Shown: piece by piece, positions 1-64,000 of the stretch
Layout of the letters: every line of letters starts with the position of its first letter
Numbering within the stretch: the stretch's first letter is position 1
Source: Saccharopolyspora hordei
Lineage (GTDB): Bacteria; Actinomycetota; Actinomycetes; Mycobacteriales; Pseudonocardiaceae
Reading direction: 5' to 3'
DNA length: 64,000 nucleotides
Assembly (NCBI RefSeq): GCF_013410345.1
Contig: NZ_JACCFJ010000001.1
Location: forward strand, 3,509,001 to 3,573,000
Notes under the pieces: model-generated
The model's input: only the letters and a program-made list of their open reading frames with translations
What the model was told of the DNA's origin: nothing
The model's database searches: none
Program-made: the position numbers and the translations under genes

Positions 1-1
1 G

Positions 2-466
2 TCCACGGTGGTCGACCCCGGCGCGGTGGACCAGTGGTGGTTGTGCGGGCCGTTCGGGATGGTCACCAGCGCGCGGGAGGTGCTGCGGGACAGCGGGGTG
101 GCCGCCGAGCGCATCCACCAGGAGCTGTTCTACGTCGAGGACACCCCACCGGAGCCGGCCCGCCACGAGGAACCGACGCTCGAGGGCCCGACCAGCGACG
201 TCACGGTGGTGCTCGACGGGCGGTCCACCCCGATGACCCTGCCGCGCGACGTGCCGGTCCTGGACGCCGCCCAGCGCGTCCGCCCGGACCTGCCGTTCGC
301 GTGCAAGGGCGGCGTGTGCGGCACCTGCCGCGCCAAGGTCACCTGCGGGTCGGTCCGGATGCGCCGCAACTTCGCCCTGGAGGAGTCCGAGGTGGAGCAG
401 GGCTTCGTGCTCACCTGCCAGTCCCTGCCCACCAGCGACGAGGTCACGGTCGACTTCGACGCCTGA
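2..466 (+). CDS. paaE: PaaE-like phenylacetyl-CoA epoxidase reductase subunit, 3' part
   Basis: The open frame runs in from before the window, so only the last 154 codons are seen. The visible part starts in the NAD-binding half of a ferredoxin-NADP reductase module (WLCGPFGMV, the usual CGP nucleotide-binding motif). It ends in a plant-type [2Fe-2S] ferredoxin domain with CKGGVCGTC and a fourth cysteine in LTCQ. The spacing and the RNFALEE segment after the FeS loop are typical of PaaE (PaaK), which passes electrons from NADPH to the diiron PaaABCDE epoxidase acting on phenylacetyl-CoA. The rest of a paa cluster would lie to the left. It converges on ku with a 52-nt gap. Another PDR-type reductase is possible, but the ferredoxin tail matches PaaE best. 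Confidence 0.8.
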   Translation, partial: STVVDPGAVDQWWLCGPFGMVTSAREVLRDSGVAAERIHQELFYVEDTPPEPARHEEPTLEGPTSDVTVVLDGRSTPMTLPRDVPVLDAAQRVRPDLPFACKGGVCGTCRAKVTCGSVRMRRNFALEESEVEQGFVLTCQSLPTSDEVTVDFDA

Positions 467-518
467 CCGGCGGCGCCGCGCCCGGCGCGGCGGCGCCGGT
501 CAGGCGCGGGCGCGGCGC

Positions 519-1487
519 TCAGGAGGCCTTCTCGCGGCGGCGACCGCCGGTGGGCTTCTCGGTGGTCGCGTCGGCGATGGCGCGTTCCAGGTCGGCGCGC
601 TTCATCTTGGACCGGCCCTTGATGCCGAGCTCCTTGGCGCGGTCGTCGAGCTCGTGCTTGCTCAGGTCGGACAGGTCCGCGCCGCCGCTCGCCTTCCGCG
701 GGCCGCGGCCCCTGCGGGCCTCGTCGACGCTGCGCCGCAGCGCCTCGGTGAGGTCGATGACGTCGGTCGGCTGCGGCGGGGCCTCCGCGGCCGCCACCTC
801 GCCGCCGCGGGCCTTCTCCGCGAGCAGCTCCTCCACCCGGGCGGTGTAGGTGTCCTCGTACTCCTCGGGGTCCCACGGGCCGCTCATCGACTCGATGATC
901 GTGGTGGCCATCTGCAGCTCCTTCTCCGACGGAGCCGCCTGCTCGGGCTGGTCGCCGATGATGTCGGCGGGGTCGCGGATCTCGTCGGCGAAGTACAGCG
1001 TGTTCAGTGCCAGCACGTCGGTGTCGGCGCGCACCGCGGTCAGGTACTGCTTGCCCCGCAGCACGAAGGTCGCGATGCCGGCCCGCCCGGTGTCCTGCAT
1101 GGCCCGGCGCAGCAGGTTGTACGGCCGGAAGTGCTCTCTGCTGTTGGGCGCCAGCCAGTAGGTCTTCTGGAAGTGCACCGGGTCGATCTCGGCGAGGTCG
1201 ACGAAGGTGGTGATGTCGATGGTGCGCGAGCGGCCCGGCGCGATCTCGTCCAGTTCGGACTGCTCGACGGTGATGACGCCGCCGTCGTGCTCGCGGCCCT
1301 TGACGATGTCGTCGTAGCCGACTTCCTCGCCGGTGCGCTCGTTGACCCGCTTGTACCGGATCCGGTCGGTGGTGCCGCGCTGGTACTGGTGGAACTGCAC
1401 GGTGTGGTCCTCGGTCGCGGCGTAGAGGCCGACCGGGATGGTCACCAGGCCGAAGTTGATCGAACCGGTCCAGATCTTGCGCGGCAT
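519..1487 (-). CDS. ku: Ku protein, DNA end-binding factor of bacterial NHEJ
   Basis: This 322-aa protein starts MPRKIWTGSINFGLV, the standard N-terminus of bacterial Ku. The core carries the usual YKRVNERTGEEV and NTLYFADEIRDP segments. Bacterial Ku is a homodimeric ring that binds double-strand ends and recruits LigD; no ligD lies in this window. The last 60 residues form a basic lysine/arginine-rich tail with a SAP-like segment (DLSKHELDDRAKELGIKG), a DNA-binding extension common in actinobacterial Ku. The frame extends 19 codons further upstream, but the ATG at 1487 has a GGGAGG ribosome site just ahead and fits the family N-terminus. It is transcribed divergently from nothing close: selB follows upstream on the same strand with an 84-nt gap. 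Confidence 0.95.
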   Translation of the reverse strand: MPRKIWTGSINFGLVTIPVGLYAATEDHTVQFHQYQRGTTDRIRYKRVNERTGEEVGYDDIVKGREHDGGVITVEQSELDEIAPGRSRTIDITTFVDLAEIDPVHFQKTYWLAPNSREHFRPYNLLRRAMQDTGRAGIATFVLRGKQYLTAVRADTDVLALNTLYFADEIRDPADIIGDQPEQAAPSEKELQMATTIIESMSGPWDPEEYEDTYTARVEELLAEKARGGEVAAAEAPPQPTDVIDLTEALRRSVDEARRGRGPRKASGGADLSDLSKHELDDRAKELGIKGRSKMKRADLERAIADATTEKPTGGRRREKAS

Positions 1488-1571
1488 GGCAGCCTCCCAT
1501 CGCCCTGCCTCCACGATGCGGTCGCGGCGGCAAGATCGCAGCACTCACCTGGTCGCCCCGGTGGGCCCCGG

Positions 1572-3317
1572 TCAGCGCGGGACGACCCGGTGGGTGCCGT
1601 CCGCGAGCCGCTCGGTCCGGCCCTCGCGGGCGAGCAGTTCGAGCAGCGGGACCGCCACGCGCCGCGAGGTGCCCAGCGCGCGCCGGGCCTGGCTGAGCGT
1701 GAACGGCTCGGGCAGCGTGGCGAGCCGGTCGAGCGCCGCCTGCTCGGCGCCGGGCAGCAGCACCAGGCCGGGGGCCACCCGCAGCAGGTGGCCGGTGCGC
1801 GCGGCGGCGGCCAGCTCGCGGTCCCCGAGGCCCAGGTCGCGCAGCTCCTCGGCGGTGGGCGCCTGGAAGGGACGGTCGCGCAGCGCGTCGCGGACGGCGG
1901 ACACCGCGCGGTGGACGTGCTCGGGCAGGTCCGGGCGGTGCAGGCGCAGCCGACCGCCCCGCACCGCGATCCCGGCGGTGTCGGCGACCTCCGCCACCAG
2001 TGCGGCATCCGGCAGGTCCAGGGCGCGGCGGGCGGCCTCCACCGGCATCCCGTCGGCGAGCGGGTCGGTGCGGCGGTGCTCCTCGAGCAGCTCGGCGAGC
2101 CGGGTGGCGAGCTCGGCGCGGTGGTCGTCGGAGACCAGCCACGGGCCCGGACCGGGCGGGGTCGCGCCCATCGCCCGCAGCTCGTCGGCCCGGACCACGC
2201 GGCGCCGGCGCACCTCGGCGGCGCCGTCGGCGACCGCGTCCATGCCGGACAGCTCGGCGGCGCGGGCCCGCGCGGCGCCGCGCCGGGTCAGCGGCGGCGG
2301 TCGCACGTCGAGCACGTCCAGGCCGCTGTGGATCCGGTGACCGCCGGGGTCGCGCAGCAGCGCGCGGTCGCCGATGCGCACCGGCAGCGGCAGGCGCGAG
2401 GTGATCCGCGCGTGCTCGGCCCCGAGCGGGCGGACGCGCACCGGGGTGGACGCCGCGCCGAGGTGCAGCACGAGCTGCTCGGGCCAGCTCGTCGGCGGCC
2501 GGCGGAGGCGGACGTCGACGACCTCCGTGGTCAGCCAGCGGCCCGGGGTGAGCAGCGCGTCGCCGCGCCGGGCCCGCGCGGACTCCACGCCGCGGAGGTT
2601 CACCGCCACCCGGGCCACCGCGCCGACCTGTGTCCGGGGCGTGCCGAGCGCCTGCAGGCCGCGGACGGTGCAGGTGGTCCCCGCGGGGTGCAGCAGCAGC
2701 TGGTCGCCGACGTGCAGCGTCCCGGCGGTGAGGGTGCCGGTCACGACGGTGCCCGCCCCGCGGACGGTGAACGACCGGTCGATCCACAGCCGCACGTCGG
2801 CGTCGAGGTCGGGCGCCGGCAGCCGGTGCACCAGCGAGTCGAGCGCGCGCACCAGGTCCTCGACCCCCGCGCCGGTCGCCCCGCTGACCTGCACGGCGGG
2901 GATGCCGGCGAGCGAGGTGCCGGCCAGCCGCTCCACGGCCTGCGCGGTGGCGGGACCGGGGTCGGCCAGGTCGCTGCGGGTCACCGCGAGCACCCCGTGC
3001 CGCACGCCGAGCGCGTCGAGGGCGTCGAGGTGCTCGTCGGACTGCGGCATCCAGCCCTCGTCGGCGGCGAGGACGAACAGCACTGCGGGCACCGGTCCGA
3101 TCCCGGCCAGCATGTTCGGCACGAACCGCTCGTGCCCGGGGACGTCGACGAACGCGACGGTGCAGCCGTCGGGCAGGTCGGTCCAGGCGAAACCCAGGTC
3201 GATGGTGAGCCCGCGGCGGCGTTCCTCCTCCCACCGGTCGGGGTCGGTCCCGGTGAGCCGGCGGACGAGCGTGGACTTGCCGTGGTCGACGTGCCCGGCG
3301 GTGGCGATGACGTGCAA
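1572..3317 (-). CDS. selB: Selenocysteine-specific translation elongation factor SelB
   Basis: The 581-aa product has the full SelB layout. The N-terminal GTPase has GHVDHGKST (P-loop), DVPGHERF (G3) and a TRSD motif in place of NKxD. It is followed by two EF-Tu-like beta-barrel domains and a C-terminal set of winged-helix domains that would read the SECIS hairpin. SelB delivers Sec-tRNA(Sec) to in-frame UGA codons. I place the start at a TTG (3317) because the protein then begins LHVIATAGHVDHGK and an AGGAG lies 10 nt upstream; the open frame continues beyond this into selA without family similarity. It sits 77 nt downstream of selA on the same strand, so the two are probably one transcript. 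Its client is the selenoprotein FdhA gene at 9.2 kb. Confidence 0.95.
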   Translation of the reverse strand: MHVIATAGHVDHGKSTLVRRLTGTDPDRWEEERRRGLTIDLGFAWTDLPDGCTVAFVDVPGHERFVPNMLAGIGPVPAVLFVLAADEGWMPQSDEHLDALDALGVRHGVLAVTRSDLADPGPATAQAVERLAGTSLAGIPAVQVSGATGAGVEDLVRALDSLVHRLPAPDLDADVRLWIDRSFTVRGAGTVVTGTLTAGTLHVGDQLLLHPAGTTCTVRGLQALGTPRTQVGAVARVAVNLRGVESARARRGDALLTPGRWLTTEVVDVRLRRPPTSWPEQLVLHLGAASTPVRVRPLGAEHARITSRLPLPVRIGDRALLRDPGGHRIHSGLDVLDVRPPPLTRRGAARARAAELSGMDAVADGAAEVRRRRVVRADELRAMGATPPGPGPWLVSDDHRAELATRLAELLEEHRRTDPLADGMPVEAARRALDLPDAALVAEVADTAGIAVRGGRLRLHRPDLPEHVHRAVSAVRDALRDRPFQAPTAEELRDLGLGDRELAAAARTGHLLRVAPGLVLLPGAEQAALDRLATLPEPFTLSQARRALGTSRRVAVPLLELLAREGRTERLADGTHRVVPR

Positions 3318-3394
3318 CGGGCTCCCACTCCTGTGCAGGCGGTGTTCATGACCACTACGCCACGGCGACCCCGTCCCCGCAACGGACCGGTCCC

Positions 3395-4684
3395 TCACGC
3401 GGCGGCCAGTACCGCGCGGCGCAGCACCTCGTCGTCCTCGGGCGCCACCGCGGCGAGGTCGAGCAGGCAGCGGTCGCGCGCCACGCAGGCGAGCACCGGC
3501 GGGTCCCCGCTCCGCAGCAGCGCCGCGAAGCGTTCGGGCAGCACGACGGCCGCGCTGGGCAGCGTCACCCCGGGCGCACCGCCACCGCCGACGGTCGCCT
3601 CGCTGGGTTGGGCGGACGCGGGGACGCCCGCGGCGCTGAGCTCCTCGGCCAGCCGCGTGGCGCGGCGCAGCAGGGTCGGCCGGTCCCGGCGCAGGGCTTC
3701 CTCGGTCGGCGTGCGGGGGCCGCGCAGCGTCGCTTCCAGCGCGGCGAGGGTGAGCTTGTCGACGCGCAGAGCGCGGGCGAGCGGGTGGCGGCGCAACCGC
3801 CGCACGATGTCCGCCCGCCCCAGCAGCAGCCCGGCCTGCGGCCCGCCGAGCAGCTTGTCCCCGCTGGCCAGGACCAGGTCGGCGCCGTCGGTGAGCGTGC
3901 TCGTGGCGTCGGGTTCCTGCGGCAGCACCGGGTGCGGGTGCAGCAGACCGGAGCCGATGTCGACCACCACCGGCACGCCGATGCCGCGCAGGGCGGCCAC
4001 CGGCACCGAGGAGGTGAAACCGGTGATCACGAAGTTGGAGGGGTGGACCTTGAGCACGAACCCGGTGTCCGGCCCGATGGCCTCCCGGTAGTCGTCGAGC
4101 CGGACCCGGTTGGTGGTGCCGACCTCCCGCAGCCGCGCGCCGGTCGCGGTGAGCAGGTCCGGCAGGCGGAAGCCGTCGCCGATCTCGACCATCTCGCCGC
4201 GCGCGAGCACGATCTCGCGACCCTGCGCCAGCGCCGTGGCGGCCAGCGCGAGCGCGGCGGCACCGTTGTTGACCACGTGGGCGGCCTCGGCGCGCGGCAC
4301 GGCGGCGAGCAGCGCGGCCAGCGCCGCGGCACCGCGGCGCCCGCGCTTGCCGGTGCTCAGGTCGAGTTCGACGTCGGTGGTCCCGGCGGCCCGTTCCAGC
4401 GCCTCGACGGCGGCGCGCGACAGCGGGGCCCGGCCGAGGTTGGTGTGCAGCAGGACGCCGGTCGCGTTGAGCACGGGCCTGGTGCTGGAGGCCGAGTCGG
4501 GCAGCGAGGCGAGGGTCTCCGCCGTGACCTCGCCGGCCGCGATCTCCCCGGCGCGGGCGCGCTGCTGGGCGGCGTGCACCGCCTCCTTGACCAGCTGGTG
4601 CCCGAGGCGGTGCGCTGCGGCGGAGACCTCCGGGTGGGCCAGCACCCGGTCGGTGCCGGGCACGTGCTGCCGCGGGTTGGTCAT
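3395..4684 (-). CDS. selA: L-seryl-tRNA(Sec) selenium transferase SelA
   Basis: This 429-aa PLP enzyme converts seryl-tRNA(Sec) to selenocysteyl-tRNA(Sec) using selenophosphate. Family hallmarks are visible: RPVLNATGVLLHTNLGRAPL near residue 70, the EVGTTNRV segment, and the PLP-binding lysine in SGDKLLGGPQAG around residue 280. The ATG at 4684 gives the standard N-terminus, and the frame upstream of it has no family similarity. selA precedes selB on the minus strand. The tRNA partner gene selC and selD were looked for and are not in the window. The promoter should lie in the 123 nt shared with the divergent hydrolase-SDR gene at 4808. Confidence 0.95.
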   Translation of the reverse strand: MTNPRQHVPGTDRVLAHPEVSAAAHRLGHQLVKEAVHAAQQRARAGEIAAGEVTAETLASLPDSASSTRPVLNATGVLLHTNLGRAPLSRAAVEALERAAGTTDVELDLSTGKRGRRGAAALAALLAAVPRAEAAHVVNNGAAALALAATALAQGREIVLARGEMVEIGDGFRLPDLLTATGARLREVGTTNRVRLDDYREAIGPDTGFVLKVHPSNFVITGFTSSVPVAALRGIGVPVVVDIGSGLLHPHPVLPQEPDATSTLTDGADLVLASGDKLLGGPQAGLLLGRADIVRRLRRHPLARALRVDKLTLAALEATLRGPRTPTEEALRRDRPTLLRRATRLAEELSAAGVPASAQPSEATVGGGGAPGVTLPSAAVVLPERFAALLRSGDPPVLACVARDRCLLDLAAVAPEDDEVLRRAVLAAA

Positions 4685-4807
4685 GGTCAGCACTGTAGGA
4701 GCCCCGCGGTGCCTCCGCCGGGTTGGACGACCCGGGCGGGTCGCCCGACGAGTATGACAACGTCCGATGTGACAATGGGCGTTGACGACGTGGGTACGCT
4801 CTGGGGC

Positions 4808-6535
4808 ATGGCTCGCCACGCGGACACCGGCGGAGAGCTCCGCACCAGCGACGGACTGCGGCTGGCCGTGCGCGAGCACGGCGACCCGGCGGCGCCGACC
4901 GTGCTGGCGGTGCACGGCTACCCCGACGACCACACGGTCTGGGACGGCGTGGTCGACGCCCTCGCCGACCGCTGCCACGTGGTCACCTACGACGTGCGCG
5001 GCGCGGGAGGTTCCGACGCGCCCCGCCGCACCGAGGCCTACCTGCTGGACCAGCTCGCCGACGACCTCGTCCGGGTCGCCGACCTGGTCAGCCCGGACCG
5101 GCCGGTGCACCTGCTGGCGCACGACTGGGGCGCGCTCCAGGCCTGGCACGCGGTGACCGAACCGCGGCTGGCGCCCCGCTTCGCCTCGCTGACCTCGATC
5201 TCCGGGCCCTGCCTGGACCACGCCGGGCACTGGATGCGCGCGCAGCTGCGACCCCCGACCCCGCGCTCGCTGCGCAAGCTGGTCCAGCAGCTGGTGTTCT
5301 CCGGCTACATCTTCTTCTTCCGGCTGCCGGTGGTGCCGGAGCTGGCGTGGCGGACCGGGCTGGTGAAGCGGCTGATCGCCGTGCTGGAACGCCTGGACCC
5401 GCGCGCCGCCCGGAACCCGACCCGGCCCGCGGTCTCCGACGGCGTGCACGGGCTGCAGCTGTACCGGGCCAACGTCCACCAGCGGCTGAGCCGCCCGGGG
5501 CAGCGGCGCGCGACCCTCCCGGTCCAGGTGCTCGCGCCCACCGGGGACCCGTTCGTCTCCACACCGATGCAGACCGAGATCACCCCGTGGGTGGCCGACC
5601 TGCGGGTGCGCCGGGTGCCCGGCGGGCACTGGCTGCCGCGCAGCCGCCCGGAGCTCGTCGCGCGGTGCGCCGCGGAACTCGTCGAGCACGTCGAGGGCGG
5701 CGCCGAGCCCCGCGCGCTGCGGCGCGCCCGCGTCCGCCCGGGACGCCGCGAGTTCCAGGACCACCTCGTCGTCGTCACCGGGGCCGGCAGCGGGATCGGC
5801 CGGGAGACCGCGGTGGCGTTCGCGGCCGCCGGGGCGCACGTCGTCGTCGCGGACGCGGACCTGTCCGCCGCCGAGGACACCGCCGCGCTGATCACCCGCA
5901 CCGGGGCGGGCGCGTCGCCGTACCAGGTGGACCTCACCGCCGGGGCGGAGGACTTCGCCGCACGGGTGCACGCCGACCTGGGCACCCCGGACGTGGTGGT
6001 CCTCGACTCCGGCACCGGAGCCGCGAGCCGTTTCCTCGACACCCCGGCCGCCGAGTGGGACCGGGTCGTCGACGACACCGTGCGGAGCGTGGCCCACGGC
6101 TGCCGGGAGTTCGCGCGGCAGATGGCCGACCGGGGCGAGGGCGGCCAGATCATCACCCTCGCGTCGTCGGCGGCGTACTCGCCGTCCCCGCGGCGCTCGG
6201 CCCCCAGCACCGCGGGCGCCGCCGTGCTGGCCCTCAGCCAGTCGCTGCGGGTCGAGCTGGCGGCCGACGGCATCGGTGTCACCGCGGTCTGCCCCGGCCC
6301 GGGCGCGACGCGGCGGCCGCGACGCGTCGCGGCCCAGGTGCTGCGCGCCGCCCGCCGCGGCCCCGCGCTCGCACCGGCCACCGCCGGCGCCGCGGTCGGA
6401 CTGGTGCTCTCCCGCCTCAGCCCGGGCCTGCTGCGCGCGGCCGCCCGGGTCCAGTCGGCACCGTGGTGGAGGAGGTCGAGCCGTGTCCCACACCGATCCC
6501 GGCGAGCCGGACCGCGTCGCGCTCCAGGCCCGTGA
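4808..6535 (+). CDS. EphD-like alpha/beta hydrolase fused to a degenerate short-chain dehydrogenase domain
   Basis: The 575-aa protein has two domains, like mycobacterial EphD. Residues 10-300 are an epoxide-hydrolase-type alpha/beta hydrolase: an HGYPDD oxyanion loop, the nucleophile elbow HDWGA (Asp nucleophile) and a late GGHWLP histidine. From residue 320 comes an SDR domain with a good TGAGSGIG cofactor loop. The SDR active-site Tyr-x3-Lys is not there: where it should be the sequence reads APSTAGAAV, so Pro466 and Gly470 replace Tyr and Lys. The SDR half may bind cofactor without reducing. The ATG at 4808 has only a weak ribosome site; an upstream in-frame ATG at 4772 is possible. It overlaps the next gene by 53 nt and heads a three-gene run with two redox or hydrolase genes. 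Confidence 0.85.
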   Translation: MARHADTGGELRTSDGLRLAVREHGDPAAPTVLAVHGYPDDHTVWDGVVDALADRCHVVTYDVRGAGGSDAPRRTEAYLLDQLADDLVRVADLVSPDRPVHLLAHDWGALQAWHAVTEPRLAPRFASLTSISGPCLDHAGHWMRAQLRPPTPRSLRKLVQQLVFSGYIFFFRLPVVPELAWRTGLVKRLIAVLERLDPRAARNPTRPAVSDGVHGLQLYRANVHQRLSRPGQRRATLPVQVLAPTGDPFVSTPMQTEITPWVADLRVRRVPGGHWLPRSRPELVARCAAELVEHVEGGAEPRALRRARVRPGRREFQDHLVVVTGAGSGIGRETAVAFAAAGAHVVVADADLSAAEDTAALITRTGAGASPYQVDLTAGAEDFAARVHADLGTPDVVVLDSGTGAASRFLDTPAAEWDRVVDDTVRSVAHGCREFARQMADRGEGGQIITLASSAAYSPSPRRSAPSTAGAAVLALSQSLRVELAADGIGVTAVCPGPGATRRPRRVAAQVLRAARRGPALAPATAGAAVGLVLSRLSPGLLRAAARVQSAPWWRRSSRVPHRSRRAGPRRAPGP

Positions 6536-7364
6536 CGTGGCGTTCGACTGGTCGACGCTGCCGGTCCACTGGATCCCCGGCGAACCCTTCGCCACCCACG
6601 TGATCAACTTCCTGCACCTGGTGCTGCCGGAGGGCGAGCGCTGGTTCGTCCACGTGTTCAAGCAGGCCCTGCCGATGGTCGCCGACGACCGACTGCTCGA
6701 GGACGTGCGCGGGTTCATCGGCCAGGAAGCCGTGCACGCCGAGTCGCACCAGGGCGTGCTGGACCACTTCGACGCGCACGGCATGGACACCCGGCCCTAC
6801 GTCGAGCAGGTCCGGTGGATGTTCCGCACGGTCCTCGGCGACCGCGCCCACGGCGGCCGGCGCGCCGAGAACTGGCTGGTGCAGCGGCTGGCGATGATCG
6901 CGGCCATCGAGCACGTCACCGCCTTCCTCGGCCAGTGGGTGCTCGACGCGCGCGAGCTGGACGCGGCCGGCGCCGACCCGACCATGCTCGACCTGCTGCG
7001 CTGGCACGGCGCCGAGGAGGTCGAGCACCGCTCGGTCGCTTTTGACCTGTACATGCACGTCGACGGCAGCTACCTGCGGCGCAGCCTGGCGATGGTGGTC
7101 GCGGTGGCGGTCCTGGCCGTGCTGTGGGTCCGCGGCGTGCGGTACCTGATGGCCGTCGACCCTGTGCTGCGCGGCCGCCGCAGGCCGCGCTGGCGGGACC
7201 TGCTGCGCAGCGGACGGCTCGGGCTGACCCCGAGCCTCGGGCAGGTGCTGCGCGCCGTGCCGTCCTACTTCCGCCGCGACCACCACCCCTCGCAGCACGG
7301 CTCGACCAGCCAGGCGATCGCCTACCTGGCGAAGTCCCCGGCCGCGCAGGCGGCGGAGCACTGA
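6483..7364 (+). CDS. Metal-dependent hydrolase family protein (PF10118-like)
   Basis: The 293-aa protein has the signature of the family named predicted metal-dependent hydrolase (PF10118): FIGQEAVHAESH around residue 80 and WHGAEEVEHRSVAFD around residue 180. Their Glu/His pairs resemble the metal ligands of ferritin-like diiron proteins. One hydrophobic segment (residues 200-220) could anchor it to the membrane. I chose the GTG at 6483 because a GGAGGAGG site sits 6 nt upstream, although this makes the gene overlap the end of the hydrolase-SDR gene. Its stop overlaps the start of the reductase gene (ATGA). Grouping with an EphD-like fusion and a PDR-type reductase is recurrent in actinobacteria. 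The true reaction is unknown; an oxygenase fed by the reductase is a reasonable inference. Confidence 0.8.
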   Translation: MSHTDPGEPDRVALQARDVAFDWSTLPVHWIPGEPFATHVINFLHLVLPEGERWFVHVFKQALPMVADDRLLEDVRGFIGQEAVHAESHQGVLDHFDAHGMDTRPYVEQVRWMFRTVLGDRAHGGRRAENWLVQRLAMIAAIEHVTAFLGQWVLDARELDAAGADPTMLDLLRWHGAEEVEHRSVAFDLYMHVDGSYLRRSLAMVVAVAVLAVLWVRGVRYLMAVDPVLRGRRRPRWRDLLRSGRLGLTPSLGQVLRAVPSYFRRDHHPSQHGSTSQAIAYLAKSPAAQAAEH

Positions 7365-8404
7365 TGACCGACGACCGCGCGGTCCCGCGGGCGCTCGACG
7401 GTCGCGGGCCGGACCGCTTCCTGTGGGCGCTGGACAAGGTGGCCACCGCCCTGGAGTGGGTGCAGCGCGGCAGCCGCCGCCGGGTCGTGCCGGTCGACCG
7501 AAACGTCCCGCTGGAGGTCGCCGAGGTCCGGACCGAGGCCGAGGACGTGGTCAGCCTGCGGCTGGTCGGGGAGGGGCTGCTGCCCGCGTGGCAGCCGGGC
7601 GCGCACCTCGACCTCGTGCTGCCCTCCGGGCGCACCCGGCAGTACTCGCTGTGCGGGGAACCGGGCGAGCGGCGGCACTACCGGATCGCGGTGCGGCGGC
7701 TGGCCGGCGGCGCCGGCGGCTCCCGCGAGGTCCACGACGAACTGCGCCCCGGCAGTCGCCTCACCGCCCGCGGGCCGCGCAACGCCTTCCCGTTCATCAC
7801 CGCGGAGCGGTACCTGTTCATCGCGGGCGGCATCGGGATCACCCCGATCCTGCCGATGGTGCGCACCGCCGCGGCGCGCGGCGCGGACTGGCGGCTCGTC
7901 TACACCGGACGGTCGCGGGCGTCGATGCCGTTCCTCGACGAGCTGACCACCCTGGACCCGGCGCGGGTGTGGGTCCGCCCGGACAGCGAGTTCGGCGTCC
8001 CGGCCTCCGGGGCGGAGCTGCTCGAACACGCCCCGCCCGGTGCTGCCGTGTACTGCTGCGGCCCCGTGCCGATGATCACCGGCGTCCGGGTGGACCTGCC
8101 CGGCAGCGCGGCGGACTCGCTGCACTGGGAGCGGTTCTCCGCACCGCCGGTCGTCGGCGGCGCACCGTTCACCGTCGAGCTCGCCCGCACCGGGCGCACC
8201 GTGCGGGTGCCGGCGGACCGCTCGGCCCTGGAGGCCATCGCCGAGGTCCTGCCGCAGGTGCCCCACTCCTGCCGGCAGGGCTTCTGCGGCACCTGCCACG
8301 CCCGCGTCCTCGCCGGCAGCGTCGACCACCGGGCGCGGGACGCGGAGGGCCACATGGCGATCTGCGTGTCCCGGTCCACCGGCCACGTGGTCCTCGACCT
8401 GTGA
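7364..8404 (+). CDS. PDR/VanB-type oxidoreductase with FMN/FAD, NAD(P)H and [2Fe-2S] domains
   Basis: The 346-aa protein matches phthalate dioxygenase reductase-like enzymes in domain order. A flavin-binding barrel has RQYSLCG, the nucleotide domain has IAGGIGITPILPM and CCGPVPM, and a C-terminal plant-type ferredoxin has CRQGFCGTCHAR followed by a fourth cysteine in AICVSR. It would move electrons from NAD(P)H to a partner oxygenase. An N-terminal extension of about 45 residues precedes the flavin domain. It starts at an ATG overlapping the stop of the PF10118-like gene by 4 nt, so the two are translationally coupled; that upstream protein is the natural electron acceptor candidate. Confidence 0.88.
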   Translation: MTDDRAVPRALDGRGPDRFLWALDKVATALEWVQRGSRRRVVPVDRNVPLEVAEVRTEAEDVVSLRLVGEGLLPAWQPGAHLDLVLPSGRTRQYSLCGEPGERRHYRIAVRRLAGGAGGSREVHDELRPGSRLTARGPRNAFPFITAERYLFIAGGIGITPILPMVRTAAARGADWRLVYTGRSRASMPFLDELTTLDPARVWVRPDSEFGVPASGAELLEHAPPGAAVYCCGPVPMITGVRVDLPGSAADSLHWERFSAPPVVGGAPFTVELARTGRTVRVPADRSALEAIAEVLPQVPHSCRQGFCGTCHARVLAGSVDHRARDAEGHMAICVSRSTGHVVLDL

Positions 8405-8480
8405 AGCGCTCGGGAAAACCCGGTGACGACGCGCCCCGACACGCGTACCGTCGAGGTGCTGTCGATCTTCGGGAGGCGCC

Positions 8481-9107
8481 GTGGAACTCGCTGGGCTGGT
8501 CGAGGTCACGTCGGAGGCGGAGCTGCGCGAGGTGGTCGGTGAACCGCTGCCGCACGTGCGGGACAAGGTGCGCCGCGCGCTGCACGAGCTGGACCGGCAG
8601 TGGTTGGCGGCCTCGCCGTTCTGCCTCGTCGCGACGTCCGCCGCGGACGGCACCTGCGACGTCTCGCCCAAGGGCGACCCGGCCGGGTTCACCCTGGTGC
8701 TCGACGAGCGCACGATCGCGATCCCGGAACGCAAGGGCAACCGGCGCGCCGACGGCTTCCGGAACGTCCTGACCAACCCGCACGTCGGGCTGGTCTACTT
8801 CCTCCCCGGGCGCGGCGACACGTTGCGCGTCAACGGCCGGGCCCGGCTGGTGCGCGACGCACCGTTCTTCGACGACATGGTGGTCAAGGGCCACCGGCCG
8901 GTGCTGGCCCTCGTGGTCGAGGTGGAGGAGGTCTTCCACCACTGCGCCAAGGCCTTCCTGCGCTCCGGGCTGTGGCAGCCCGAGACCTGGCAGCCGGACG
9001 CGGTGCCCTCCCGGCCGCAGCTGGCCAAGCTCCTGGACCGCCCGAACGACTCGCTGGAGGAGCTGGAGCGCTACTACACCGAGCAGTACGCCCACCACCT
9101 CTACTGA
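8481..9107 (+). CDS. MSMEG_1061-type FMN-dependent PPOX-fold flavoprotein
   Basis: The 208-aa protein is a split-barrel flavoprotein of the pyridoxamine 5'-phosphate oxidase-like group. Features include FCLVATSAADGTCDVSPKGD near residue 48 and the NPHVGLVYFLPGRGDTLRVNG strand pair that forms the flavin pocket; the C-terminal CAKAFLRSGLW segment is typical of the MSMEG_1061 branch. These proteins use FMN or F420 for small-molecule reduction, substrate unknown here. The GTG at 8481 has a GGGAGGC site 5 nt upstream. A 76-nt gap separates it from the reductase gene, and it lies 90 nt before fdhA. Confidence 0.85.
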   Translation: MELAGLVEVTSEAELREVVGEPLPHVRDKVRRALHELDRQWLAASPFCLVATSAADGTCDVSPKGDPAGFTLVLDERTIAIPERKGNRRADGFRNVLTNPHVGLVYFLPGRGDTLRVNGRARLVRDAPFFDDMVVKGHRPVLALVVEVEEVFHHCAKAFLRSGLWQPETWQPDAVPSRPQLAKLLDRPNDSLEELERYYTEQYAHHLY

Positions 9108-9755
9108 TCGGCCAGGACGGCGGGGAGACCAGCGTCGCGGGTTGCAGTCGGCGGCGATCGGGTTTCTCCTGGAACCACGCGTGCGAGGAGGGACTCGATG
9201 GCCGACTGGCTCGGCTGGCCGGTGCTCCGGCAGCTGACCGGAGCGGACCCGCTGGGCAGGGGCCCGGCGGCCCGGTCCAAGCACACCGACGCGCGGCGGG
9301 CGCGCACCGAGGACGCCGACGCGGTGGTCCGCTCGATCTGCCCGTACTGCGCGGTCGGCTGCGGCCAGCGGGTCTACGTCCGCGACGGCGCGGTCAGCCA
9401 GATCGAAGGTGACCCGGACTCGCCGATCAGCCGCGGCCGGTTGTGCCCGAAGGGCTCGGCCAGCCGGGAGCTGGTGACCTCGCCGCTGCGGCAGACCAAG
9501 GTCCGCTACCGCCGCCCGCACGGCACCGAGTGGGAGGACCTCGACCTCGACACCGCGCTGGACATGATCGCCGACCGGGTGCTGGCCACCCGGGCCGCCA
9601 CCTGGCAGGACGCCACCGAGGACGGGCGTCCGCTGCGCCGCACCATGGGCATCGCGAGCCTCGGAGGAGCGACCCTCGACAACGAGGAGAACTACCTCAT
9701 GAAGAAGCTCTACACCGCCCTGGGCGCGATCCAGGTGGAGAACCAGGCGCGCATT

Positions 9756-9758
9756 TGA
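9756..9758 (+). other. Selenocysteine codon (TGA) in fdhA
   Basis: The TGA interrupts an otherwise continuous formate dehydrogenase frame. Flanking residues ENQARI before and HSS after match the family position that holds Sec or Cys as the Mo/W ligand. A hairpin follows 11 nt downstream, and selA and selB lie 5 kb away. A nonsense mutation is therefore unlikely. Confidence 0.93.
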
Positions 9759-9769
9759 CACTCCTCCAC

Positions 9770-9788
9770 GGTGCCCGGTCTGGGTACC
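9770..9788 (+). promoter_or_regulatory. Bacterial SECIS-like hairpin for UGA recoding
   Basis: A 7-bp stem (GGTGCCC paired with GGGTACC, one G-T pair) closes a GGTCT loop. It begins 11 nt after the TGA, the range expected for bacterial SECIS elements, and the GGUCU loop is the same as the apical sequence of the E. coli fdhF SECIS that SelB binds. Stem and loop are read directly; SelB binding is inferred. Confidence 0.8.
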
Positions 9789-11162
9789 TCCTTCGGGCGC
9801 GGCGGCGCCACGACCTTCCAGCAGGACCTCGCCAACGCTGACTGCATCCTCATCCAGGGGTCCAACATGGCCGAGGCGCACCCCGTCGGCTTCCAGTGGG
9901 TGATGGAGGCCAAGCGTCGCGGTGCCACGATCATCCACGTCGACCCGCGGTTCACCCGCACCTCGGCGATGTCCGACCGGCACGTGCCGCTGCGGGCGGG
10001 CAGCGACATCGCCTTCCTCGGCGGCCTGATCAACCACGTGCTGACCCACGACGCGCACTTCCACGACTACGTCGTCCACTACACCAACGCCGCGATGGTC
10101 GTCGGCGAGGAGTTCCAGGACACCGAGGACCTGGGTGGCGTCTTCTCCGGGTTCGACCCCGAGGCCGGCAGCTACGACACGAGCACCTGGCAGTACGAGG
10201 GCAGCGAGGCGGCCCCGTCGGCCGGCGACCACGGCCCGGACGGCCCGAGCACACCGCACGGCCGGGAGCGCGAGGCCAGCCGCCCCGAGCGCAGCGGGTC
10301 CGGCGGGCCCGTCTACCACGGCAAGGCCGGTCACGACCCGACGCTGCAGCACCCGCGCTGCGTGTTCCAGCTGCTCAAGCCGCACTACGCCCGGTACACG
10401 CCGGAGCTGGTGGAGGAGGTGTGCGGCATCCCGCGGGAGAAGTTCCAGTGGGTCGCCGAGCAGCTCGTGGCCAACTCCGGGCGGGAGCGCACCACGGCTG
10501 TGGTGTACTCGGTCGGCTGGACCCACCACACCGTGGGGGTGCAGTACATCCGCGCCGCCTCGATCCTGCAGCTGTTGCTGGGCAACATCGGCCGCCCCGG
10601 CGGCGGCATCCTGGCGCTGCGCGGGCACGCCAGCATCCAGGGCTCCACCGACATCCCGACGCTGTACAACCTGCTGCCCGGCTACCTGCCGATGCCGCAC
10701 GCCGACACCGACGTGGACCTGGACTCCTACGTCGCGGCCGACGAGCAGGCCCGCGGCTACTGGGCCCACATGCGCTCCTACCTGGTCAGCCTGCTCAAGG
10801 CCTGGTGGGGCGAGCACGCCACGGCCGACAACGACTTCTGCTACGACCACCTGCCGCGGCTGACCGGCGACCACGGCACCTTCCAGACCGTCATCGACCA
10901 GATCGAGGGCCGCTGCCGCGGCTACTTCGTGGTCGGCGAGAACCCGGCCGTGGGCACCGCCAACGCCCGCCAGCAGCGGCTGGGACTGGCCAACCTGGAC
11001 TGGCTGGTGGTGCGCGACTTCAACATGATCGAGACGGCCACCTTCTGGAAGGACGGCCCGGAGATCGAGACCGGTGAGCTGCGCACCGAGGACATCGGCA
11101 CCGAGGTGTTCTTCCTGCCCGCGGCCGCGCACACCGAGAAGGACGGCACCTTCACCAACACC

Positions 11163-12470
11163 CTCGGGTTCTAGCGGTGGTTGCAACGCCTGATTTGTTC
11201 AGGGGTTGCGGTGTTCGAGATCCGTCAGGACAGGTCGCCTCAGGGGTGTAAGAAGTTGCTTGCTGAGCGCGAGGTCTATTTTGATCTTGTGGCGCGGGGT
11301 GTGGGCACGGTTGAGGCATGCCGGATCGTGGGGGTCAGCCGCACGACCGGGTATCGGTGGCGATTCGGCCGACGGGCGGGGCGTGGGACCACGTGTTCTT
11401 GCGCCCCGCCGTCACCTCCGGCTCGTGCCCGGCCCGAGGTGTCGTCCCGGTTTTTGTCTCAGGACGAGCGGCTGGTGATCGCTGACCTGCGTCGGGCCGG
11501 CCTGGGTGTGCGGGCCATCGCAGGCGAGCTGGGGCGTGATCCTGGCACGATCAGCCGGGAGCTGCGGCGCAACAGTCATCCCGGTAGCGGTGACTACCGG
11601 CCCTATGCCGCTCAGGCTCGCGCCGAGGCGCGCCGCGCCCGGCCGAAGACCGGCAAGATCGCCGCCCATCCCGAATTGCGTGAACGGGTGCAGGGCATGC
11701 TCGACGACCGGTACAGCCCGGAGCAGATCAGCCATCGGCTGCGCCGGGACCATCCCGACCGCCCGGAGCTGCACGTGACCCACGAGACGATCTACCAGGC
11801 CCTTTATGTCCAAGGTCGCGGCGGACTGCGTCGTGAACTGGCCCGGGCGCTGCGCACCGGCCGTACGGTGCGCCGACCCCGCCGGACCACCGAGCAACGC
11901 CAGTCCCGCTTCACCGCACCGATGCTGATGATCAGCGACCGCCCGGCCGAGGTCGCGGACCGGGCCGTGCCCGGCCACTGGGAAGGTGACCTGATCCTCG
12001 GTGCCGGCGGGGCATCCGCGATCGGCACACTGGTCGAGCGCACCACCCGCTACGTGCTGCTGGTCCACCTGCCAGAACGACACGACGCCGAAACCGTCCG
12101 CGACGGCCTCATCACCACCATCCAGACACTGCCCACCCACCTGAAACGGTCCCTGACCTGGGACCAAGGCGCTGAGATGAGCCGCCACCACGAGTTCACC
12201 CTCGCCACCAACATCCCGGTCTACTTCTGCGACCCTCACTCGCCCTGGCAACGCGGCAGCAACGAAAACACCAACGGCCTGCTCCGCCAGTACTTCCCCA
12301 AAGGCAGCGACCTCTCTGTCCACACCCCCGACGACCTCGCCGCCGTCGCCGCCCAACTCAACCGCCGACCACGCAAAACGCTCGGCTGGGACACCCCAGC
12401 CGAGCGCCTGACTAAACTCCTGACCCAAACCAATTGATCAACCGCGTTGCAACGACCCCCCGAAACCGCC
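11163..12470 (+). mobile_element. IS30-family insertion sequence inside fdhA
   Basis: The element is about 1,308 bp. Its ends are imperfect inverted repeats of about 27 bp (20 matches), with GTTGCAACGC the conserved inner core at both ends (11180-11189 and 12445-12454). ACC flanks both sides (11160-11162 and 12471-12473), fitting the 2-4 bp target duplications of IS30 elements. With one ACC removed the FdhA reading frame closes perfectly as TNT-QRL, which fixes the boundaries. It encodes one intact transposase. The exact outer base of each repeat is uncertain by 1-3 nt. Confidence 0.9.
11211..12437 (+). CDS. IS30-family transposase
   Basis: This 408-aa DDE transposase appears intact. An N-terminal helix-turn-helix region (GVGTVEACRIVGVSRTTGY, then the IS30 box with DLRRAGLGVRAIAGELGRDP and ISRELRRN) precedes the catalytic domain. 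The triad is visible as GHWEGDLI (Asp), TWDQGAEM (Asp) and PWQRGSNENTNG (Glu). The GTG at 11211 has AGGGG upstream; a TTG at 11181 within the terminal repeat is in the same frame but less likely. Transcription is in the same direction as fdhA, so an fdh transcript could drive it. Confidence 0.93.
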   Translation: MFEIRQDRSPQGCKKLLAEREVYFDLVARGVGTVEACRIVGVSRTTGYRWRFGRRAGRGTTCSCAPPSPPARARPEVSSRFLSQDERLVIADLRRAGLGVRAIAGELGRDPGTISRELRRNSHPGSGDYRPYAAQARAEARRARPKTGKIAAHPELRERVQGMLDDRYSPEQISHRLRRDHPDRPELHVTHETIYQALYVQGRGGLRRELARALRTGRTVRRPRRTTEQRQSRFTAPMLMISDRPAEVADRAVPGHWEGDLILGAGGASAIGTLVERTTRYVLLVHLPERHDAETVRDGLITTIQTLPTHLKRSLTWDQGAEMSRHHEFTLATNIPVYFCDPHSPWQRGSNENTNGLLRQYFPKGSDLSVHTPDDLAAVAAQLNRRPRKTLGWDTPAERLTKLLTQTN

Positions 12471-13775
12471 ACCCAGCGGCTGGTGCAGTGGCACCACAAG
12501 GCCGTCGAACCCACTGGCGACCAGCGCAGCGACCTGTGGTTCTTCTACCACCTGGGCCGGCGGCTGCGGGAGAAGGCGCAGGACTGCGAGCGCGACCGCC
12601 CGCTGCGGGAGCTGACCTGGGACTACCCGACCGAGGGCGAGATCGAGGAGCCGAGCGCGGCGGCGGTGCTGCAGGAGATCGGCGGCTTCGGGCCGGACGG
12701 GCGACCGCTGTCGTCCTACACCCAGCTGCGCGCGGACGGGTCCACCACCTGCGGGTGCTGGATCTACTGCGGCATCTACGCCGACGGCGTCAACCAGGCG
12801 GCCCGCCGCCGGCCGGGCCGCGAGCAGTCGTGGGTCGCCCCCGACTGGGGCTGGGCCTGGCCGGCCAACCGCCGCCAGCTGTACAACCGCGCGTCGGCCG
12901 ACCCGGACGGCAAGCCGTGGAGCGAGCGCAAGGCCTACGTGTGGTGGGACGCCGAGCGGGGTGAGTGGACCGGGCACGACGTGCCCGACTTCGACCGGAC
13001 CAAGCGCCCGGACTTCGTGCCCGCACCGGACGCGACCGGCCCGGAGGGCATCGCCGGCACCGAGCCGTTCATCATGCAGAGCGATGGTCGCGGCTGGCTC
13101 TACGTCCCGGCCGGACTGGTCGACGGCCCGCTGCCCGCGCACTACGAACCGCAGGAGTCGCCGGTCCCCAACCGGGTCCACCCGCAGCAGCAGCGCAACC
13201 CGGCGCGGCAGACCTTCTCCCGCCCGGAGAACCGCTACCAGCCCAGTGGCGCCGAGCCGGGCAGCGAGGTGTTCCCGTACGTGTTCACCACGTTCCGCCT
13301 CACCGAGCACCACACCGCGGGCGGCATGAGCCGCTGGGTGGCGCACCTGTCGGAACTGGCGCCCGCGATGTTCCTGGAGATCTCCCCGGAACTGGCGGCC
13401 GAACGCGGGCTGCAGCACATGGGGTGGGCGACGGTGGTGACCGCGCGCAGCGCCATCGAGGGCCGCGTGCTGGTCACCCCGCGGATGCGGCCGCTGCGGC
13501 TGGGCGACCGCACCGTGCACCAGGTGGGCATCCCGTGGCACTGGGGACCGAACGGGATCACCACGGGCGACGCCGCGAACGAGCTGGTCAACGTGGCGCT
13601 GGACCCCAACGTGCACATCATGGAGACCAAGGCCGGTGCCTGCGACGTCCGCCCGGGCCGGCGACCGCGGGGCGCGGCGCTGGTGCGCTACGTCGAGGAC
13701 TACCGCAGGAGAGCGGGGATCACCGAGCAGACCGGCGTCGAGCACGCCGACGACCCGGAAGCAGAAGGGGAGTGA
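12471..13775 (+). pseudogene. fdhA: FdhA 3' remnant after IS30 insertion
   Basis: The last 434 codons of the formate dehydrogenase large subunit resume with TQRLVQWHHKAV, the normal continuation of DGTFTNT. The stretch includes SRWVAHLSELAPAMFLEISPE and the C-terminal molybdopterin-dinucleotide binding domain (HQVGIPWHWGPNGI and DPNVHIMETKAG). No disabling change is seen within it. It is in the same frame as the 5' part because element plus duplication is 1,311 bp, a multiple of three. A TTG at 12447 inside the element's right end could start a separate polypeptide, but function without the 5' part is doubtful. The stop overlaps the fdhB start region. Confidence 0.92.
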
Positions 13776-13780
13776 ACCGC

Positions 13781-14647
13781 GTGGCCCGGAACCGGTTGAG
13801 CGGACCGCTGGCCGACCCGGCGGGGGAGGTCGGCTACCCGGCCGACCACCCCGAGCGCGTCGGGTTCTTCACCGACACCAGCATCTGCATCGGGTGCAAG
13901 GCGTGCGAGGTCGCCTGCAAGGAGTGGAACCTCCTGCCCGAGGACGGGCTCGACTTCACCGGGATGTCCTACGACAACACCGAGGACCTCAGCGGCACGA
14001 CCTGGCGGCACGTGGCCTTCGTGGAGCAGGAGAGGCCCACGGTGGACCTGGGGATGCCGGCGATGGGCCGCGACAGCGACCAGGTGCGCTGGCTGATGTC
14101 CTCCGACGTCTGCAAGCACTGCACGCACGCGGCGTGCCTGGACGTCTGCCCGACCGGGGCGCTGATCCGCACCGAGTACGGCACGGTGCTGGTCCAGGAC
14201 GAGGTGTGCAACGGCTGCGGCTACTGCGTGCCCGCCTGCCCGTACGGGGTCATCGACATCCGGCCGGACACCGGGGGCGCGGCGAAGTGCACGCTGTGCC
14301 AGGAGCGGTTGGGCGCTGGGTCGATGCCCGCGTGCGCGACGGCGTGCCCCACCGAGTCCATCCAGTACGGTCCGCTCGACGAGCTGCGCGCACGCGCCGA
14401 GCGGCGGGTGTCCGAATTGCACGAGCAGGGCGTCACCAGCGCCCGGCTCTACGGTCATGACCCGGACGACGGGGTCGGTGGGGCCGGCGCCTTCTTCTTG
14501 CTGCTGGACGAGCCCGAGGTCTACGGGCTGCCGCCGGACCCCGTGGTGACCACGCGCGACCTGCCGTCGATGTGGTGGCACGCGGCGGGCGCCGCGTTGA
14601 CCGCGGCGGCGATGATCGCCGGCAGCTTCCTGGGGAGGAAGCGGTGA
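13781..14647 (+). CDS. fdhB: Formate dehydrogenase iron-sulfur subunit
   Basis: The 288-aa protein is an FdnH/HybA-type electron-transfer subunit with four [4Fe-4S] clusters. The cysteine sets are CIGCKACEVACKEW, CKHCTHAACLDVCPTG, CNGCGYCVPACPYG and CTLCQERL with CATACPTES. A C-terminal hydrophobic helix (residues 265-283, AAGAALTAAAMIAGSFLG) would anchor it next to the membrane subunit. I chose the GTG at 13781 because AGGGGAG lies 8 nt upstream; a GTG at 13772 overlaps the fdhA stop. It appears intact despite the IS30 insertion in the preceding gene, though transcription may now depend on read-through from the element. Confidence 0.92.
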   Translation: MARNRLSGPLADPAGEVGYPADHPERVGFFTDTSICIGCKACEVACKEWNLLPEDGLDFTGMSYDNTEDLSGTTWRHVAFVEQERPTVDLGMPAMGRDSDQVRWLMSSDVCKHCTHAACLDVCPTGALIRTEYGTVLVQDEVCNGCGYCVPACPYGVIDIRPDTGGAAKCTLCQERLGAGSMPACATACPTESIQYGPLDELRARAERRVSELHEQGVTSARLYGHDPDDGVGGAGAFFLLLDEPEVYGLPPDPVVTTRDLPSMWWHAAGAALTAAAMIAGSFLGRKR

Positions 14648-15513
14648 CGGGTGGAGCCGACGCCTACTACGGCCGCCCGGTGATCAAGCCACCGGTGTGG
14701 AAGGTGCCGGACGTCCCGCTCTACCTCTACCTCGGCGGGGTGGCCGGGGCGTCGTCGACGATGGCGCTGCTGGCCGACCTCACCGGCCGGGACCGTCTCG
14801 CCTGTGCCGGGCGGCTGGCCGCCGCGGTGGGCGCGACCGCCAGTGTCGGTGCGCTGGTCCACGACCTGCACCGGCCGCTGCGGTTCCTCAACATGCTGCG
14901 GGTGATCAAGCCGACCTCGCCGCTGAGCGTCGGGTCGTGGATCCTGGCGCCGTTCTCGGGGCTGGCCGGCGCGGCCGCGGCCAGCCAGCTGACCGGCCTG
15001 CTGCCCTGGGCGGGACGGGCGTCGGCCACCGCCGCCGGGGTGATCGCGCCCGCGATGACCACCTACACCGCGGTGCTGCTGGCCGACACGGCCGTGCCGG
15101 GCTGGCACGAGGTCTACCGGGAGCTGCCGTTCGTCTTCGCCGGGAGCGCGGTGTCCAGCGCCGGTGCGGTCGGCATGCTCGCCGCGCCGCAGGAGTCCGC
15201 TCCGGCCCGGCGGATGGCGGTCGGGGGAGCGGTGCTGGAGCTGCTGGCGGCCCGCCGGATGGACCGCAACGCCGGGATGGTCGGCGAGGTCTACCGGCAG
15301 GGGAGGGCCGGTGCGGTGCTGCGCGCCGCCCGGGTGCTGACCGGTGTCGGACTGGGCGCCGCGCTGCTGGCCGGCCGGAGCCGGGTGGCGCGGGTCGCCG
15401 CGGGGGTCTGCCTCAACGCCGCGGCGGCGGCGACCCGTTACGGGATCTTCGAGGGCGGCCGGGAATCGGCCCGCGACCCGCGGTACACCGTGGTCCCGCA
15501 GCGCCCCGCCTGA
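14644..15513 (+). CDS. NrfD/PsrC-type membrane subunit of formate dehydrogenase
   Basis: This 289-aa polytopic membrane protein has about eight hydrophobic segments. The family features are VPLYLYLGGVAGASS near residue 30, LVHDLHRPLRFLNMLRV near residue 80 and SPLSVGSWIL near residue 96, as in NrfD-type quinone-binding subunits that replace the cytochrome b subunit in many actinobacterial formate dehydrogenases. It starts at a GTG overlapping the fdhB stop (GTGA), so it is the third gene of the operon. It would pass electrons from FdhB to menaquinone. The sequence is intact. Confidence 0.88.
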   Translation: MTGGADAYYGRPVIKPPVWKVPDVPLYLYLGGVAGASSTMALLADLTGRDRLACAGRLAAAVGATASVGALVHDLHRPLRFLNMLRVIKPTSPLSVGSWILAPFSGLAGAAAASQLTGLLPWAGRASATAAGVIAPAMTTYTAVLLADTAVPGWHEVYRELPFVFAGSAVSSAGAVGMLAAPQESAPARRMAVGGAVLELLAARRMDRNAGMVGEVYRQGRAGAVLRAARVLTGVGLGAALLAGRSRVARVAAGVCLNAAAAATRYGIFEGGRESARDPRYTVVPQRPA

Positions 15514-16738
<1,225 letters not shown>

Positions 16739-16740
16739 CC

Positions 16741-16763
16741 CACCTGGTCCGCGCGACCAGGTG
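16741..16763 (+). repeat. Short hairpin after rpf
   Basis: A 9-bp perfect stem CACCTGGTC/GACCAGGTG with a 5-nt loop starts 2 nt after the rpf stop. It may stabilise the transcript end before the main terminator. Confidence 0.5.
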
Positions 16764-16766
16764 AAG

Positions 16767-16805
16767 CAAGGAACCCCGCCTGCCTCTCTCCGGCGGGGTT
16801 CCTTG
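16767..16805 (+). terminator. Strong intrinsic-type terminator of rpf
   Basis: A 14-bp perfect stem (AAGGAACCCCGCC paired with GGCGGGGTTCCTT plus an outer C-G) surrounds a loop of about 11 nt and lies 28 nt past the rpf stop. It would also serve the short minus-strand ORF that ends at 16821. Confidence 0.85.
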
Positions 16806-16820
16806 TGCTTCCCGGGGCCG

Positions 16821-16925
16821 TCACAGCCTGCGCCGGCGCAGGTCGGAGCAGATGTCCCAGGCGGTCCAGCCGATCCCCCCGAGAGCGATGCCGCCCAGCA
16901 CGAGCAGCAGCAGGACCTGGGTCAC
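16821..16925 (-). CDS. Putative 34-aa single-pass membrane peptide
   Basis: A small frame not obvious from size alone: GTG start at 16925 with GAGGCGAG upstream, then a hydrophobic run (VLLLLVLGGIALGGIGWTAW) and a basic tail ending DLRRRRL. One transmembrane helix with cytoplasmic positive end is predicted. It ends right beside the bidirectional terminator of rpf. Function unknown; similar tiny proteins occur near rpf genes in actinomycetes, but I cannot confirm homology. Coding potential rests on composition and ribosome site only. Confidence 0.4.
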   Translation of the reverse strand: MTQVLLLLVLGGIALGGIGWTAWDICSDLRRRRL

Positions 16926-17159
16926 CTCGCCTCACCCCCTTCCCGCCACGCGGACGAGCGGGCGCAGTCGAAGCGTCACCGACGACCCCGGAGATCGCCG
17001 GTCGACGACGACGGCCTCCACGGCGTGTCGCGGGGGCGAACTGGCCCCGATGGGGCGACGCCCCGGCATGTTGGCACCCGGGTGGACCCAGCCCCGGACG
17101 GATCATGTGCGGCGACGCACCCGCACCCGACACGTGCGCACAGGAGGAGGGACACCACG

Positions 17160-17339
17160 ATGACCACCGGTCACCACGCCGCGCTGGCGGAGCTGACCAG
17201 CACGGCGCACGGGTGGGTGGGACCAGCGGCGATCGCCGCCGGTGTCCTGCTGCTGATCGTCGCGCTGTTTCGCCGATCCCGCGCCACACTGGCGAAGAAG
17301 CGACGGACGGCGCGACCGAGTGCGGCCGAGTGGTGGTGA
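17160..17339 (+). CDS. Small membrane protein, 59 aa
   Basis: The ATG at 17160 follows GGAGGAGGGACACCACG. The peptide has one transmembrane helix (VGPAAIAAGVLLLIVALF, residues 20-37) followed by a basic stretch FRRSRATLAKKRRTARPSAAEWW. No known family is recognised. It lies 63 nt before murT on the same strand and could share its transcript. Confidence 0.6.
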   Translation: MTTGHHAALAELTSTAHGWVGPAAIAAGVLLLIVALFRRSRATLAKKRRTARPSAAEWW

Positions 17340-17402
17340 CGCGCCCGTCCCGAGCCGACGCGGACGACCCGCCCGCAGCGGGTGCCGAGGGGGGAGGGAT
17401 GC

Positions 17403-18737
17403 ATGGTCGAGACCACGCGGGACACCGGGAAGGCCGAGCCGACATCCGCACCGGTGGAGCAGCAGCGCTGGCAGGTCGTGCCGGCGCCCGTGCAACCACC
17501 GCCCCGCAGGGCGCACCGGCACGACCTGCGCACCACGATCGCGATCGACCTGGGCCGCCTGGCCGCCACGATGTCCCGGCGGTTCGGCCTGGGCAGCGGC
17601 GCGATGATCGGTGGCCGGATCGCGCTCACCCTGCAACCGCGGGCGCTGCGCACGCTCGCGCTCGGCCGGCAGGTCGTGATGGTGACCGGCACCAACGGCA
17701 AGACCACGACCACCCGGATGGTCGCCGAAGCGCTGCGCTCCCGTGCCCCGGCCGTCAGCAACGCCACCGGGGCCAACATGCCCGACGGGCACGTCGCCGC
17801 GCTGATGACCGACCCCAGCGCGCCGTTCGCCGCGCTGGAGGTCGACGAACTGCACCTGGCGCAGGTGACCGCGCAGTTCGAACCGGCGGTGGTCCTGCTG
17901 CTCAACCTGAGCCGGGACCAGCTCGACCGGGTCGGTGAGATCCGCACGGTCGCCGAGAGCCTGCGCCACGCCCTCGCCCAGGCGCCCGGCGCGCACGTGG
18001 TCGCCAACCGGGATGACCCCAACATCGTGTACGCGGCCGCCGACCACCCCCGCGTCACGTGGGTCTCCGGCGGCTCGCGGTGGAAGGACGACGGTCTGAA
18101 CTGCCCGCGCTGCGGGGCCTTCCTCGGCGACGCGGACCGCGCGTGGCGCTGCGAGTGCGGCCTGTCCCGCCCCGAGGCCGACTGGACCGTCACCGCCGAC
18201 GCCGCGGTGGCCGCCGACGGCACCCGCCACGAGCTCGACCTGGCACTGCCCGGCCAGGTCAACCGGGTCAACGCGACCTTCGCGATGGCCGCCGCGCAGC
18301 ACCTCGGCTGCGACCAGGCCGCCGCGGTGCACCGCATCCAGCGGATCACCCAGGCCGCGGGGCGCTACGGCACCGTCCGGCTGGCCGGGCGTCCGGTGCG
18401 GCTGCTGCTGGCCAAGAACCCGGCGAGCTGGCTGGAGATGCTCGACCTGGTCTCCACCGAGCAGCACCCGCTGGTGCTGGTGCTCAACAGCCGGGAAGCC
18501 GACGGCCACGACGTGTCCTGGCTCTGGGACGTCGACTTCGAGCTGCTGGCCGGGCGTCCGGTGCGGGTGGCCGGCGACCGGGCGCTCGACCTCGCGGTCC
18601 GCCTGCACTACGCGGGCGTCCCCGCCACCGTCGCCGACACCGTCGACGAGGCCCTGGCCGCCGCCGGCGACGGGGTGCCGGACGTGATCGCCAACTACAC
18701 GGCGTTCCGCGACCTCCTCGCCCGGAGCCGGTCGTGA
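17403..18737 (+). CDS. murT: Lipid II isoglutaminyl synthase subunit MurT
   Basis: The 444-aa protein is a Mur ligase-like enzyme. The central ATPase domain has TGTNGKTTTTRM near residue 97, the family insert is a Cys4 zinc ribbon (CPRCGAFLG then CECG around residues 235-257), and the C-terminal DUF1727 domain is present. With GatD it amidates the alpha-carboxylate of D-Glu in lipid II. An N-terminal extension of about 45 residues rich in proline precedes the core. The ATG at 17403 has GGGGGGAGGG upstream. Its stop overlaps the gatD start, the usual murT-gatD coupling. Confidence 0.95.
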   Translation: MVETTRDTGKAEPTSAPVEQQRWQVVPAPVQPPPRRAHRHDLRTTIAIDLGRLAATMSRRFGLGSGAMIGGRIALTLQPRALRTLALGRQVVMVTGTNGKTTTTRMVAEALRSRAPAVSNATGANMPDGHVAALMTDPSAPFAALEVDELHLAQVTAQFEPAVVLLLNLSRDQLDRVGEIRTVAESLRHALAQAPGAHVVANRDDPNIVYAAADHPRVTWVSGGSRWKDDGLNCPRCGAFLGDADRAWRCECGLSRPEADWTVTADAAVAADGTRHELDLALPGQVNRVNATFAMAAAQHLGCDQAAAVHRIQRITQAAGRYGTVRLAGRPVRLLLAKNPASWLEMLDLVSTEQHPLVLVLNSREADGHDVSWLWDVDFELLAGRPVRVAGDRALDLAVRLHYAGVPATVADTVDEALAAAGDGVPDVIANYTAFRDLLARSRS

Positions 18738-19459
18738 TGCGCGACCCGGTCCGCCTCGCCCTGGTGCTGCCGGACCTGCTGGGCACCTACGGCGACCGCG
18801 GCAACGCCATCGTGCTGGCGCAGCGGCTGAAGTGGCGGAACATCGACAGCGAGGTCGTCACGGTGCCGTCCTCGTCCGAGGCGGTGCCGGAGTCCTGCGA
18901 CCTGTACCTGGTCGGTGGGGGAGAGGACGTCGCGCAGGTCGCCGCGGTCCGGTTCCTGCGCCGCGGCCGGGGGCTGCGCAGCGCGGTGGACCGGGGCGTG
19001 CCGGTGCTCGGCATCTGCGGCGGGCTGCAGGTGCTCGGCACCAGCTTCGTCACCGGCGACGGCGTGCGGCACGAGGGCCTCGGCCTGGTCGACGCCGACA
19101 CCGAACCCGGTGACCGCCGGGCCATCGGCGAGGTCACGACCCAGTCCACGCTGCTGGGCGTCGGGATGCTCACCGGCTTCGAGAACCACCTCGGCCGCAC
19201 CCGGGTGGGCGGGGACTCCCGCCCGCTGGGGCGCGTGGTGCGGGGCATCGGCAACGGGCACGACTCCGCCGAAGGCGCGGTCCGCGGGCACGTGGTGTGC
19301 ACCTACCTGCACGGCCCCGTGCTGGCACGCAACCCGCGGCTGGCGGACCTGCTGCTGGAGTGGGCGATCGGCGAACCGCTGGAGCCGCTGCCGGACCCGC
19401 CCGAGCTGCGCGCGCTGCGCGCCGAGCGCAGCAGGCCGCGGGTGCGCAACCGCAAGTGA
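18737..19459 (+). CDS. gatD: Lipid II isoglutaminyl synthase glutaminase subunit GatD
   Basis: This 240-aa class I glutamine amidotransferase (CobB/CobQ-like) has the nucleophile Cys in GICGGLQVLG near residue 94 and the partner His in CTYLHGPVL near residue 190. GatD supplies ammonia to MurT for D-isoglutamine formation in peptidoglycan precursors. The ATG overlaps the murT stop by one base (TGATG); a GTG one codon earlier is also in frame. It ends 3 nt from the convergent murJ stop. Confidence 0.95.
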   Translation: MRDPVRLALVLPDLLGTYGDRGNAIVLAQRLKWRNIDSEVVTVPSSSEAVPESCDLYLVGGGEDVAQVAAVRFLRRGRGLRSAVDRGVPVLGICGGLQVLGTSFVTGDGVRHEGLGLVDADTEPGDRRAIGEVTTQSTLLGVGMLTGFENHLGRTRVGGDSRPLGRVVRGIGNGHDSAEGAVRGHVVCTYLHGPVLARNPRLADLLLEWAIGEPLEPLPDPPELRALRAERSRPRVRNRK

Positions 19460-19462
19460 GGG

Positions 19463-21142
19463 TCAGCGCCGCACCAGGCGGGCCAGCCGCTCCACCGCGG
19501 GAGCGAGCTCCGGTGCCCGCAGCAGCGCCAGCGTGGCGACGCTGACCCCGAGCACCACGACCGTGTGCACGACCAGCGCCAGCCACGCGTCCGCGGTGGT
19601 GCCGAGCGGGCCGGAGGCGCTGCGCGCGGCCGCGACCACCGCGGTGGAGCAGGCGCACCCGAACGCGGTGGCCAGCACGCTGCGACCGATCCCGGCGAGC
19701 GTGCTGCGGGTCCGCAGCCGGCCGAGCCGGCGGCGCAGCCAGACGTGCCCGAGGACCGCGCCGACGACGAAGCTCGCCGACATCGCCGCGGTCACCCCGA
19801 CCACCAGGTCACGGGGGTCCGCGGTGGCCAGCACCAGGTAGCACAGCCCGCTGCGCACCGCGACCATGACCACGTTGATCCAGGTCGGGGTGCGCGCGTC
19901 GTGCATCGCGTAGAAGGCGCGCAGCTGCAGCATCGTGATGGCGAACGGCACCACCCCGGCCGCCGCCGCGGCGAGGGCGACCCCGAGCCGGTCGGCGGCG
20001 GCCACATCGCTGGCGCCCAGCGAGAAGAAGGCCACGGCGAGCGGGCCGCCCGCGACGACCAGCAGGGCGCTGACCGGCATCAGCAGCACCGAGCTCATCC
20101 GCGTGCCCAGCTCCAGGTCGGCGACGAAGGCGGGGGTGTCCTCGGCGGCGGCCGCCTTGCTGATCCGGGGCATCAGGGCGGTCAGCAGCGAGACGCCGAG
20201 CACCCCGTAGGGCACCTGCGACAGCAGCCAGGCGTAGTTGAACGTCGCGACGCTGCCGGGGGTGCCTTGGCTGGTCACGCGGGTGATCACCACCATGCCG
20301 GCCTGGCTGACCAGTGTGTAGAGCACGACCCACCCGGCCAGCCCGCCGAACTCCGACAGCCGCCGGTCCCACCCCCAGCGCCACCGGTAGCGGAAGCCGC
20401 TGCGCCGCAGCGACACCACCATGATCACCGCCTGCGCGGTGATGCCCAGTGCGGTGCCGATGCCCAGCACCAGCAGCTTCGGTTCGCCCATCCGCACCGG
20501 GTGGGTGGAGATCGCACCGGGCACCAGCGCGTACACCACGACGGTGGTGATCACGACGAGGTTGTTGACCACCGGCGCCCAGGCGGGCGTGCCGAACACC
20601 CCGCGCACGTTGAGGATCGCCTGCAGCAGCGCGGACAGCCCGTAGCAGACGATGCCCGGCAGCAGCAGGTAGGCGAACGCGGTGGTCAGCGCCGCGTTGG
20701 CCCGGGTGTCCGGGCCGAGGTAGAGCTCGGTGAGCAGGGGCGCGGCGGCCACCGCGGCCGTGGTGGCCGCGACCAGCAGCACCCCGCCCATGGTGATCAG
20801 CCAGCGGGCGTACTCGGTGCCCTGCTCCGGGCCGCGCTGCTGCGCGCGCACCAGCAGCGGCACGGCCACGCTGGTGAGCACACCGCCGAGCAGCAGCTCG
20901 TTGACCACGGTGGGCAGCGTGTTGGCCACCGTGTAGGAGTCGTTCACCACACCGAGGCCGAGCACCGCGACCAGCAGGACCTTCGCCAACAGCCCGCTGA
21001 CCCGACTGGTGGCGGTGGCCACGGCCATCGTCGCGCTCGCGCGGACCAGCGAGGGTGACCTGGATTCGGCCTGGTCGACCACGTTCCTCCCCAGTGTCGG
21101 CGGCTCCCCGTGGGAGCCGGCCAGCTCTGCTGACGGTGCCAC
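19463..21142 (-). CDS. murJ: Lipid II flippase MurJ (MviN family)
   Basis: The 559-aa integral membrane protein has about 14 hydrophobic helices. The N-terminal ASATMAVATATSRVSGLLAK, then NDSYTVANTLPTVVNELLLGG, is the MurJ/MviN family signature in the MOP exporter fold. Its job is flipping lipid-linked peptidoglycan precursor to the outer face. It converges on murT-gatD, which modify the same precursor. The GTG at 21142 opens the longest frame; a GTG at 21082 has GGGGAGG 3 nt ahead and would drop 20 non-conserved residues, so the true start may be there. Confidence 0.92.
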   Translation of the reverse strand: MAPSAELAGSHGEPPTLGRNVVDQAESRSPSLVRASATMAVATATSRVSGLLAKVLLVAVLGLGVVNDSYTVANTLPTVVNELLLGGVLTSVAVPLLVRAQQRGPEQGTEYARWLITMGGVLLVAATTAAVAAAPLLTELYLGPDTRANAALTTAFAYLLLPGIVCYGLSALLQAILNVRGVFGTPAWAPVVNNLVVITTVVVYALVPGAISTHPVRMGEPKLLVLGIGTALGITAQAVIMVVSLRRSGFRYRWRWGWDRRLSEFGGLAGWVVLYTLVSQAGMVVITRVTSQGTPGSVATFNYAWLLSQVPYGVLGVSLLTALMPRISKAAAAEDTPAFVADLELGTRMSSVLLMPVSALLVVAGGPLAVAFFSLGASDVAAADRLGVALAAAAAGVVPFAITMLQLRAFYAMHDARTPTWINVVMVAVRSGLCYLVLATADPRDLVVGVTAAMSASFVVGAVLGHVWLRRRLGRLRTRSTLAGIGRSVLATAFGCACSTAVVAAARSASGPLGTTADAWLALVVHTVVVLGVSVATLALLRAPELAPAVERLARLVRR

Positions 21143-21217
21143 GGATCACCCGGATCCGCCGGACGAGCGCGGTCCGTGGCAACCTGATCGCACGGGCGTG
21201 GGAACGGGGGAACGACG

Positions 21218-21691
21218 ATGGTCGTGGTCGGTGGCCTGCTGCTGGTGGCCGGAGCGGTGGTGGCGATCGTGCTCGGCGGCGACGCGCCGGGCGGCTGGTT
21301 GCTGCCGGTGGGGCTGCTCGCCGCCGGGCTGGGCGTGCTCGTCGCCGGGGCGGTGGCCGCGGTGCGGCGTCGGGTGCCGCTGCTGGCGGCGGTCCGCGCG
21401 CACCGGGCGACGCCGGTGGGCGGGCCGCTGCGCAGGGCGCGGGCGGTCCCCGGGATGCTGGTGGCGACGGCGCGCGGGCGCAACCCGGTGCTGCCGCGCT
21501 ACCAGTTGCTGCTGTGGCTGGTGGCGCTGGCCTACCTGGTGTCGCCGATCGACTTCATCCCCGACTTCCTGCCCCTGCTGGGCATCGGCGACGACATCGG
21601 CGTGGGGGCCTGGCTGCTGACCGGCCTGTACGCCGAGTCGGGCAACTACCTGGCCGCGCTGGAGCAGCGTCGCGAGGCGGACTCGGAGTAG
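21218..21691 (+). CDS. DUF1232 (YkvA-like) membrane protein
   Basis: The 157-aa protein has two N-terminal transmembrane helices (residues 2-20 and 28-50). The C-terminal DUF1232 signature is LVALAYLVSPIDFIPDFLPLLGIGDD around residues 108-133, which pairs two helices with a conserved SPIDFIPD turn. Function is unknown in the family. It starts 75 nt from the divergent murJ gene and ends 3 nt before the convergent DoxX stop. Confidence 0.85.
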   Translation: MVVVGGLLLVAGAVVAIVLGGDAPGGWLLPVGLLAAGLGVLVAGAVAAVRRRVPLLAAVRAHRATPVGGPLRRARAVPGMLVATARGRNPVLPRYQLLLWLVALAYLVSPIDFIPDFLPLLGIGDDIGVGAWLLTGLYAESGNYLAALEQRREADSE

Positions 21692-21693
21692 CG

Positions 21694-22128
21694 TCAGCTC
21701 TCGCTCGGCACCCGCTCGGTCCTGCGGGTGCGCAGGCGGCCGAAGAGCGCGTGGTCGAGGGACCACCGGCCCCCGTTGAACCCCAGCGCCAGGGCGGCGA
21801 CCCCGATGGCCATCGGCAGCTCGAAACCCTCGGGGGAGAACAGGCCGTGGGGCAGGTGCACGAAGAACACCGCGCCCGCCATGATGAAGGCGATGAGGAG
21901 TCCGGCCAGCGGCAGCAGCAGTCCGAGGACGAGGAACGCCCCGCCGACCAGCTCCACCAGCGCGGTGAACCAGGCGGCCAGCTGCGGCAGCGGGATGCCG
22001 GTGGAGGCGAAGCCGCGTCCGACCGCCTCGATGCCGTAGTCGGCCAGCTTCTGCCACCCGTGCGCGACGAGGATGATGCCGATGCCGAGGCGGCCGATGA
22101 AGGCGAAGAAGTCGCTCACCGCGTGCAT
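21694..22128 (-). CDS. DoxX-family membrane protein
   Basis: A 144-aa four-helix membrane protein. Typical DoxX features are the N-terminal GRLGIGIILVAHGWQKL, the middle FTALVELVGGAFLVLGLLLPLAGLLI and a short polar C-terminus ending RTERVPSES. Family members act near thiol or quinone oxidation in various bacteria, but no specific role can be given here. The ATG at 22128 is preceded by GGAGGCAACC. Confidence 0.85.
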   Translation of the reverse strand: MHAVSDFFAFIGRLGIGIILVAHGWQKLADYGIEAVGRGFASTGIPLPQLAAWFTALVELVGGAFLVLGLLLPLAGLLIAFIMAGAVFFVHLPHGLFSPEGFELPMAIGVAALALGFNGGRWSLDHALFGRLRTRRTERVPSES

Positions 22129-22253
22129 GGTTGCCTCCTGCTCTGCGGTGGACCCGTCAGGTCCGGGCACCCACCAGTCTGGGCGCTGGGCAGGAGGCGG
22201 ACATCTCGGCGCGGGGGCCGGGCCGGTACGCGCGCCCGGCCCCCGCCGCGGGG

Positions 22254-23411
22254 TCAGCCCTTGAGCAGGGAGCGGGCCATCACCATGCGCTGGACCTGGT
22301 TGGTGCCCTCGTAGATCTGGGTGATCTTGGCGTCGCGCATCATCCGCTCGACCGGGAAGTCGCGGGTGTACCCGGCGCCGCCGAACAGCTGCACCGCGTC
22401 GGTGGTGACCTCCATGGCCACGTCGGAGGCGAAGCACTTCGCCGCGGCGGAGATGAAGCCGAGGTTCGGTTCACCGCGTTCGGCGCGCGCGGCCGCGAGG
22501 TAGACCAGGTTGCGGGCGGCCTCGATCTTCATCGCCATGTCGGCGAGCATGAACTGCACGCCCTGGAAGTCGGCGATCGCCTTGCCGAACTGCTTGCGCT
22601 CCTTGACGTAGTCCACCGCCGCGTCCAGCGCGCCCTGGGCGATGCCCACGGCCTGCGCGCCGATGGTGGGGCGGGTGTGGTCGAGGGTGCGCAGTGCCGT
22701 CTTGAAGCCGGTGCCGGGCTCGCCGATGATCCGGTCGGCCGGGATCGTGCAGTCCTCGAAGTACAGCTCCGCGGTCGGCGAGCCCTTGATGCCGAGCTTC
22801 TTCTCCTTGGGCCCCACCACGAAGCCGGGGTCGTCGGCGTGCACGACGAACGCGCTGATGCCGTTGGCGCGCTTGTCCGGGTCGGTCACCGCCATCACGG
22901 TGTACCAGGTGGACTCGCCGCCGTTGGTGATCCAGCACTTGCTGCCGTTGAGCACCCAGTGGTCGCCGTCCAGCCGGGCCCGGGTCTTCATCGAGGCGGC
23001 GTCGGAACCGGCCTCGCGCTCGGACAGCGCGTAGGAGGCCATCGCCTCACCGGAGGCGATCGAGGGCAGCACCTTCTTCTTCAGCTCCTCGGAGCCGGAC
23101 AGCAGGATCGGCATGGTGCCGAGCTTGTTCACCGCCGGGATCAGCGAGGACGAGGCGCAGACGCGCGCCACCTCCTCGATGACGATGCAGGTGGCGACCG
23201 AGTCGGCGCCCTGCCCCTCGTAGGCCTCCGGGACGTGCACCGCGGCGAACCCGGCCTTGACCAGTGCCTCGCGCGCCTCCCGCGGGAAGCGCTCCTGCTC
23301 GTCCACCTCAGCCGCGTGCGGTGCGATCTCCTTCTCGGCCAGGTCGCGGATCGCCTCGCGGAGTGCTTCGTGCTCCTCGGCCAGCTGGTAGGTGCCGAAG
23401 TCGGGGTTCAC
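22254..23411 (-). CDS. Acyl-CoA dehydrogenase
   Basis: The 385-aa FAD enzyme introduces a 2,3-double bond in acyl-CoA. It carries SYALSEREAGSDAASMKT and WITNGGEST, the acyl-CoA dehydrogenase signature 1 region. The second signature, QLFGGAGYTRDFPVERMMRDAKITQIYEGTNQVQ, contains the catalytic-base Glu (IYEGT). I chose the GTG at 23411 since GGAGG lies 6 nt before it; the frame upstream is not family-like. It diverges from a TetR regulator across 140 nt that hold a GGCACTGAGTGCC palindrome, suggesting control by that regulator. Confidence 0.95.
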   Translation of the reverse strand: MNPDFGTYQLAEEHEALREAIRDLAEKEIAPHAAEVDEQERFPREAREALVKAGFAAVHVPEAYEGQGADSVATCIVIEEVARVCASSSLIPAVNKLGTMPILLSGSEELKKKVLPSIASGEAMASYALSEREAGSDAASMKTRARLDGDHWVLNGSKCWITNGGESTWYTVMAVTDPDKRANGISAFVVHADDPGFVVGPKEKKLGIKGSPTAELYFEDCTIPADRIIGEPGTGFKTALRTLDHTRPTIGAQAVGIAQGALDAAVDYVKERKQFGKAIADFQGVQFMLADMAMKIEAARNLVYLAAARAERGEPNLGFISAAAKCFASDVAMEVTTDAVQLFGGAGYTRDFPVERMMRDAKITQIYEGTNQVQRMVMARSLLKG

Positions 23412-23506
23412 CGGGTACCTCCTCGCTCCCGCCGCCGTGCCGGGTGGGAGTAGTCCGTCGCGGGTCCGCGCAGCTCGCGGACGCTCATTGCGAGCGCCAT
23501 CGTAAC

Positions 23507-23519
23507 GGCACTGAGTGCC
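23507..23519. promoter_or_regulatory. Operator-like palindrome between acyl-CoA dehydrogenase and tetR
   Basis: The perfect palindrome GGCACT-G-AGTGCC lies 32 nt before the tetR start and 96 nt before the divergent dehydrogenase start. The same arms recur just past the tetR stop (24302-24314), which points to a TetR binding site. Confidence 0.65.
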
Positions 23520-23551
23520 ACTAGCAACGCGCCCCGGTGTAGCATCCGGCC

Positions 23552-24295
23552 ATGCCCGAGGTTGCGACACCTGCGCCCAGACCCCGCTCCGGCCGCACCG
23601 CGCACGGCCGCCGACGGGTGCGCAGTGCCCTGGCGCTGGCCGCGCTCGAGCTGTTCGCGGCGCAGGGCTTCGAGGCGACCACGGTGGACCAGATCGCGGA
23701 CGCGGCCGGGGTCGGCCGCCGCACGTTCTTCCGCTACTTCCGGTCCAAGGAGGACGTCGTCTTCCCCGGGCACGACGAGCGCCTGGCCGAGGTGGTCGAG
23801 CTGCTCGACGGCGCCGACCCGCACGCCGACCCGTTGGCGGTGCTCGGGCGCACGGCCGAGCACGTGCTGGAGATGTACCTGGCCGAACCGGAGGTCTCGC
23901 TCAAGCGCTTCGAGCTCACCCGCGCGGTGCCGTCGTTGCGGGACAAGGAGATCGCGAGCATAGACCGCTACCAGCGGGTGTTCGCGCGCTACCTGCGCGC
24001 CCGCTTCGCGGGGGAGCCCGGTGGGGACCTGCGCGCCGCGGTGCTGGCGGCGGCGGTCGTGGCCGCGCACAACCACGTGCTCCGGCAGTGGCTGAAGAGC
24101 GGGGGAGAGCTGGACGCCCGGCGGCGGCTGCACGAGGCGGTCCAGCAGCTGACCACGACGCTGCCCGGGCGGCCGGCAGCGGAGCAGCCGGCGGCGGCGG
24201 GGGAGGAGACCGTGGTCGTCGGCGTGGTCCGCACCTCGGCCCCGGCGGACGCGGTGCGCAAGAAGATCGAGGAAACCCTCCGCGAACTCCGGTGA
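23552..24295 (+). CDS. TetR-family regulator of the acyl-CoA dehydrogenase region
   Basis: The 247-aa protein has an N-terminal HTH (LELFAAQGFEATTVDQIADAAGVGRRTFFRYFRSKEDV, residues 31-70) of classic TetR form, followed by a helical ligand domain and an unusual extended C-terminal tail (residues 205-247) rich in Ala/Pro then charged. The divergent partner is an acyl-CoA dehydrogenase, so an acyl-CoA ligand is a plausible guess. Matching palindromes occur at both ends of the gene. The ATG at 23552 lies close to a TAGCAT -10-like box, so the leader is very short. Confidence 0.88.
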   Translation: MPEVATPAPRPRSGRTAHGRRRVRSALALAALELFAAQGFEATTVDQIADAAGVGRRTFFRYFRSKEDVVFPGHDERLAEVVELLDGADPHADPLAVLGRTAEHVLEMYLAEPEVSLKRFELTRAVPSLRDKEIASIDRYQRVFARYLRARFAGEPGGDLRAAVLAAAVVAAHNHVLRQWLKSGGELDARRRLHEAVQQLTTTLPGRPAAEQPAAAGEETVVVGVVRTSAPADAVRKKIEETLRELR

Positions 24296-24296
24296 C

Positions 24297-24319
24297 CGAG
24301 CGGCACTCAGTGCCGCTCG
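24297..24319. promoter_or_regulatory. 23-bp perfect palindrome after tetR, containing the same GGCACT-N-AGTGCC arms
   Basis: Arms of 11 nt (CGAGCGGCACT and its complement) flank one central C. The inner 13 bp match the upstream palindrome at 23507 except for the centre base. It begins one base after the tetR stop. No T-run follows, so an operator is at least as likely as a terminator. Confidence 0.55.
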
Positions 24320-24353
24320 CGAGGACTGCGGCAGTTCGGGTCAACGATGTCCA

Positions 24354-24374
24354 TCGCTTCAGTGTCGACCAAAA
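24354..24374 (+). repeat. Dispersed intergenic motif copy 1
   Basis: TCGCTTCAGTG, five bases, CAAAA. The same arrangement is found at 33665-33685 and 38989-39009. It sits between the tetR end and the Tn3 left end. Confidence 0.5.
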
Positions 24375-24438
24375 TCTCACCACACGACGAGCTCGGCGCC
24401 CGGGTCTGCGCCTGACCTCCGCCTGGACGCACGAGCGC

Positions 24439-24477
24439 GGGGTCGCCGTAGTACTCGCCGAAAATCGGGCGGATATG
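24439..24477 (+). repeat. Tn3 left terminal inverted repeat
   Basis: 39 bp starting GGGGTCGCCGTAGTACTC and ending GGGCGGATATG. It differs from the right repeat only at position 6. Confidence 0.95.
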
Positions 24478-24529
24478 CCTCGCTAGGCTGCTGAGCTGGT
24501 GATCGTCGGGTTCTGGCGGGAGGTACTGG

Positions 24530-27500
24530 TTGGCCACGCAGGTGTTCACCGACGCGGAGCTGGAGGGGCTGCGGAGGTTCCCGGAGATCGGCCGGGAGGA
24601 GCTGTTCCGGTTCTTCACGTTGACCCCGGCGGACGTGGCGTTCGTCGATCCCGGCCGTGGTCGGGGGCCGGCGGATCGATTGGGGCTTGCCGTGGCCCTG
24701 TGCTCGTTGCCCTGGCTCGGGTTCGTGCCGGATGACGTGGCCCTCGGCGCCTCGGGCGGCGGTGGCACGGCTGGCGGAGCAACTGGGCGTGGATGCGGAT
24801 GCGATCGGCTCGTATGGGCGGCGTGCGAAGACGCGGACAGATCATCTGCGGCAGGTCGCGCAGTATCTGGGGTGGCGCCCGGCGGGCGCGCTGGAGCTCA
24901 AGGAGCTGGATGAGTTCCTGCTGGCGCGGGCCATGGAGCACGATTCGCCGACGTTGCTGTTCCGGCTGGCCTGCGAGTACCTGATCTCGGCACGGGTGAT
25001 CCGCCCGGGCCCGGTGACGGTGGTCGAGCGAGTCGCGCACGCCCGCGAGGTTGCGCGGCAGGAGACGTTCGACCGGCTGGCCCGCGAGTTCACCGACGAG
25101 CGCCGTGCCGCGCTGGACGGTCTGCTGGTGGTGGACTCGACGATCGGGATGACGCGGCTGCGGTGGCTGTGCACCGGGCCGGTGGAGGCCTCGCCCGCGG
25201 CGGTGAAGACCGAGATCTCCAAACTGGAGTTCCTACGCGCCATGGGCGCGGAAACCCTGGATCTGTCGGTGCTGCCGGCGGAACGGCGGCGGTTCCTGGC
25301 CACGATGGGCCGTCGACTGACTGCCCAGGCATTACAACGTCGCGAGCCGGAGCGTCGGTATCCGGTCCTGGCCACGGTGTTGGCGCAGTCGGCCACGGAG
25401 GTGCTCGACGAGGTGGTGCAACTGTTCGACCAGGCGCTGTCGGCGCGGGAGAGCAAGGCCGGACACACCATGCGGGACGCGCTGGCCGAGCGCGCCCGCT
25501 CCGGGGAAGACCGCCAAGAGCTGTTGGACGACCTACTCGAGGTCATCTTCGATGTGGGGATCAGTGATGACCAGGTCGGCGGGTTGATCCGAGGCGAACG
25601 GATCGGGTGGCAACGGCTACGCGACGCCCAGTCGACTGCGTTGCCTCCGCTGCCGCGGGATCACGGGCATCTGGCCGCGCTGGACGGCTCGTACAGCTAT
25701 CTGCGGCAGTTCACCCCGCAGGTGCTGGAGGCCGTCGGGTTTTCCGGCGGCACCGCCGCGGCCGAGCTACTGCGGGCGGTGGAGATCCTGGCCGAGCTCA
25801 ATGCGACCGGCGCCCGCAAGGTCCCGGCGCACGCGCCGACGGGGTTCGTCCCGACCCGCTGGCGTGGTTACCTCGACGAGGCCGCCAAGACGGGCAGCAG
25901 CACCGCCTACCGGCACTATTGGGAGCTTGCCACGTTGCTGGCCCTGCGGGACGGGCTGCGCACCGGGGATGTATTCGTGCCCGGCTCGCGTCGCTACTCC
26001 GATCCGGCCGCCTACCTGCTCACGCCGGACACGTGGGCGGCGCAGCGGGGCCAGTTCTGCTCTCTGGTCGGCAAACCCGCGGATGCCTCCAAGGCGCTGG
26101 CCGAGGTCGAAGATGAGCTGCACACGGCGCTGGGCGACCTGGAAACCACGCTCGCCGACGGCGACGGCCCGGCGCGCCTGGACGACGACGGCGAGCTGGT
26201 GATCTCTCCGCTGTCGGCCGAAGACATCCCGGCCGAGGCTACGGCGTTGAAGGCCGAGCTGACCGAGATGCTGCCGTTCGCGCCGATCGTGTCCCTGCTC
26301 ATCGAGATGGACCAGCGCACCGGGTTCCTGGACTGCTTCACCCACGCCGGCGGCAAGCAGACCCGCAGCCCGGAGCTCAAGCGCAACCTCATCGCGGTGC
26401 TGCTCGCCCACTCGACCAACCTCGGACTTACACGCATGGCCGATGCCTGCGGCATCTCCTACGACATCCTGGCCTTCACCGCCGAGTGGTACGTACGGGA
26501 AGAGACACTGCGCGCGGCGAACCTGGCGCTGATCGGCTACCACCAGCAGCTGCCGCTGACGGCGATCTTCGGCTCCGGCACCCTGTCCTCCAGTGACGGG
26601 CAGCGGTTCCCCACCCGCGGCAAATCGGTCACCGCCCGAGCCATGAGCAGGTACTTCGCGAACGAGGGCCTGTCGACCTACACGCACGTGACCGACCAGC
26701 ACACCACCTACGGCACGAAGGTCATCGTGGCGACCAAGCGCGAAGCCCACTACGTGCTCGACGACATCCTCGGCAACGCCACCGACATCCCCATCACCGA
26801 GCACGCCACCGACACCCACGGGGTCACCCTGGTCAACTTCGGACTGTTCGACCTACTGGGATTGCAGCTGTCCCCGCGCATCCGCGACCTCGGCAAGATC
26901 ACACTGCACCGGACCGAGGCGAAATCGCAGGTGACCTCAGCGTTCCCGCACGCGGGGCCGCTGTTGACCCGGCGGGCCAACCTCGATCTCATCGCCGCCC
27001 ACTGGGACGATCTACTGCGGCTGGCCGGGTCGCTGAAGTTCGGGCACGCCACCGCCTCGCTGCTGGTCGGCAAGCTCTCCGCCTCCAGCCGGCAAAACTC
27101 CCTGGCCGCAGCGCTCAAGGAGTACGGAGCACTGCGCAGAACGATCTACACCGCCCGCTACCTGTCGGACCCGGCGTACCGGCGCAAGATCTCCCGCCAG
27201 CTCAACAAGGGCGAGTCGCTGCACGCCTTGAAGCGCGACCTGCTCTACGCCCACGAGGGCACCATCCGCGCCCGGCACCTGGAAGCCCAGACCGAGCAGG
27301 CGTGGTGTCTGACGTTGGTGACCAACGCGGTGGTGACCTGGACGACCGAGTACTACAGCCTGGCCGTGGAATCGATGCGCCGCTCCGGACGCCGCATCGA
27401 CGACGAGGTCCTGGCCCACATCTCCCCAGCGCACAGCGAGAACATCAACTTCTTCGGCTCCATCGACGTCGACATCGACGGCGAACTCGCCCAACTCGGC

Positions 27501-27545
27501 CCCACCGGCTACCGGCCACTGCGCATCGGCGACACCCTCTTCTAA
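24530..27545 (+). pseudogene. tnpA: Tn3-family transposase, frameshifted near the N-terminus
   Basis: The full-length product would be about 1,004 aa. The N-terminus starts at a TTG (24530, GGGAGG upstream) with FTDAELEGLRRFPEIGREEL, the DUF4158 domain, as far as FVPDDVA. The family sequence then continues one base out of frame as SAPRAAVARLAEQLGV and runs to the end with the DDE_Tnp_Tn3 domain (FGSGTLSSSDGQRF, ATKREAHYVLDD, HAGGKQTRSPELKRNLIAVLLAHSTN). The shift maps to the CCC run at 24741-24743, where one C is extra. It may be a real inactivation, a recoding site or a sequence error; the perfect terminal repeats and target duplication argue for recent activity. Confidence 0.9.
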
Positions 27546-27619
27546 GCGCCAGACCGCCAAGACACCCGTACGCAAGCGGATCGCCTTGCGAACCAGTAAG
27601 GCATGAATTCCCCGGCAGG

Positions 27620-27658
27620 CATATCCGCCCGGGTTTCGGCGAGCACTACGGCCTCCAG
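27620..27658 (-). repeat. Internal third copy of the Tn3 inverted repeat, decayed
   Basis: Oriented like the right end, it starts CATATCCGCCCG and matches the terminal right repeat at 32 of 39 positions. It lies 75 nt after the transposase stop. This looks like the former right end of a smaller, transposase-only element of about 3.2 kb. Confidence 0.85.
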
Positions 27659-27704
27659 GGAGCGGACGCTTGCTGCTGGAGGGAACCATCGGTGGAGTAA
27701 CCGG

Positions 27705-28868
27705 TTATGTTTCTGCGGAACCGCCACGGCCTTCTTGCTGTTCACGTCGGGTCTGTGTGTCGTGCAGGACCTGGCGGCGTTCGCGTTCGCGGTAGCTGAA
27801 GGCGGCTTCGCGGATCGAGTTTTCACTTTCGAAGCCGGAACCGACGGCGCCGGCAACAGTGGCCGCCGCGGTGACCAGCAGCATGACGACGGCATAGTCA
27901 CCGAATCCGAGTCCGGGCCCGATGTACTGGCCGAACACCTCAGGGGTGAGGACAACACTGGCCGCGATCAGGTTGACGACGTAGAGCGCCCCGTACATGC
28001 ACCCCACTCCGATGATCAGGGTCAGCACCGTGGAAGCGTTGAACAACACCGCCTGCTCGCGTTCGTGCACGGGCCGGCCCATGGTCTGCTCCCACAGCCG
28101 GTGATAGGCGATGAGCCAAGCGACCATGACAGCCACCGACCCGAGCACCGCGGCCAGCAGGCGCAGTGGCCCCATCGTGCTGGCCAGTCGCCAGACCGAC
28201 GTACTGATCAAGTAGAACGCGCTGAACGCGAACGCCCCCACCAGCGGCCCGGTCAATCCGAACACCAGCCGCCACGGACGGTTGTCCCGAACCATGCCGA
28301 TCAACAGCCGCACCATGCCTCGCGAGGCCAGCACGCGCACGTCGACGTCGCGTTGCTCCGGGGTGACCCGCTGGAAGCGGTTGGCCAGCCAGGGCAGTCG
28401 GCGACGCCGGTGCTCCTCGGTCCCCTCCGAGGGAGTACCCCGGCTGCGCATGTCGACGACGAGCTGGGTCACCACACCTCGCACCCGGCGGCGCAACGCC
28501 ATGCCTCCGAATGCCGGTAGCGACACCACCAGGACCCTGCGCTCGTTGCTCATATCGGCCACGATGGGCTGCCGGCCACTACGCAGCGGAAGATCCGTGA
28601 TGCACGCAGCAAGATCCCACCCGTGCTGCCGCATCCGCTCGCTGGCGACGTCCATCATCTCGGTATGGCGGTCGTCACTGGGCGGTAACCGCTCGCGGTG
28701 CACATCCACGCGCCACACGCAGTTGTCCTCCAGCTGCTCGGACAACAGTCTCGGCAAATCATGGGCGAGCTGCTCAGCAATCTGCGCAGGCGCGGCCACC
28801 GGATCAGCCACCACCCCCACAGTCACCGTCTCGATCGAACCGTTCCTCGCATCTTCCGGCATCGTCAT
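27705..28868 (-). CDS. Unknown four-helix membrane protein of transposon cargo
   Basis: The 387-aa protein has a soluble N-terminal half (about 195 residues with VTVGVVADPVAAPAQIAEQL, residues 15-35) and a C-terminal membrane half with four hydrophobic segments (LVFGLTGPLVGAFAFSAFYLI, LLAAVLGSVAVMVAWLIA, LTLIIGVGCMYGALYVVNLI and YAVVMLLVTAAATVAGAVGS). It ends in a charged tail with RERERRQ. I do not recognise a named family. The ATG at 28868 has GGGGAG 7 nt upstream and overlaps the stop of the upstream small frame (ATGA). Codon use is less GC-biased than in the flanking chromosome, in line with transfer. Confidence 0.75.
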   Translation of the reverse strand: MTMPEDARNGSIETVTVGVVADPVAAPAQIAEQLAHDLPRLLSEQLEDNCVWRVDVHRERLPPSDDRHTEMMDVASERMRQHGWDLAACITDLPLRSGRQPIVADMSNERRVLVVSLPAFGGMALRRRVRGVVTQLVVDMRSRGTPSEGTEEHRRRRLPWLANRFQRVTPEQRDVDVRVLASRGMVRLLIGMVRDNRPWRLVFGLTGPLVGAFAFSAFYLISTSVWRLASTMGPLRLLAAVLGSVAVMVAWLIAYHRLWEQTMGRPVHEREQAVLFNASTVLTLIIGVGCMYGALYVVNLIAASVVLTPEVFGQYIGPGLGFGDYAVVMLLVTAAATVAGAVGSGFESENSIREAAFSYRERERRQVLHDTQTRREQQEGRGGSAET

Positions 28869-29242
28869 CGCAGCACTCCCCACCGTCGGTGACGCCCCAC
28901 GACTACCCACCACAGCCCTATCCAACGACCCACGTAGCTCGAGCCCGCACCATCTCCGCAAACCATCGGTATGCGTACGCGGTGCCTCCGGCGGCGAGGA
29001 GGATTGGCCTCGATCAGCCGGGCGCGCCAGACCGGCGGGAAGAACCGGGCCAGGGCCGCGGCCAAGGTCTCGTCCAGCAGGTGGATCAGGCTGGGCCAGT
29101 CGGCCTGGTGGTAGTCACACGCCGCGCGGATCTGCCCACCGGCGCGGGGCAGGGAGGCGGCGGCGTGGGCTCCGTGCACTGTGCGGTCAGGGCAGTGCGG
29201 AGAGGGGCATCGACCGAACCCGTGTACGGATTCCAGCACCAT
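28865..29242 (-). CDS. Possible small cargo protein, 125 aa
   Basis: A frame from an ATG at 29242 ends CGATGA so that its stop overlaps the next gene's ATG. The middle looks protein-like (CDYHQADWPSLIHLLDETLAAALARFFPPVWRARL) and two cysteines near the start (GRCPSPHC) could bind metal; the last 30 residues are basic and tryptophan-rich. No ribosome site is clear. An opposing frame at 29241-29453 exists. I cannot name a family. Confidence 0.35.
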   Translation of the reverse strand: MVLESVHGFGRCPSPHCPDRTVHGAHAAASLPRAGGQIRAACDYHQADWPSLIHLLDETLAAALARFFPPVWRARLIEANPPRRRRHRVRIPMVCGDGAGSSYVGRWIGLWWVVVGRHRRWGVLR

Positions 29243-29438
29243 GCGGCAGCACACCAACACCAAGCTCGCCGAGGTCGCCGCCGCGTTCGTGGCCCGGGTC
29301 CGTGACCGCGGTCCCGCCGGCCCGCGCAGACTGCCGGGTGGTCTCGGCGCTGCCGGGCAGGGGGTGAGCACCGTGGCCCGGTGCGGCCACCGCTGGCACC
29401 GCCCGCCGATCCGCGCTGACCGCCCACTCGCCGGCTGG

Positions 29439-29463
29439 TTTGACCCGGCCTGACCCGGGCAAC
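29439..29463 (+). promoter_or_regulatory. Stress-sigma (SigB/SigF-type) promoter-like sequence before the PfpI gene
   Basis: GTTT, 15 bases, GGGCAA. This resembles the actinobacterial stress sigma consensus GTTT-N14-16-GGGTAT. It sits 40 nt upstream of the cargo operon start. The rest of 29243-29438 shows no convincing gene. Confidence 0.4.
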
Positions 29464-29502
29464 CCTATGGTTCTCGCCACACTATGAGGAGGCGCGATTC
29501 CC

Positions 29503-30072
29503 ATGGCAGATGAGCTGCGCGGCCGGCGGGTCGCGATCCTGGCCACCGACGGTGTCGAGCAGGTCGAACTCACCCAGCCCCGCCAGGCGGTGGAGCAGGC
29601 CGGGGCGCAGGTGACGCTGCTGTCGATCCACACCGGACAGATTCAGTCGATGAACGCCGACATCGACAAAGGCGACACCTTCACCGTCGACCAGGTGGTC
29701 TCCGACGTTTCCGGCGACGACTTCGACGCTCTGATCCTGCCCGGCGGGACGGTCAACCCCGACGGGCTGCGGGTCAACTCCGACGCGGTGGGTTTCGTGC
29801 GGGAGTTCGTGGGCTCCGGTAAGCCGGTCGGCTCGCTGTGTCACGGGCCGTGGACGTTGGTCGAGGCCGACGTGGTCCGGGGCCGCACGTTGACCTCGTT
29901 CCCCAGCATCCGCACCGACATCCGCAACGCCGGCGGCAACGTCGTCGACCAGGAAGTCGTCACCGACCAGGGCCTGGTCACCAGCCGCGACCCCGACGAC
30001 CTGCCCGCGTTCTGCTCCAAGATCGTCGAGGAGTTCGCCGAAGGCCGCCACCGGGCCCCCACCCAGGCCTGA
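29503..30072 (+). CDS. DJ-1/PfpI-family protein
   Basis: The 189-aa protein has the class I glutamine amidotransferase-like fold of PfpI: RRVAILATDGVEQVELTQPR at the start, a conserved Glu (VEQVEL), LILPGG near residue 78, and the nucleophile in GSLCHGPW (Cys113-His114). Members act as protein or glyoxal deglycases, chaperones or proteases; which one applies here cannot be read. A GGAGG lies 10 nt before the ATG. First gene of a plus-strand cargo operon, 29 nt before the formaldehyde dehydrogenase, so a role in aldehyde or glycation stress is plausible. Confidence 0.9.
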   Translation: MADELRGRRVAILATDGVEQVELTQPRQAVEQAGAQVTLLSIHTGQIQSMNADIDKGDTFTVDQVVSDVSGDDFDALILPGGTVNPDGLRVNSDAVGFVREFVGSGKPVGSLCHGPWTLVEADVVRGRTLTSFPSIRTDIRNAGGNVVDQEVVTDQGLVTSRDPDDLPAFCSKIVEEFAEGRHRAPTQA

Positions 30073-30101
30073 ATCGAACCCATCCGCCAGAGGAGAAGAA
30101 C

Positions 30102-31250
30102 ATGAAGGCACTGGTCTACAACGGCCCCCACGACGTCAGCGTCTCCGACGTTCCCGACGCGCGTATCGAGCGGCCCAACGACGTCCTGGTGCGGATCACC
30201 GCGACCAACATCTGCGGGTCGGACCTGCACATGTACGAAGGGCGCACCGACTTCGAGCAGGGCCGCATCTTCGGCCACGAAAACGTCGGCGAGGTCATCG
30301 AGGTCGGCGACGGAGTCGACAAGGTCGCGGTGGGGGACATGGTCTCGGCGCCGTTCAACGTCTCCTGCGGACACTGCCAGAACTGCGAGCACGGACTGAC
30401 CAACTACTGCCTGAGCGCCAACGTGGAGGGTATGGCCGGCGGCGCGTACGGGTTCGCCGACATGGGCGGCTGGGCCGGCGGCCAGGCCGAGTACCTGCGC
30501 ATCCCCTGGGGTGACTTCCAGTGCCTGCGCCTGCCCGAGGACGCGGCCGACAAGCAGAACGACTACGCGATGCTCTCCGACATCTTCCCCACCGGCTGGC
30601 ACGCCGTGGAGATGTCGGGCCTGAAGCCCGGCGAGACCATCGTCATCTACGGCGGCGGCCCGGTCGGGTTGATGGCCGCCCTCTCCGCGAGCGTCAAGGG
30701 CGCCGCGAAGGTGATGGTCGTCGACCGCCACCCCGACCGGCTGCGCCTGGCCGAGCAGATCGGCGCGATCGCGATCGACGACTCCAAGGTCGACCCGGTC
30801 GAGCAGGTCACCGAGCACACCAAGGGGGTCGGCGCCGACCGCGGCGCGGAGTGCGTCGGCTACCAGGCCCACGACCCGCAAGGCAACGAGGACAACGCCG
30901 ACACCCTGAACAAGCTGGTCGCCTCCGTGCGGTTCACCGGCGGGATCGGCACCGTCGGGGTGTTCATCCCGCAGGACCCCGGTGGCCCGGATGAGCTGTC
31001 CCAGCAGGGCAAGGCCCGCTTCGACTTCGGCAACTTCTGGTTCAAGGGCCAGCAGATGGGCTGCGGCCAGGTCCCGGTCAAGCGCTACAACCGCCACCTG
31101 CGCAACCTCATCGCCGAAGACAAGGTCACCCCCTCCTGGATCGTGTCCCACAACCTGCCCCTCAAGCAGGCCCCGGACGCCTACAAGCATTTCGACGCCC
31201 GCGAAGACGGCTGGACCAAGGTCGTGCTCAACCCCGGTCAGGTCGGCTGA
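30102..31250 (+). CDS. Glutathione-independent formaldehyde dehydrogenase-like zinc alcohol dehydrogenase
   Basis: The 382-aa medium-chain dehydrogenase has the catalytic zinc site (Cys38 in NICGSDLHMYEG, His59-Glu60 in FGHENVGE), the structural zinc cysteines 89, 92, 95 and 103 (CGHCQNCEHGLTNYC), and the Rossmann motif IYGGGPVGLMA. The internal insert with AYGFADMGGWAGGQAEYLR and the long C-terminal half match Pseudomonas-type FdhA, which oxidises formaldehyde with bound NAD. A strong AGAGGAGAAG precedes the ATG. It is intact, unlike the transposase and the monooxygenase next to it. Confidence 0.92.
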   Translation: MKALVYNGPHDVSVSDVPDARIERPNDVLVRITATNICGSDLHMYEGRTDFEQGRIFGHENVGEVIEVGDGVDKVAVGDMVSAPFNVSCGHCQNCEHGLTNYCLSANVEGMAGGAYGFADMGGWAGGQAEYLRIPWGDFQCLRLPEDAADKQNDYAMLSDIFPTGWHAVEMSGLKPGETIVIYGGGPVGLMAALSASVKGAAKVMVVDRHPDRLRLAEQIGAIAIDDSKVDPVEQVTEHTKGVGADRGAECVGYQAHDPQGNEDNADTLNKLVASVRFTGGIGTVGVFIPQDPGGPDELSQQGKARFDFGNFWFKGQQMGCGQVPVKRYNRHLRNLIAEDKVTPSWIVSHNLPLKQAPDAYKHFDAREDGWTKVVLNPGQVG

Positions 31251-31307
31251 CTTGTCCCTCGCGCGGCTCTGATCTGAACAGCACCCGTTTGAGTAGGAGG
31301 CCAGAGC

Positions 31308-31601
31308 ATGGCAGAACCAGTGACCGTCGGGCTCCTCGTCCGGATCGAGGCGCTACCCGGACGAGAAGGCGACGTCGAGAACTTCCTGCAGCAGGGGCTC
31401 GGCATCGTGGAGCAGGAGCCGGGCACGGTGCGGTGGTTCGCCCTCCGCTTCGGGCCCTCGTCCTTCGGGATCTACGACGCCTTTCCCGACGACTCCGGTC
31501 GCCAGGCCCACCTCTCGGGCCAGGTCGCCTCGCGGAGAACACCGGGGTCTTGTTCGCCCAGTCGACCATCAAACCCGTGGACGTGATCGCCGAGAAACCC
31601 C
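31308..31601 (+). pseudogene. Antibiotic biosynthesis monooxygenase-like protein, frameshifted
   Basis: The first 75 residues (VTVGLLVRIEALPGREGDVENFL to FPDDSGRQAHLSGQVA) match small ABM-fold monooxygenases or heme-degrading proteins. The usual ending LAENTGVLFAQ and PVDVIAEKP is encoded in the next frame from about 31527. The native frame breaks near 31525-31530 by a net one-base loss, so the product would end in an unrelated tail at 31586. A strong AGTAGGAGG precedes the ATG. It is the third cargo gene after the PfpI protein and the dehydrogenase. Confidence 0.8.
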
Positions 31602-31655
31602 GATCTGATCACCGATCGGCGGCCCGGGATGACAGGTGTCCGATGACCGAACCCC

Positions 31656-31791
31656 CACTGAGACAACACCGCCCGGCCGACACCGACGCGAGACGAAGCC
31701 GCGAGCTGGCGTTCCGCTGACCAGGGTTGTCTCAGATACCTGGTACGGTGAAACTCTCACTGAGGGGTGGCTAACCGTTACACTGCCGATC
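31656..31791 (+). promoter_or_regulatory. Candidate resolution (res) site of the transposon
   Basis: The gap before the resolvase gene contains CTGAGACAAC (31658-31667) and its exact complement GTTGTCTCAG (31726-31735), followed by a related CACTGAGGGG at 31759. Inverted arms in several subsites just upstream of tnpR are the normal res layout of Tn3 elements. Exact subsites are inferred. Confidence 0.55.
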
Positions 31792-32379
31792 ATGTCCGGC
31801 ACCCTGGTTGGCTACGCCCGCTGCTCCACCGACGAGCAAGACCTCACCGCCCAACGCCAGCGCCTGGCCGAACTCGGCATCGCAGACGACCAGATCTATC
31901 TCGACCACGGACTCACCGGCACCAAGAGAACGCGGCCCGGCCTCGATCAGGCGCTGGCCGCCGTCCGAACTGGCGACACCCTCGTGGTGCCCAAGCTCGA
32001 TCGACTGGCCCGGTCGGTGCCGGACGCCCGCGCCATCGGCGACGACCTCGCCGAGCGCGGCGTCGCGCTCTCGCTCGGCGGACAGGTCTACGACCCGACC
32101 GACCCCATGGGCAAAATGTTCTTCAACATCCTGGCCACCTTCGCCGAATTCGAAGTCGACCTCCTACGCATGCGCACCCGCGAAGGCATGGCCGTGGCGA
32201 AGGCGAAGGGAAAGCTTCGCGGCAAGCAACCCAAGCTCTCGCCGAAGCAGCAGACCGAACTGAGGCGCATGCACGACAGTGGCGACTACACGATCACCGA
32301 CCTCACCGAGCTGTTCTCCGTCTCCCGGCCGACCGTCTACCGCACACTCCAGCGCGGCCAGCCGTCCCAGGCGGAGTGA
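31792..32379 (+). CDS. tnpR: Serine resolvase (TnpR/Hin-type recombinase)
   Basis: This 195-aa serine recombinase has the catalytic Ser in YARCSTDEQDL (Ser12) and the conserved KLDRLARS arginine cluster near residue 70. It continues with FNILATFAEFEVDL and RTREGMAVAKAKG, and ends in a helix-turn-helix (YTITDLTELFSVSRPTVYRTL, residues 164-184). It would resolve transposition cointegrates at the adjacent res site. Intact; it ends 28 nt before the right terminal repeat. Confidence 0.95.
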   Translation: MSGTLVGYARCSTDEQDLTAQRQRLAELGIADDQIYLDHGLTGTKRTRPGLDQALAAVRTGDTLVVPKLDRLARSVPDARAIGDDLAERGVALSLGGQVYDPTDPMGKMFFNILATFAEFEVDLLRMRTREGMAVAKAKGKLRGKQPKLSPKQQTELRRMHDSGDYTITDLTELFSVSRPTVYRTLQRGQPSQAE

Positions 32380-32407
32380 AGCCATGCCCGATCAGCAGCC
32401 CAGACCT

Positions 32408-32446
32408 CATATCCGCCCGATTTTCGGCGAGTACTACGGCTACCCC
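32408..32446 (-). repeat. Tn3 right terminal inverted repeat
   Basis: 39 bp, starting CATATCCGCCCGATTTTC and ending CTACCCC, the complement of the left end except one base. AGCGC target copy follows. Confidence 0.95.
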
Positions 32447-32560
32447 AGCGCGGCGGCCGCTCGGGCGTCCAGGCGGGAGCGGTGGTCACAGTGGACGGCG
32501 GAGGTCCGGAGAGAGTTCGGGGGAGCGCGTCGGTGACGCCGCCGCCGGGACCTCGGCGCG

Positions 32561-33514
32561 CTACGAACCGCTCGTCGCGCGGACGCGCTCGATGACCGGG
32601 GCGAAGGCGTCCATGAAGGGCCCGTGCACCGCGTAGTAGGTGAAGCCGTAGCGCTCGTGGTCGCGCAGGACCTGCTCGGCCATCTCCTCGACCGTGCCGA
32701 GGAGGACGAACGGCGTCTCCAGCAGTTCGTCGACGGTCATGGTCGATCCGGCCCCGGCGAGGTACTTCTCGGCCGCGGCGCGGCGGTCGTCGGTGACCAC
32801 CACGGCTTGGACCAGGGCCTGGAACTCCACGCGGTCGGCGCGGTCCCCGGCCTGCTCGCGGGCGAACCGGACCCGCTCGTCGGCTTCCTCGGCGGTGCCG
32901 AGTCGCAGCGTGCCGGGTGGTTGGCCCGGGACCTGGAAGCCCCCCGCGATGCCGATGACGTCCGCGGTGCGTGCGGCGATCCGCAGCACCCGCTCACCGG
33001 TGCCGCCGACGATCAGCGGCGGCCCGTACCCGCCGAAGCCGGTGCGCTGCACCGGGCGCAGCACGGGGATGCCGAACCGTTCGCGCAGGGTGGCCTGCTG
33101 GTCGTAGCCGCCGGCGGCGAACTGCTCGGCCAGCTGGTCGACCAGCCGCTCGAGCTGGTCGGCGCGCTCGCCGAAGGGACGCCACTCGATGCCGGCCTCG
33201 TCGAACTCCCACTTCATGTGCCCGGAGCCGAGACCGACCTCCAGCCGGCCGCCGGTGAGCACGTCGGTGGTGGCGATCTCGCGGGCCAGCAGCGCGGGGT
33301 TCCAGAAGGGCGCGTTGAGCACCAGCGTGCCCACCCGGAGCCGTTCCGTCGCCTGCGCCGCGGCGACGAGGGTGGGGAAGGGGGACGGCATCCCGAGGTG
33401 GTCGCCGGCGAAGACGGTGTCGTAGCCGTGCTGCTCCGCGCGGCGGCAGGTCGCGGCGAAGTCCTCGGGGGAGTGCACGCCGAAGACGTTGAAGGCGAAG
33501 CGGAATTCGGGCAT
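32561..33514 (-). CDS. LLM-class (F420-type) monooxygenase
   Basis: The 317-aa TIM-barrel protein is of the luciferase-like monooxygenase superfamily. It shows FRFAFNVFGVHSPEDF at the start, GYDTVFAGDHLGMPSPFPTL, LERLRVGTLVLN-type strand, DVLTGGRLEVGLGSGHMKWEF and PLIVGGTGERVLRIAARTADVIG. Subfamily features suit the actinobacterial F420-dependent TIGR03621-type group. The substrate is unknown. The ATG at 33514 gives the expected N-terminus; upstream codons are not family-like. It converges on the transposon and, before the insertion, on tetR. Confidence 0.88.
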   Translation of the reverse strand: MPEFRFAFNVFGVHSPEDFAATCRRAEQHGYDTVFAGDHLGMPSPFPTLVAAAQATERLRVGTLVLNAPFWNPALLAREIATTDVLTGGRLEVGLGSGHMKWEFDEAGIEWRPFGERADQLERLVDQLAEQFAAGGYDQQATLRERFGIPVLRPVQRTGFGGYGPPLIVGGTGERVLRIAARTADVIGIAGGFQVPGQPPGTLRLGTAEEADERVRFAREQAGDRADRVEFQALVQAVVVTDDRRAAAEKYLAGAGSTMTVDELLETPFVLLGTVEEMAEQVLRDHERYGFTYYAVHGPFMDAFAPVIERVRATSGS

Positions 33515-33664
33515 GGCATGAACCTGCCGCACGCGCTCGGCCCGGACAACCGGGTTCGACCAGGAAGTCGGTGCGACGACCGGTTCTTCGCGAGCAGCGG
33601 AACGTCTCGGCGGTGAGGCCGTGACGCACTTCGGCTCGCAGCCCATTGGTTTCGATTGCGCTTT

Positions 33665-33685
33665 TCGCTTCAGTGCAGATCAAAA
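33665..33685 (+). repeat. Dispersed intergenic motif copy 2
   Basis: TCGCTTCAGTG, five bases, CAAAA, in an AT-rich patch between the LLM gene start and the tetR end. The rest of the gap 33515-33738 shows no gene. Confidence 0.5.
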
Positions 33686-33738
33686 TCAACACCGACGGCG
33701 ACCACACCACCGACCGCGAGGGCGAGGAGGGCGGAGCC

Positions 33739-34311
33739 TCAGCCGTCGGCGCGCATGCCGCGCCACAGCAGGTCGACGAGCTGCTCGGTGGGGCCGCGCC
33801 AGTCACCGTTCGAGTCGAGGAAGACCAGGCCCTTCAGGCCGCGCACGACGGTCTCCGGGTCGAGGTCGGCGCGGACGTTCCCGGCTTCGGCGTTGGCGGC
33901 CAGGAGGTCGGCGACCGCGCCGACCATGGCGTCGTGAGCCTTCATCAGCAGGTCGCTGTGCGCGGAGGTGGCGGCGCCGAGCGCCTTGGCCAGCCCGCGC
34001 TTGGTCATCATGTAGCGGACCAGGTGGTCGGTGATCCAGAGCCGGAACGCCTGCTCCGGCGGGTGCTGGTCGAGCAGTTCCGGCACGACGTCGACGAGGT
34101 GCTCCAGTTCGCGCCGGTAGACGGCGATGATGAGCTCTTCGGGGTTGGGGAAGTGCCGGTACACCGTGCCGACCCCGACGCAGGCCTGCTTGGCGATGGC
34201 GTTGAACGAGACCTCGCCCGTGCTGGCCAGTGCGTCGGCCGCGGCGGTGAGGATGCGCTCGTGGTTGCGCCGGGTGTCCGCGCGCCGAGGGCTGACCGAG
34301 CCCGTCGTCAT
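33739..34311 (-). CDS. TetR-family regulator next to the aldehyde oxidoreductase operon
   Basis: The 190-aa protein has an N-terminal HTH (ILTAAADALASTGEVSFNAIAKQACVGVGTVYRHFPNPEELI) and a helical C-terminal domain with YMMTKRGLAKAL and the SBD-type ending GLKGLVFLD. Two adjacent ATGs (34314, 34311) follow GGGGAGGG; I use the second for spacing. It diverges from the PaoABC-like operon, with an 18-bp perfect palindrome 88 nt from its start, so it most likely represses that operon and itself. Confidence 0.88.
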   Translation of the reverse strand: MTTGSVSPRRADTRRNHERILTAAADALASTGEVSFNAIAKQACVGVGTVYRHFPNPEELIIAVYRRELEHLVDVVPELLDQHPPEQAFRLWITDHLVRYMMTKRGLAKALGAATSAHSDLLMKAHDAMVGAVADLLAANAEAGNVRADLDPETVVRGLKGLVFLDSNGDWRGPTEQLVDLLWRGMRADG

Positions 34312-34399
34312 CATCCCTCCCCGGTTCGCCACGCCTTCCCCCAGGAATGTAGTGCACGGGACACGGGGACCACGGTGGTGGCGGGGGCCGCGTTTGCGA

Positions 34400-34417
34400 A
34401 GCGGATAGTTATCCGCT
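34400..34417. promoter_or_regulatory. 18-bp perfect palindrome, likely TetR operator
   Basis: AGCGGATA-GT-TATCCGCT lies between the divergent tetR and the molybdoenzyme operon, overlapping a TAGTTA/TAACGT promoter-like patch. Size and position are typical for a TetR operator. Confidence 0.7.
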
Positions 34418-34525
34418 AACGTCTTCGGTGTGACCCGGACCGCATCGGGTCCGGAGTCCTCCCCGTTCTACCCATCCCACGTCAACCCCACTCCGCCGCG
34501 GGCCATTCCGCGGGAAAGGGATCCA

Positions 34526-34981
34526 GTGGACATCGAGATCGACATCAACGGCACGACCGAGCGGCTCAGCGTCGATCCCGGCGTGACGCTCCTGGACGCG
34601 CTCCGGGAGCGGCTCGGCCTGACCGGCCCGAAGAAGGGCTGCGACCGCGGGCAGTGCGGTGCCTGCACCGTGCACGTCGGCGGTCGGCCCGTGCTCTCGT
34701 GCCTGACCTTGGCTGCGACCGTGAAGCAGCCGGTGACGACCGTGGAGGGCCTGTCCTCCGAGGACGGGCAGCTGCACCCCGTCCAGCAGGCCTTCGTCGA
34801 CCAGGACGCCCTGCAGTGCGGGTTCTGCACTTCCGGGCAGATCATGTCGGCCGTCGCGGCGGTCGAGCAGGACGTCGAGGACGTCCGCGAGTTCATGTCC
34901 GGCAACCTCTGCCGCTGCGCGGCCTACCCGAACATCGTCGCGGCAGTCGACCAAGCGAGGCGGATGCATGCGGCCCTTTGA
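34526..34981 (+). CDS. [2Fe-2S] subunit of PaoA/xanthine dehydrogenase-type aldehyde oxidoreductase
   Basis: The 151-aa subunit has two [2Fe-2S] domains. The plant-type ferredoxin motif is [13 protein letters not shown] with an earlier GCD, and the four-helix domain has [10 protein letters not shown] and [11 protein letters not shown]. It is small-subunit PaoA/CoxS-like, but without a Tat signal, so the enzyme is probably cytoplasmic. The GTG at 34526 follows GGGAAAGGG; the frame could open at a GTG at 34430 just after the palindrome. It overlaps the FAD subunit gene by 14 nt. Confidence 0.9.
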
Positions 34982-35930
34982 CCTGACGGCACCGGCGACG
35001 GTGGAGGAGGCCCTCGCCGAGCCGGGCACGCCCTTGGCCGGCGGGACCACGCTCGTCGACCTGATGAAGCTCAACGTCCTCACGCCGAGCCAGGTGGTGG
35101 ACATCAACGCGCTGCCGCTGCGGGGCATCGACACCAGCGACGGGCTGCGGATCGGTGCGCTGGAGCGGATGAGCGACGTGGCCGCGCACCCCGGGGTGTA
35201 CCCGGTGGTCTCGCGGGCGCTGCTGCAGAGCGCGTCGCAGCAGCTGCGGAACATGGCCAGCATCGGCGGGAACCTCATGCAGCGGACCCGCTGCACCTAC
35301 TTCCGCGACGTCGCCACGCCGTGCAACCGCCGGGAGCCCGGCAGCGGCTGCCCGGCCATCACGGGGTCGAACCGGATGCACGCGGTGCTGGGCACCAGCG
35401 ACGCGTGCGTGGCCACGCACCCCAGCGACCTGGCGGTCGCGCTGGTCGCGCTCGACGCGGAGGTGCGGCTGGTCAGCAGCGGCGGTAGCCGCGCGGTCCG
35501 GCTTGCCGACTTCTACCGGCTGCCGGGGGACACGCCGGAGGTGGAGACGGACCTGCGGCCCGGTGAGCTGATCAGCGAGGTCGTGGTGCCGCGGCTGGAC
35601 TGGGCATCGCGCTCGACCTACGTCAAGGTCCGCGACCGGCAGTCCTACGAGTTCGCCCTGGCCTCGGCCGCGGTCGCGCTGGAGGTGCAGGACTCCCGCG
35701 TGGTCGACGCGCGGGTGGCGGTCGGCGGGGTGGCGACGGTGCCGTGGCGGCTGCCCGTCGTCGAGGACGCGCTGCGCGGCGCACCGGCGACGCGGGAGTC
35801 CTTCGAGAGGGCGGCGTCGCTGGCGGCCGAGGGGGCGCGTCCGTTGTCCCACAACGGCTTCAAGGTGCCGCTGCTGGAGCGGACGATCGTCCGCGCGCTG
35901 CTGGAACTGACCGGAGGGAGCGACCTGTGA
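34968..35930 (+). CDS. FAD (and FeS) subunit of PaoB-type aldehyde oxidoreductase
   Basis: The 320-aa FAD-binding subunit starts with the PCMH-type [15 protein letters not shown]. Residues 95-150 ([19 protein letters not shown], then [30 protein letters not shown]) hold cysteines in the pattern of the extra [4Fe-4S] cluster seen in PaoB/YagS. The C-terminal CO dehydrogenase flavoprotein-like domain follows. It passes electrons between the FeS subunit and FAD. Its ATG overlaps the upstream gene, and its stop overlaps the next GTG. Confidence 0.9.
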
Positions 35931-38089
35931 CCAGTCGGCTGGACGGCCCGCTGAAGGTCACCGGACGGGCCGAGTACGGGGCCGACCACGCCTTCCCGGG
36001 CCTGGTGCACGGGTACGTCGTGGTCAGCACCATCGCGCACGGTGAGATCGAGGCGGTGGACGTCACGGCGGCCAAGAGCGCACCCGGTGTGCTCGCGGTG
36101 TACACGCCGTTCGACCCCCTGGAGCTGAACACCCCGTCCCTGCCGGCGTTCGGTGAGACCTGGGTGCCGCTGCAGGACCGGGAGGTCACCCACTACGGCC
36201 AGCCGATCGGGTTCGTGGTCGCCGAGACCTTCGAGCAGGCGCGGGACGCGGCGATGCTGGTCGAGGTGGACTACCGCGAGCGGCCGGCGGCGACGTCGCT
36301 GGAGGAGGGCTTGGCGTCGGCCGAGGCCGCGCCGGGCACCGAGGACGTCGAGATCCTGGCCGAGGGTGTGGAGTCCATCGCAGACGCGCTGGCCGCCAGC
36401 AGCGTGGTGGTGGAGGCGACCTACCGCACCGCGCCGCAGCACCACGCCGCGATGGAGCCGCACTCCGCGGTCGCGGTGTGGGAGGGCGGTGCGCTGACCG
36501 TCTACAGCGGCAACCAGGGCTCCGACCTGCAGGCCACCGAGCTGGCCCAGGCGCTGGGCGTGGACGTTGCGTCGGTGCGGGCGGTGAACCCGTTCGTCGG
36601 TGGGGCCTTCGGCGGCAAGGGGCGCACGTCGGCGCCGGCGTTCCTGGCCGCGGCCGCGGCTCGCGCGCTGGGACGGCCGGTGAAGGCGGCGCTGACCCGC
36701 GAGCAGGTGTTCACCGCGACGGCGGGGCGCGCGGCGACGGTGCAGGAGATCGCCCTCGGGGCGGCGGAGGACGGCACGCTGGTCGCCGTGCGGCACGACT
36801 CCTGGTGCAGCACCGATGCGAACCGGTCCTTCGTGGAGCCGACCACGCGCGGGACGTCGCAGGAGTGGTACGCCACGCCGAACCTGAAGGCCACGCAGCG
36901 GATCGTGCCGCTGAACCTCCCGCCGACGACGTTCATGCGGGCGCCGGGGGAGGCGCCGGGCTCCTTCGCGCTGGAGAGTGCGATGGACGAGCTGGCGGTG
37001 GCGCTGGGCATGGATCCGATCGAGCTGCGGGTGCGCAACAGCTCGATCGCGCCACCTGGCAAGGACCTGCAGTGGTCCAGCAAGCACCTCGACGAGTGCT
37101 TCCAGGTCGGTGCGCAGCGGTTCGGCTGGGCGCAGCGGTCGCCGCGCGGCCGGGTGGACGGGGACTGGCTGGTGGGCATGGGCGTGGCCACGGCGATGTT
37201 CCCCGCGCTGCGGTTCCCGGCCACCGTCGAGGTCACGCTGCGCGAGGACGACACCGCGGTGGTGTCGACCAGCGGCGCGGACCCGGGCACCGGTCTGCTC
37301 ACCGTGCTGGCGCTGGTGGGTGCGGAGTCGCTGGCCGTCCCGGTGGAGCGGGTCACGCCGCGGCTGGGCGATTCGGCGTTCCCGCCGGGCGGGATGTCCG
37401 GTGGGTCGACGGCCACCGCGAGCGCGGGCTCGGCGCTCATGGTCGCCGCGTCCGAGGTGATCGATGCGCTGCTGGCCCTGGCCTCGTCGCCGGGCGCGCC
37501 GTTCGAGGGTGCGGAGGTGTCCTACGAGGACGGGCGGGTGCTGGCCGAGGACGGGCGTTCGATGTCCTTCGGCGAGGTGCTGCGGGCGGCGGGCCGGGAG
37601 TCGCTGTCGGCGACCGGGTCGTCGGGTCCGGGCGAGGAGCTGACCAAGCACTCCTTCAGCTCGTTCGGCGCGCAGTTCTGCGAGGTGCGGGTGCACCGCT
37701 GGACGCGTGAGGTGCGGGTGTCGCGGATGCTCGGGGTGTTCGACTGCGGTCGGATCATCAACGAGAAGGCGGCGCGCAGCCAGGCGATGGGCGGGATGGT
37801 CTGGGGTCTGTCGGCGGCGCTGCACGAGGTCCTGGAGGTCGACGACAGCGGGCGGTGGGCCAACGGCGACTTCGCCGGCTACCTGGTCCCGGTCAACGCC
37901 GACGTCGGTGAGATCGACGCCGAGTTCGTCCGGTACCCGGACACGCTGCACAACGCGGTCGGGGCGAAGGGGCTGGGTGAGATCGGCGTGGTCGGCGTGG
38001 CGGCTGCGGTGGCCAACGCGGTCTACAACGCCACTGGGATCCGGGTCCGCCACATCCCGATCACGATCGAGGACCTGCTGGTGGAGTGA
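35927..38089 (+). CDS. Molybdenum cofactor-binding subunit of PaoC-type aldehyde oxidoreductase
   Basis: The 720-aa large subunit of the xanthine dehydrogenase family has GRAEYGADHAFPGLVHG at the start, NPFVGGAFGGKG near residue 223, the substrate-arginine loop MRAPGEAPG near residue 335, and the active-site Glu in GAKGLGEIG near residue 685. The layout fits PaoC/YagR, which oxidises aldehydes to acids, rather than a fused xanthine dehydrogenase. The GTG overlaps the FAD subunit stop (GTGA). No maturation chaperone (PaoD/XdhC-like) follows in the window. Confidence 0.92.
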   Translation: MTSRLDGPLKVTGRAEYGADHAFPGLVHGYVVVSTIAHGEIEAVDVTAAKSAPGVLAVYTPFDPLELNTPSLPAFGETWVPLQDREVTHYGQPIGFVVAETFEQARDAAMLVEVDYRERPAATSLEEGLASAEAAPGTEDVEILAEGVESIADALAASSVVVEATYRTAPQHHAAMEPHSAVAVWEGGALTVYSGNQGSDLQATELAQALGVDVASVRAVNPFVGGAFGGKGRTSAPAFLAAAAARALGRPVKAALTREQVFTATAGRAATVQEIALGAAEDGTLVAVRHDSWCSTDANRSFVEPTTRGTSQEWYATPNLKATQRIVPLNLPPTTFMRAPGEAPGSFALESAMDELAVALGMDPIELRVRNSSIAPPGKDLQWSSKHLDECFQVGAQRFGWAQRSPRGRVDGDWLVGMGVATAMFPALRFPATVEVTLREDDTAVVSTSGADPGTGLLTVLALVGAESLAVPVERVTPRLGDSAFPPGGMSGGSTATASAGSALMVAASEVIDALLALASSPGAPFEGAEVSYEDGRVLAEDGRSMSFGEVLRAAGRESLSATGSSGPGEELTKHSFSSFGAQFCEVRVHRWTREVRVSRMLGVFDCGRIINEKAARSQAMGGMVWGLSAALHEVLEVDDSGRWANGDFAGYLVPVNADVGEIDAEFVRYPDTLHNAVGAKGLGEIGVVGVAAAVANAVYNATGIRVRHIPITIEDLLVE

Positions 38090-38130
38090 TGGTCGGGGCC
38101 CACCGCCGGTGGTCGGCGGTGGGCCCCGTG

Positions 38131-38655
38131 TCACGGCTCGGACCGGTCGGCCGGGCGGTGGCGCCGGGCCGCGCGGGCGTGGGCCGCGGTGAGCAGCTGC
38201 AGGGCCTGCTCAGCGGTGCGCGGGCCCGGGTTGAGGATCGAGATCCACCCCTGGGGCGCGTAGACGGGGTGGGGCAGGACCTCGTCCACGGCGCTGTAGT
38301 CGTGCTCGTCGTGGTGGGCCGGGTGCTCGGCGGGGGTGTGGCCGAGGAGGCGCTGGAACTCGGCCCGGCCGACGTTGACGTTGAGGCGGTAGATGCCCGG
38401 ACGGTCCAGCTTGGACTCGGTGTCGAAGCCGGGGTAGTCCTTGGTGACGATCGTGGCGAACGGGAGGTCCCGGTCGGCCGGGTCGCGGCCTTCCGGGGCG
38501 TGGTGGAAGAAGGTGTCGCCCCAGGCGATCTCCGGGGCGCCGCTGGCGGCGTCGGCGGTGATGGCCACGACGCCGGGCAGGGCCTGGGTGTGCTCGATGA
38601 TCGCGGTCTCGGTCAGTTCCTGGCCGGTCCGCTCGGTGTTCTCGCCGGTGTCCAC
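38131..38655 (-). CDS. DUF6194 family protein
   Basis: The 174-aa protein has ALPGVVAITADAASGAPEIAWGDTFF, FATIVTKDYPGFDTESKLDRPGIYRLNV and DEVLPHPVYAPQGWISILNP, the actinobacterial DUF6194 pattern. Function unknown. The GTG at 38655 is chosen because the sequence before it is not conserved-looking; a ribosome site is weak. It lies 41 nt past the molybdoenzyme operon, convergent with it. Confidence 0.75.
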   Translation of the reverse strand: MDTGENTERTGQELTETAIIEHTQALPGVVAITADAASGAPEIAWGDTFFHHAPEGRDPADRDLPFATIVTKDYPGFDTESKLDRPGIYRLNVNVGRAEFQRLLGHTPAEHPAHHDEHDYSAVDEVLPHPVYAPQGWISILNPGPRTAEQALQLLTAAHARAARRHRPADRSEP

Positions 38656-38711
38656 GGCGCCGACTCTAGCGTGGGCGCGGGTGGCGAGGTCCTCGCCGTT
38701 GGGCGGCGGGG

Positions 38712-38858
38712 TCAGTCGTAGCCGCGGACCAGGTGGCTCTCGTCGAACTCGTCGGGGTCGGGCTCGGTGCGGTCCTGGGTGGGGATGAGCAGTTCGTCGT
38801 GGTCCGGGTCGACGGGGTCCCAGCGCTGCTGGGCGGGGAGGGGGTCGGAGATCGTCAT
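38712..38858 (-). CDS. Small acidic protein, 48 aa
   Basis: An ATG at 38858 follows AAAGGAG with ideal 8-nt spacing. The peptide is strongly acidic (DPVDPDHDELLIPTQDRTEPDPDEFDESH) and has no hydrophobic segment. Family unknown. It lies upstream of the DUF6194 gene on the same strand with a 56-nt gap, so the pair may be co-transcribed. Confidence 0.6.
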   Translation of the reverse strand: MTISDPLPAQQRWDPVDPDHDELLIPTQDRTEPDPDEFDESHLVRGYD

Positions 38859-38988
38859 GTCCGGCTCCTTTCGACGCGGAAACGATTGTCTGATGGTGCT
38901 TCTCGCTGGTGGAGATCGCATCGCGACCCGCTGGGGAGCTGATCGGAATCGCCCGTCCGAGCAGGCGGATCATCCACAGTGGTCTCGA

Positions 38989-39009
38989 TCGTTTCAGTGG
39001 CAGCCAAAA
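38989..39009 (+). repeat. Dispersed intergenic motif copy 3
   Basis: TCGTTTCAGTG, five bases, CAAAA, in the 209-nt gap between the deacylase stop and the small acidic gene start. A partial copy (TCGTTTCAGTG only) occurs at 15599-15609. Confidence 0.5.
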
Positions 39010-39067
39010 GCACTGCTCGACCGAGGAATTCCACACCCGAGCACCCACGAGATCGCCTGGAGGGCGG

Positions 39068-40624
39068 TCAGCTCCGCGGCGTGAGGCGGGTTCCGCTGCG
39101 GGAGCCCACGTACCGGCCGTCGTCGACGACGGTGCGGCCGCCCAGGCAGACCCAGGTGATCCCCTCGGGCTGCTGCATCGGGTCCTGGTAGTCGCCGCGG
39201 TCGCGGACGGTCGCCGGGTCGAAGGCGACGAGGTCGGCGACCTTGCCCGGGGCGATCAGACCGCGGTCGGGGACGTCGAAGACCTGGGCGGGCAGCCCGG
39301 TCATCCGGTGCACGGCCTCCGGCAGGGTGAGCACGCCGCGGTCGCGGGTCCAGCGGCCGAGGACGCGGGGGAAGGTCCCGGTCAGCCGCGGGTGCGGGGT
39401 CCCGCCGGTGCCGGGCGGCAGGCCGTCGGAGCCGATCGTGGTGTGCGGGTCGGCCAGGGCGAGCGCGAGGTCGTCCTCGTGCATGCTGAAGTGGATCATC
39501 GTGGCGCGCAGCCGTTCGCTGACCAGGACGTCGATGAGCGCGTCGACGGGGTCGCTGCCGGTGTCGTCGGCGATCTCGGCGAGGGTGCGGCCCTCGTGGC
39601 GGTGGCTGGCGGTGCCGGCGAGGAGGATGCGGTCCCAGCGCGTGGTGTCGGCGATCGCGGCGGCGATCTCGTCGCGGACGGCCGGGTCGGTCAGCCGGGT
39701 GAGGACCTCGTCGGTGCTGCCGGTGAGGTGGTGCGCGGGCAGCACCGCGGTGAGCGTGGTGGACGAGGCGGTGTAGGGGTAGACGTCCTGGTGGACCTGC
39801 TGGCCGCGCTGGCGGGCGCGGTCGAGCTCGTCGAGCGCGGCGCGCAGGCTGCCCCAGTTGCGGGTGCCGGTGACCTTGAGGTGCGAGACGTGGGTCTGCC
39901 CGGCCACCGCGCCGATGCGCAGGGCTTCGCCGATCGAGTCCAGCAGCCGGTCGCCCTCGTCGCGCACGTGCGTGACGTAGCGGCCGTGGCCGCCGAGGAC
40001 GGTGGCCAGGTCGATCAGCTCGTCGGTGGTGGCGAAGGTGGCGGGTGGGTAGATCAGGCCACTGGACAGGCCGAAGGCACCGGCGGTCATGCCTTCTTCC
40101 AGCGCGGCGCGCATGGCGCGGCGGGCGTCGTCGTCGGGGGCCGCGTCGGTCATGCCCGTGGCGGCGATGCGCAGGGTGCCGTGGCCGACCAGTGGGCAGT
40201 GGTTGGTGACGTAGCCGGCGGCGTCGGTGGCGGCGAACAGCTCGTGGAACCCGGTCCAGGTGATCTCCAGGGAGGGGAAGAGCCGCTGCAGGTGACCGGC
40301 GAGGGTGTCGTGGTGCTGGTGGCTGCGCGGGGCGAGGCTGAAGCCGCAGTTGCCGACGACCTCGGTGGTGACGCCCTGGTGGATCTTGGTGGTGTCGTCG
40401 TACGGGAGCAGCGGTGCGTTGTCGGCGTGGGAGTGGACGTCGATGAACCCGGGGGCCAGCACGAGGCCGGTCAGGTCTCGGCGCGGCAGGTCGGCGGGGA
40501 AGGTGCCGGGTGGTTCGACGGCGGCGATGCGGTCGTCGCGGACCAGGACGTCGGCGGGGCGCAGCGGGGAGCCGGTGCCGTCGGCGAGCCGGGCTCCGGT
40601 GAGCAGCAGTTCGGTGCGGGTCAC
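39068..40624 (-). CDS. N-acyl-D-amino-acid deacylase family amidohydrolase
   Basis: The 518-aa zinc amidohydrolase has the metal site PGFIDVHSHADN near residue 55, VVGNCGFSLAP near residue 90 (the ligand Cys of D-aminoacylases), THVRDEGDRLL and HVSHLKVTG in the barrel, and SDGLPPGTGGTPHPR near residue 375. It would release D-amino acids from N-acyl forms or open dihydropyrimidine-like substrates. A GGAGG sits 8 nt before the GTG at 40624. It diverges from the lipoate ligase gene across 81 nt. Confidence 0.9.
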   Translation of the reverse strand: MTRTELLLTGARLADGTGSPLRPADVLVRDDRIAAVEPPGTFPADLPRRDLTGLVLAPGFIDVHSHADNAPLLPYDDTTKIHQGVTTEVVGNCGFSLAPRSHQHHDTLAGHLQRLFPSLEITWTGFHELFAATDAAGYVTNHCPLVGHGTLRIAATGMTDAAPDDDARRAMRAALEEGMTAGAFGLSSGLIYPPATFATTDELIDLATVLGGHGRYVTHVRDEGDRLLDSIGEALRIGAVAGQTHVSHLKVTGTRNWGSLRAALDELDRARQRGQQVHQDVYPYTASSTTLTAVLPAHHLTGSTDEVLTRLTDPAVRDEIAAAIADTTRWDRILLAGTASHRHEGRTLAEIADDTGSDPVDALIDVLVSERLRATMIHFSMHEDDLALALADPHTTIGSDGLPPGTGGTPHPRLTGTFPRVLGRWTRDRGVLTLPEAVHRMTGLPAQVFDVPDRGLIAPGKVADLVAFDPATVRDRGDYQDPMQQPEGITWVCLGGRTVVDDGRYVGSRSGTRLTPRS

Positions 40625-40705
40625 GGTGGTGGCCTCCGGGGTGCGGGAGTGGACGGGGCTTGTGCGATGTTGTCGGTGTCGGACGTCGATCCTCAGGGGT
40701 GTGCG

Positions 40706-41755
40706 GTGCACGGTGAGTACAAGGTCCCGGGCGGGAAGCTGGTCGTGGTCGACCTGGACGTGGTGGACGGCCGGTTGTCCGGGGTGCGGGTCAGCGGTGA
40801 CTTCTTCCTGGAGCCGGACGAGGCGCTGGAGGCGATCAACGGCGCGCTGACGGGTGCGCCGGTGGACGCCGCGGCGGAGGACCTGGTCGCCCGGGTCCAC
40901 CGGGGACTGCCGGAGGGCGCGCGGCTGGTGGGGTTCGACGCGGACGCGGTCGCGGTGGCGGTGCGGCGGGCGGTGGCCCGGGCGTCGGACTGGACCGACC
41001 ACGAGTGGGCGCTGGTGCACGACGGGCCGCAGACGCCGTTGATGCACATGGCCCTGGACCAGGTGCTGGCCGAGGAAGTCGGGGCGGGACGCCGCTCGCC
41101 CACGCTGCGGTTCTGGGAGTGGGCCGCGCCGTCGGTGATCATCGGCAGCTTCCAGTCGGTGCGCAACGAGGTGGACCTGGAGGCTGCGCGGCGGCACGGC
41201 ATCGAGGTGGTGCGGCGGATCACCGGTGGCGGGGCGATGTTCGTGGAGCCGGGCAACACGGTGACCTACTCGCTGTACGCGCCGGCGTCGCTGGTGGCGG
41301 GGATGAGCTTCGCCGAGTCCTACGCGTTCTTGGACGACTGGGTGCTGGGTGTGCTGCGCGATCTGGGGTTGAACGTGTGGTACCAGCCGTTGAACGACAT
41401 CGCTTCGGACGCGGGCAAGATCGGGGGCGCGGCGCAGAAGCGGTTGGGCTCGGGTGCGGTGCTGCACCACGTGACCATGTCCTACAGCATCGACGCGGAC
41501 AAGATGAGCGAGGTGCTGCGGGTCGGCAAGGAGAAGCTGTCGGACAAGGGCGTGGCGAGCGCGAAGAAGCGGGTCGATCCGCTGCGCCGGCAGACGGGGT
41601 TGGCGCGCGAGGTGGTGATCGAGCGGTTGATCGCGGGCTTCCGGGACCGGTTCGGTCTGGTGGACGGGCCGGTGACCGACGCCGAGCGGGCGCGGGCGCA
41701 GGAGTTGATCGAGTCGAAGTTCGCCACGCGCGAGTGGTTGATGCGGGTGCCGTGA
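40706..41755 (+). CDS. Lipoate-protein ligase with LplB-like domain at the N-terminus
   Basis: The 349-aa protein starts with an LplB-like accessory domain (HGEYKVPGGKLVVVDLDVVDGRL, residues 2-25, through EALEAINGALTGAP). The LplA/BPL catalytic domain follows: FWEWAAPSVIIGSFQS, VVRRITGGGAMFVEPGN, and the catalytic Lys in NDIASDAGKIGGAAQKR. In E. coli LplA this accessory domain is C-terminal, so the order here is permuted; in archaea the parts are separate genes. I start at the GTG 40706 with AGGGG upstream; an ATG at 40667 is in frame. Role: lipoate attachment to dehydrogenase or GcvH proteins, or octanoyl transfer. Confidence 0.85.
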   Translation: MHGEYKVPGGKLVVVDLDVVDGRLSGVRVSGDFFLEPDEALEAINGALTGAPVDAAAEDLVARVHRGLPEGARLVGFDADAVAVAVRRAVARASDWTDHEWALVHDGPQTPLMHMALDQVLAEEVGAGRRSPTLRFWEWAAPSVIIGSFQSVRNEVDLEAARRHGIEVVRRITGGGAMFVEPGNTVTYSLYAPASLVAGMSFAESYAFLDDWVLGVLRDLGLNVWYQPLNDIASDAGKIGGAAQKRLGSGAVLHHVTMSYSIDADKMSEVLRVGKEKLSDKGVASAKKRVDPLRRQTGLAREVVIERLIAGFRDRFGLVDGPVTDAERARAQELIESKFATREWLMRVP

Positions 41756-41821
41756 GGGCACCGGCAGGAGGGGGTGCCGCGCGGGCGGGGCGGTCCCGCC
41801 CGGCGCACCGTCGTGGCTGTC

Positions 41822-42046
41822 TCAGGTGAGCAGCTCGGGGACCCCGGGGGTGTTGCGCTTGCGGCGGAGCCAGACCTTGCGGGTGCCGTCGGAGTAGAGC
41901 AGGACGCGGGAGAGCTCCCAGCCGGAGAACTCGGCGTGGATGCTGAGTTGCACCGCTGCGCTCAGGCGGGTGACGCCTGGGGGGAGGCGCAGCGGCCGGT
42001 ACTCCCAATCGGTGTCGGTGCTGGTTCCTTCCGAGGTTGTGGTCAT
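41822..42046 (-). CDS. DUF5703-type small protein
   Basis: The 74-aa protein has DWEYRPLRLPPGVTRLSAAVQLSIHAEFSGWELSRVLLY, then a basic WLRRKR tail, the pattern of actinobacterial DUF5703. Function unknown. Its ATG overlaps the stop of the upstream lipoprotein gene (ATGA), so the two are coupled. Confidence 0.75.
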   Translation of the reverse strand: MTTTSEGTSTDTDWEYRPLRLPPGVTRLSAAVQLSIHAEFSGWELSRVLLYSDGTRKVWLRRKRNTPGVPELLT

Positions 42047-43023
42047 GGTGTCACCACCTGGTATCCGGAGCCGTTGGCGGAGGCGATGTAGAGCGTTCCG
42101 GTCTGGGGGTCGACTGCGATGCTGTTGGGTTGGCTGATGGTGGGCAGCCGGTGGCGTTCGCGTGGTTCGCCGCCGGCGACGTCGTAACCGACGACCTCGT
42201 TGGTCGCGGTCAGTGTGACCCAGGCTATGTCGCGAGTGGGGTCGTAGGCGAGGCCGTAGGGGCTGCCGGGCACGGGGTAGCGCTGCTTCATCACCAGGGG
42301 GTCGGTGCTGAAGGCGAGCAGTTCCTGGCCGCGGGTGTCGATGGCGAGGATGCGTCCGTAGCGGTCGGTGACGGCGTTGGTGGCGCCGCTGCCGGCGCGC
42401 AGACCTGCGCCTTTGCTGCCGTTGGCGGGGTCGACGGGGGTGACGGAGGTGGTGAGGCGGTCGAGGACGTAGACGTCGTGGGGGGTGGGCAGCAGCTGGG
42501 CGGGGTCCTGGAAGCCGTCGGCGGTGGCGGTGCGGGTGCCGTCGCGCAGGACGGTGACGGTGGCGGGGGTGCGCAGGGCGACGGCGGTGCGCTCGGCGTC
42601 GAGGTCGACGGCGTGCAGCGGCCCGCCCGGCACGGGTGTGGTGCGGACCTCGGCGGTGGCCAGGTCGACGCGGGCGATCTGGTCGCTGTCGGGCAGGGCG
42701 GCGAGGAGCGTGCCGGGGTCGTGGTGCAGCCCGGCGGGGGCGCTGGGCAGGGTGGCGGTCCGCTGGGCGCCGGTGGTGGTGTCGGTGAGGGTGAGCGTGG
42801 GGCCGCTGGCCAGCACGAGGGTGTGGGTGGTCGGGTCGTAGACGGTGTGCTGGACCGGCGGTGCGGGGTGGACGGTGCCTGCGGGCGCGGTGGCCGCCGG
42901 GGGTGAGGCGGCGGGCGTGGCGGCGACGAGGGTGTCGGTGACTTGGAGGGGGTCGCTGGCTTGGTCGGTCGCGCAGCCGGTGAGCAGGGTGGCGATCAGG
43001 CACGGGATGACCAGACGGCGCAA
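42043..43023 (-). CDS. Beta-propeller lipoprotein
   Basis: The 326-aa protein has a lipoprotein signal peptide (RRLVIPCLIATLLTGC, lipobox Cys at residue 17) and then a Thr/Pro-rich linker. About 270 residues of short beta-strand repeats follow, such as VYDPTTHTLVL, YGLAYDPTRDIAWVTLT and NSIAVDPQTGTLYIASANG, the YncE/NHL-like propeller pattern. It would sit on the outer membrane-facing side of the cell. The start is a TTG at 43023 with GGAGGG upstream. Ligand unknown. Confidence 0.8.
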   Translation of the reverse strand: MRRLVIPCLIATLLTGCATDQASDPLQVTDTLVAATPAASPPAATAPAGTVHPAPPVQHTVYDPTTHTLVLASGPTLTLTDTTTGAQRTATLPSAPAGLHHDPGTLLAALPDSDQIARVDLATAEVRTTPVPGGPLHAVDLDAERTAVALRTPATVTVLRDGTRTATADGFQDPAQLLPTPHDVYVLDRLTTSVTPVDPANGSKGAGLRAGSGATNAVTDRYGRILAIDTRGQELLAFSTDPLVMKQRYPVPGSPYGLAYDPTRDIAWVTLTATNEVVGYDVAGGEPRERHRLPTISQPNSIAVDPQTGTLYIASANGSGYQVVTP

Positions 43024-43112
43024 CGAGGCCCTCCTTGGGTGGTGCTGGCCCGCGGGTGGCGGGTGGTTCGCCTTCCAGCATCCCTGATCGGTGTGCGCGG
43101 GGTGCGGTGTGG

Positions 43113-44078
43113 TCAGGGTTGGGGCGGGGTGTCGGTGGGTGCGCTGATGTCGTCGAGGGCGGCGCGGATGGCGGGTGGGAGGGTGAGGTCTTCGGCGGCG
43201 AGGGCGGTCTTGAGCTGGCTGGTGGTGCGGGCGCCGAGGACGGGTGCGGTGACGCCGGGCCGGTCGCGGACCCAGGCGAGCGCGACGTGGGCGGGTGAGG
43301 TGCCGAGTCCTTCGGCGGCGGTGAGCACGGCGTGCACGATGCGGGCGGCGCGTTCGGTGCGGTGGTGCTCGACGTAGCTGGCCAGGGGGCCGGCGCCGCG
43401 GGAGTCGGCGGGGGTGGCGTTGCGGTACTTGCCGGTGAGCACGCCGCGGCCCAGTGGTGCCCAGGCGAGCAGGCCGATGCCGTGGTGCTGGGCGGCGGGG
43501 ATGACTTCGCGTTCGGGGCCGCGTTCGAGCAGGGAGTACTCGTGCTGGGTGGAGACCAGCGGGGTGCGGGTGGGGTGGGCGCGCTGGTGGGTGGCGGCGG
43601 TGGCCAGTTGCCAGCCCGCGTAGTTGGCGGTGCCGGCGTAGCGGACGCGGCCGGTGGTGGTGGCGGTGTCCAGTGCGGCGAGGGTCTCGTCGAGGGGGAC
43701 GGCGGGGTCCCAGGCGTGGACCTGCCAGAGGTCGATGTGGTCGGTGCCGAGGCGGCGCAGGGACTCGTCGAGGGCGGCGAGCAGGGAGCCGCGGGAGGCG
43801 CCGCCGCCGAAGGGGCCGGGCTTGCGGCGGGCGGCGGCGGTGGTGGCCAGGACGATCTCGTCGCGGGGGACGTGGTGGGTGAGCAGGTCACCGAGGATCT
43901 GCTCGGCCTGGCCGTCCTGGTAGACGTCGGCGGTGTCGACGAGGGTGCCGCCGGCGTCGTGGAAGAGCGACAGTTGTTCGGCGGCCTGGTCGGCGTCGGT
44001 GTCGAGTCCCCAGGTCATGGTGCCGAGGGCGAGGCGGGAGACGCGGAGGCCGCTGCGGCCGAGTTGTCGGTGTTCCAC
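43113..44078 (-). CDS. Aldo/keto reductase family protein lacking the usual catalytic lysine
   Basis: The 321-aa TIM-barrel protein has LGRSGLRVSRLALGTMTWG, the Asp and Tyr of the tetrad (DTADVYQDGQ, Asp48 and Tyr53) and the His in QVHAWD. In aldo/keto reductases the third strand usually reads LATK; here it reads LATT, so Thr80 takes the lysine's place (Lys86 is six residues on). NADPH-binding LGARTTSQLKTAL is present. Substrate unknown; catalysis may be impaired or altered. The ATG at 44078 gives the family N-terminus. Confidence 0.88.
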   Translation of the reverse strand: MEHRQLGRSGLRVSRLALGTMTWGLDTDADQAAEQLSLFHDAGGTLVDTADVYQDGQAEQILGDLLTHHVPRDEIVLATTAAARRKPGPFGGGASRGSLLAALDESLRRLGTDHIDLWQVHAWDPAVPLDETLAALDTATTTGRVRYAGTANYAGWQLATAATHQRAHPTRTPLVSTQHEYSLLERGPEREVIPAAQHHGIGLLAWAPLGRGVLTGKYRNATPADSRGAGPLASYVEHHRTERAARIVHAVLTAAEGLGTSPAHVALAWVRDRPGVTAPVLGARTTSQLKTALAAEDLTLPPAIRAALDDISAPTDTPPQP

Positions 44079-44318
44079 GGTGGGGAGGGTATTCGCTGCC
44101 GGGGTGCGGGTCGGTGAGGCTGGGGCGGCGGGTCTGGCCGGTGTGCCGGATCACAGGGGGTTGTGCGGGCGGTGCGGGTGGAGTGCGGTTGACCTGGGGC
44201 GGGGTGCCGGTCGGGTGGTGTCGGGGTGGCTGCCAAGATGCGGGGCGACTCCTCGGCCTCCCCCTGGTCGACGGGGGTGTGCCGGTGTCGTCGCCGACTG
44301 TGGCTGGAGTGGGTTGCG

Positions 44319-45149
44319 TTGACGTGGTTGCAGGCCGTGGTGTTGGCCGTGGTCCAGGGGCTGACCGAGTTCCTGCCGATCTCCTCGTCCGGTCACCTGC
44401 GGATCGTGTCGGAGCTGTTCTTCGGTGACGACGCGGGTGCGTCGTTCACGGCGGTGACGCAGATCGGCACCGAGCTGGCGGTGGTCGTCTACTTCGCCCG
44501 GGACATCGCGCGGCTGGTGGCGGTGTGGTTCCGCGGGCTGGTCGACGCCGAGGTGCGGCGGTCGCAGGACTACCGGCTGGCCTGGTACGTGATCGTGGGC
44601 AGCGTCCCGATCGGGGTGCTGGGGTTGCTGTTCCAGGACCAGATCCGCTCGACGCTGCGGAGCTTGTGGGTCACCGGCGCGATGCTGGTCGTCTTCGGCG
44701 TGCTGCTGGGGTTGGCCGAGCGGTTCGGGCGGCAGGTGCGCGACCAGCAGCGGTTGACGCTGCGCGATGGTGCGCTGATGGGCCTGGCGCAGTCGCTGGC
44801 GCTCGTCCCGGGGGTGTCGCGCTCCGGGGGGACGATCACGGCGGGCCTGGCGCTGGGCCTGGACCGGCCGACGGCGGTGCGGTTCTCGTTCCTGCTGGCG
44901 ATCCCGGCGGTGTTCGCGGCGGGGTTGTCGGAGGTCCCGCACGTGTTCGAGCCGTCCCCGTACGGTCTGCAGCCGTCGGTGGCGCAGATGGTGGTGGCCA
45001 CGGTGGTGGCCGGTGCGGTGGGCTACGCGGTGATCGCGTGGCTGCTGCGGTTCGTGCAGCGGCACAGCGTGTACCTGTTCGTGTGGTACCGGATCGCGCT
45101 GGGGCTGCTGGTGTTCGCGCTGCTGGGCACCGGTGTCATGCAGCCGTGA
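44319..45149 (+). CDS. uppP: Undecaprenyl-diphosphatase
   Basis: The 276-aa membrane enzyme has both family motifs: [17 protein letters not shown] at residues 12-28 and [14 protein letters not shown] near residue 170, with about eight helices. It recycles undecaprenyl pyrophosphate to the monophosphate carrier used in cell-wall synthesis (and confers bacitracin tolerance). A TTG at 44319 with GGAG upstream gives the standard N-terminus; the longer frame from an ATG at 44226 adds non-conserved residues. It is followed 69 nt later by the phosphatase gene. Confidence 0.93.
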
Positions 45150-45218
45150 GGCGGAGTCGTCGGTCCGCGCGGGTGGGCGGAGGCCGCGTCGCGGTGGGGT
45201 GGCCTACCCTCGGCGGAC

Positions 45219-45902
45219 GTGGCGACTCTTCTCTTGGTGCGGCATGCGCGTTCGTCGGCGAACGGTTCGGGGATCCTGGCCGGCCGGTCGGCCGGTGTGG
45301 GGTTGGACGAGACCGGCGCGGGGCAAGCGGCCGGGTTGGTGGACCGGTTGGCGGGCGTGCCGCTGCGGCAGGTGGTGGTCTCGCCGCTGCAGCGCTGCCG
45401 GGAGACGGTCGCGGGGCTGGCGCGGGCGCGGGAGCTGGCGCCGGTGGAGGAGCCGGACCTGACTGAGGTCGACTACGGCGAGTGGACCGGCCGCAAGATC
45501 AGCGAGTTGACCCAGGAGCCGCTGTGGCGGGTGGTGCAGCAGCACCCGTCGGCGGCGGTGTTCCCGGCCGGTGAGGGCCTGGCGCAGGTGCAGGCGCGGG
45601 CGGTGGCCGCGGTGCGGGCGTGGGACCGCCGGCTGGCCGACGACGAGGTGTGGCTGGCGTGCACGCACGGCGACGTCATCAAGGCGGTGCTGGCCGACGC
45701 GCTGGGCATGCACCTGGACGCCTTCCAGCGGATCGTGGTCGACCCGTGTTCGGTGAGCGTGGTGCGCTACACCGAGACGCGCCCGTTCGTGCTGAAGGTC
45801 AACGACACCGGTGGTGACGTCTCGGGGCTGCTGCCGCCGAAGGACTCCAGCGGGTCGGACGCGGTGGTCGGCGGCACGGCCGGGACGGCGCAGAGCGCCT
45901 AG
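45219..45902 (+). CDS. Histidine phosphatase (MSMEG_4193-type phosphomutase-like)
   Basis: The 227-aa protein has the RHG motif as LVRHARSSANGSGILAGR at residues 6-23, with the second histidine in ACTHGDVIKAVLADALGMHLD. It lines up with the actinobacterial MSMEG_4193 group that often sits beside uppP. It acts as a phosphatase or mutase on an unknown phosphoester. The GTG start at 45219 has weak upstream signal. The C-terminal 40 residues are low-complexity. Its stop shares CTAG with the convergent gene on the other strand. Confidence 0.88.
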   Translation: MATLLLVRHARSSANGSGILAGRSAGVGLDETGAGQAAGLVDRLAGVPLRQVVVSPLQRCRETVAGLARARELAPVEEPDLTEVDYGEWTGRKISELTQEPLWRVVQQHPSAAVFPAGEGLAQVQARAVAAVRAWDRRLADDEVWLACTHGDVIKAVLADALGMHLDAFQRIVVDPCSVSVVRYTETRPFVLKVNDTGGDVSGLLPPKDSSGSDAVVGGTAGTAQSA

Positions 45903-46732
45903 GCGCGCAGCCGCACCAGGTGGCAGGTGGCGTCGGCGCGCCGGGTCTGCCGGGTGCCGCCGGTGAAGTGCACGACGACGTGGTCGTCGGTGCTGGGGGT
46001 GACCTGCTCGACGATGCCGACGGGGCCGATGGGCCCGTGCAGGCGGATGGCGTCGCCGGGCAGCAGTTCGTCGGCGCGGAGGCGTTCGCGGTTGACCGCG
46101 GGCGAGGCCGGTCGCAGCCAGCGGGTGGTGGCGTACCAGGCGGTGCAGGTCAGCGCGGGCAGCGCGATCGGTAGCCACGCGGCGTGGTCGATCAGCGCCA
46201 GCCCGGGGGCGGCGCCGGCCAGCGCGGCCCACCACGCGGAGCTGATGGGGGTGCGGCCGAGTTGCAGCCAGCCGGTGGTGCGGATGGTGCCGTCGGGTCG
46301 CTGGCCGCGCGGCTGTGGGGCGGGCTCGTCGGGGAAGTCGAAGTCGTCGGTGTCGTCGAGGCGGGTGGTCTCCGCGGCGGTCTTGCCGAGGGGTTCGCGG
46401 GCGGCGTCGAGCTTGATCGCGGCGATCTCGGTGGTGGCCTCGGTGTCGTGCGCGGGCGGTGCCGCAGGTTCGCGGCGCGGCGGGGCGGGATCGGTGCGCA
46501 GGGGTGTGTCGAAGCGGGCCGCGCCGGGGTTGAGCAGGTTGGTGAGCATGGAGACCTCGGTGTCGCGGCGGTGCCCGCAGGTGGGGCAGCTCAGCGCGAC
46601 GCCGGTGGGGGCGTGCTCGTCGGGGGTGGTGGTCAGCGGCCCGTGCCCGTGCGGGCACTGCGGCGCGTGGGGCCCGTTCTCGAGGACGCGCAGGGCGCTG
46701 GTGCGGGTGTGGTCGGTGTCGGGGTTCACCAT
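45899..46732 (-). CDS. Unknown membrane protein with zinc-ribbon-like start and SH3-like end
   Basis: The 277-aa protein has CPHGHGPL and CPTCGHRRD (residues 27-55, a possible zinc ribbon), an acidic middle (DDTDDFDFPDEP), two hydrophobic segments around residues 165-205, and a C-terminal 65-residue beta-rich domain (ELLPGDAIRLHGPIGPVGIVEQV) that looks like an SH3/KOW barrel. No family name recognised. The ATG at 46732 overlaps the stop of the proline/threonine-rich gene (ATGGTGA), so they are coupled and probably function together. Confidence 0.7.
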   Translation of the reverse strand: MVNPDTDHTRTSALRVLENGPHAPQCPHGHGPLTTTPDEHAPTGVALSCPTCGHRRDTEVSMLTNLLNPGAARFDTPLRTDPAPPRREPAAPPAHDTEATTEIAAIKLDAAREPLGKTAAETTRLDDTDDFDFPDEPAPQPRGQRPDGTIRTTGWLQLGRTPISSAWWAALAGAAPGLALIDHAAWLPIALPALTCTAWYATTRWLRPASPAVNRERLRADELLPGDAIRLHGPIGPVGIVEQVTPSTDDHVVVHFTGGTRQTRRADATCHLVRLRA

Positions 46733-47298
46733 CGTGTGGTCCACCTCAGCTCGCCGTCGGGGGCGGTTCGACATGTGGCGGCCGCTCCGCTGGGGGTGCG
46801 GGCGACGGCGCCTTCTTCGGAGCAGCGCTGGTTCTCCCTGACCACGGGGATCCCGTCCTCCTCCTCGTCGTCGTCGTCGTCGGAGGTGCTGGTCGGGGCC
46901 GTGGTGGGGCGCGGCTGGTCGTGGTCGGGTCGGGGGCGCGGCGGCGGGGGTGGGGCCTCCGGCGGCCGCGGGGTCGTCGAGGCCGTGGTCGGGGGTGCGG
47001 TCGGGACCGGGGTGCGGCTGGTGGTGCTCGGGGTGGACGTGGCCGGTCGCGGGCTGGTGGTCGGGCTGGTGGGCGCCGTCGTGGTGGGCGGAGCCACCGT
47101 CGTGGTGGGGGCGGCCGCCGCGGGTGCGGGCGCGGCGGGCGGGGTCGCCGGCTGGGCGAGCTTGTCCGGGCCCGAGGGCAGCGCGTGGAGGCCCGCGGCG
47201 GCGGTCGCGGCCACCAGCGCGGTGGCGGGCAGCAGCCTGACGGCCACCGGGCTGCGCCACCACCAGCGGCGCAGCAGGGCGGGGTGCTCGGCTGGCAA
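46726..47298 (-). CDS. Proline/threonine-rich membrane-anchored protein
   Basis: The 190-aa protein has a basic, tryptophan-rich start (LLRRWWWRSPVAVRL), one membrane helix (ATALVAATAAAGLHAL), about 85 residues of Pro/Thr/Ala-rich low complexity, an acidic DDDDDEEED stretch and a C-terminal module with two cysteines (RCSEEGAV to TCRTAPDGELRW). This is the look of a wall-spanning protein with a small disulfide-bonded head. The TTG at 47298 follows GGAGTC. First of a coupled pair; NACHT gene lies 224 nt upstream. Confidence 0.6.
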   Translation of the reverse strand: MPAEHPALLRRWWWRSPVAVRLLPATALVAATAAAGLHALPSGPDKLAQPATPPAAPAPAAAAPTTTVAPPTTTAPTSPTTSPRPATSTPSTTSRTPVPTAPPTTASTTPRPPEAPPPPPRPRPDHDQPRPTTAPTSTSDDDDDEEEDGIPVVRENQRCSEEGAVARTPSGAAATCRTAPDGELRWTTRW

Positions 47299-47522
47299 CG
47301 ATGACTCCTTCGTGGCGTTGGTGCCGTGCTGTCCCCGACTTGCGGGCGAGATCGTAGCGAATTCGTCATCCTCCTGTGTCCCCCGCGCGCCCCGGGTGTG
47401 CGCTTCGCGTGGCGTTTCCGGTGCGTACGACCACGGGAGCGGGCGAGTGTGATCTCCGTCGCGGGACCCGGCCGCGAGCGGGCGGTCACGGGTCGTGACC
47501 GACGATCGTGCTGTGTGGACGG

Positions 47523-49523
47523 TCAGCGTCCGGTGTCCGGGCGTGTGGTGTCCCGGCTGATCCAGTCCTGCAGGGCGTGGTGGCGGAACTGGATGGCGAT
47601 CCCCGACAGCCGCAGCAGCCCGGCTTCGTAGGCCCAGTCCAGGAACGGCCCCAGCCGGCGGGGCGGGAACTGGTGGCGGGCGATCAGCACGACCACCGCG
47701 GCCGCGTACAGCGTCCAGGCCGAGTCGCAGGTCCGGCCGATGCCGATGGCCAGCCCCACGCACAGCCCGAACACCGCACCGTCGGAGAACGCCGTCCAGG
47801 ACAGCCACGGGTAGGCCGCCAGGTTCGCCGCACCGAACGCGCCGCTGACCGCCAGCCCGTAGCAGGCCAGCAGCACCACCTGGAAGGCGAGCGCCCGCCG
47901 CAGCAACTGGCTCGGCCGGCTGACGGCCGCCGGCCGGTGGGCCACGGCGAACTCGCCTGCGATGATCAGCGCGACGGAGACGAACGCCAGCCCGTAGGCG
48001 TTGCCGATGCGCGGCCCGTACCCCTGGCTGAACCACAGGCCGTATGCGGAGCTGATCGCCAGCCCGACGACGAGACAGCCCACCGCGACCAGGAACCGCG
48101 TCCTCCCGGAGGAGCCGCGGAGCAGGGAGGTCGCCAGCCCGCGCAGGCGGCCCGCGGTCCTGCCCGACCGCACCACCACCCAGCCGATCACGCCCACCCC
48201 GGCCACCAGGAGCGCCCGGCCGGCCGGGTACGGCGGGACCCAGTACCCGGTGTTGCCGTGGTACTGGACCCACGCCAGCAGCACCAGCAGCGTGGTCAGC
48301 ACGCCCTGCACCACCACCGACAGCACGTGGGGCAGGCGGCTGCCCGTCACCCGCCACAGCTGGTGGGCGTAGAAGTCCGTGCCCGAGCGGCCCCGCTGCC
48401 GGTCCCGGGCGAGGTGGCGGGCGAGGGTGCCCAGCCACTGCCGCACGTCGGTCTCCGAGTAGGTGGCGCCCGGACGCTGGTACTGCGCGGTGGTTTCGCG
48501 CAGCAGCCGGGCGAGCGGACTGCCCGGGTGCTCCGCCACGTGCGCGGTGACGGGGCGCCACCGGTCCTCGACCTCGGCGCCCGGACGGCGCGCGGGGAAC
48601 CGGTAGGCCAGGTGCTGGCGCACGCGGTCGGGGTCGAGCGGCTGCACGGTGATCGCCGTGGCGTCCTGCAGCACCGGCACTTCCCCGCGGCGCGTGAGGG
48701 CGCCGACGGACCGCTCCAGGCGGCGGTAGAGGTCGGTGCGGCAGGTGACGACCACGGGTTGCTGGGCGTGGTGGCCGGGGGTGTTGAGCGCCCGGACCAC
48801 CGCTAGCGCGCGGGTGGGGTCCTGGCCCTCGGGGTCCATCTCGTCCAGGCCGTCGAGGATCGGCAGCACCCACCCCGCCTGCACCAGCTGCCGGGCCTGC
48901 CGGCGGTTGAGCGGGTGCGCCTCGCCGGAGATCTGGCGGACGATCCACTCGTCCAGCAGCTCGGCCACCGTGGTGGCGGGCACCTCCGGTGAGGCGAGGC
49001 GGGGATCTTCGAAGGAGGGCAGGCTGAGCCGCACCGGGACGCCGCACCCGCGCTCGTCGGGAACCTGTTCCTGCGCGTCGAGCAGGTCGAGCAGCAGTTG
49101 CATCACGAGCACGGTCTTGCCCGCTCCCGCGTCCCCGAGCACGACGAGCCTGCCCCGGTGCAGGCTCCGGTAGAAGTCGGTGATGGTCGTCAGCGACCCG
49201 CTGCCGGGGCCTCCGTCGTCGCGCCAGCGCACCAGCTCGAGATCGGCCCGCTGGAACTGCAGGTCGGCCGCCTTCGGCGCGGCGTCGTCGGCGAGCAAGC
49301 GGACGCGGACGTCGGCTTCCTGGCGCCGCACCGAGTCGGCGAGCGCCCGCGCCCACCCCAGCATCGCCTGGTGCTGGGGTGCTGGGGCGGTGGCGAGGAC
49401 GACGTCGCCCCGGACCTCGACGTTGTCGCTCTGGACCTGGAAGACGTCGCCCCAGACCGTTGATCGGTCGATGGACTGGGGCGCGTGGGTGCGTCGGCGT
49501 CGCGGACGGGAGCTGGGCGACAT
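47523..49523 (-). CDS. NACHT-domain NTPase with C-terminal membrane helices
   Basis: The 666-aa protein has an N-terminal region with STVWGDVFQVQSDNVEVRGDV (residues 21-41), a NACHT-type STAND ATPase with Walker A GDAGAGKT at residues 130-137 and Walker B ILDGLDEMD at 222-230, and CRTDLYRRL (sensor 1-like). About seven membrane helices (residues 405-620) and a short soluble tail follow. NACHT proteins are signal-dependent switches used in antiphage and other conflict systems; a membrane tail is one effector type. The GGAGC before the ATG is weak. It starts 3 nt after the stop of a small membrane protein gene, its obvious partner. Ligand and effector role are inferred. Confidence 0.85.
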   Translation of the reverse strand: MSPSSRPRRRRTHAPQSIDRSTVWGDVFQVQSDNVEVRGDVVLATAPAPQHQAMLGWARALADSVRRQEADVRVRLLADDAAPKAADLQFQRADLELVRWRDDGGPGSGSLTTITDFYRSLHRGRLVVLGDAGAGKTVLVMQLLLDLLDAQEQVPDERGCGVPVRLSLPSFEDPRLASPEVPATTVAELLDEWIVRQISGEAHPLNRRQARQLVQAGWVLPILDGLDEMDPEGQDPTRALAVVRALNTPGHHAQQPVVVTCRTDLYRRLERSVGALTRRGEVPVLQDATAITVQPLDPDRVRQHLAYRFPARRPGAEVEDRWRPVTAHVAEHPGSPLARLLRETTAQYQRPGATYSETDVRQWLGTLARHLARDRQRGRSGTDFYAHQLWRVTGSRLPHVLSVVVQGVLTTLLVLLAWVQYHGNTGYWVPPYPAGRALLVAGVGVIGWVVVRSGRTAGRLRGLATSLLRGSSGRTRFLVAVGCLVVGLAISSAYGLWFSQGYGPRIGNAYGLAFVSVALIIAGEFAVAHRPAAVSRPSQLLRRALAFQVVLLACYGLAVSGAFGAANLAAYPWLSWTAFSDGAVFGLCVGLAIGIGRTCDSAWTLYAAAVVVLIARHQFPPRRLGPFLDWAYEAGLLRLSGIAIQFRHHALQDWISRDTTRPDTGR

Positions 49524-49526
49524 GAG

Positions 49527-49937
49527 CTAGTCGAGGTCGACGTCCTTCGCGCCGTCGATCTGGTGGATCGGGCCGGAGAACGAGCCCGTCACCGACTGGC
49601 TCCCCTCAGGAGGCGGTGCCGACGGTGGCGGGGGAGCCGCAGCGGGCGGGGCCGGTGCGGTGCTGCTGGTGATCCGCACCGTGCCGTCCGCGTTGCGCAC
49701 CTGGTACACCGATCCCGCGGTGGCGGAGACGTGCTGGCCTCCCGTGCCGGCCCGGCGCTGCCGGACGATCCCCCAGACGGTGGCCACGAGACCGGCGATC
49801 GCGACGAACAGGCCGATGACCCCGGCCCGCTGGTTCGCGGCTTCCCACCCGCCCACGGTGGTGAAGTAGAGGACCAGGCCGCCGGAAGCGGCGACCGTGA
49901 CCAGACCGCCTGTCCACGCCAGCACCGTGCCGTTCAT
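49527..49937 (-). CDS. Small two-helix membrane protein, partner of the NACHT ATPase
   Basis: The 136-aa protein has two membrane helices (residues 6-25 and 38-58) with a short loop, then a soluble tail. The tail carries GSVYQVRNADGTVRI (residues 76-90), a Pro/Ala-rich spacer and SVTGSFSGPIHQIDGAKDVDLD at the end. The first tail motif resembles GDVFQVQSDNVEVRG in the NACHT protein's N-terminus, and the last belongs to the same G-x-[VI]-x-Q style. Operonic with the NACHT gene at 3 nt spacing. Function unknown; it may hold or sense for the ATPase. Confidence 0.7.
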   Translation of the reverse strand: MNGTVLAWTGGLVTVAASGGLVLYFTTVGGWEAANQRAGVIGLFVAIAGLVATVWGIVRQRRAGTGGQHVSATAGSVYQVRNADGTVRITSSTAPAPPAAAPPPPSAPPPEGSQSVTGSFSGPIHQIDGAKDVDLD

Positions 49938-50112
49938 GACCCCAGGGTCACGGCTGTGCCGGCCTCGCAGGGCGGAACGGCGCCACGCCACCCGATCTCC
50001 GCACGCGATCACACCCGTTCTGCGCAACAGCCCCACGCCCCGGTGGTGCGTTCCGGCGACGACGTCGCGCGAGGACGCTGCGGGCGTCCGGTGGCGGGGC
50101 TGGTGCGCCGGG

Positions 50113-50388
50113 CTAGGCGGGGATGCGGTGCTGTGGTGACTGCTGGCCGGTGGCGACCGTGCGGCGCAGCTCGTCGAGGGACAGGCCCACCGCGTCGGCC
50201 AGGGCGGCGACGGTGAAGAACGCCGGGGTGGGGATGCGGCCCTTCTCGATCTTGCGCAGCGTCTCGGTGGAGATCCCGGCTGCGGTGGCGACCTCGACCA
50301 TGCTGCGCTGGCCGCGCGCGTCCCGCAGGGCCTGGCCCAGCAGCTCGCCCCGGCGCAGCTCGTGCTCGGTGAGCGGTTCACGCACCAT
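50113..50388 (-). CDS. XRE-family helix-turn-helix regulator
   Basis: This 91-aa protein is almost entirely a Cro/C1-type HTH: LGQALRDARGQRSMVEVATAAGISTETLRKIEKGRIPTPAFFTVAALADAVGLSLDEL. It diverges from a methionine aminopeptidase-like gene with a 59-nt gap, an arrangement found repeatedly in actinomycetes, suggesting it controls that gene. Confidence 0.88.
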   Translation of the reverse strand: MVREPLTEHELRRGELLGQALRDARGQRSMVEVATAAGISTETLRKIEKGRIPTPAFFTVAALADAVGLSLDELRRTVATGQQSPQHRIPA

Positions 50389-50447
50389 GACCGTGATACT
50401 AATATCGGTATAGTTATCGGGCCAGTTCCCGCCGGAGCCCCCACGCC
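50389..50447. promoter_or_regulatory. AT-rich divergent promoter with TATCGG direct repeat
   Basis: The short gap has TATCGG twice, 12 nt apart (50404-50409 and 50416-50421), within an AT-rich stretch unusual for this region. Such direct repeats suit an XRE regulator and -10 boxes for both genes. Confidence 0.45.
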
Positions 50448-51203
50448 GTGATCGAGCTGAAGACCGCCTCCGAGATCGACGACCTGCGCGCCACCGGTCA
50501 CCTCGTCGCCCGCACCCTGGACACCGTGCGCGCCCACGCCCAGGTGGGCACCGCGCTGCGCGACCTCGACGCCCTCGCCCGCGACGTCCTCACCGACGCC
50601 GGCGCGCACCCGGTCCACCACAGCCGGGCACGCGAGCCGTTCCCCGGTGCGATCAGCACCTCGGTCAACGACGCGATCGTCCGCGGCGTCCCCGACCACA
50701 CCCGCCTGACCGACGGGGACCTGCTCAGCGTCAGCTGCGCCGCTCGCCTGCACGGCTGGGTCGCGGCCGCCGCGATCACCGTCATCGTCGGCACCGCCCA
50801 GCCCGGTGACACCGCGCTGGTGCGCACCGCCGACGACGCCCTGGCCGACGGCATCTCCGCCGCCCGCCCCGGTGCCCGGACCGGCGACCTCTCCCACGCC
50901 ATCGGTGTGGTCGGGCGCAGCGCCGGCTACGGCGTCCCCGCCGGGCTCGGCGGCCACGGCGTGGGCCGCGACCTGCGCGAGCACCCGCCGGTGCCCAACG
51001 ACGGCCACCCCGGCACCGGTGTGCCGCTGCGCCCCGGCGTGGTGCTGACCGTCGAACCGGTGCTGCTGGCCGGCGGCAGCGACACCACCGACCTCGATGA
51101 CAACGGCTGGACCATGCGCAGCGGCGACGGCAGCCGCGCCGCCCACGTCGGGCACACCGTCGCCATCACCGCCGACGGCCCGCTGGTGCTCACCACCCCG
51201 TGA
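50448..51203 (+). CDS. Methionine aminopeptidase-like protein lacking metal ligands (probable pseudoenzyme)
   Basis: The 251-aa protein keeps the pita-bread fold and length of type I MetAP: VNDAIVRGVPDHTRLTDGDLLS, GLGGHGVGRDLREHP and VVLTVEPVLL. Against E. coli numbering His171 and Glu204 are kept (His170, Glu203). The two Asp ligands are Ser96 and Ala107, Glu235 is Gly235, and substrate His79 is Arg79. A dimetal centre cannot form as usual. It is probably a binding or regulatory protein rather than a peptidase. The GTG at 50448 gives the family N-terminus. Its divergent partner is an XRE regulator. Confidence 0.85.
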   Translation: MIELKTASEIDDLRATGHLVARTLDTVRAHAQVGTALRDLDALARDVLTDAGAHPVHHSRAREPFPGAISTSVNDAIVRGVPDHTRLTDGDLLSVSCAARLHGWVAAAAITVIVGTAQPGDTALVRTADDALADGISAARPGARTGDLSHAIGVVGRSAGYGVPAGLGGHGVGRDLREHPPVPNDGHPGTGVPLRPGVVLTVEPVLLAGGSDTTDLDDNGWTMRSGDGSRAAHVGHTVAITADGPLVLTTP

Positions 51204-51336
51204 GCGGTGCGCGTTCCGGACCGCTGAGGACGAACCGGTCGTGCCGGCTGTGGCGAAGATCGTCCTGGCGTGCGGCGGAGGTCTGGCGTCCGGATACTGG
51301 GGAAGCGCCAGCCACCCCGTACCGTGCCGAGGTCCC

Positions 51337-52512
51337 ATGAACGCCCACGTCGCCTTCGTCAACCTGCCCGCCGCCGGGCACGTCAACCCGACCCTGCCGC
51401 TGGTGGCCGAACTGCTGCGCCGCGGCCACCGGGTCAGCTACGCGGTGGGCCGCGCCCTGGCGCCGGAGGTGGCCGGGACCGGGGCGCAGGTGGTGGAACT
51501 GCCCACGGAGATGGTCAAGCCGGGCCGGGACACCGCGCTGGACGGCAAGCACATCAGGATGGTGCTGGACTTCTTCTGCGAGGACGTGCGCACCAGCTAC
51601 CCGTTGCTGCGCAAGCACTTCCGGGACGACCCGCCGGACGTGGTGTGCGCGGACATGATGGCCCCGCACGGGCGCATGCTCGCCGAGGAGCTCGACGTGC
51701 CCGCGGTCGTGCTGCAGCCCAGCCTGGCCTCCAACGAGCACTTCTCGCTGCGCGAGGCCGTCCCGGGCGCAGGGCAGCGGTTCCCCCGCGAGGTCGTCGA
51801 GGAGATGTCCCAGCGCATCGACGAGGTCGCCGCCGAGCTCGGTGTGCGCCCGGTGCTGCCGCTCCAGGCCCCGCCCGGTGAGGCGAACCTGGTGTTCGTG
51901 CCGCGGGAGTTCCAGCCCGCCGGGGACACCTTCGACGGGCGCTACCACTTCCTCGGCCCGATGCTCGGCGACCGCGACCAGCAGCCCTGGCAGCCCCGCC
52001 GGGCCGACGCGCCGCTGCTCTACATCGCGCTGGGCACCGCCTTCAACGACCGCCCCGACTTCTACCGGACGTGCCTGAGCGCCTTCGCCGACAGCCCGTG
52101 GCAGGTGGCGATGTCCATCGGCGAGCAGGTCCAGGCTTCCGAGCTCGGGGCGATCCCGGACAACGTCGAGGTGCGCGCGAGCTTCCCGCAGCCGGCGGTG
52201 CTGCGCCACGCCAGCGTGTTCGTCTCGCACACCGGCATGAACTCCACGATGGAGGCCCTGCACGCCGGGGTGCCGCTGGTGGCCGTCCCGCAGATGCCCG
52301 AGCAGGCCGTCAACGCCGCCCGCGTCGACGAGCTCGGTCTCGGCCGCCGCCTGGACCCGGCCACCGTCACCGCCGAGCAGCTGCGCACCGCGGTGGACGA
52401 GGTCGCCGCCGACACCGGTATCCGCGCCAACCTCGAGCGGATGCGCCAGACCCTCCGCTCCTGCGGTGGTGCGGCCGCCGGTGCCGACGTGGTGGAGGCC
52501 CAGCTGGGGTGA
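51337..52512 (+). CDS. Macrolide-type (MGT/OleD-like) glycosyltransferase
   Basis: This 391-aa GT-B enzyme starts HVAFVNLPAAGHVNPTLPLVAEL, the acceptor domain signature with the His base in AGHVNP. The C-terminal donor-binding region is VFVSHTGMNSTMEALHAGVPLVAVPQMPEQAVNA, the MGT motif. Such enzymes move glucose from UDP-glucose to macrolides, as self-resistance or detoxification. ATG at 51337; upstream residues in frame are not family-like. The next gene is convergent with no gap. Confidence 0.92.
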   Translation: MNAHVAFVNLPAAGHVNPTLPLVAELLRRGHRVSYAVGRALAPEVAGTGAQVVELPTEMVKPGRDTALDGKHIRMVLDFFCEDVRTSYPLLRKHFRDDPPDVVCADMMAPHGRMLAEELDVPAVVLQPSLASNEHFSLREAVPGAGQRFPREVVEEMSQRIDEVAAELGVRPVLPLQAPPGEANLVFVPREFQPAGDTFDGRYHFLGPMLGDRDQQPWQPRRADAPLLYIALGTAFNDRPDFYRTCLSAFADSPWQVAMSIGEQVQASELGAIPDNVEVRASFPQPAVLRHASVFVSHTGMNSTMEALHAGVPLVAVPQMPEQAVNAARVDELGLGRRLDPATVTAEQLRTAVDEVAADTGIRANLERMRQTLRSCGGAAAGADVVEAQLG

Positions 52513-53211
52513 TCACCGCGCCGCCGCGGGAGTGCGGCGGTCCAGCCACCACTGGCACGCCAGCAGCGGCAGCACCCACCCCGTCCACGTGGTCAGCCCG
52601 GCCACGGTGGCGCCGAAGAAGGCCTCGTCGCCGCCGAAGGTCGTCGGCAGCTGCGGCGCCAGCACCACCGTCCACACCGGACCCCACAGGCGGTTGGTCA
52701 CGATGGACATCGTCAGCACGAACGAGCGGACCATCCACCGCCGGTGCTGGCGGAACCGGCGCTGCCGCGCCGCGCGCCACCCCGCCACCGTGCAGCCGAA
52801 CCACAGCAGGCCCAGCAGCACGTTGCTGACCGCCGCCACCGGACCGAACGGCGCGAACAACGCCACCGGCACCGCCAGCACCGACGCGGGCAGCACCCCG
52901 GCGACCACGTAGACCCGCCCGATGAGGCGGTGGGCCCGCGGAGAGCGGGCGCGGAAGGCCGGCCACACCTGAAAGCAGCAGGTCAGCATCGCCACCGCCC
53001 CGAACAGCACGTGCCCCACCAGCAGCGGGTAGTGCACCACGCCCCCGGACGGGACCTGCACCCGCGACAGCGCCGGGTCCCCGGTCAGGTAGGGCGGCAG
53101 CGAGTACACCAGGAACAGCACCGCCACCAGCGCCAGCGGCCCCACCCACGGCCGCCGCCACCACCGCACCGGCGACCGCTGCACCGCCGGTCGCACCACC
53201 GTGCTCACCAC
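52513..53211 (-). CDS. DUF2306 membrane protein
   Basis: The 232-aa protein has about six membrane helices. It has VVHYPLLVGHVLFGAVAMLTCCFQVWPAFRARSPRAHRLIGRVYV, the DUF2306 core with conserved His residues, and RFRQHRRWMVRSFVLTMSIVTNRLW. Function unknown; cytochrome-like heme binding has been suggested by its histidines but not shown. GGAGG precedes tandem GTGs. It is divergent from a GntR-TetR regulator with two matching palindromes in between and is the likely target. Confidence 0.85.
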   Translation of the reverse strand: MVSTVVRPAVQRSPVRWWRRPWVGPLALVAVLFLVYSLPPYLTGDPALSRVQVPSGGVVHYPLLVGHVLFGAVAMLTCCFQVWPAFRARSPRAHRLIGRVYVVAGVLPASVLAVPVALFAPFGPVAAVSNVLLGLLWFGCTVAGWRAARQRRFRQHRRWMVRSFVLTMSIVTNRLWGPVWTVVLAPQLPTTFGGDEAFFGATVAGLTTWTGWVLPLLACQWWLDRRTPAAAR

Positions 53212-53313
53212 GAACCTCCTCGCGCACGCCGTACCAGGAACGCGTACACCGTACGGCCCGAGGTGGGGAAGACGGTCGTGATGAGGCAGGATCAGCGGGG
53301 ACGACTTCGCAGT

Positions 53314-53323
53314 GCACTAGTGC
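53314..53323. promoter_or_regulatory. Operator-like palindrome, copy 1
   Basis: GCACTAGTGC within GTGCACTAGTGCGAG. The same core recurs 53 bp on, about five helical turns, both in the gap between the DUF2306 gene and its divergent regulator. Confidence 0.65.
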
Positions 53324-53365
53324 GAGCGGGTGTTCGGCGTGGTGCACCACGCTCCCCGCCGCACG

Positions 53366-53377
53366 CGCACTAGTGCG
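53366..53377. promoter_or_regulatory. Operator-like palindrome, copy 2
   Basis: CGCACTAGTGCG, perfect 12-bp palindrome with the same core, 22 nt before the regulator start and next to its ribosome site (GAGAGGAGAG). Confidence 0.65.
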
Positions 53378-53398
53378 ACGACGACCGAGAGGAGAGCG

Positions 53399-54331
53399 TT
53401 GCCCGCCGCACCACCGCCCTACCTGCGCATCGCCGCCGACATCCGCGCCCGCATCGACTCCGGCCGGCTGCGCCCCGGCGACCGCGTCCCCTCCACCCGC
53501 CAGATCACCGACGAGTGGGGCGTGGCCATGGCCACCGCCACCAAAGCCCTCGCCGCCCTGCGCCGCGAAGGCCTCGTCCAGCCCGTCCCCGGCACAGGCA
53601 CCGTCGTGGCCGAACCCACCACACCCCGGCGCCGCACCACCCGCGCCACCGACACCCCCATCGACCAGCGGCGCATCGTGCGCGCGGCCATCACCCTCGC
53701 CGACGCCGAAGGCCGCGCCGCGGTGTCCATGCGCCGCGTGGCCGCCGAACTCGGCGTCGGCACCATGTCGCTGTACCGGCACGTCCCCGACAAGGACGAA
53801 CTGCTGCGGCTGATGGCCGACGCCGCCTTCGCCGAAACCCCCCTGCCCGAACCCAGCCGCCGCAGCTGGCGCCGCAGCCTCGAGACGCTCGCCCGCCGGC
53901 ACTGGGCCACCTACCAGCGGCACCCCTGGCTGGCCCCGATCGCCCTGACCTCCCTGGCCGACCCGCCCGTGCTGCCCACCGGCATGGCCCACGTCGAGTG
54001 GCAGCTGGCCGTCCTCGACCGCCTCGGCCTGCCCCGGCGCACCGCCCTGCACATCGCCGTCAGCCTCAACGGCTACGTCGGCGGCATGGCCCTGAGCCGC
54101 TCCCTGGAGCACGAGTACACCCGCGAGACCGGCCTGACCACCCGCCAGCGCCAGGACACCGACCGCGCCGAGATCGACGCCCTGATGGCCACCGGCCGCT
54201 TCCCGCACCTGGCCGCCACCGTCGCCAGCGACATCACCCTCGACCTCGACCAGCTCTTCGAGTTCGGGCTGCAACGCCACCTCGACGGCATCGCCCACCA
54301 CCTCACCCGACGACCCGCCCGCACCACCTAG
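53399..54331 (+). CDS. GntR-TetR fusion transcription regulator
   Basis: The 310-aa protein joins two DNA-binding types. Residues 5-72 are a GntR winged helix (YLRIAADIRARIDSGRLRPGDRVPSTRQITDEWGVAMATATKAL). Residues 85-140 are a TetR HTH (DAEGRAAVSMRRVAAELGVGTMSLYRHVPDKDELLRLM), followed by a TetR C-terminal domain of the tetracycline-repressor class C type. The start is a TTG at 53399 with GAGAGGAG 6 nt ahead. Twin GCACTAGTGC palindromes precede it, so it probably controls itself and the divergent DUF2306 gene. Paired HTHs may let it read two sites. Confidence 0.88.
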   Translation: MPAAPPPYLRIAADIRARIDSGRLRPGDRVPSTRQITDEWGVAMATATKALAALRREGLVQPVPGTGTVVAEPTTPRRRTTRATDTPIDQRRIVRAAITLADAEGRAAVSMRRVAAELGVGTMSLYRHVPDKDELLRLMADAAFAETPLPEPSRRSWRRSLETLARRHWATYQRHPWLAPIALTSLADPPVLPTGMAHVEWQLAVLDRLGLPRRTALHIAVSLNGYVGGMALSRSLEHEYTRETGLTTRQRQDTDRAEIDALMATGRFPHLAATVASDITLDLDQLFEFGLQRHLDGIAHHLTRRPARTT

Positions 54332-54389
54332 CGCGCACACGGCAGCGCCGGGCGCGGACGCAGTCCGCACCCGGCGCCCGGAACACAGG

Positions 54390-54962
54390 TCAGCGCGAGG
54401 CCACCAGCTCGTCGAAGGACGGGAACCGCTCCGCGGTGTCGGTGCCGCAGAAGTCACCCACCCAGCCGTCCTCGTCGTGGAAGAACCGGATCGCCACGAA
54501 GTCCGGGCGGGTGCCCATGTCGAACCAGTGCGTGGTGTTGGCCGGCACGCTCAGCAGGTCCCCCGCCTCGCACAGCACCGCGTACACCTTGTCGTCCAGG
54601 TGCAGGTAGAACACCCCCGCACCGCGGGCGAAGAACCGGTCCTCGTCGTCGTCGTGGGTGTGCTCGGACAGGAACTTCTCCCGCGCCACCCGCGCCTGCT
54701 CGGCCCACTGCGGGTCGTCGCGCGGCACCATCACCGCGGCGTCGACCTTGATGTAGCCCTCGGAGTCGATGACCCGGTCGACCTCCGCGCGGTAGGCCTC
54801 CAGCACCTGCTCCGAGGTGACCTCCGCGGGCAGCTCCTTGAGCTCCCAGCGCTCGAACCGCACCCCGAAGGGCTTCAGCGCGGCGGCGATCTCCTCGGGG
54901 TCCTCGGTGCGCACCTCCACCGTGCCGGGATCGGTGTCCGGCCACACGGTCAGCAACGTCAT
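54390..54962 (-). CDS. mtnD: Acireductone dioxygenase
   Basis: The 190-aa cupin has the metal site EHTHDDDEDRFFARGAG near residues 98-114 and HWFDMG near residue 142, with the His-x-His and Glu ligands. It oxidises acireductone to 4-methylthio-2-oxobutanoate with Fe(II) (or off-pathway with Ni(II)). GGAGG precedes the ATG, which overlaps the mtnB stop (ATGA). Last gene of mtnA-C-B-D. Confidence 0.93.
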   Translation of the reverse strand: MTLLTVWPDTDPGTVEVRTEDPEEIAAALKPFGVRFERWELKELPAEVTSEQVLEAYRAEVDRVIDSEGYIKVDAAVMVPRDDPQWAEQARVAREKFLSEHTHDDDEDRFFARGAGVFYLHLDDKVYAVLCEAGDLLSVPANTTHWFDMGTRPDFVAIRFFHDEDGWVGDFCGTDTAERFPSFDELVASR

Positions 54963-55585
54963 GCCACAGCCTCCTGGAATCCGTTCGCGGCCAAGGTGAA
55001 CTGGAACAACCAGTCCAAGCACTCCGTGCGGTGCCGGGCCTGCACCAGGTCCCGGCCCCACACGTACAACCCGTGACGGGCCACGACCACCGCCGGTGTC
55101 GCGGCGTCGAACGACGCCTCGAACGCATCACCCAGCACCCGCATGTCCTGGCTGTTGGGGATCACCGGGACCGTGACCACGTCGTCGTCGCGGCGCCCCA
55201 GGCCCTTGAGCATCTCCAGGTCCCGCAGCACCACGCCCTCCGGCCAGCGGTGCCCGGCCAGCACCGCCGACAGCATGTGCACGTGCACCACCGCGCCGGC
55301 ACCGGCCACCGCCGCGATCCGCGCGTGCAGCCCGGCCTCCGCCGACGGCCGCTGGTCCGGGCGGGGCTGGTCGGGCACCGCCGCACCCGCCTCGTCGACC
55401 ACCACCACGTCCGAGGCGGTCAGCTCACCCTTGTCCAGCCCGCTGGCGGTCACCGCCAGCCGCAGCGGGTCCCGCTGCAACGTCATCGACAGGTTGCCCG
55501 ACGTGCCGCGCATCCAGCCCAGCCCCGCCATCCGCGCCGACTCGGCCGCCAGCGCCGCACCGGCCTGCTCCACCGCCGTGCTCAT
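54959..55585 (-). CDS. mtnB: Methylthioribulose-1-phosphate dehydratase
   Basis: This 208-aa class II aldolase/adducin-fold enzyme has RMAGLGWMRGTSGNLSM at residues 18-34, VVHVHMLSAVLAG (His-x-His zinc ligands) and ARHGLYVWGRDL. It removes water from methylthioribulose-1-P in the methionine salvage route. Overlapping starts and stops with both neighbours show tight operon coupling. Confidence 0.93.
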   Translation of the reverse strand: MSTAVEQAGAALAAESARMAGLGWMRGTSGNLSMTLQRDPLRLAVTASGLDKGELTASDVVVVDEAGAAVPDQPRPDQRPSAEAGLHARIAAVAGAGAVVHVHMLSAVLAGHRWPEGVVLRDLEMLKGLGRRDDDVVTVPVIPNSQDMRVLGDAFEASFDAATPAVVVARHGLYVWGRDLVQARHRTECLDWLFQFTLAANGFQEAVA

Positions 55586-56301
55586 GCGATCACCTCGAGC
55601 TCCACCTCGTCGAACCTCGACACCACCGGGTGCGCGCCGAAGTCGGCCTCGGCGTGCGGTTCCCCGGGCCGCGCCAGGCCCACGGTGCGCCAGCCCGCTG
55701 CGGCCGCCGCGTCCAGCTCCGCGGGCACGTCGGAGAGGAACACCACCGCACCCGGCTCGGCCTCCAGGTGCTCGGTGATCGCCTCGTAGGAGGGGCGCTC
55801 CTTCTTCGGCCCGGCGTTGACCGTGTCGAAGTGACCGGAGAACAGCTCCCGCAGGTCACCCTCGGTGGTGTGGGAGAACGACGCCACCTGCGCGGCCACC
55901 GACCCCGAGGAGAACACCGCCAGCTGCGCCCCGCGCTCCCGCCACCGCCGCAGCGCCGGGACCACGTCGGGGAAGCACTCGGTGGTCAGCTCACCGCGCG
56001 CGTAGCCCTCGGACCAGATCAGGCCCTGCAACGTCTTCAGCGGGGTGGCCTTGCGGTCGGCGTCCATCCACGAGTGCAGCACCGACACCACCTCCGCGGT
56101 GCCCGCCGCCGCGTCCAGGCCCGCCTCGGCCTTGACCTGCGCGACGGCCTCGCGCACCACCGGGTCGTCGGGGTGCTCGTCGATCCACGGGCCCAGCCGG
56201 GGCCGCGCGTAGTCGTAGAGCACCACGTGCACCTGGCTGGTGGCCGTCATCGTCCCCTCGATGTCCAGCACGACCCACCGGGCCGTGACGGGCACGCTCA
56301 C
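55582..56301 (-). CDS. mtnC: Acireductone synthase (enolase-phosphatase)
   Basis: The 239-aa HAD phosphatase has motif I as VVLDIEGTMT (Asp nucleophile with Glu in place of the usual second Asp, as in E1 enzymes), motif II AVFSSGS, and motif IV VFLSDVPAELDAAAAAGW. It enolises and dephosphorylates the diketo intermediate. The GTG at 56301 overlaps the mtnA stop (GTGA); a GTG at 56295 is also possible. Confidence 0.92.
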   Translation of the reverse strand: MSVPVTARWVVLDIEGTMTATSQVHVVLYDYARPRLGPWIDEHPDDPVVREAVAQVKAEAGLDAAAGTAEVVSVLHSWMDADRKATPLKTLQGLIWSEGYARGELTTECFPDVVPALRRWRERGAQLAVFSSGSVAAQVASFSHTTEGDLRELFSGHFDTVNAGPKKERPSYEAITEHLEAEPGAVVFLSDVPAELDAAAAAGWRTVGLARPGEPHAEADFGAHPVVSRFDEVELEVIA

Positions 56302-57326
56302 CTCGACTCCTCTCCGAAGTACTCCGACAACCGGTCCGGCGGGAACGCCCCGCGATCGGTCACCACCGTGGTCACGAACCGCGGCTCGGTGACGTCGAAC
56401 GCCGGGTACAGGCCCCGCACCAGGTCGGTCGCGGTGCGCTGTCCCAGCGTGTGCAGCACCTCCTGGCCGTCGCGGTACTCGATCGGCACGTCCGCCCCGG
56501 TCGCCGACCGCGGGTCCGGGGCGTGGCACAACGCGTGGAACGGCACCCCGAAGGTCTGCGCGGCCACCGCGTGCTGCAGCGTGCCCACCTTGTTGATCAC
56601 GTGGCCGTCCATGGTGACGCGGTCGCTGGCGGTCACCAGCGCGTCGACCTCCCCGGCGCGCAGCAGCGAGGCGGGCATCGCGTCGGTGACGACCGTGACC
56701 TCCACGCCCATCTCGGCCAGCGAGTGCGCGGTCAGCCGCGCGCCCTGCAAGTACGGGCGGGTCTCGGTGCAGATGAACGACGGCTGCTTGCCCGCCTCCA
56801 GCAGCGCCTCGACCAGGCCCAGCAGGTACAGGTCGCCCCAGCAGTGGGTGAGCACCCGGGCGCGGTGCGGCAGCAGCTGCGCCCCGGCGCGGCCCATCTC
56901 CCGGCTGCGGCGCCGGTAGTCGGCGTCCCCGGCCTGCGCGCCGGCCAGCGCCGCCGCGGGCACGTCGTCGGCCTCGGCCACCGCCGCCATCACCCAGTCC
57001 ACGGCCTTGCGCGGCTGGTCGTTGGTGGGGCGGGTGGCGATCAACCGCTCCCCGGCGGCCGCCAGTCGCTTGCGCGCGGTGTCCGGGTCGTCCCCCACGG
57101 TCTCGCGGGCGGCCAGCACCATGCCCCACAGCACCGCGAAGTAGGGCCCGGACGACTGGGTCACCATGTCCTCGATCGCCACGGCGACCTCGTCGACGGT
57201 GCGGGCGTGCACCCAGCGGTGCTCGAACGGGAACACCCGGCGGTCCAGGATGTGCACCCCGTCCTCGGCCAGGCGCACGCTGTCGGCCAGCGTCGGCGCG
57301 CCGGGGTGCGCGGAAGGTGGTGGCAT
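56298..57326 (-). CDS. mtnA: Methylthioribose-1-phosphate isomerase
   Basis: The 342-aa eIF2B-related protein has ARVLTHCWGDLYLLGLVEALL (catalytic Cys region), ETRPYLQGARLTAHSL and DALVTASDRVTMDGHVINKVGT with the catalytic Asp. It isomerises methylthioribose-1-P to the ribulose form at the head of the route. The ATG at 57326 has GAGG 5 nt ahead; a GTG at 57344 would add six residues. Methylthioribose kinase or MTA phosphorylase is not in the window. First gene of the operon. Confidence 0.9.
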   Translation of the reverse strand: MPPPSAHPGAPTLADSVRLAEDGVHILDRRVFPFEHRWVHARTVDEVAVAIEDMVTQSSGPYFAVLWGMVLAARETVGDDPDTARKRLAAAGERLIATRPTNDQPRKAVDWVMAAVAEADDVPAAALAGAQAGDADYRRRSREMGRAGAQLLPHRARVLTHCWGDLYLLGLVEALLEAGKQPSFICTETRPYLQGARLTAHSLAEMGVEVTVVTDAMPASLLRAGEVDALVTASDRVTMDGHVINKVGTLQHAVAAQTFGVPFHALCHAPDPRSATGADVPIEYRDGQEVLHTLGQRTATDLVRGLYPAFDVTEPRFVTTVVTDRGAFPPDRLSEYFGEESR

Positions 57327-57537
57327 GAAGACCTCGAAGAACACGCTGTGCTGATCTCTGCCAGGCCAGCGTAGTCAGACCCGCCCGCACCTCGGCAAAC
57401 CAACCCACATCGCGGGAGCCGCGACCAGCCGTTGCTAGGGTGCTGCCACCGCCTCATCCCACCCGCGCGCCGCGCTGGCCCGGTGACCCCGCACCACGCC
57501 GCCCGCGCCTCCCCGCAGGCACCGGAAAGGCACCCCG

Positions 57538-58344
57538 TTGATCGACTCCCGGCCCACCGACACCGGCCCCGTGCTGCAGGTCGACGACGTCGACGTCGTC
57601 CGCGACGGGAACCGCTTGCTGCAGTCGATCTCCCTGCAGGTCCACCCCGGCCAGCACTGGGCCCTGCTCGGCGCCAACGGCGCGGGCAAGTCCACGCTGC
57701 TGAGCCTGCTCGGCGCGGTCAACCACCCCACCCGCGGCACCGTGCGCGTCCTCGGCCACCAGCTCGGCCGGGTCGACATGCGGCGGCTGCGCTCCTCCGT
57801 CGGCCACGTCAACCCCCGCCACCCGCTGCGCAGCCCGCTGCGCGTGCGCGAGGTGGTGCTCACCGGCGCCACCGGCACCACCGAGGTCATGCCGCGCTGG
57901 GAACCCACCCCGCAGCAGGCCGCGCACGCCGACCGGCTGATCAGCACGCTCGGCATGAGCGAGAAGGCCCAGGCGCGCTGGGACACCCTGTCGCAGGGGG
58001 AGCGGGGCCGCGTCCTCATCGCCCGCGCCCTGATGCCCGAGCCCCGGCTGCTGCTGCTGGACGAACCGGCCACCGGGCTCGACCTGGCGGCCCGCGAACA
58101 ACTGCTGACCAGCCTCGACACCCTGCGCGCCGAGCACCCGGAGCTGGCCACCGTGCTGGTGACCCACCACCTGGAGGAGCTGCCCGCCAGCACCACGCAC
58201 GCCATGCTGCTGCGCGACGGCCTCTGCCTGGCCGCCGGCGAGGTCGACGAGGTGATCACCAGCGACCACATCAGCAAGTGCTTCGACCACCCGGTGCGCA
58301 TCACCCGCATCGACGGCCGCTGGCACGCCCGCGCCGACCGCTGA
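57538..58344 (+). CDS. ABC transporter ATP-binding protein
   Basis: This 268-aa single ATPase has Walker A GANGAGKST near residue 47, signature LSQGERGRVLIAR, Walker B LLLLDEPATGLDL and switch His in VTHHLEEL. It most resembles stand-alone ATPases such as YlmA/ModF-type; no permease is adjacent. The TTG at 57538 has GGAAAGG upstream. It is divergent from mtnA, with 211 nt between. Confidence 0.9.
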   Translation: MIDSRPTDTGPVLQVDDVDVVRDGNRLLQSISLQVHPGQHWALLGANGAGKSTLLSLLGAVNHPTRGTVRVLGHQLGRVDMRRLRSSVGHVNPRHPLRSPLRVREVVLTGATGTTEVMPRWEPTPQQAAHADRLISTLGMSEKAQARWDTLSQGERGRVLIARALMPEPRLLLLDEPATGLDLAAREQLLTSLDTLRAEHPELATVLVTHHLEELPASTTHAMLLRDGLCLAAGEVDEVITSDHISKCFDHPVRITRIDGRWHARADR

Positions 58345-58390
58345 GACAGGGGTGGCCGCGGCACCGGAGCACGGCCGCGGCCACCGGTCC

Positions 58391-59023
58391 TCACCGGTCG
58401 AACCAGCCGGCCCGGAACACCGGTGCCTGCCCGGCCACCGCCCGCAGGCACCAGTCGACGATCGCGGCCCCCACCTGCTCGGGGCTGAGCCGCGAGGTGT
58501 CCAGCACCGTCATCGCCCACTCCGGCCCGGGCTCGCGGCCCACCCAGCGCTCCCACCGCATCTGCGACCAGCCGTCGGTGGTCACCACCTCCGGCATGTG
58601 CCCGGGGTCGGTGGCGTGCGCCCGCATCCACTCGGCGAACCCCCGGTGGAACGGGACGAGCTCCTCCGGTTCGCCGCGCTGCGCCAGCCGCGCCAGGTGC
58701 GTCTGCTCGTCGACGTCGAGCAGGCAGGCGGCGACCTCGACCCGGTCGGCGCTGGGCGCGGCCAGCACCTCACCGAGCGGCACCGGGTCACCGGCGAACA
58801 GCAGGTGCCGTCCTTCGGCGTCCAGGGCGATCGCGCGGCGCACCGCCACCTCGGCCTGCTCCTGGCGCCAGGCGACGGTGGGGACGTCGGGGACCGGGCC
58901 GAGGGTGAACAGCTCCGCGGTCTCGAAGGTCCCGTCGAGCCCGCGGCGTTCGAACAGGTGGCGGACGTGCAGCCGCGCGGTGGTCTTGCCGACGCCGGAG
59001 GCGCCGGAGACGAGCAGCAGCAT
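58391..59023 (-). CDS. Unknown P-loop (AAA-type) kinase-like protein
   Basis: The 210-aa protein starts MLLLVSGASGVGKTTARL with a P-loop at residues 7-15, and has FETAELFTLGPVP, HLLFAGDPVPLGEVL and a catalytic-lid-like arginine region (RLAQRGEPEEL). It resembles nucleoside or shikimate kinase-like small ATPases; no specific substrate can be named. The ATG at 59023 follows GGGAGGAAGACC. It ends 46 nt past the convergent ABC gene. Confidence 0.7.
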   Translation of the reverse strand: MLLLVSGASGVGKTTARLHVRHLFERRGLDGTFETAELFTLGPVPDVPTVAWRQEQAEVAVRRAIALDAEGRHLLFAGDPVPLGEVLAAPSADRVEVAACLLDVDEQTHLARLAQRGEPEELVPFHRGFAEWMRAHATDPGHMPEVVTTDGWSQMRWERWVGREPGPEWAMTVLDTSRLSPEQVGAAIVDWCLRAVAGQAPVFRAGWFDR

Positions 59024-59379
59024 GGTCTTCCTCCCAGGCATGACTCGGATCGGTGCCGCACCCACCGCGCGGCACCAGGGGTTGCTGACGGCCGGGTCAG
59101 CCGAGTGGGAAGAAGAACTGCTGCATCACGCCCAGACGGTAGGGGCTGATCGATCAGCCGTCCACCGAATATCCGGTCCACCGGTGTGCTGCTCCCCGCA
59201 GCGCCGCACGCGACGGGCAGGCCCGGTGCGGTGCTGCCGAGCAGCACAGCGGACTCCTCCAGCGGAGGTGACCGTGCCCCGGCCGTGCCGGGGACCGGCC
59301 TGGCCCTCGAGCTCGCGAAGCGCTGGCCCAGCGGGGACCTCAGCGTCCACAGGCGACGGTGCGTGGCCCGGGCAACGGA
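59024..59379. other. Gene-free region with a 16-bp palindrome
   Basis: No convincing gene. GGCTGATC-GATCAGCC (59144-59159) is a perfect palindrome 121 nt before the kinase gene start and looks like an operator. A CCCCGGC/GCCGGGG hairpin at 59277-59293 lies past the SDR gene end on the minus strand and may terminate it. Confidence 0.4.
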
Positions 59380-60162
59380 TCACAACGCGTGGCCGCCGGC
59401 GACTTGCAGGACCTGGCCGGTGATCCAGCGCGCCTGGTGGGAAGCCAGGAACACCACCGCATCGGCGATGTCCTCGGGCTCACCGACCCGTCCCATCGGC
59501 ACGATCCCGGTCACCTGCGGCAGGACGCCCTCGTCGATCCACCCGGTCTGCACCGGCCCCGGAGCGACGGCGTTGACCCGGATCCCCCGGGGCGCCAGGT
59601 CCAGCGCGGTGGAGCGCGTCAGCGCCTCCAGCGCGGCCTTGGACGTGCCGTAACCGGTCTGGCCGGGGAACGCCCGGGCCGCGTCGGTGGTGATGTTGAC
59701 GACCGACAGCGGGTCCTGATCGCGTCGCGCCCGCGCCACCTCGGCGATCAGCACCGCCGGAGCGACGGCGTTGACCCGGTAGTGCCGCTCCAACGACTCC
59801 GCGGTCAACGACTCCACCGAGTCCGGTGACTCGCAGTGCGCGGCGTTGTTGACCAGCACGTTGATCGCACCGGCCCGCTCGAGGACCGCGTGCACCAGCC
59901 GCTGCGCGCCACCCGGCTCGGACAGGTCGGCGCTGACGGCGAACGAGCCGTTGCCCAGCTCGGCGGCCAGCTCCTCGGCCGCCGAGCTGGGCGGAGTGAC
60001 GTGCTCCCAGGTGACGTGCTCGGGCGCAGGGGGGTCCTGCGCGAGGTAGTGCACCGCCACCCGCGCCCCCTGGGCGGCGAACGCGCGGCTGATCGCCGCC
60101 CCGACGTTCGCGGCACCGCCGGTGACCAGGACGGTCTGGCCGGCGAGGCGGGGATCGATCAT
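59380..60162 (-). CDS. Short-chain dehydrogenase/reductase
   Basis: The 260-aa SDR has a cofactor loop TGGAANVG near residue 14, NNAAH near residue 106 and an intact Tyr-x3-Lys (GYGTSKAALEAL), then APGPVQTGW. It looks like FabG-type enzymes that reduce 3-keto groups with NADPH; substrate unknown. The ATG at 60162 follows AGGAGGC. The upstream 60163-60664 contains no convincing gene. Confidence 0.9.
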   Translation of the reverse strand: MIDPRLAGQTVLVTGGAANVGAAISRAFAAQGARVAVHYLAQDPPAPEHVTWEHVTPPSSAAEELAAELGNGSFAVSADLSEPGGAQRLVHAVLERAGAINVLVNNAAHCESPDSVESLTAESLERHYRVNAVAPAVLIAEVARARRDQDPLSVVNITTDAARAFPGQTGYGTSKAALEALTRSTALDLAPRGIRVNAVAPGPVQTGWIDEGVLPQVTGIVPMGRVGEPEDIADAVVFLASHQARWITGQVLQVAGGHAL

Positions 60163-60664
60163 CGCTTGCCTCCTCGGTCACGTGTCTGCTCGGCACGGGG
60201 GGACGCCGCCCCCGGGCGGTCCACGCCCGCGCCGGCACAGACCCGCTGCACCGGCGCAGGACCCGCACGTGCCGGGTGCACGCCACGGCGAAGAGGAGAA
60301 GAGCACGAACACGATCCCGACCTGCCACGACTCGGCACCCCGCCGGGCACGCAGCCGCGGACGCGGGGGAGGACGAGATCAGCAACGCATGTCCCCACGC
60401 TACACGAGCCCGCCACGGGCCGGGACAGCGAGAGAGGGACGGCGTCGGTGAGCAGGTCGAGGAGCGCCTGTGACGCTCTCCGGTGCCGGCGCTCCCGCCG
60501 GAGGGGCGGCACCCGTGCCCCGCGCACCGGCGCCGCACCCTGCCGGGCGGCGGTGTTTGCCGCCGCACGACGCGGAACCCGGTGCGTGAGCGTCGTCAGC
60601 GCGAAGGACCCGGCCACAGCTGGCCGAGGCTCGACACACCAGCGGGGGTCAGGTGCGGAGACGA
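60163..60664. other. Gene-free region of about 500 nt
   Basis: Only arginine-rich shadow frames are present. No RNA gene, repeat or clear promoter stands out. Confidence 0.4.
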
Positions 60665-60719
60665 CGGTGGCCTTGGCACTGGCGCAGGATGCAGGTCTGC
60701 GCCAGTGCCAAGGCCACCG
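60665..60719 (-). terminator. 22-bp perfect hairpin terminator
   Basis: Two perfectly complementary 22-nt arms (starting CGGTGGCCTTGGCACTGG) surround an 11-nt loop. It begins 9 nt past the stop of the proline-rich gene on the minus strand. There is no U-run, but arm length and position suggest a terminator or RNA-stabilising hairpin. Confidence 0.75.
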
Positions 60720-60728
60720 CGGTGAGGG

Positions 60729-61214
60729 TCAGCGACGCTGCGGCTTCGGCGGGTCCTTGCGCAACAGGTCCGGACCGATGATCCGCCGCACCACGCGCCG
60801 CACCAGGCTGCGCTTCTTCACCGGCGCCGCCGGCGCTGCGGGTTCCGGTGCTGCGGGGGCCGCCGGTGCCTTCGCGACCGGCTGCTCGGGGGTGGGGTCA
60901 GGTGTGGCGACCGCCGGCTGCGGCCCGGTCAGCGCCGGAGACGGCGGCACGGGTTCGGGGTTGAGCCGCTTGGCGAACTCGGGCTCTTCGTCGCGGATCG
61001 CGGGGATGTAGGGCTGGGTGACTTCCACCCGATCCGGCGCGTCCGCCACCGGGGGTTGCGACACCGGACGAGCAGGAACGCTCACCTCGTCCAACGGCAG
61101 CTGACCGACGATGCGAGTGGTCGGCGGACCGGGGTTCGGGCGCGGTGCCTGCTGTGCCTCCGATGGGACCACCGGCTGGAACCACGGTCGAGCAATGTCG
61201 TCTTGAATAGTCAT
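60729..61214 (-). CDS. Proline/alanine-rich protein with basic tail
   Basis: The 161-aa protein starts MTIQDDIARPWFQPVVPSE, continues in Pro-rich disordered sequence (VSQPPVADAPDRVEVTQPYIPAIRDEEPEF), an Ala/Pro run, and a C-terminal basic helix (VKKRSLVRRVVRRIIGPDLL). No transmembrane segment. Family not recognised. A GTG at 61250 would add 12 residues. It ends at a strong hairpin. Confidence 0.6.
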   Translation of the reverse strand: MTIQDDIARPWFQPVVPSEAQQAPRPNPGPPTTRIVGQLPLDEVSVPARPVSQPPVADAPDRVEVTQPYIPAIRDEEPEFAKRLNPEPVPPSPALTGPQPAVATPDPTPEQPVAKAPAAPAAPEPAAPAAPVKKRSLVRRVVRRIIGPDLLRKDPPKPQRR

Positions 61215-61468
61215 CCGTATCGACTCTGCGGGAGCAACGGCCAGTGTCACCGGAACGGGGTCTTCCCGAACCAGCGCAAGAGACCCTACCGGTCACGGAC
61301 CGATAAAGCACACCCCCGTGTTCCCCACGTCTCCCTTGCGATCACAGTGAGTGTCGAAACCGCCGTTCGGAGCATGCATTTCATCCGTTCAGAGCATTGA
61401 GAAGAGCGAATTCGTCGCTCTCGCAGCACGTGTGGACACCGTCAGTGCACGACGACGCCACCACCGGG

Positions 61469-62030
61469 CTACTCGACCGCGGCCGTGCACGGTGCCGGTG
61501 CGCTCCGGGCGAGGAGGCCGCCGACCAGGGCGGCCGCGGTATCGGGCGGCAGACCGGCTTCCAGGCGAGCGGTGAACCGCTGCGCCCATGCGGTGGTGGG
61601 CAGCAGGCCCACCAGCAGCGCCGGCAGCAGGAGGCGACGCCCCAGCAGCTCCTGCGCCGAGGTCATGTGCGGGCGGCGCACCACCGAGACGGTGACCCGC
61701 GTCGCGTGCTCGTTGCCGCGCGGCACCCGGCCGGTCGGTCTCGGTCGCCGCGTAGCGGAACCCGTGCGCGAGGTCGCACGACGGGCAGCCCACCGGGCCC
61801 CGGCTGAGCCGGTCACCGCAGTCCGGGCAGGTGATCCGGTCCCGGGCTGCGTCCACGACCCGCCAGTCGTGCTGGTCCGGCTCGGCCACCACCAGACGAG
61901 CCGGCTCCTCCTCGGGCTCGTCGGCCCAGCCTCCGTCGAGGCGGAAGCGCTGCCACTGCTGCTCGACGAGGGCGTCCACCAGCCGGCGGCACCGCCCGCA
62001 CTCGTGGCCTCCGCACCCACCGCGGCGCAC
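61469..62030 (-). pseudogene. Zinc-ribbon protein with a frameshift
   Basis: The first part, from a GTG at 62030 (CGGAGG ahead), has GGHECGRCRRLVDALVEQQW and CPDCGDRLSRGPVGCPSCDLAH (two CxxC pairs), then RYAATETDRPG. From about 61725 the sensible sequence moves one frame: VVRRPHMTSAQELLGRRLLLPALLVGLL with a probable membrane helix, and an ending in LARSAPAPCTAAVE at 61469. Codon third-position GC is near 100% in the first frame before and the second after the shift, which locates it. The gene is either broken or mis-sequenced. Function unknown. Confidence 0.6.
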
Positions 62031-62092
62031 CGACCTCCGGTCGCACCTTGACCGTCCGGGGCCCACCGGCGCGGCCCACCCGGTTCGGCGCG

Positions 62093-62701
62093 CTAGCCGA
62101 CCGTGCCGTGGTCGCAGTGCTCCGGCATCGCCGCCTGCCGCAGCTGGCGGAACTCCGCAGCCAGCGTGCCCGCCGTCCAGTGCGCGTTGAGGCCGCTGGG
62201 GTTGGGCAGCACCCACACCTGCGCGCCTTCGAGCACCCGGTCCTGCCGGCCCACGGTGGCCCGTCGCTCACCGAAGGCCACGCGGTAGGCGGTGATGCCC
62301 ACGACCGGCAGCCACTCCGGCCGGTACCGGCGCACCTTCGCGGCCAGCGCCGCACCGCCGGCCCGCAGCTCGTCGTCGGACAACTCCGCCGCCCGCGCGC
62401 TGGCCCGGTCGACGAGGTTGGTGATGCCGATGCCGTGCTGCAGCAGTTCGTCCTGCTCGTGCGGGTGCAGCAGGCGAGGGGTGAACCCGGCGGCGTGCAG
62501 CGCGGGCCAGAAGCGGTTGCCCGGGCGCGCGAAGTGGTAGCCGGTCGCGCCCGACCACAGGCCGGGGTTGATGCCGCAGAACAGCACCCGCAGGCCGGGA
62601 GCGAGGACGTCCGGGATCCTCGCGCCTTCGGCGGCGGCCAGCTCCTGCGCACTCGGACGGTTCCCCGACAACTCCCACCTCCGGTCCAGCGCCGAATCCA
62701 C
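62093..62701 (-). CDS. mug: G/U mismatch-specific DNA glycosylase (Mug family)
   Basis: The 202-aa protein carries the uracil-DNA glycosylase superfamily motifs in Mug form: LRVLFCGINPGLWSGATGYHFARPGNRFW (motif A with Asn) and LPNPSGLNAHW (motif B). It excises U or T from mispairs with G. The GTG at 62701 starts the family N-terminus. The upstream 62702-62889 is low in GC and leads to the integrase. Confidence 0.93.
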   Translation of the reverse strand: MDSALDRRWELSGNRPSAQELAAAEGARIPDVLAPGLRVLFCGINPGLWSGATGYHFARPGNRFWPALHAAGFTPRLLHPHEQDELLQHGIGITNLVDRASARAAELSDDELRAGGAALAAKVRRYRPEWLPVVGITAYRVAFGERRATVGRQDRVLEGAQVWVLPNPSGLNAHWTAGTLAAEFRQLRQAAMPEHCDHGTVG

Positions 62702-62793
62702 CCGGACCCTAACCGGGCCCCGCCGGCGCCCGCGGAACCGCCACCGGATCCCGGCCCCTCACTCCGCAGCACGGGTTTCGTGACCATGATCAA

Positions 62794-62803
62794 GTAACGT
62801 TAC
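62794..62803. promoter_or_regulatory. Palindrome in the Mug/recombinase divergent region
   Basis: GTAACGTTAC, perfect 10-bp palindrome in an AT-rich patch; another broken one, CATAA-N6-TTATG, is at 62857-62872, just before a TACAGT -10-like box of the recombinase gene. Confidence 0.4.
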
Positions 62804-62889
62804 AACGCAAACGAAACAGGACGGCCACCCGGAGAAACGGACACAAAGGCACCGCGCATAATCGCGCTTATGTGCGGTACAGTGGCTGC

Positions 62890-63924
62890 ATGGAGATCAT
62901 GTCCGGCCCCGGGGCCGCGGTGCGGGCGAGCGGGGCGCAAACGGAATTGCTGGCGACCACCACCCGGACCGGCCACACCGTGAGCGCGCTGGTCTCGGCC
63001 TGGCTGGGTTCGTTCACCGACTCCGCCGACACCCGCGCCGCCTACGCCCGCGACCTGCGCGAGTACCTCACCTGGTGCACCCGGCGCGAGCTCGACCCCC
63101 TCGAGGTGCGGCTGCCCGAGGTGCAGATGTACGCCACCGAACTCGCCGCCGCGACCAACCCCCGCACCGGGCGCCCGTTCGCGGCGTCGACCCGCGCGCG
63201 CAAGCTGGCCGCGATCTCCAGCTGGTACACCTTCCTGGTGCGGGCCGGGGCGATCGACGCCAACCCGGCGCGTGACGCCGCCCGTCCCCGCTACGACCGC
63301 CGGCACTCCACGACGGCCAGCGTCTCCGAGCAGCAGGCCGCGCAGATGCTGGACCGCAGCCGCGACTACGCCCACCGCACCCTCGGCCCGCAGGCGGCGG
63401 CGCTGGCGATGATGCTGCTGATCGACCTGGGCATCCGCGTCTCGGAGCTGTGCAACGCCGACCTGGCCGACCTCGGGCAGCGCGACGGCATGCGGGTGCT
63501 GACGGTGCGGATGAAGGGCGGCAAGGTCCGCACCCGGCCCATCCCGGCGCCGCTGGAGCCGATCCTCGACGACTACCTGCGCACCCGGCCGTCCGATGCG
63601 GACACCACCGCACTGCTGGTCACCCGCACCGGCCGCCGCGTCAACCGGCACCAGATCTACCGGCTGGTGCAGACCCTGGCCGCGCGCGCCGGGGTGCCGG
63701 CACCGCAGCGGATCACCCCGCACTCGATGCGGCACGCCTTCAACACCATCGCCCGGGAGAGGGGAGCGGCGCTGGAGGACCGCCGCGACGCCCTCGGCCA
63801 CTCCTCCGCGGCGATCACCCAGCTCTACGACCACGTCGCGCTGTCGGTGACCCGCGACCCGGCCCACCTCGTCGCCGGAGCGACCCACCGAGAACCCCCG
63901 GCACCACCGGGATCGCCGGAGTGA
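62890..63924 (+). CDS. Tyrosine recombinase/integrase
   Basis: The 344-aa protein has a SAM-like N-terminal core-binding domain (residues 30-135) and a catalytic domain. The catalytic set is visible: Arg183 (GIRVSEL), Lys212 (MKGGKVR), His278-x-x-Arg281 (HSMRHAFN), His304 (LGHSS) and Tyr313 (QLYDH). XerC/D-like in size, but not an obvious chromosomal Xer; a site-specific integrase of a mobile or cassette system is possible. No att repeats were found in the remaining sequence. ATG 62890 or 62899. Confidence 0.92.
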   Translation: MEIMSGPGAAVRASGAQTELLATTTRTGHTVSALVSAWLGSFTDSADTRAAYARDLREYLTWCTRRELDPLEVRLPEVQMYATELAAATNPRTGRPFAASTRARKLAAISSWYTFLVRAGAIDANPARDAARPRYDRRHSTTASVSEQQAAQMLDRSRDYAHRTLGPQAAALAMMLLIDLGIRVSELCNADLADLGQRDGMRVLTVRMKGGKVRTRPIPAPLEPILDDYLRTRPSDADTTALLVTRTGRRVNRHQIYRLVQTLAARAGVPAPQRITPHSMRHAFNTIARERGAALEDRRDALGHSSAAITQLYDHVALSVTRDPAHLVAGATHREPPAPPGSPE

Positions 63925-64000
63925 TCACCAAGATCGCTTCCGTCACGGTGACGAAAACCCGTGCGGGTCGCCGTGATCCGTTCCCGCTGGTCACCGCTGC
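63925..64000. other. Right-edge noncoding sequence
   Basis: CGTCAC-G-GTGACG (63937-63949) is a short palindrome. No gene start is seen before the window ends. Confidence 0.3.

Follow-up and report, generated by a model that had tools for sequence, protein, structure and literature searches.

A Tn3-family transposon of Saccharopolyspora hordei, probably built stepwise, with a predicted aldehyde-protective cassette

Saccharopolyspora hordei carries an 8,008-bp Tn3-family transposon between two convergent chromosomal genes, with a 5-bp duplication. The explanation that we consider likely as a whole is that it was built stepwise, that it holds an aldehyde-protective cassette which swaps carriers, and that this copy is probably immobile. 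The element lies in a window of 64,000 nucleotides, the whole stretch of DNA that was analysed (contig NZ_JACCFJ010000001.1, positions 3,509,001-3,573,000, forward strand), and is bounded as follows.

24434..24438, unstranded: target duplication AGCGC, left copy
24439..24477, unstranded: left terminal inverted repeat (IRL), GGGGTCGCC..., 38 of 39 positions the same as IRR
32408..32446, unstranded: right terminal inverted repeat (IRR), 39 bp
32447..32451, unstranded: target duplication AGCGC, right copy

With their GGGG tips, 39-bp length and near identity, these ends are of the Tn3-family kind. Only three sites in the 64 kb, both strands included, match the 39-bp end with at most 13 mismatches, indicating that the matches are not due to chance, and a search of the host genome at up to three mismatches returned IRL and IRR only. 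Duplications of the Tn3 type, 5 bp long, were found here (AGCGC) and in four relatives (AAGCA, TGCTC, CGTAA and TGATC); none was found in G295, the fifth relative tried. A sequence-only reading had proposed the near-perfect ends, the AGCGC duplication and a resolvase, and all three were borne out. Its broader claim of a Tn3-family transposon with stress- or aldehyde-type cargo is supported by the presence of tnpA, the resolvase and PfpI- and Fdh-type genes.

The rejoined flanks gave a strong predicted hairpin (-38.9 kcal/mol for one 45-mer). A target preference for hairpins was considered and rejected: the 45-mer centred on the duplication reached -24.0, which 3.4% of the 45-mers of its own flanks equalled or beat, and at four other duplicated insertions 17-81% of 45-mers equalled or beat the centred one.

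Replicative transposition of Tn3-family elements is driven by TnpA, and resolution by TnpR. Both genes were found, together with a third copy of the end and a candidate resolution site.

24530..27545, + strand: tnpA, Tn3-family transposase, frameshifted, with DUF4158 split across two ORFs and a DDE_Tnp_Tn3 domain
27620..27658, + strand: IRmid, third, internal copy of the end, in the orientation of IRR, matching at 30 of the inner 33 bp, outer GGGGT box lost
31649..31791, + strand: candidate resolution site (res), with inverted CTGAGACA/TGTCTCAG boxes and a homology break
31792..32379, + strand: tnpR, intact gene for a small serine resolvase of 195 aa (PF00239, E 3.1e-40; PF02796)

The transposase is recognized by its Tn3 DDE domain (DDE_Tnp_Tn3, E 1.1e-135; PF01526, 452.9 bits) and by NF033527 (791.9 bits, cut-off 500); Tn4430 TnpA was the only solved relative found. 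The first 70 or so codons are in the frame of position 24530, and the rest forms a 962-aa ORF from 24657 in another frame. Compared with tnpA of S. flava, which is open, that of S. hordei contains a single additional base near 24741, and the open transposase frame of an autonomous Tn3 element is lacking in this copy. Programmed frameshifting was rejected because tnpA is open in a single frame of 1,014-1,017 codons in S. flava, G680, G246 and G295. A sequencing error might account for the apparent frameshift. Since tnpA is frameshifted and a search of the host genome with this transposase (E 0.001) returned just two pieces of the same tnpA, the S. hordei copy is probably immobile by itself.

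IRmid, located just behind tnpA, was absent from the sequence-only reading. Its outer GGGGT box, which TnpA contacts according to the passages cited (PMC9579193), is lost in both S. hordei and S. flava. The counterpart in G173 (L030:7337-7375) has kept the GGGG tip, and the corresponding sequence of G035 (L036) has no internal end. Our reading is that IRmid once closed an older, smaller unit containing only tnpA and has since eroded. Comparison of the copies suggests that a small IRL-tnpA-end unit would have landed beside the gene for a 387-aa membrane protein, and that a second end with res-tnpR, plus the PfpI-Fdh-(ABM-like) cassette, would next have become enclosed; erosion of the inner end would have left the outer pair as the only matching ends. 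Alternatively, the internal end might be a second working end, with tnpA alone (IRL-IRmid, approximately 3.2 kb) and the whole element both mobile. The conservation of the inner positions and the tip kept in G173 favor such an arrangement, but it is very improbable given the loss of the outer box in S. hordei and S. flava and the use of the outer ends, with duplications, by both insertions found in these species.

S. flava has a copy of the same element at a different place, 9,552 bp long, with its own duplication, AAGCA, and an open tnpA. The two elements are 96.9% identical in aligned columns, the chromosomal left flank being 83% identical, and that of S. hordei is without 1,472 bp present in S. 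flava. The dS values between them are 0.062 for both tnpA and tnpR and 0.027 for the membrane gene, and they are higher in the cassette, at 0.13 for PfpI and 0.165 for Fdh; PfpI dS between S. hordei and G680 is just 0.086. Within tnpA, 1,250 bp at 100% identity are flanked by patches of 92-96%. These comparisons suggest that the element is a mosaic.

We took the left-flank loci from 21 other Saccharopolyspora genomes, each with as much as 1.5 kb of adjoining sequence, and found no element sequence within that stretch. The locus has no insert, and both flanking genes are adjacent, in three of them (G269, G275 and G248). Part of the right flank sits beside the left flank in two genomes, its edge lies about 1.4 kb away in two, and in 14 the right flank was not seen near the left within the sequence kept. 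Nor did any of the 21 have the cargo at this locus without the ends, which the sequence-only reading had named as a sign that the cargo is native.

The genes and signals of the cargo region are the following.

27705..28868, - strand: gene for the 387-aa protein, with probable C-terminal membrane helices, 98% identical in S. flava
29394..29396, unstranded: left boundary of the PfpI-Fdh cassette, where homology with G072 and the G040 transposon begins
29438..29461, + strand: GTTT-N15-GGGCA, a SigB-type promoter motif that begins 65 bp upstream of the PfpI start
29503..30072, + strand: DJ-1/PfpI gene, 189 aa, intact (PF01965, E 2.3e-50; PDB 2vrn, E 3.5e-63)
30102..31250, + strand: Fdh, 382 aa, intact, a zinc alcohol dehydrogenase resembling glutathione-independent formaldehyde dehydrogenases
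31308..31586, + strand: broken ABM-like ORF, a chimera of two S. flava copies joined near 31527

PfpI scored above the cut-off of the DJ-1/PfpI subfamily model TIGR01382 (163.7 bits, cut-off 139.05) and did not reach that of the stricter equivalog NF040823. The nearest solved structures of Fdh (4jlw, 1kol and 2dph, first of 192) are formaldehyde dehydrogenases or dismutase. Its earlier label, formaldehyde dehydrogenase, stands insofar as homology makes it a zinc dehydrogenase of that kind, but its score against TIGR02819, the equivalog for glutathione-independent formaldehyde dehydrogenase, falls under the cut-off (323.1 against 636.95 bits). The label of ABM protein was not borne out: the ORF is a broken chimera, resembling one S. 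flava copy in its 5′ part and a second in its 3′ part, with the 1,472 bp absent there, and it has no match in Pfam (to 0.001) or NCBIfam (to E 0.01). The intact S. flava ABM-like copy has no Pfam or NCBIfam match and matches PDB 2pd1, a hypothetical protein (E 1.5e-27). No Pfam or NCBIfam match was found for the 387-aa protein either, and its structure prediction yielded no confident model (mean pLDDT 40.9). A second PfpI gene (72%) is present in the host, as are Fdh-like genes at 53%, with one internal stop, and at 39%. An additional 168-aa ORF (28865-29371, - strand) was discarded as probably spurious, with no Pfam or NCBIfam match and a protein 73% identical to that of S. flava, while the DNA is 97.6% (29000-29249) and 93.2% (29250-29499) identical.

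With its frameshifted tnpA, its missing sequence relative to S. flava and its broken ABM-like gene, the transposon is not complete, as it had first been called. The same damage would be expected of a decaying fossil, a copy losing both cargo and tnpA and devoid of present function. We find this doubtful, as none of PfpI, Fdh and tnpR is truncated and their dN/dS values do not exceed 0.3; the cargo genes are open, and dN/dS of 0.17-0.29 in four comparisons indicates purifying selection on them.

Mobility of the cargo is well supported by sequence comparisons. Our survey of 390 Pseudonocardiaceae genomes yielded 39 cassette-like loci, and all 39 neighbourhoods were examined, some of them cut by contig ends; L091 and L092, outside these 39, were also mapped. 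Tn3 transposase sequence was present nearby at seven of the eight loci with at least 90% DNA identity (S. hordei and S. flava included) versus none of the 31 others, around which some stretches were short (down to 3,016 bases). One of the eight, G265, has no tnpA within 20 kb; in G018 the match is weak, a fragment of 148 aa at 26%, and G137 has remnants only. All eight have kept PfpI. In G680 the cassette lies in a complete transposon of 11,704 bp (duplication TGCTC), whose tnpA, tnpR and PfpI products are 82%, 38% and 97% identical to those of S. hordei. The complete transposon of G040 (6,846 bp, duplication TGATC) has different ends, and the corresponding identities are 28.5%, 90% and 95%. 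A plasmid search with the cassette matched 17 of 72,556 records; identities were 60-80%, and no match extended over 80% of the query.

The left limit of homology differs elsewhere, lying about 50 bp further left in G680, G137 and G018 and about 150 bp in G265. Homology with Saccharomonospora-type copies starts at 31649. Going by its inverted boxes and the homology breaks, 31649-31791 is a candidate res. The presence of the PfpI-Fdh module, with its own SigB-type motif, in transposons with different tnpA genes suggests that it changes carriers, most likely via recombination at or near res. We tentatively propose, with rather less confidence than for the explanation as a whole, that an aldehyde-defence cassette regulated by general stress, with its own SigB-type promoter, may be a semi-independent passenger, moving between Pseudonocardiaceae Tn3 transposons with transposases down to 28% identical through recombination at res and a conserved left boundary, like drug-resistance modules.

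The motif upstream of PfpI is the only match in the 64 kb on both strands. Its two boxes are at promoter spacing, as in the SigB-type consensus with GTTT and GGG(C/T)A (PMC8346170), in agreement with a predicted SigB-type promoter. It occurs in eight of eight mobile copies and in none of the ten native clusters examined, the motif having been noticed before counting and the eight copies being homologous. Counting was confined to copies whose PfpI start had been located, 8 mobile and 10 native, and the other 21 native-type loci were left out.

Judging from these sequences, the cassette most likely guards the host, when under general stress, against reactive aldehydes, whether formaldehyde or others. 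By homology, Fdh would oxidise or dismutate the aldehyde and PfpI would deal with aldehyde- or stress-damaged proteins. A catabolic rather than protective role would instead have Fdh and the ABM-like protein, plus an HbpS-like protein and an amidohydrolase of relatives, break down a C1- or aromatic-releasing substrate, with formaldehyde as one intermediate. HbpS-like and Amidohydro_2 genes are indeed inside the G680 cassette, and an HbpS-like gene in that of G040, and related Tn3 elements carry other cargo, such as merA/merB in Rhodococcus WAY2. Nevertheless, in S. hordei and S. flava Fdh and the ABM-like gene lie too close together for those extra genes, the PfpI retained in all eight high-identity copies is of the stress type, and the SigB-type motif also argues against catabolism, which we regard as unlikely.

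If the protective, carrier-swapping account is true, an aldehyde-stress cassette was loaded more than once on different actinobacterial Tn3 elements, and metabolic stress would be selected on the same vehicles. The natural series of S. hordei, S. flava, G680, G040, G173 and G035 would then make stepwise transposon assembly readable. Among the literature matches listed, which covered few subscription journals, no title dealt with a PfpI-Fdh cassette, and none with actinobacterial Tn3 elements that carry formaldehyde cargo. Passenger genes of Tn3 elements are known chiefly for drug and metal resistance. It was fair to call aldehyde cargo unusual, but there is a published precedent: the passages cited place a formaldehyde operon between Tn3-type ends on pAsaXII of Aeromonas salmonicida, with a formaldehyde MIC of 0.01% versus 0.0025% in two controls (PMC5736529). 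Like pAsaXII, the S. hordei element has formaldehyde detoxification-type genes between inverted repeats. The pAsaXII operon is described there as glutathione-dependent and without a transposase, whereas the S. hordei cassette has an actinobacterial thiol-independent-type dehydrogenase and PfpI, with tnpA and tnpR, and occurs in several different transposons. Other plasmid-borne formaldehyde genes, such as those of R830b, are also on mobile DNA, those of R830b being listed beside a resolvase; in the excerpts cited they are glutathione-dependent and proteobacterial, whereas S. hordei Fdh is of the glutathione-independent kind (PMC4510254, PMC4613276).

The element shares with the Tn3 family, as portrayed in the sections cited, a DDE transposase, 39-bp ends from GGGGT, 5-bp duplications, a serine resolvase and passengers (PMC7157771, PMC9579193). 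It differs in having an eroded third end inside, a frameshifted tnpA, a tnpR that adjoins IRR, and cargo between tnpR and tnpA. Tn4430 is listed with a tyrosine resolvase (PMC7157771), in contrast to the serine resolvase found here. Bacillus subtilis adhA-yraA likewise pairs a DJ-1/PfpI protein with a formaldehyde dehydrogenase, YycR of the same species being of the thiol-independent type; the cited text presents adhA-yraA as an ordinary operon regulated by the MerR-type YraB and mentions no mobile element (PMC11577753). A PfpI gene also forms part of SSI-2, the acquired stress survival islet of Listeria, but this comprises two genes, and its authors, in the portion cited, found no transposase or mobility factor (PMC5541211). 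Toxin-antitoxin modules likewise swap between Tn3 transposons, with homology breaks at res in the account cited (PMC7157771), whereas the module exchanged here would be a metabolic or stress cassette and its res is a candidate site.

The 39-bp ends of the transposon agree at 38 of 39 positions and AGCGC borders both of them, in line with the near-perfect ends and target duplication of the sequence-only reading. They enclose tnpA and, on the opposite strand, a 387-aa gene; these are followed by a DJ-1/PfpI gene, a zinc dehydrogenase gene (Fdh), an ABM-like ORF that is broken and the gene for a serine resolvase (tnpR). That reading had also called the 8-kb element complete, which is not borne out: its tnpA frame is broken and 1,472 bp are absent compared with the copy in Saccharopolyspora flava. 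Only three sites resembling the end were detected within the 64 kb, even when 13 mismatches were allowed, and in the 5.78-Mb host genome only the two terminal repeats match at up to 3 mismatches.

Sites resembling the transposon end in the window
24439-24477, left terminal inverted repeat (IRL)
27620-27658, IRR orientation, internal end copy (IRmid), 30/33 identical in its inner part, outer GGGGT box lost
32408-32446, right terminal inverted repeat (IRR)

IRmid is located approximately 75 bp downstream of tnpA. The outer GGGGT box is described as contacted by TnpA in the Tn4430 structure (PMC9579193). At the same junction, the end retains a GGGG tip in one compared genome (G173), and another (G035) has the sequence to the right of the junction without an adjoining end. 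We read IRmid as the relic of an end that belonged to an earlier unit consisting of tnpA alone, which would have landed next to the membrane-protein gene. Paralogues of this 387-aa membrane protein (27705-28868), about 35 to 46% identical, are encoded at 11 of the 31 native-type Fdh loci; the family has no Pfam or NCBIfam match.

The left flank was searched for in 22 genomes of the genus including the host, and the 21 others were assessed. None of their left-flank stretches, all from other species of the genus, contains element sequence, and in none of them was the cargo found at this locus without the ends, the arrangement that would have marked it as native. In G269, G275 and G248, only a short spacer separates the TetR-type gene from the luciferase-like monooxygenase gene, and nothing is inserted. 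Portions of the right flank lie beside the left flank in two stretches (L049 and L052), its edge is found about 1.4 kb away in two more (L044 and L051), and in 14 of the 21 it was not seen in the stretch, of up to 1.5 kb, covered beyond the left flank. The transposon is an insertion at this locus. When flanks 24419-24438 and 32452-32476 are joined at the duplication, they fold into a strong hairpin (-38.9 kcal/mol) that lies between two convergent genes. In four other genomes of the genus, the most stable 45-mer of the spacer reaches just -13.5 to -21.8 kcal/mol, and no comparable hairpin was found at the other insertions compared. Elsewhere in the window, ARAGORN calls a tRNA with a four-base anticodon (5140-5227, minus strand), probably a false positive since Rfam detects no tRNA in the window.

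The nearest full relative is found in S. flava DSM 44771, of the same genus in the Pseudonocardiaceae. It is 9,552 bp long with the duplication AAGCA, its surroundings are unlike those in the window, and the S. flava counterpart of the window's left flank is some 21 kb distant on that contig. Over aligned columns, identity between the two elements is 96.9%, compared with 83% for the chromosomal flank, which points to horizontal transfer. Judged from sequence, the transposon moves as a unit together with its cargo. tnpA is open in S. flava; in the window, an additional base near 24741 leaves the first ~70 codons in a different frame from the rest. Searching the host genome with the open S. flava TnpA protein matched only these two out-of-frame pieces. 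Without outside help, the copy in the window is therefore probably immobile. The missing 1,472 bp fall at the ABM-like region, where S. flava has two copies (78% identical over ~230 bp, the second decayed) separated by a broken second membrane-protein gene. The window ORF starts like the first copy and continues like the second; recombination between these repeats would be the simplest cause of the loss.

The search for the end in other actinobacterial genomes and plasmids, proposed from the sequence alone, revealed it to be widespread: window-type ends occur in 26 of 390 family genomes (16 of 46 genera; reversed control pattern, 0), and a second collection added Streptomyces, Actinomadura and a Micrococcaceae assembly (7 stretches in total). 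A Rhodococcus plasmid encodes a related TnpA (79% protein identity) with adjoining merA/merB, and this element has its own ends (34/38 matching) and the duplication TACCT. In L169 (G010:C71, 3449-4736), two near-identical ends facing opposite ways frame 1.3 kb in which the only content is a 5' piece of tnpA. This stretch resembles a miniature member of the family, although no matching duplication is present in its flanks.

Searching the 390 family genomes for the PfpI-Fdh cassette (E 1e-250 or better) returned 39 places in 36 genomes. G680 has it within a complete 11,704-bp element with the same end type and the duplication TGCTC (82% identity to the window for TnpA, 38% for TnpR), and G040 within a complete 6,846-bp element with different ends and the duplication TGATC (28.5% for TnpA, 90% for the resolvase). 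In G137 it lies beside remnants of window-type tnpA, and in G072 beside a third tnpA type (56%). In the latter (L026:6590-18720), two third-type tnpA copies, the first truncated, sandwich the cassette. An end reading ...CAACGGTTAGCTC precedes each of them, and genes of the LacI, DHDPS and Nramp types and a resolvase follow. Eight copies, the window's among them, have a DNA identity of at least 90%, and Tn3 transposase sequence is nearby in 7 of these versus 0 of the 31 others (Fisher, 5e-7, only indicative as the copies are related and we chose the 90% split); G018 contributes just a weak fragment, and the one copy without such sequence is that of G265. The transposase-free locus of G212 has the order PfpI-Fdh-ABM-like-membrane gene (63, 86, 84 and 39% protein identity), and such clusters point to a chromosomal origin of the cassette.

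The element looks mosaic: divergence from S. flava varies along it, with dS values of 0.062 for both tnpA and tnpR, 0.027 for the membrane gene, 0.13 for PfpI and 0.165 for Fdh. The window PfpI is closer to that of G680 (dS 0.086) than to that of S. flava, and within tnpA a 1,250-bp part is 100% identical to S. flava, flanked on both sides by 92-96% patches. Homology with G072 and G040 begins at 29394-29396 and extends further left in G680, G137, G018 and G265. The resolvase modules of Saccharomonospora sp. CUA-673 (G164) and G013, the two nearly identical, are homologous to the window from 31649 onward, a point adjoining inverted CTGAGACA/TGTCTCAG boxes.

Candidate resolution site and module copies
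31649-31791, candidate resolution site (res), next to tnpR
L031:12596-13393, res-tnpR-IRR module, 97.4% identical to the window's
L032:9764-10561, same module, 97.4%
L033:9657-10454, same module, 97.4%

One copy of the module is in G164 and two are in G013, all with the same right flank, and no left end of window type was found in these three stretches. Exchange at res between Tn3 transposons has been described for toxin-antitoxin modules (PMC7157771), and res may likewise drive module exchange here.

The window PfpI scores above the DJ-1/PfpI subfamily cut-off, and its nearest structure is 2vrn, presumably a Deinococcus protein. The nearest solved relatives of Fdh are formaldehyde dehydrogenases and a dismutase, and its score is far under the TIGR02819 cut-off. 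Both genes are intact, with dN/dS of 0.17-0.29 against S. flava, G072, G040 and G680. A GTTT-N14-17-GGG(C/T)A motif, spotted first and counted afterwards, starts 64-72 bp upstream of PfpI in 8/8 mobile copies, is absent from the 150 bp upstream of PfpI in 10/10 native copies examined, and occurs once in the 64 kb. It fits SigB-type promoters as described for Streptomyces coelicolor (PMC8346170), and B. subtilis is reported to pair a DJ-1/PfpI gene with a formaldehyde-inducible dehydrogenase (PMC11577753). Taken together, homology, intact cargo, motif and this pairing make protection against aldehydes during general stress the best reading, albeit an unproven one. The host encodes a further PfpI (72%) as well as Fdh-like proteins with 53% and 39% identity, so that the cargo would supplement such a function rather than found it.

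Among the literature matches listed, there was no report of such a cargo or cassette. The published description of pAsaXII places formaldehyde genes between Tn3-type ends, with a higher formaldehyde MIC (PMC5736529). Relative to pAsaXII, the new points are the kind of enzyme, the group of hosts, the presence of the cassette on different transposons and its promoter motif.
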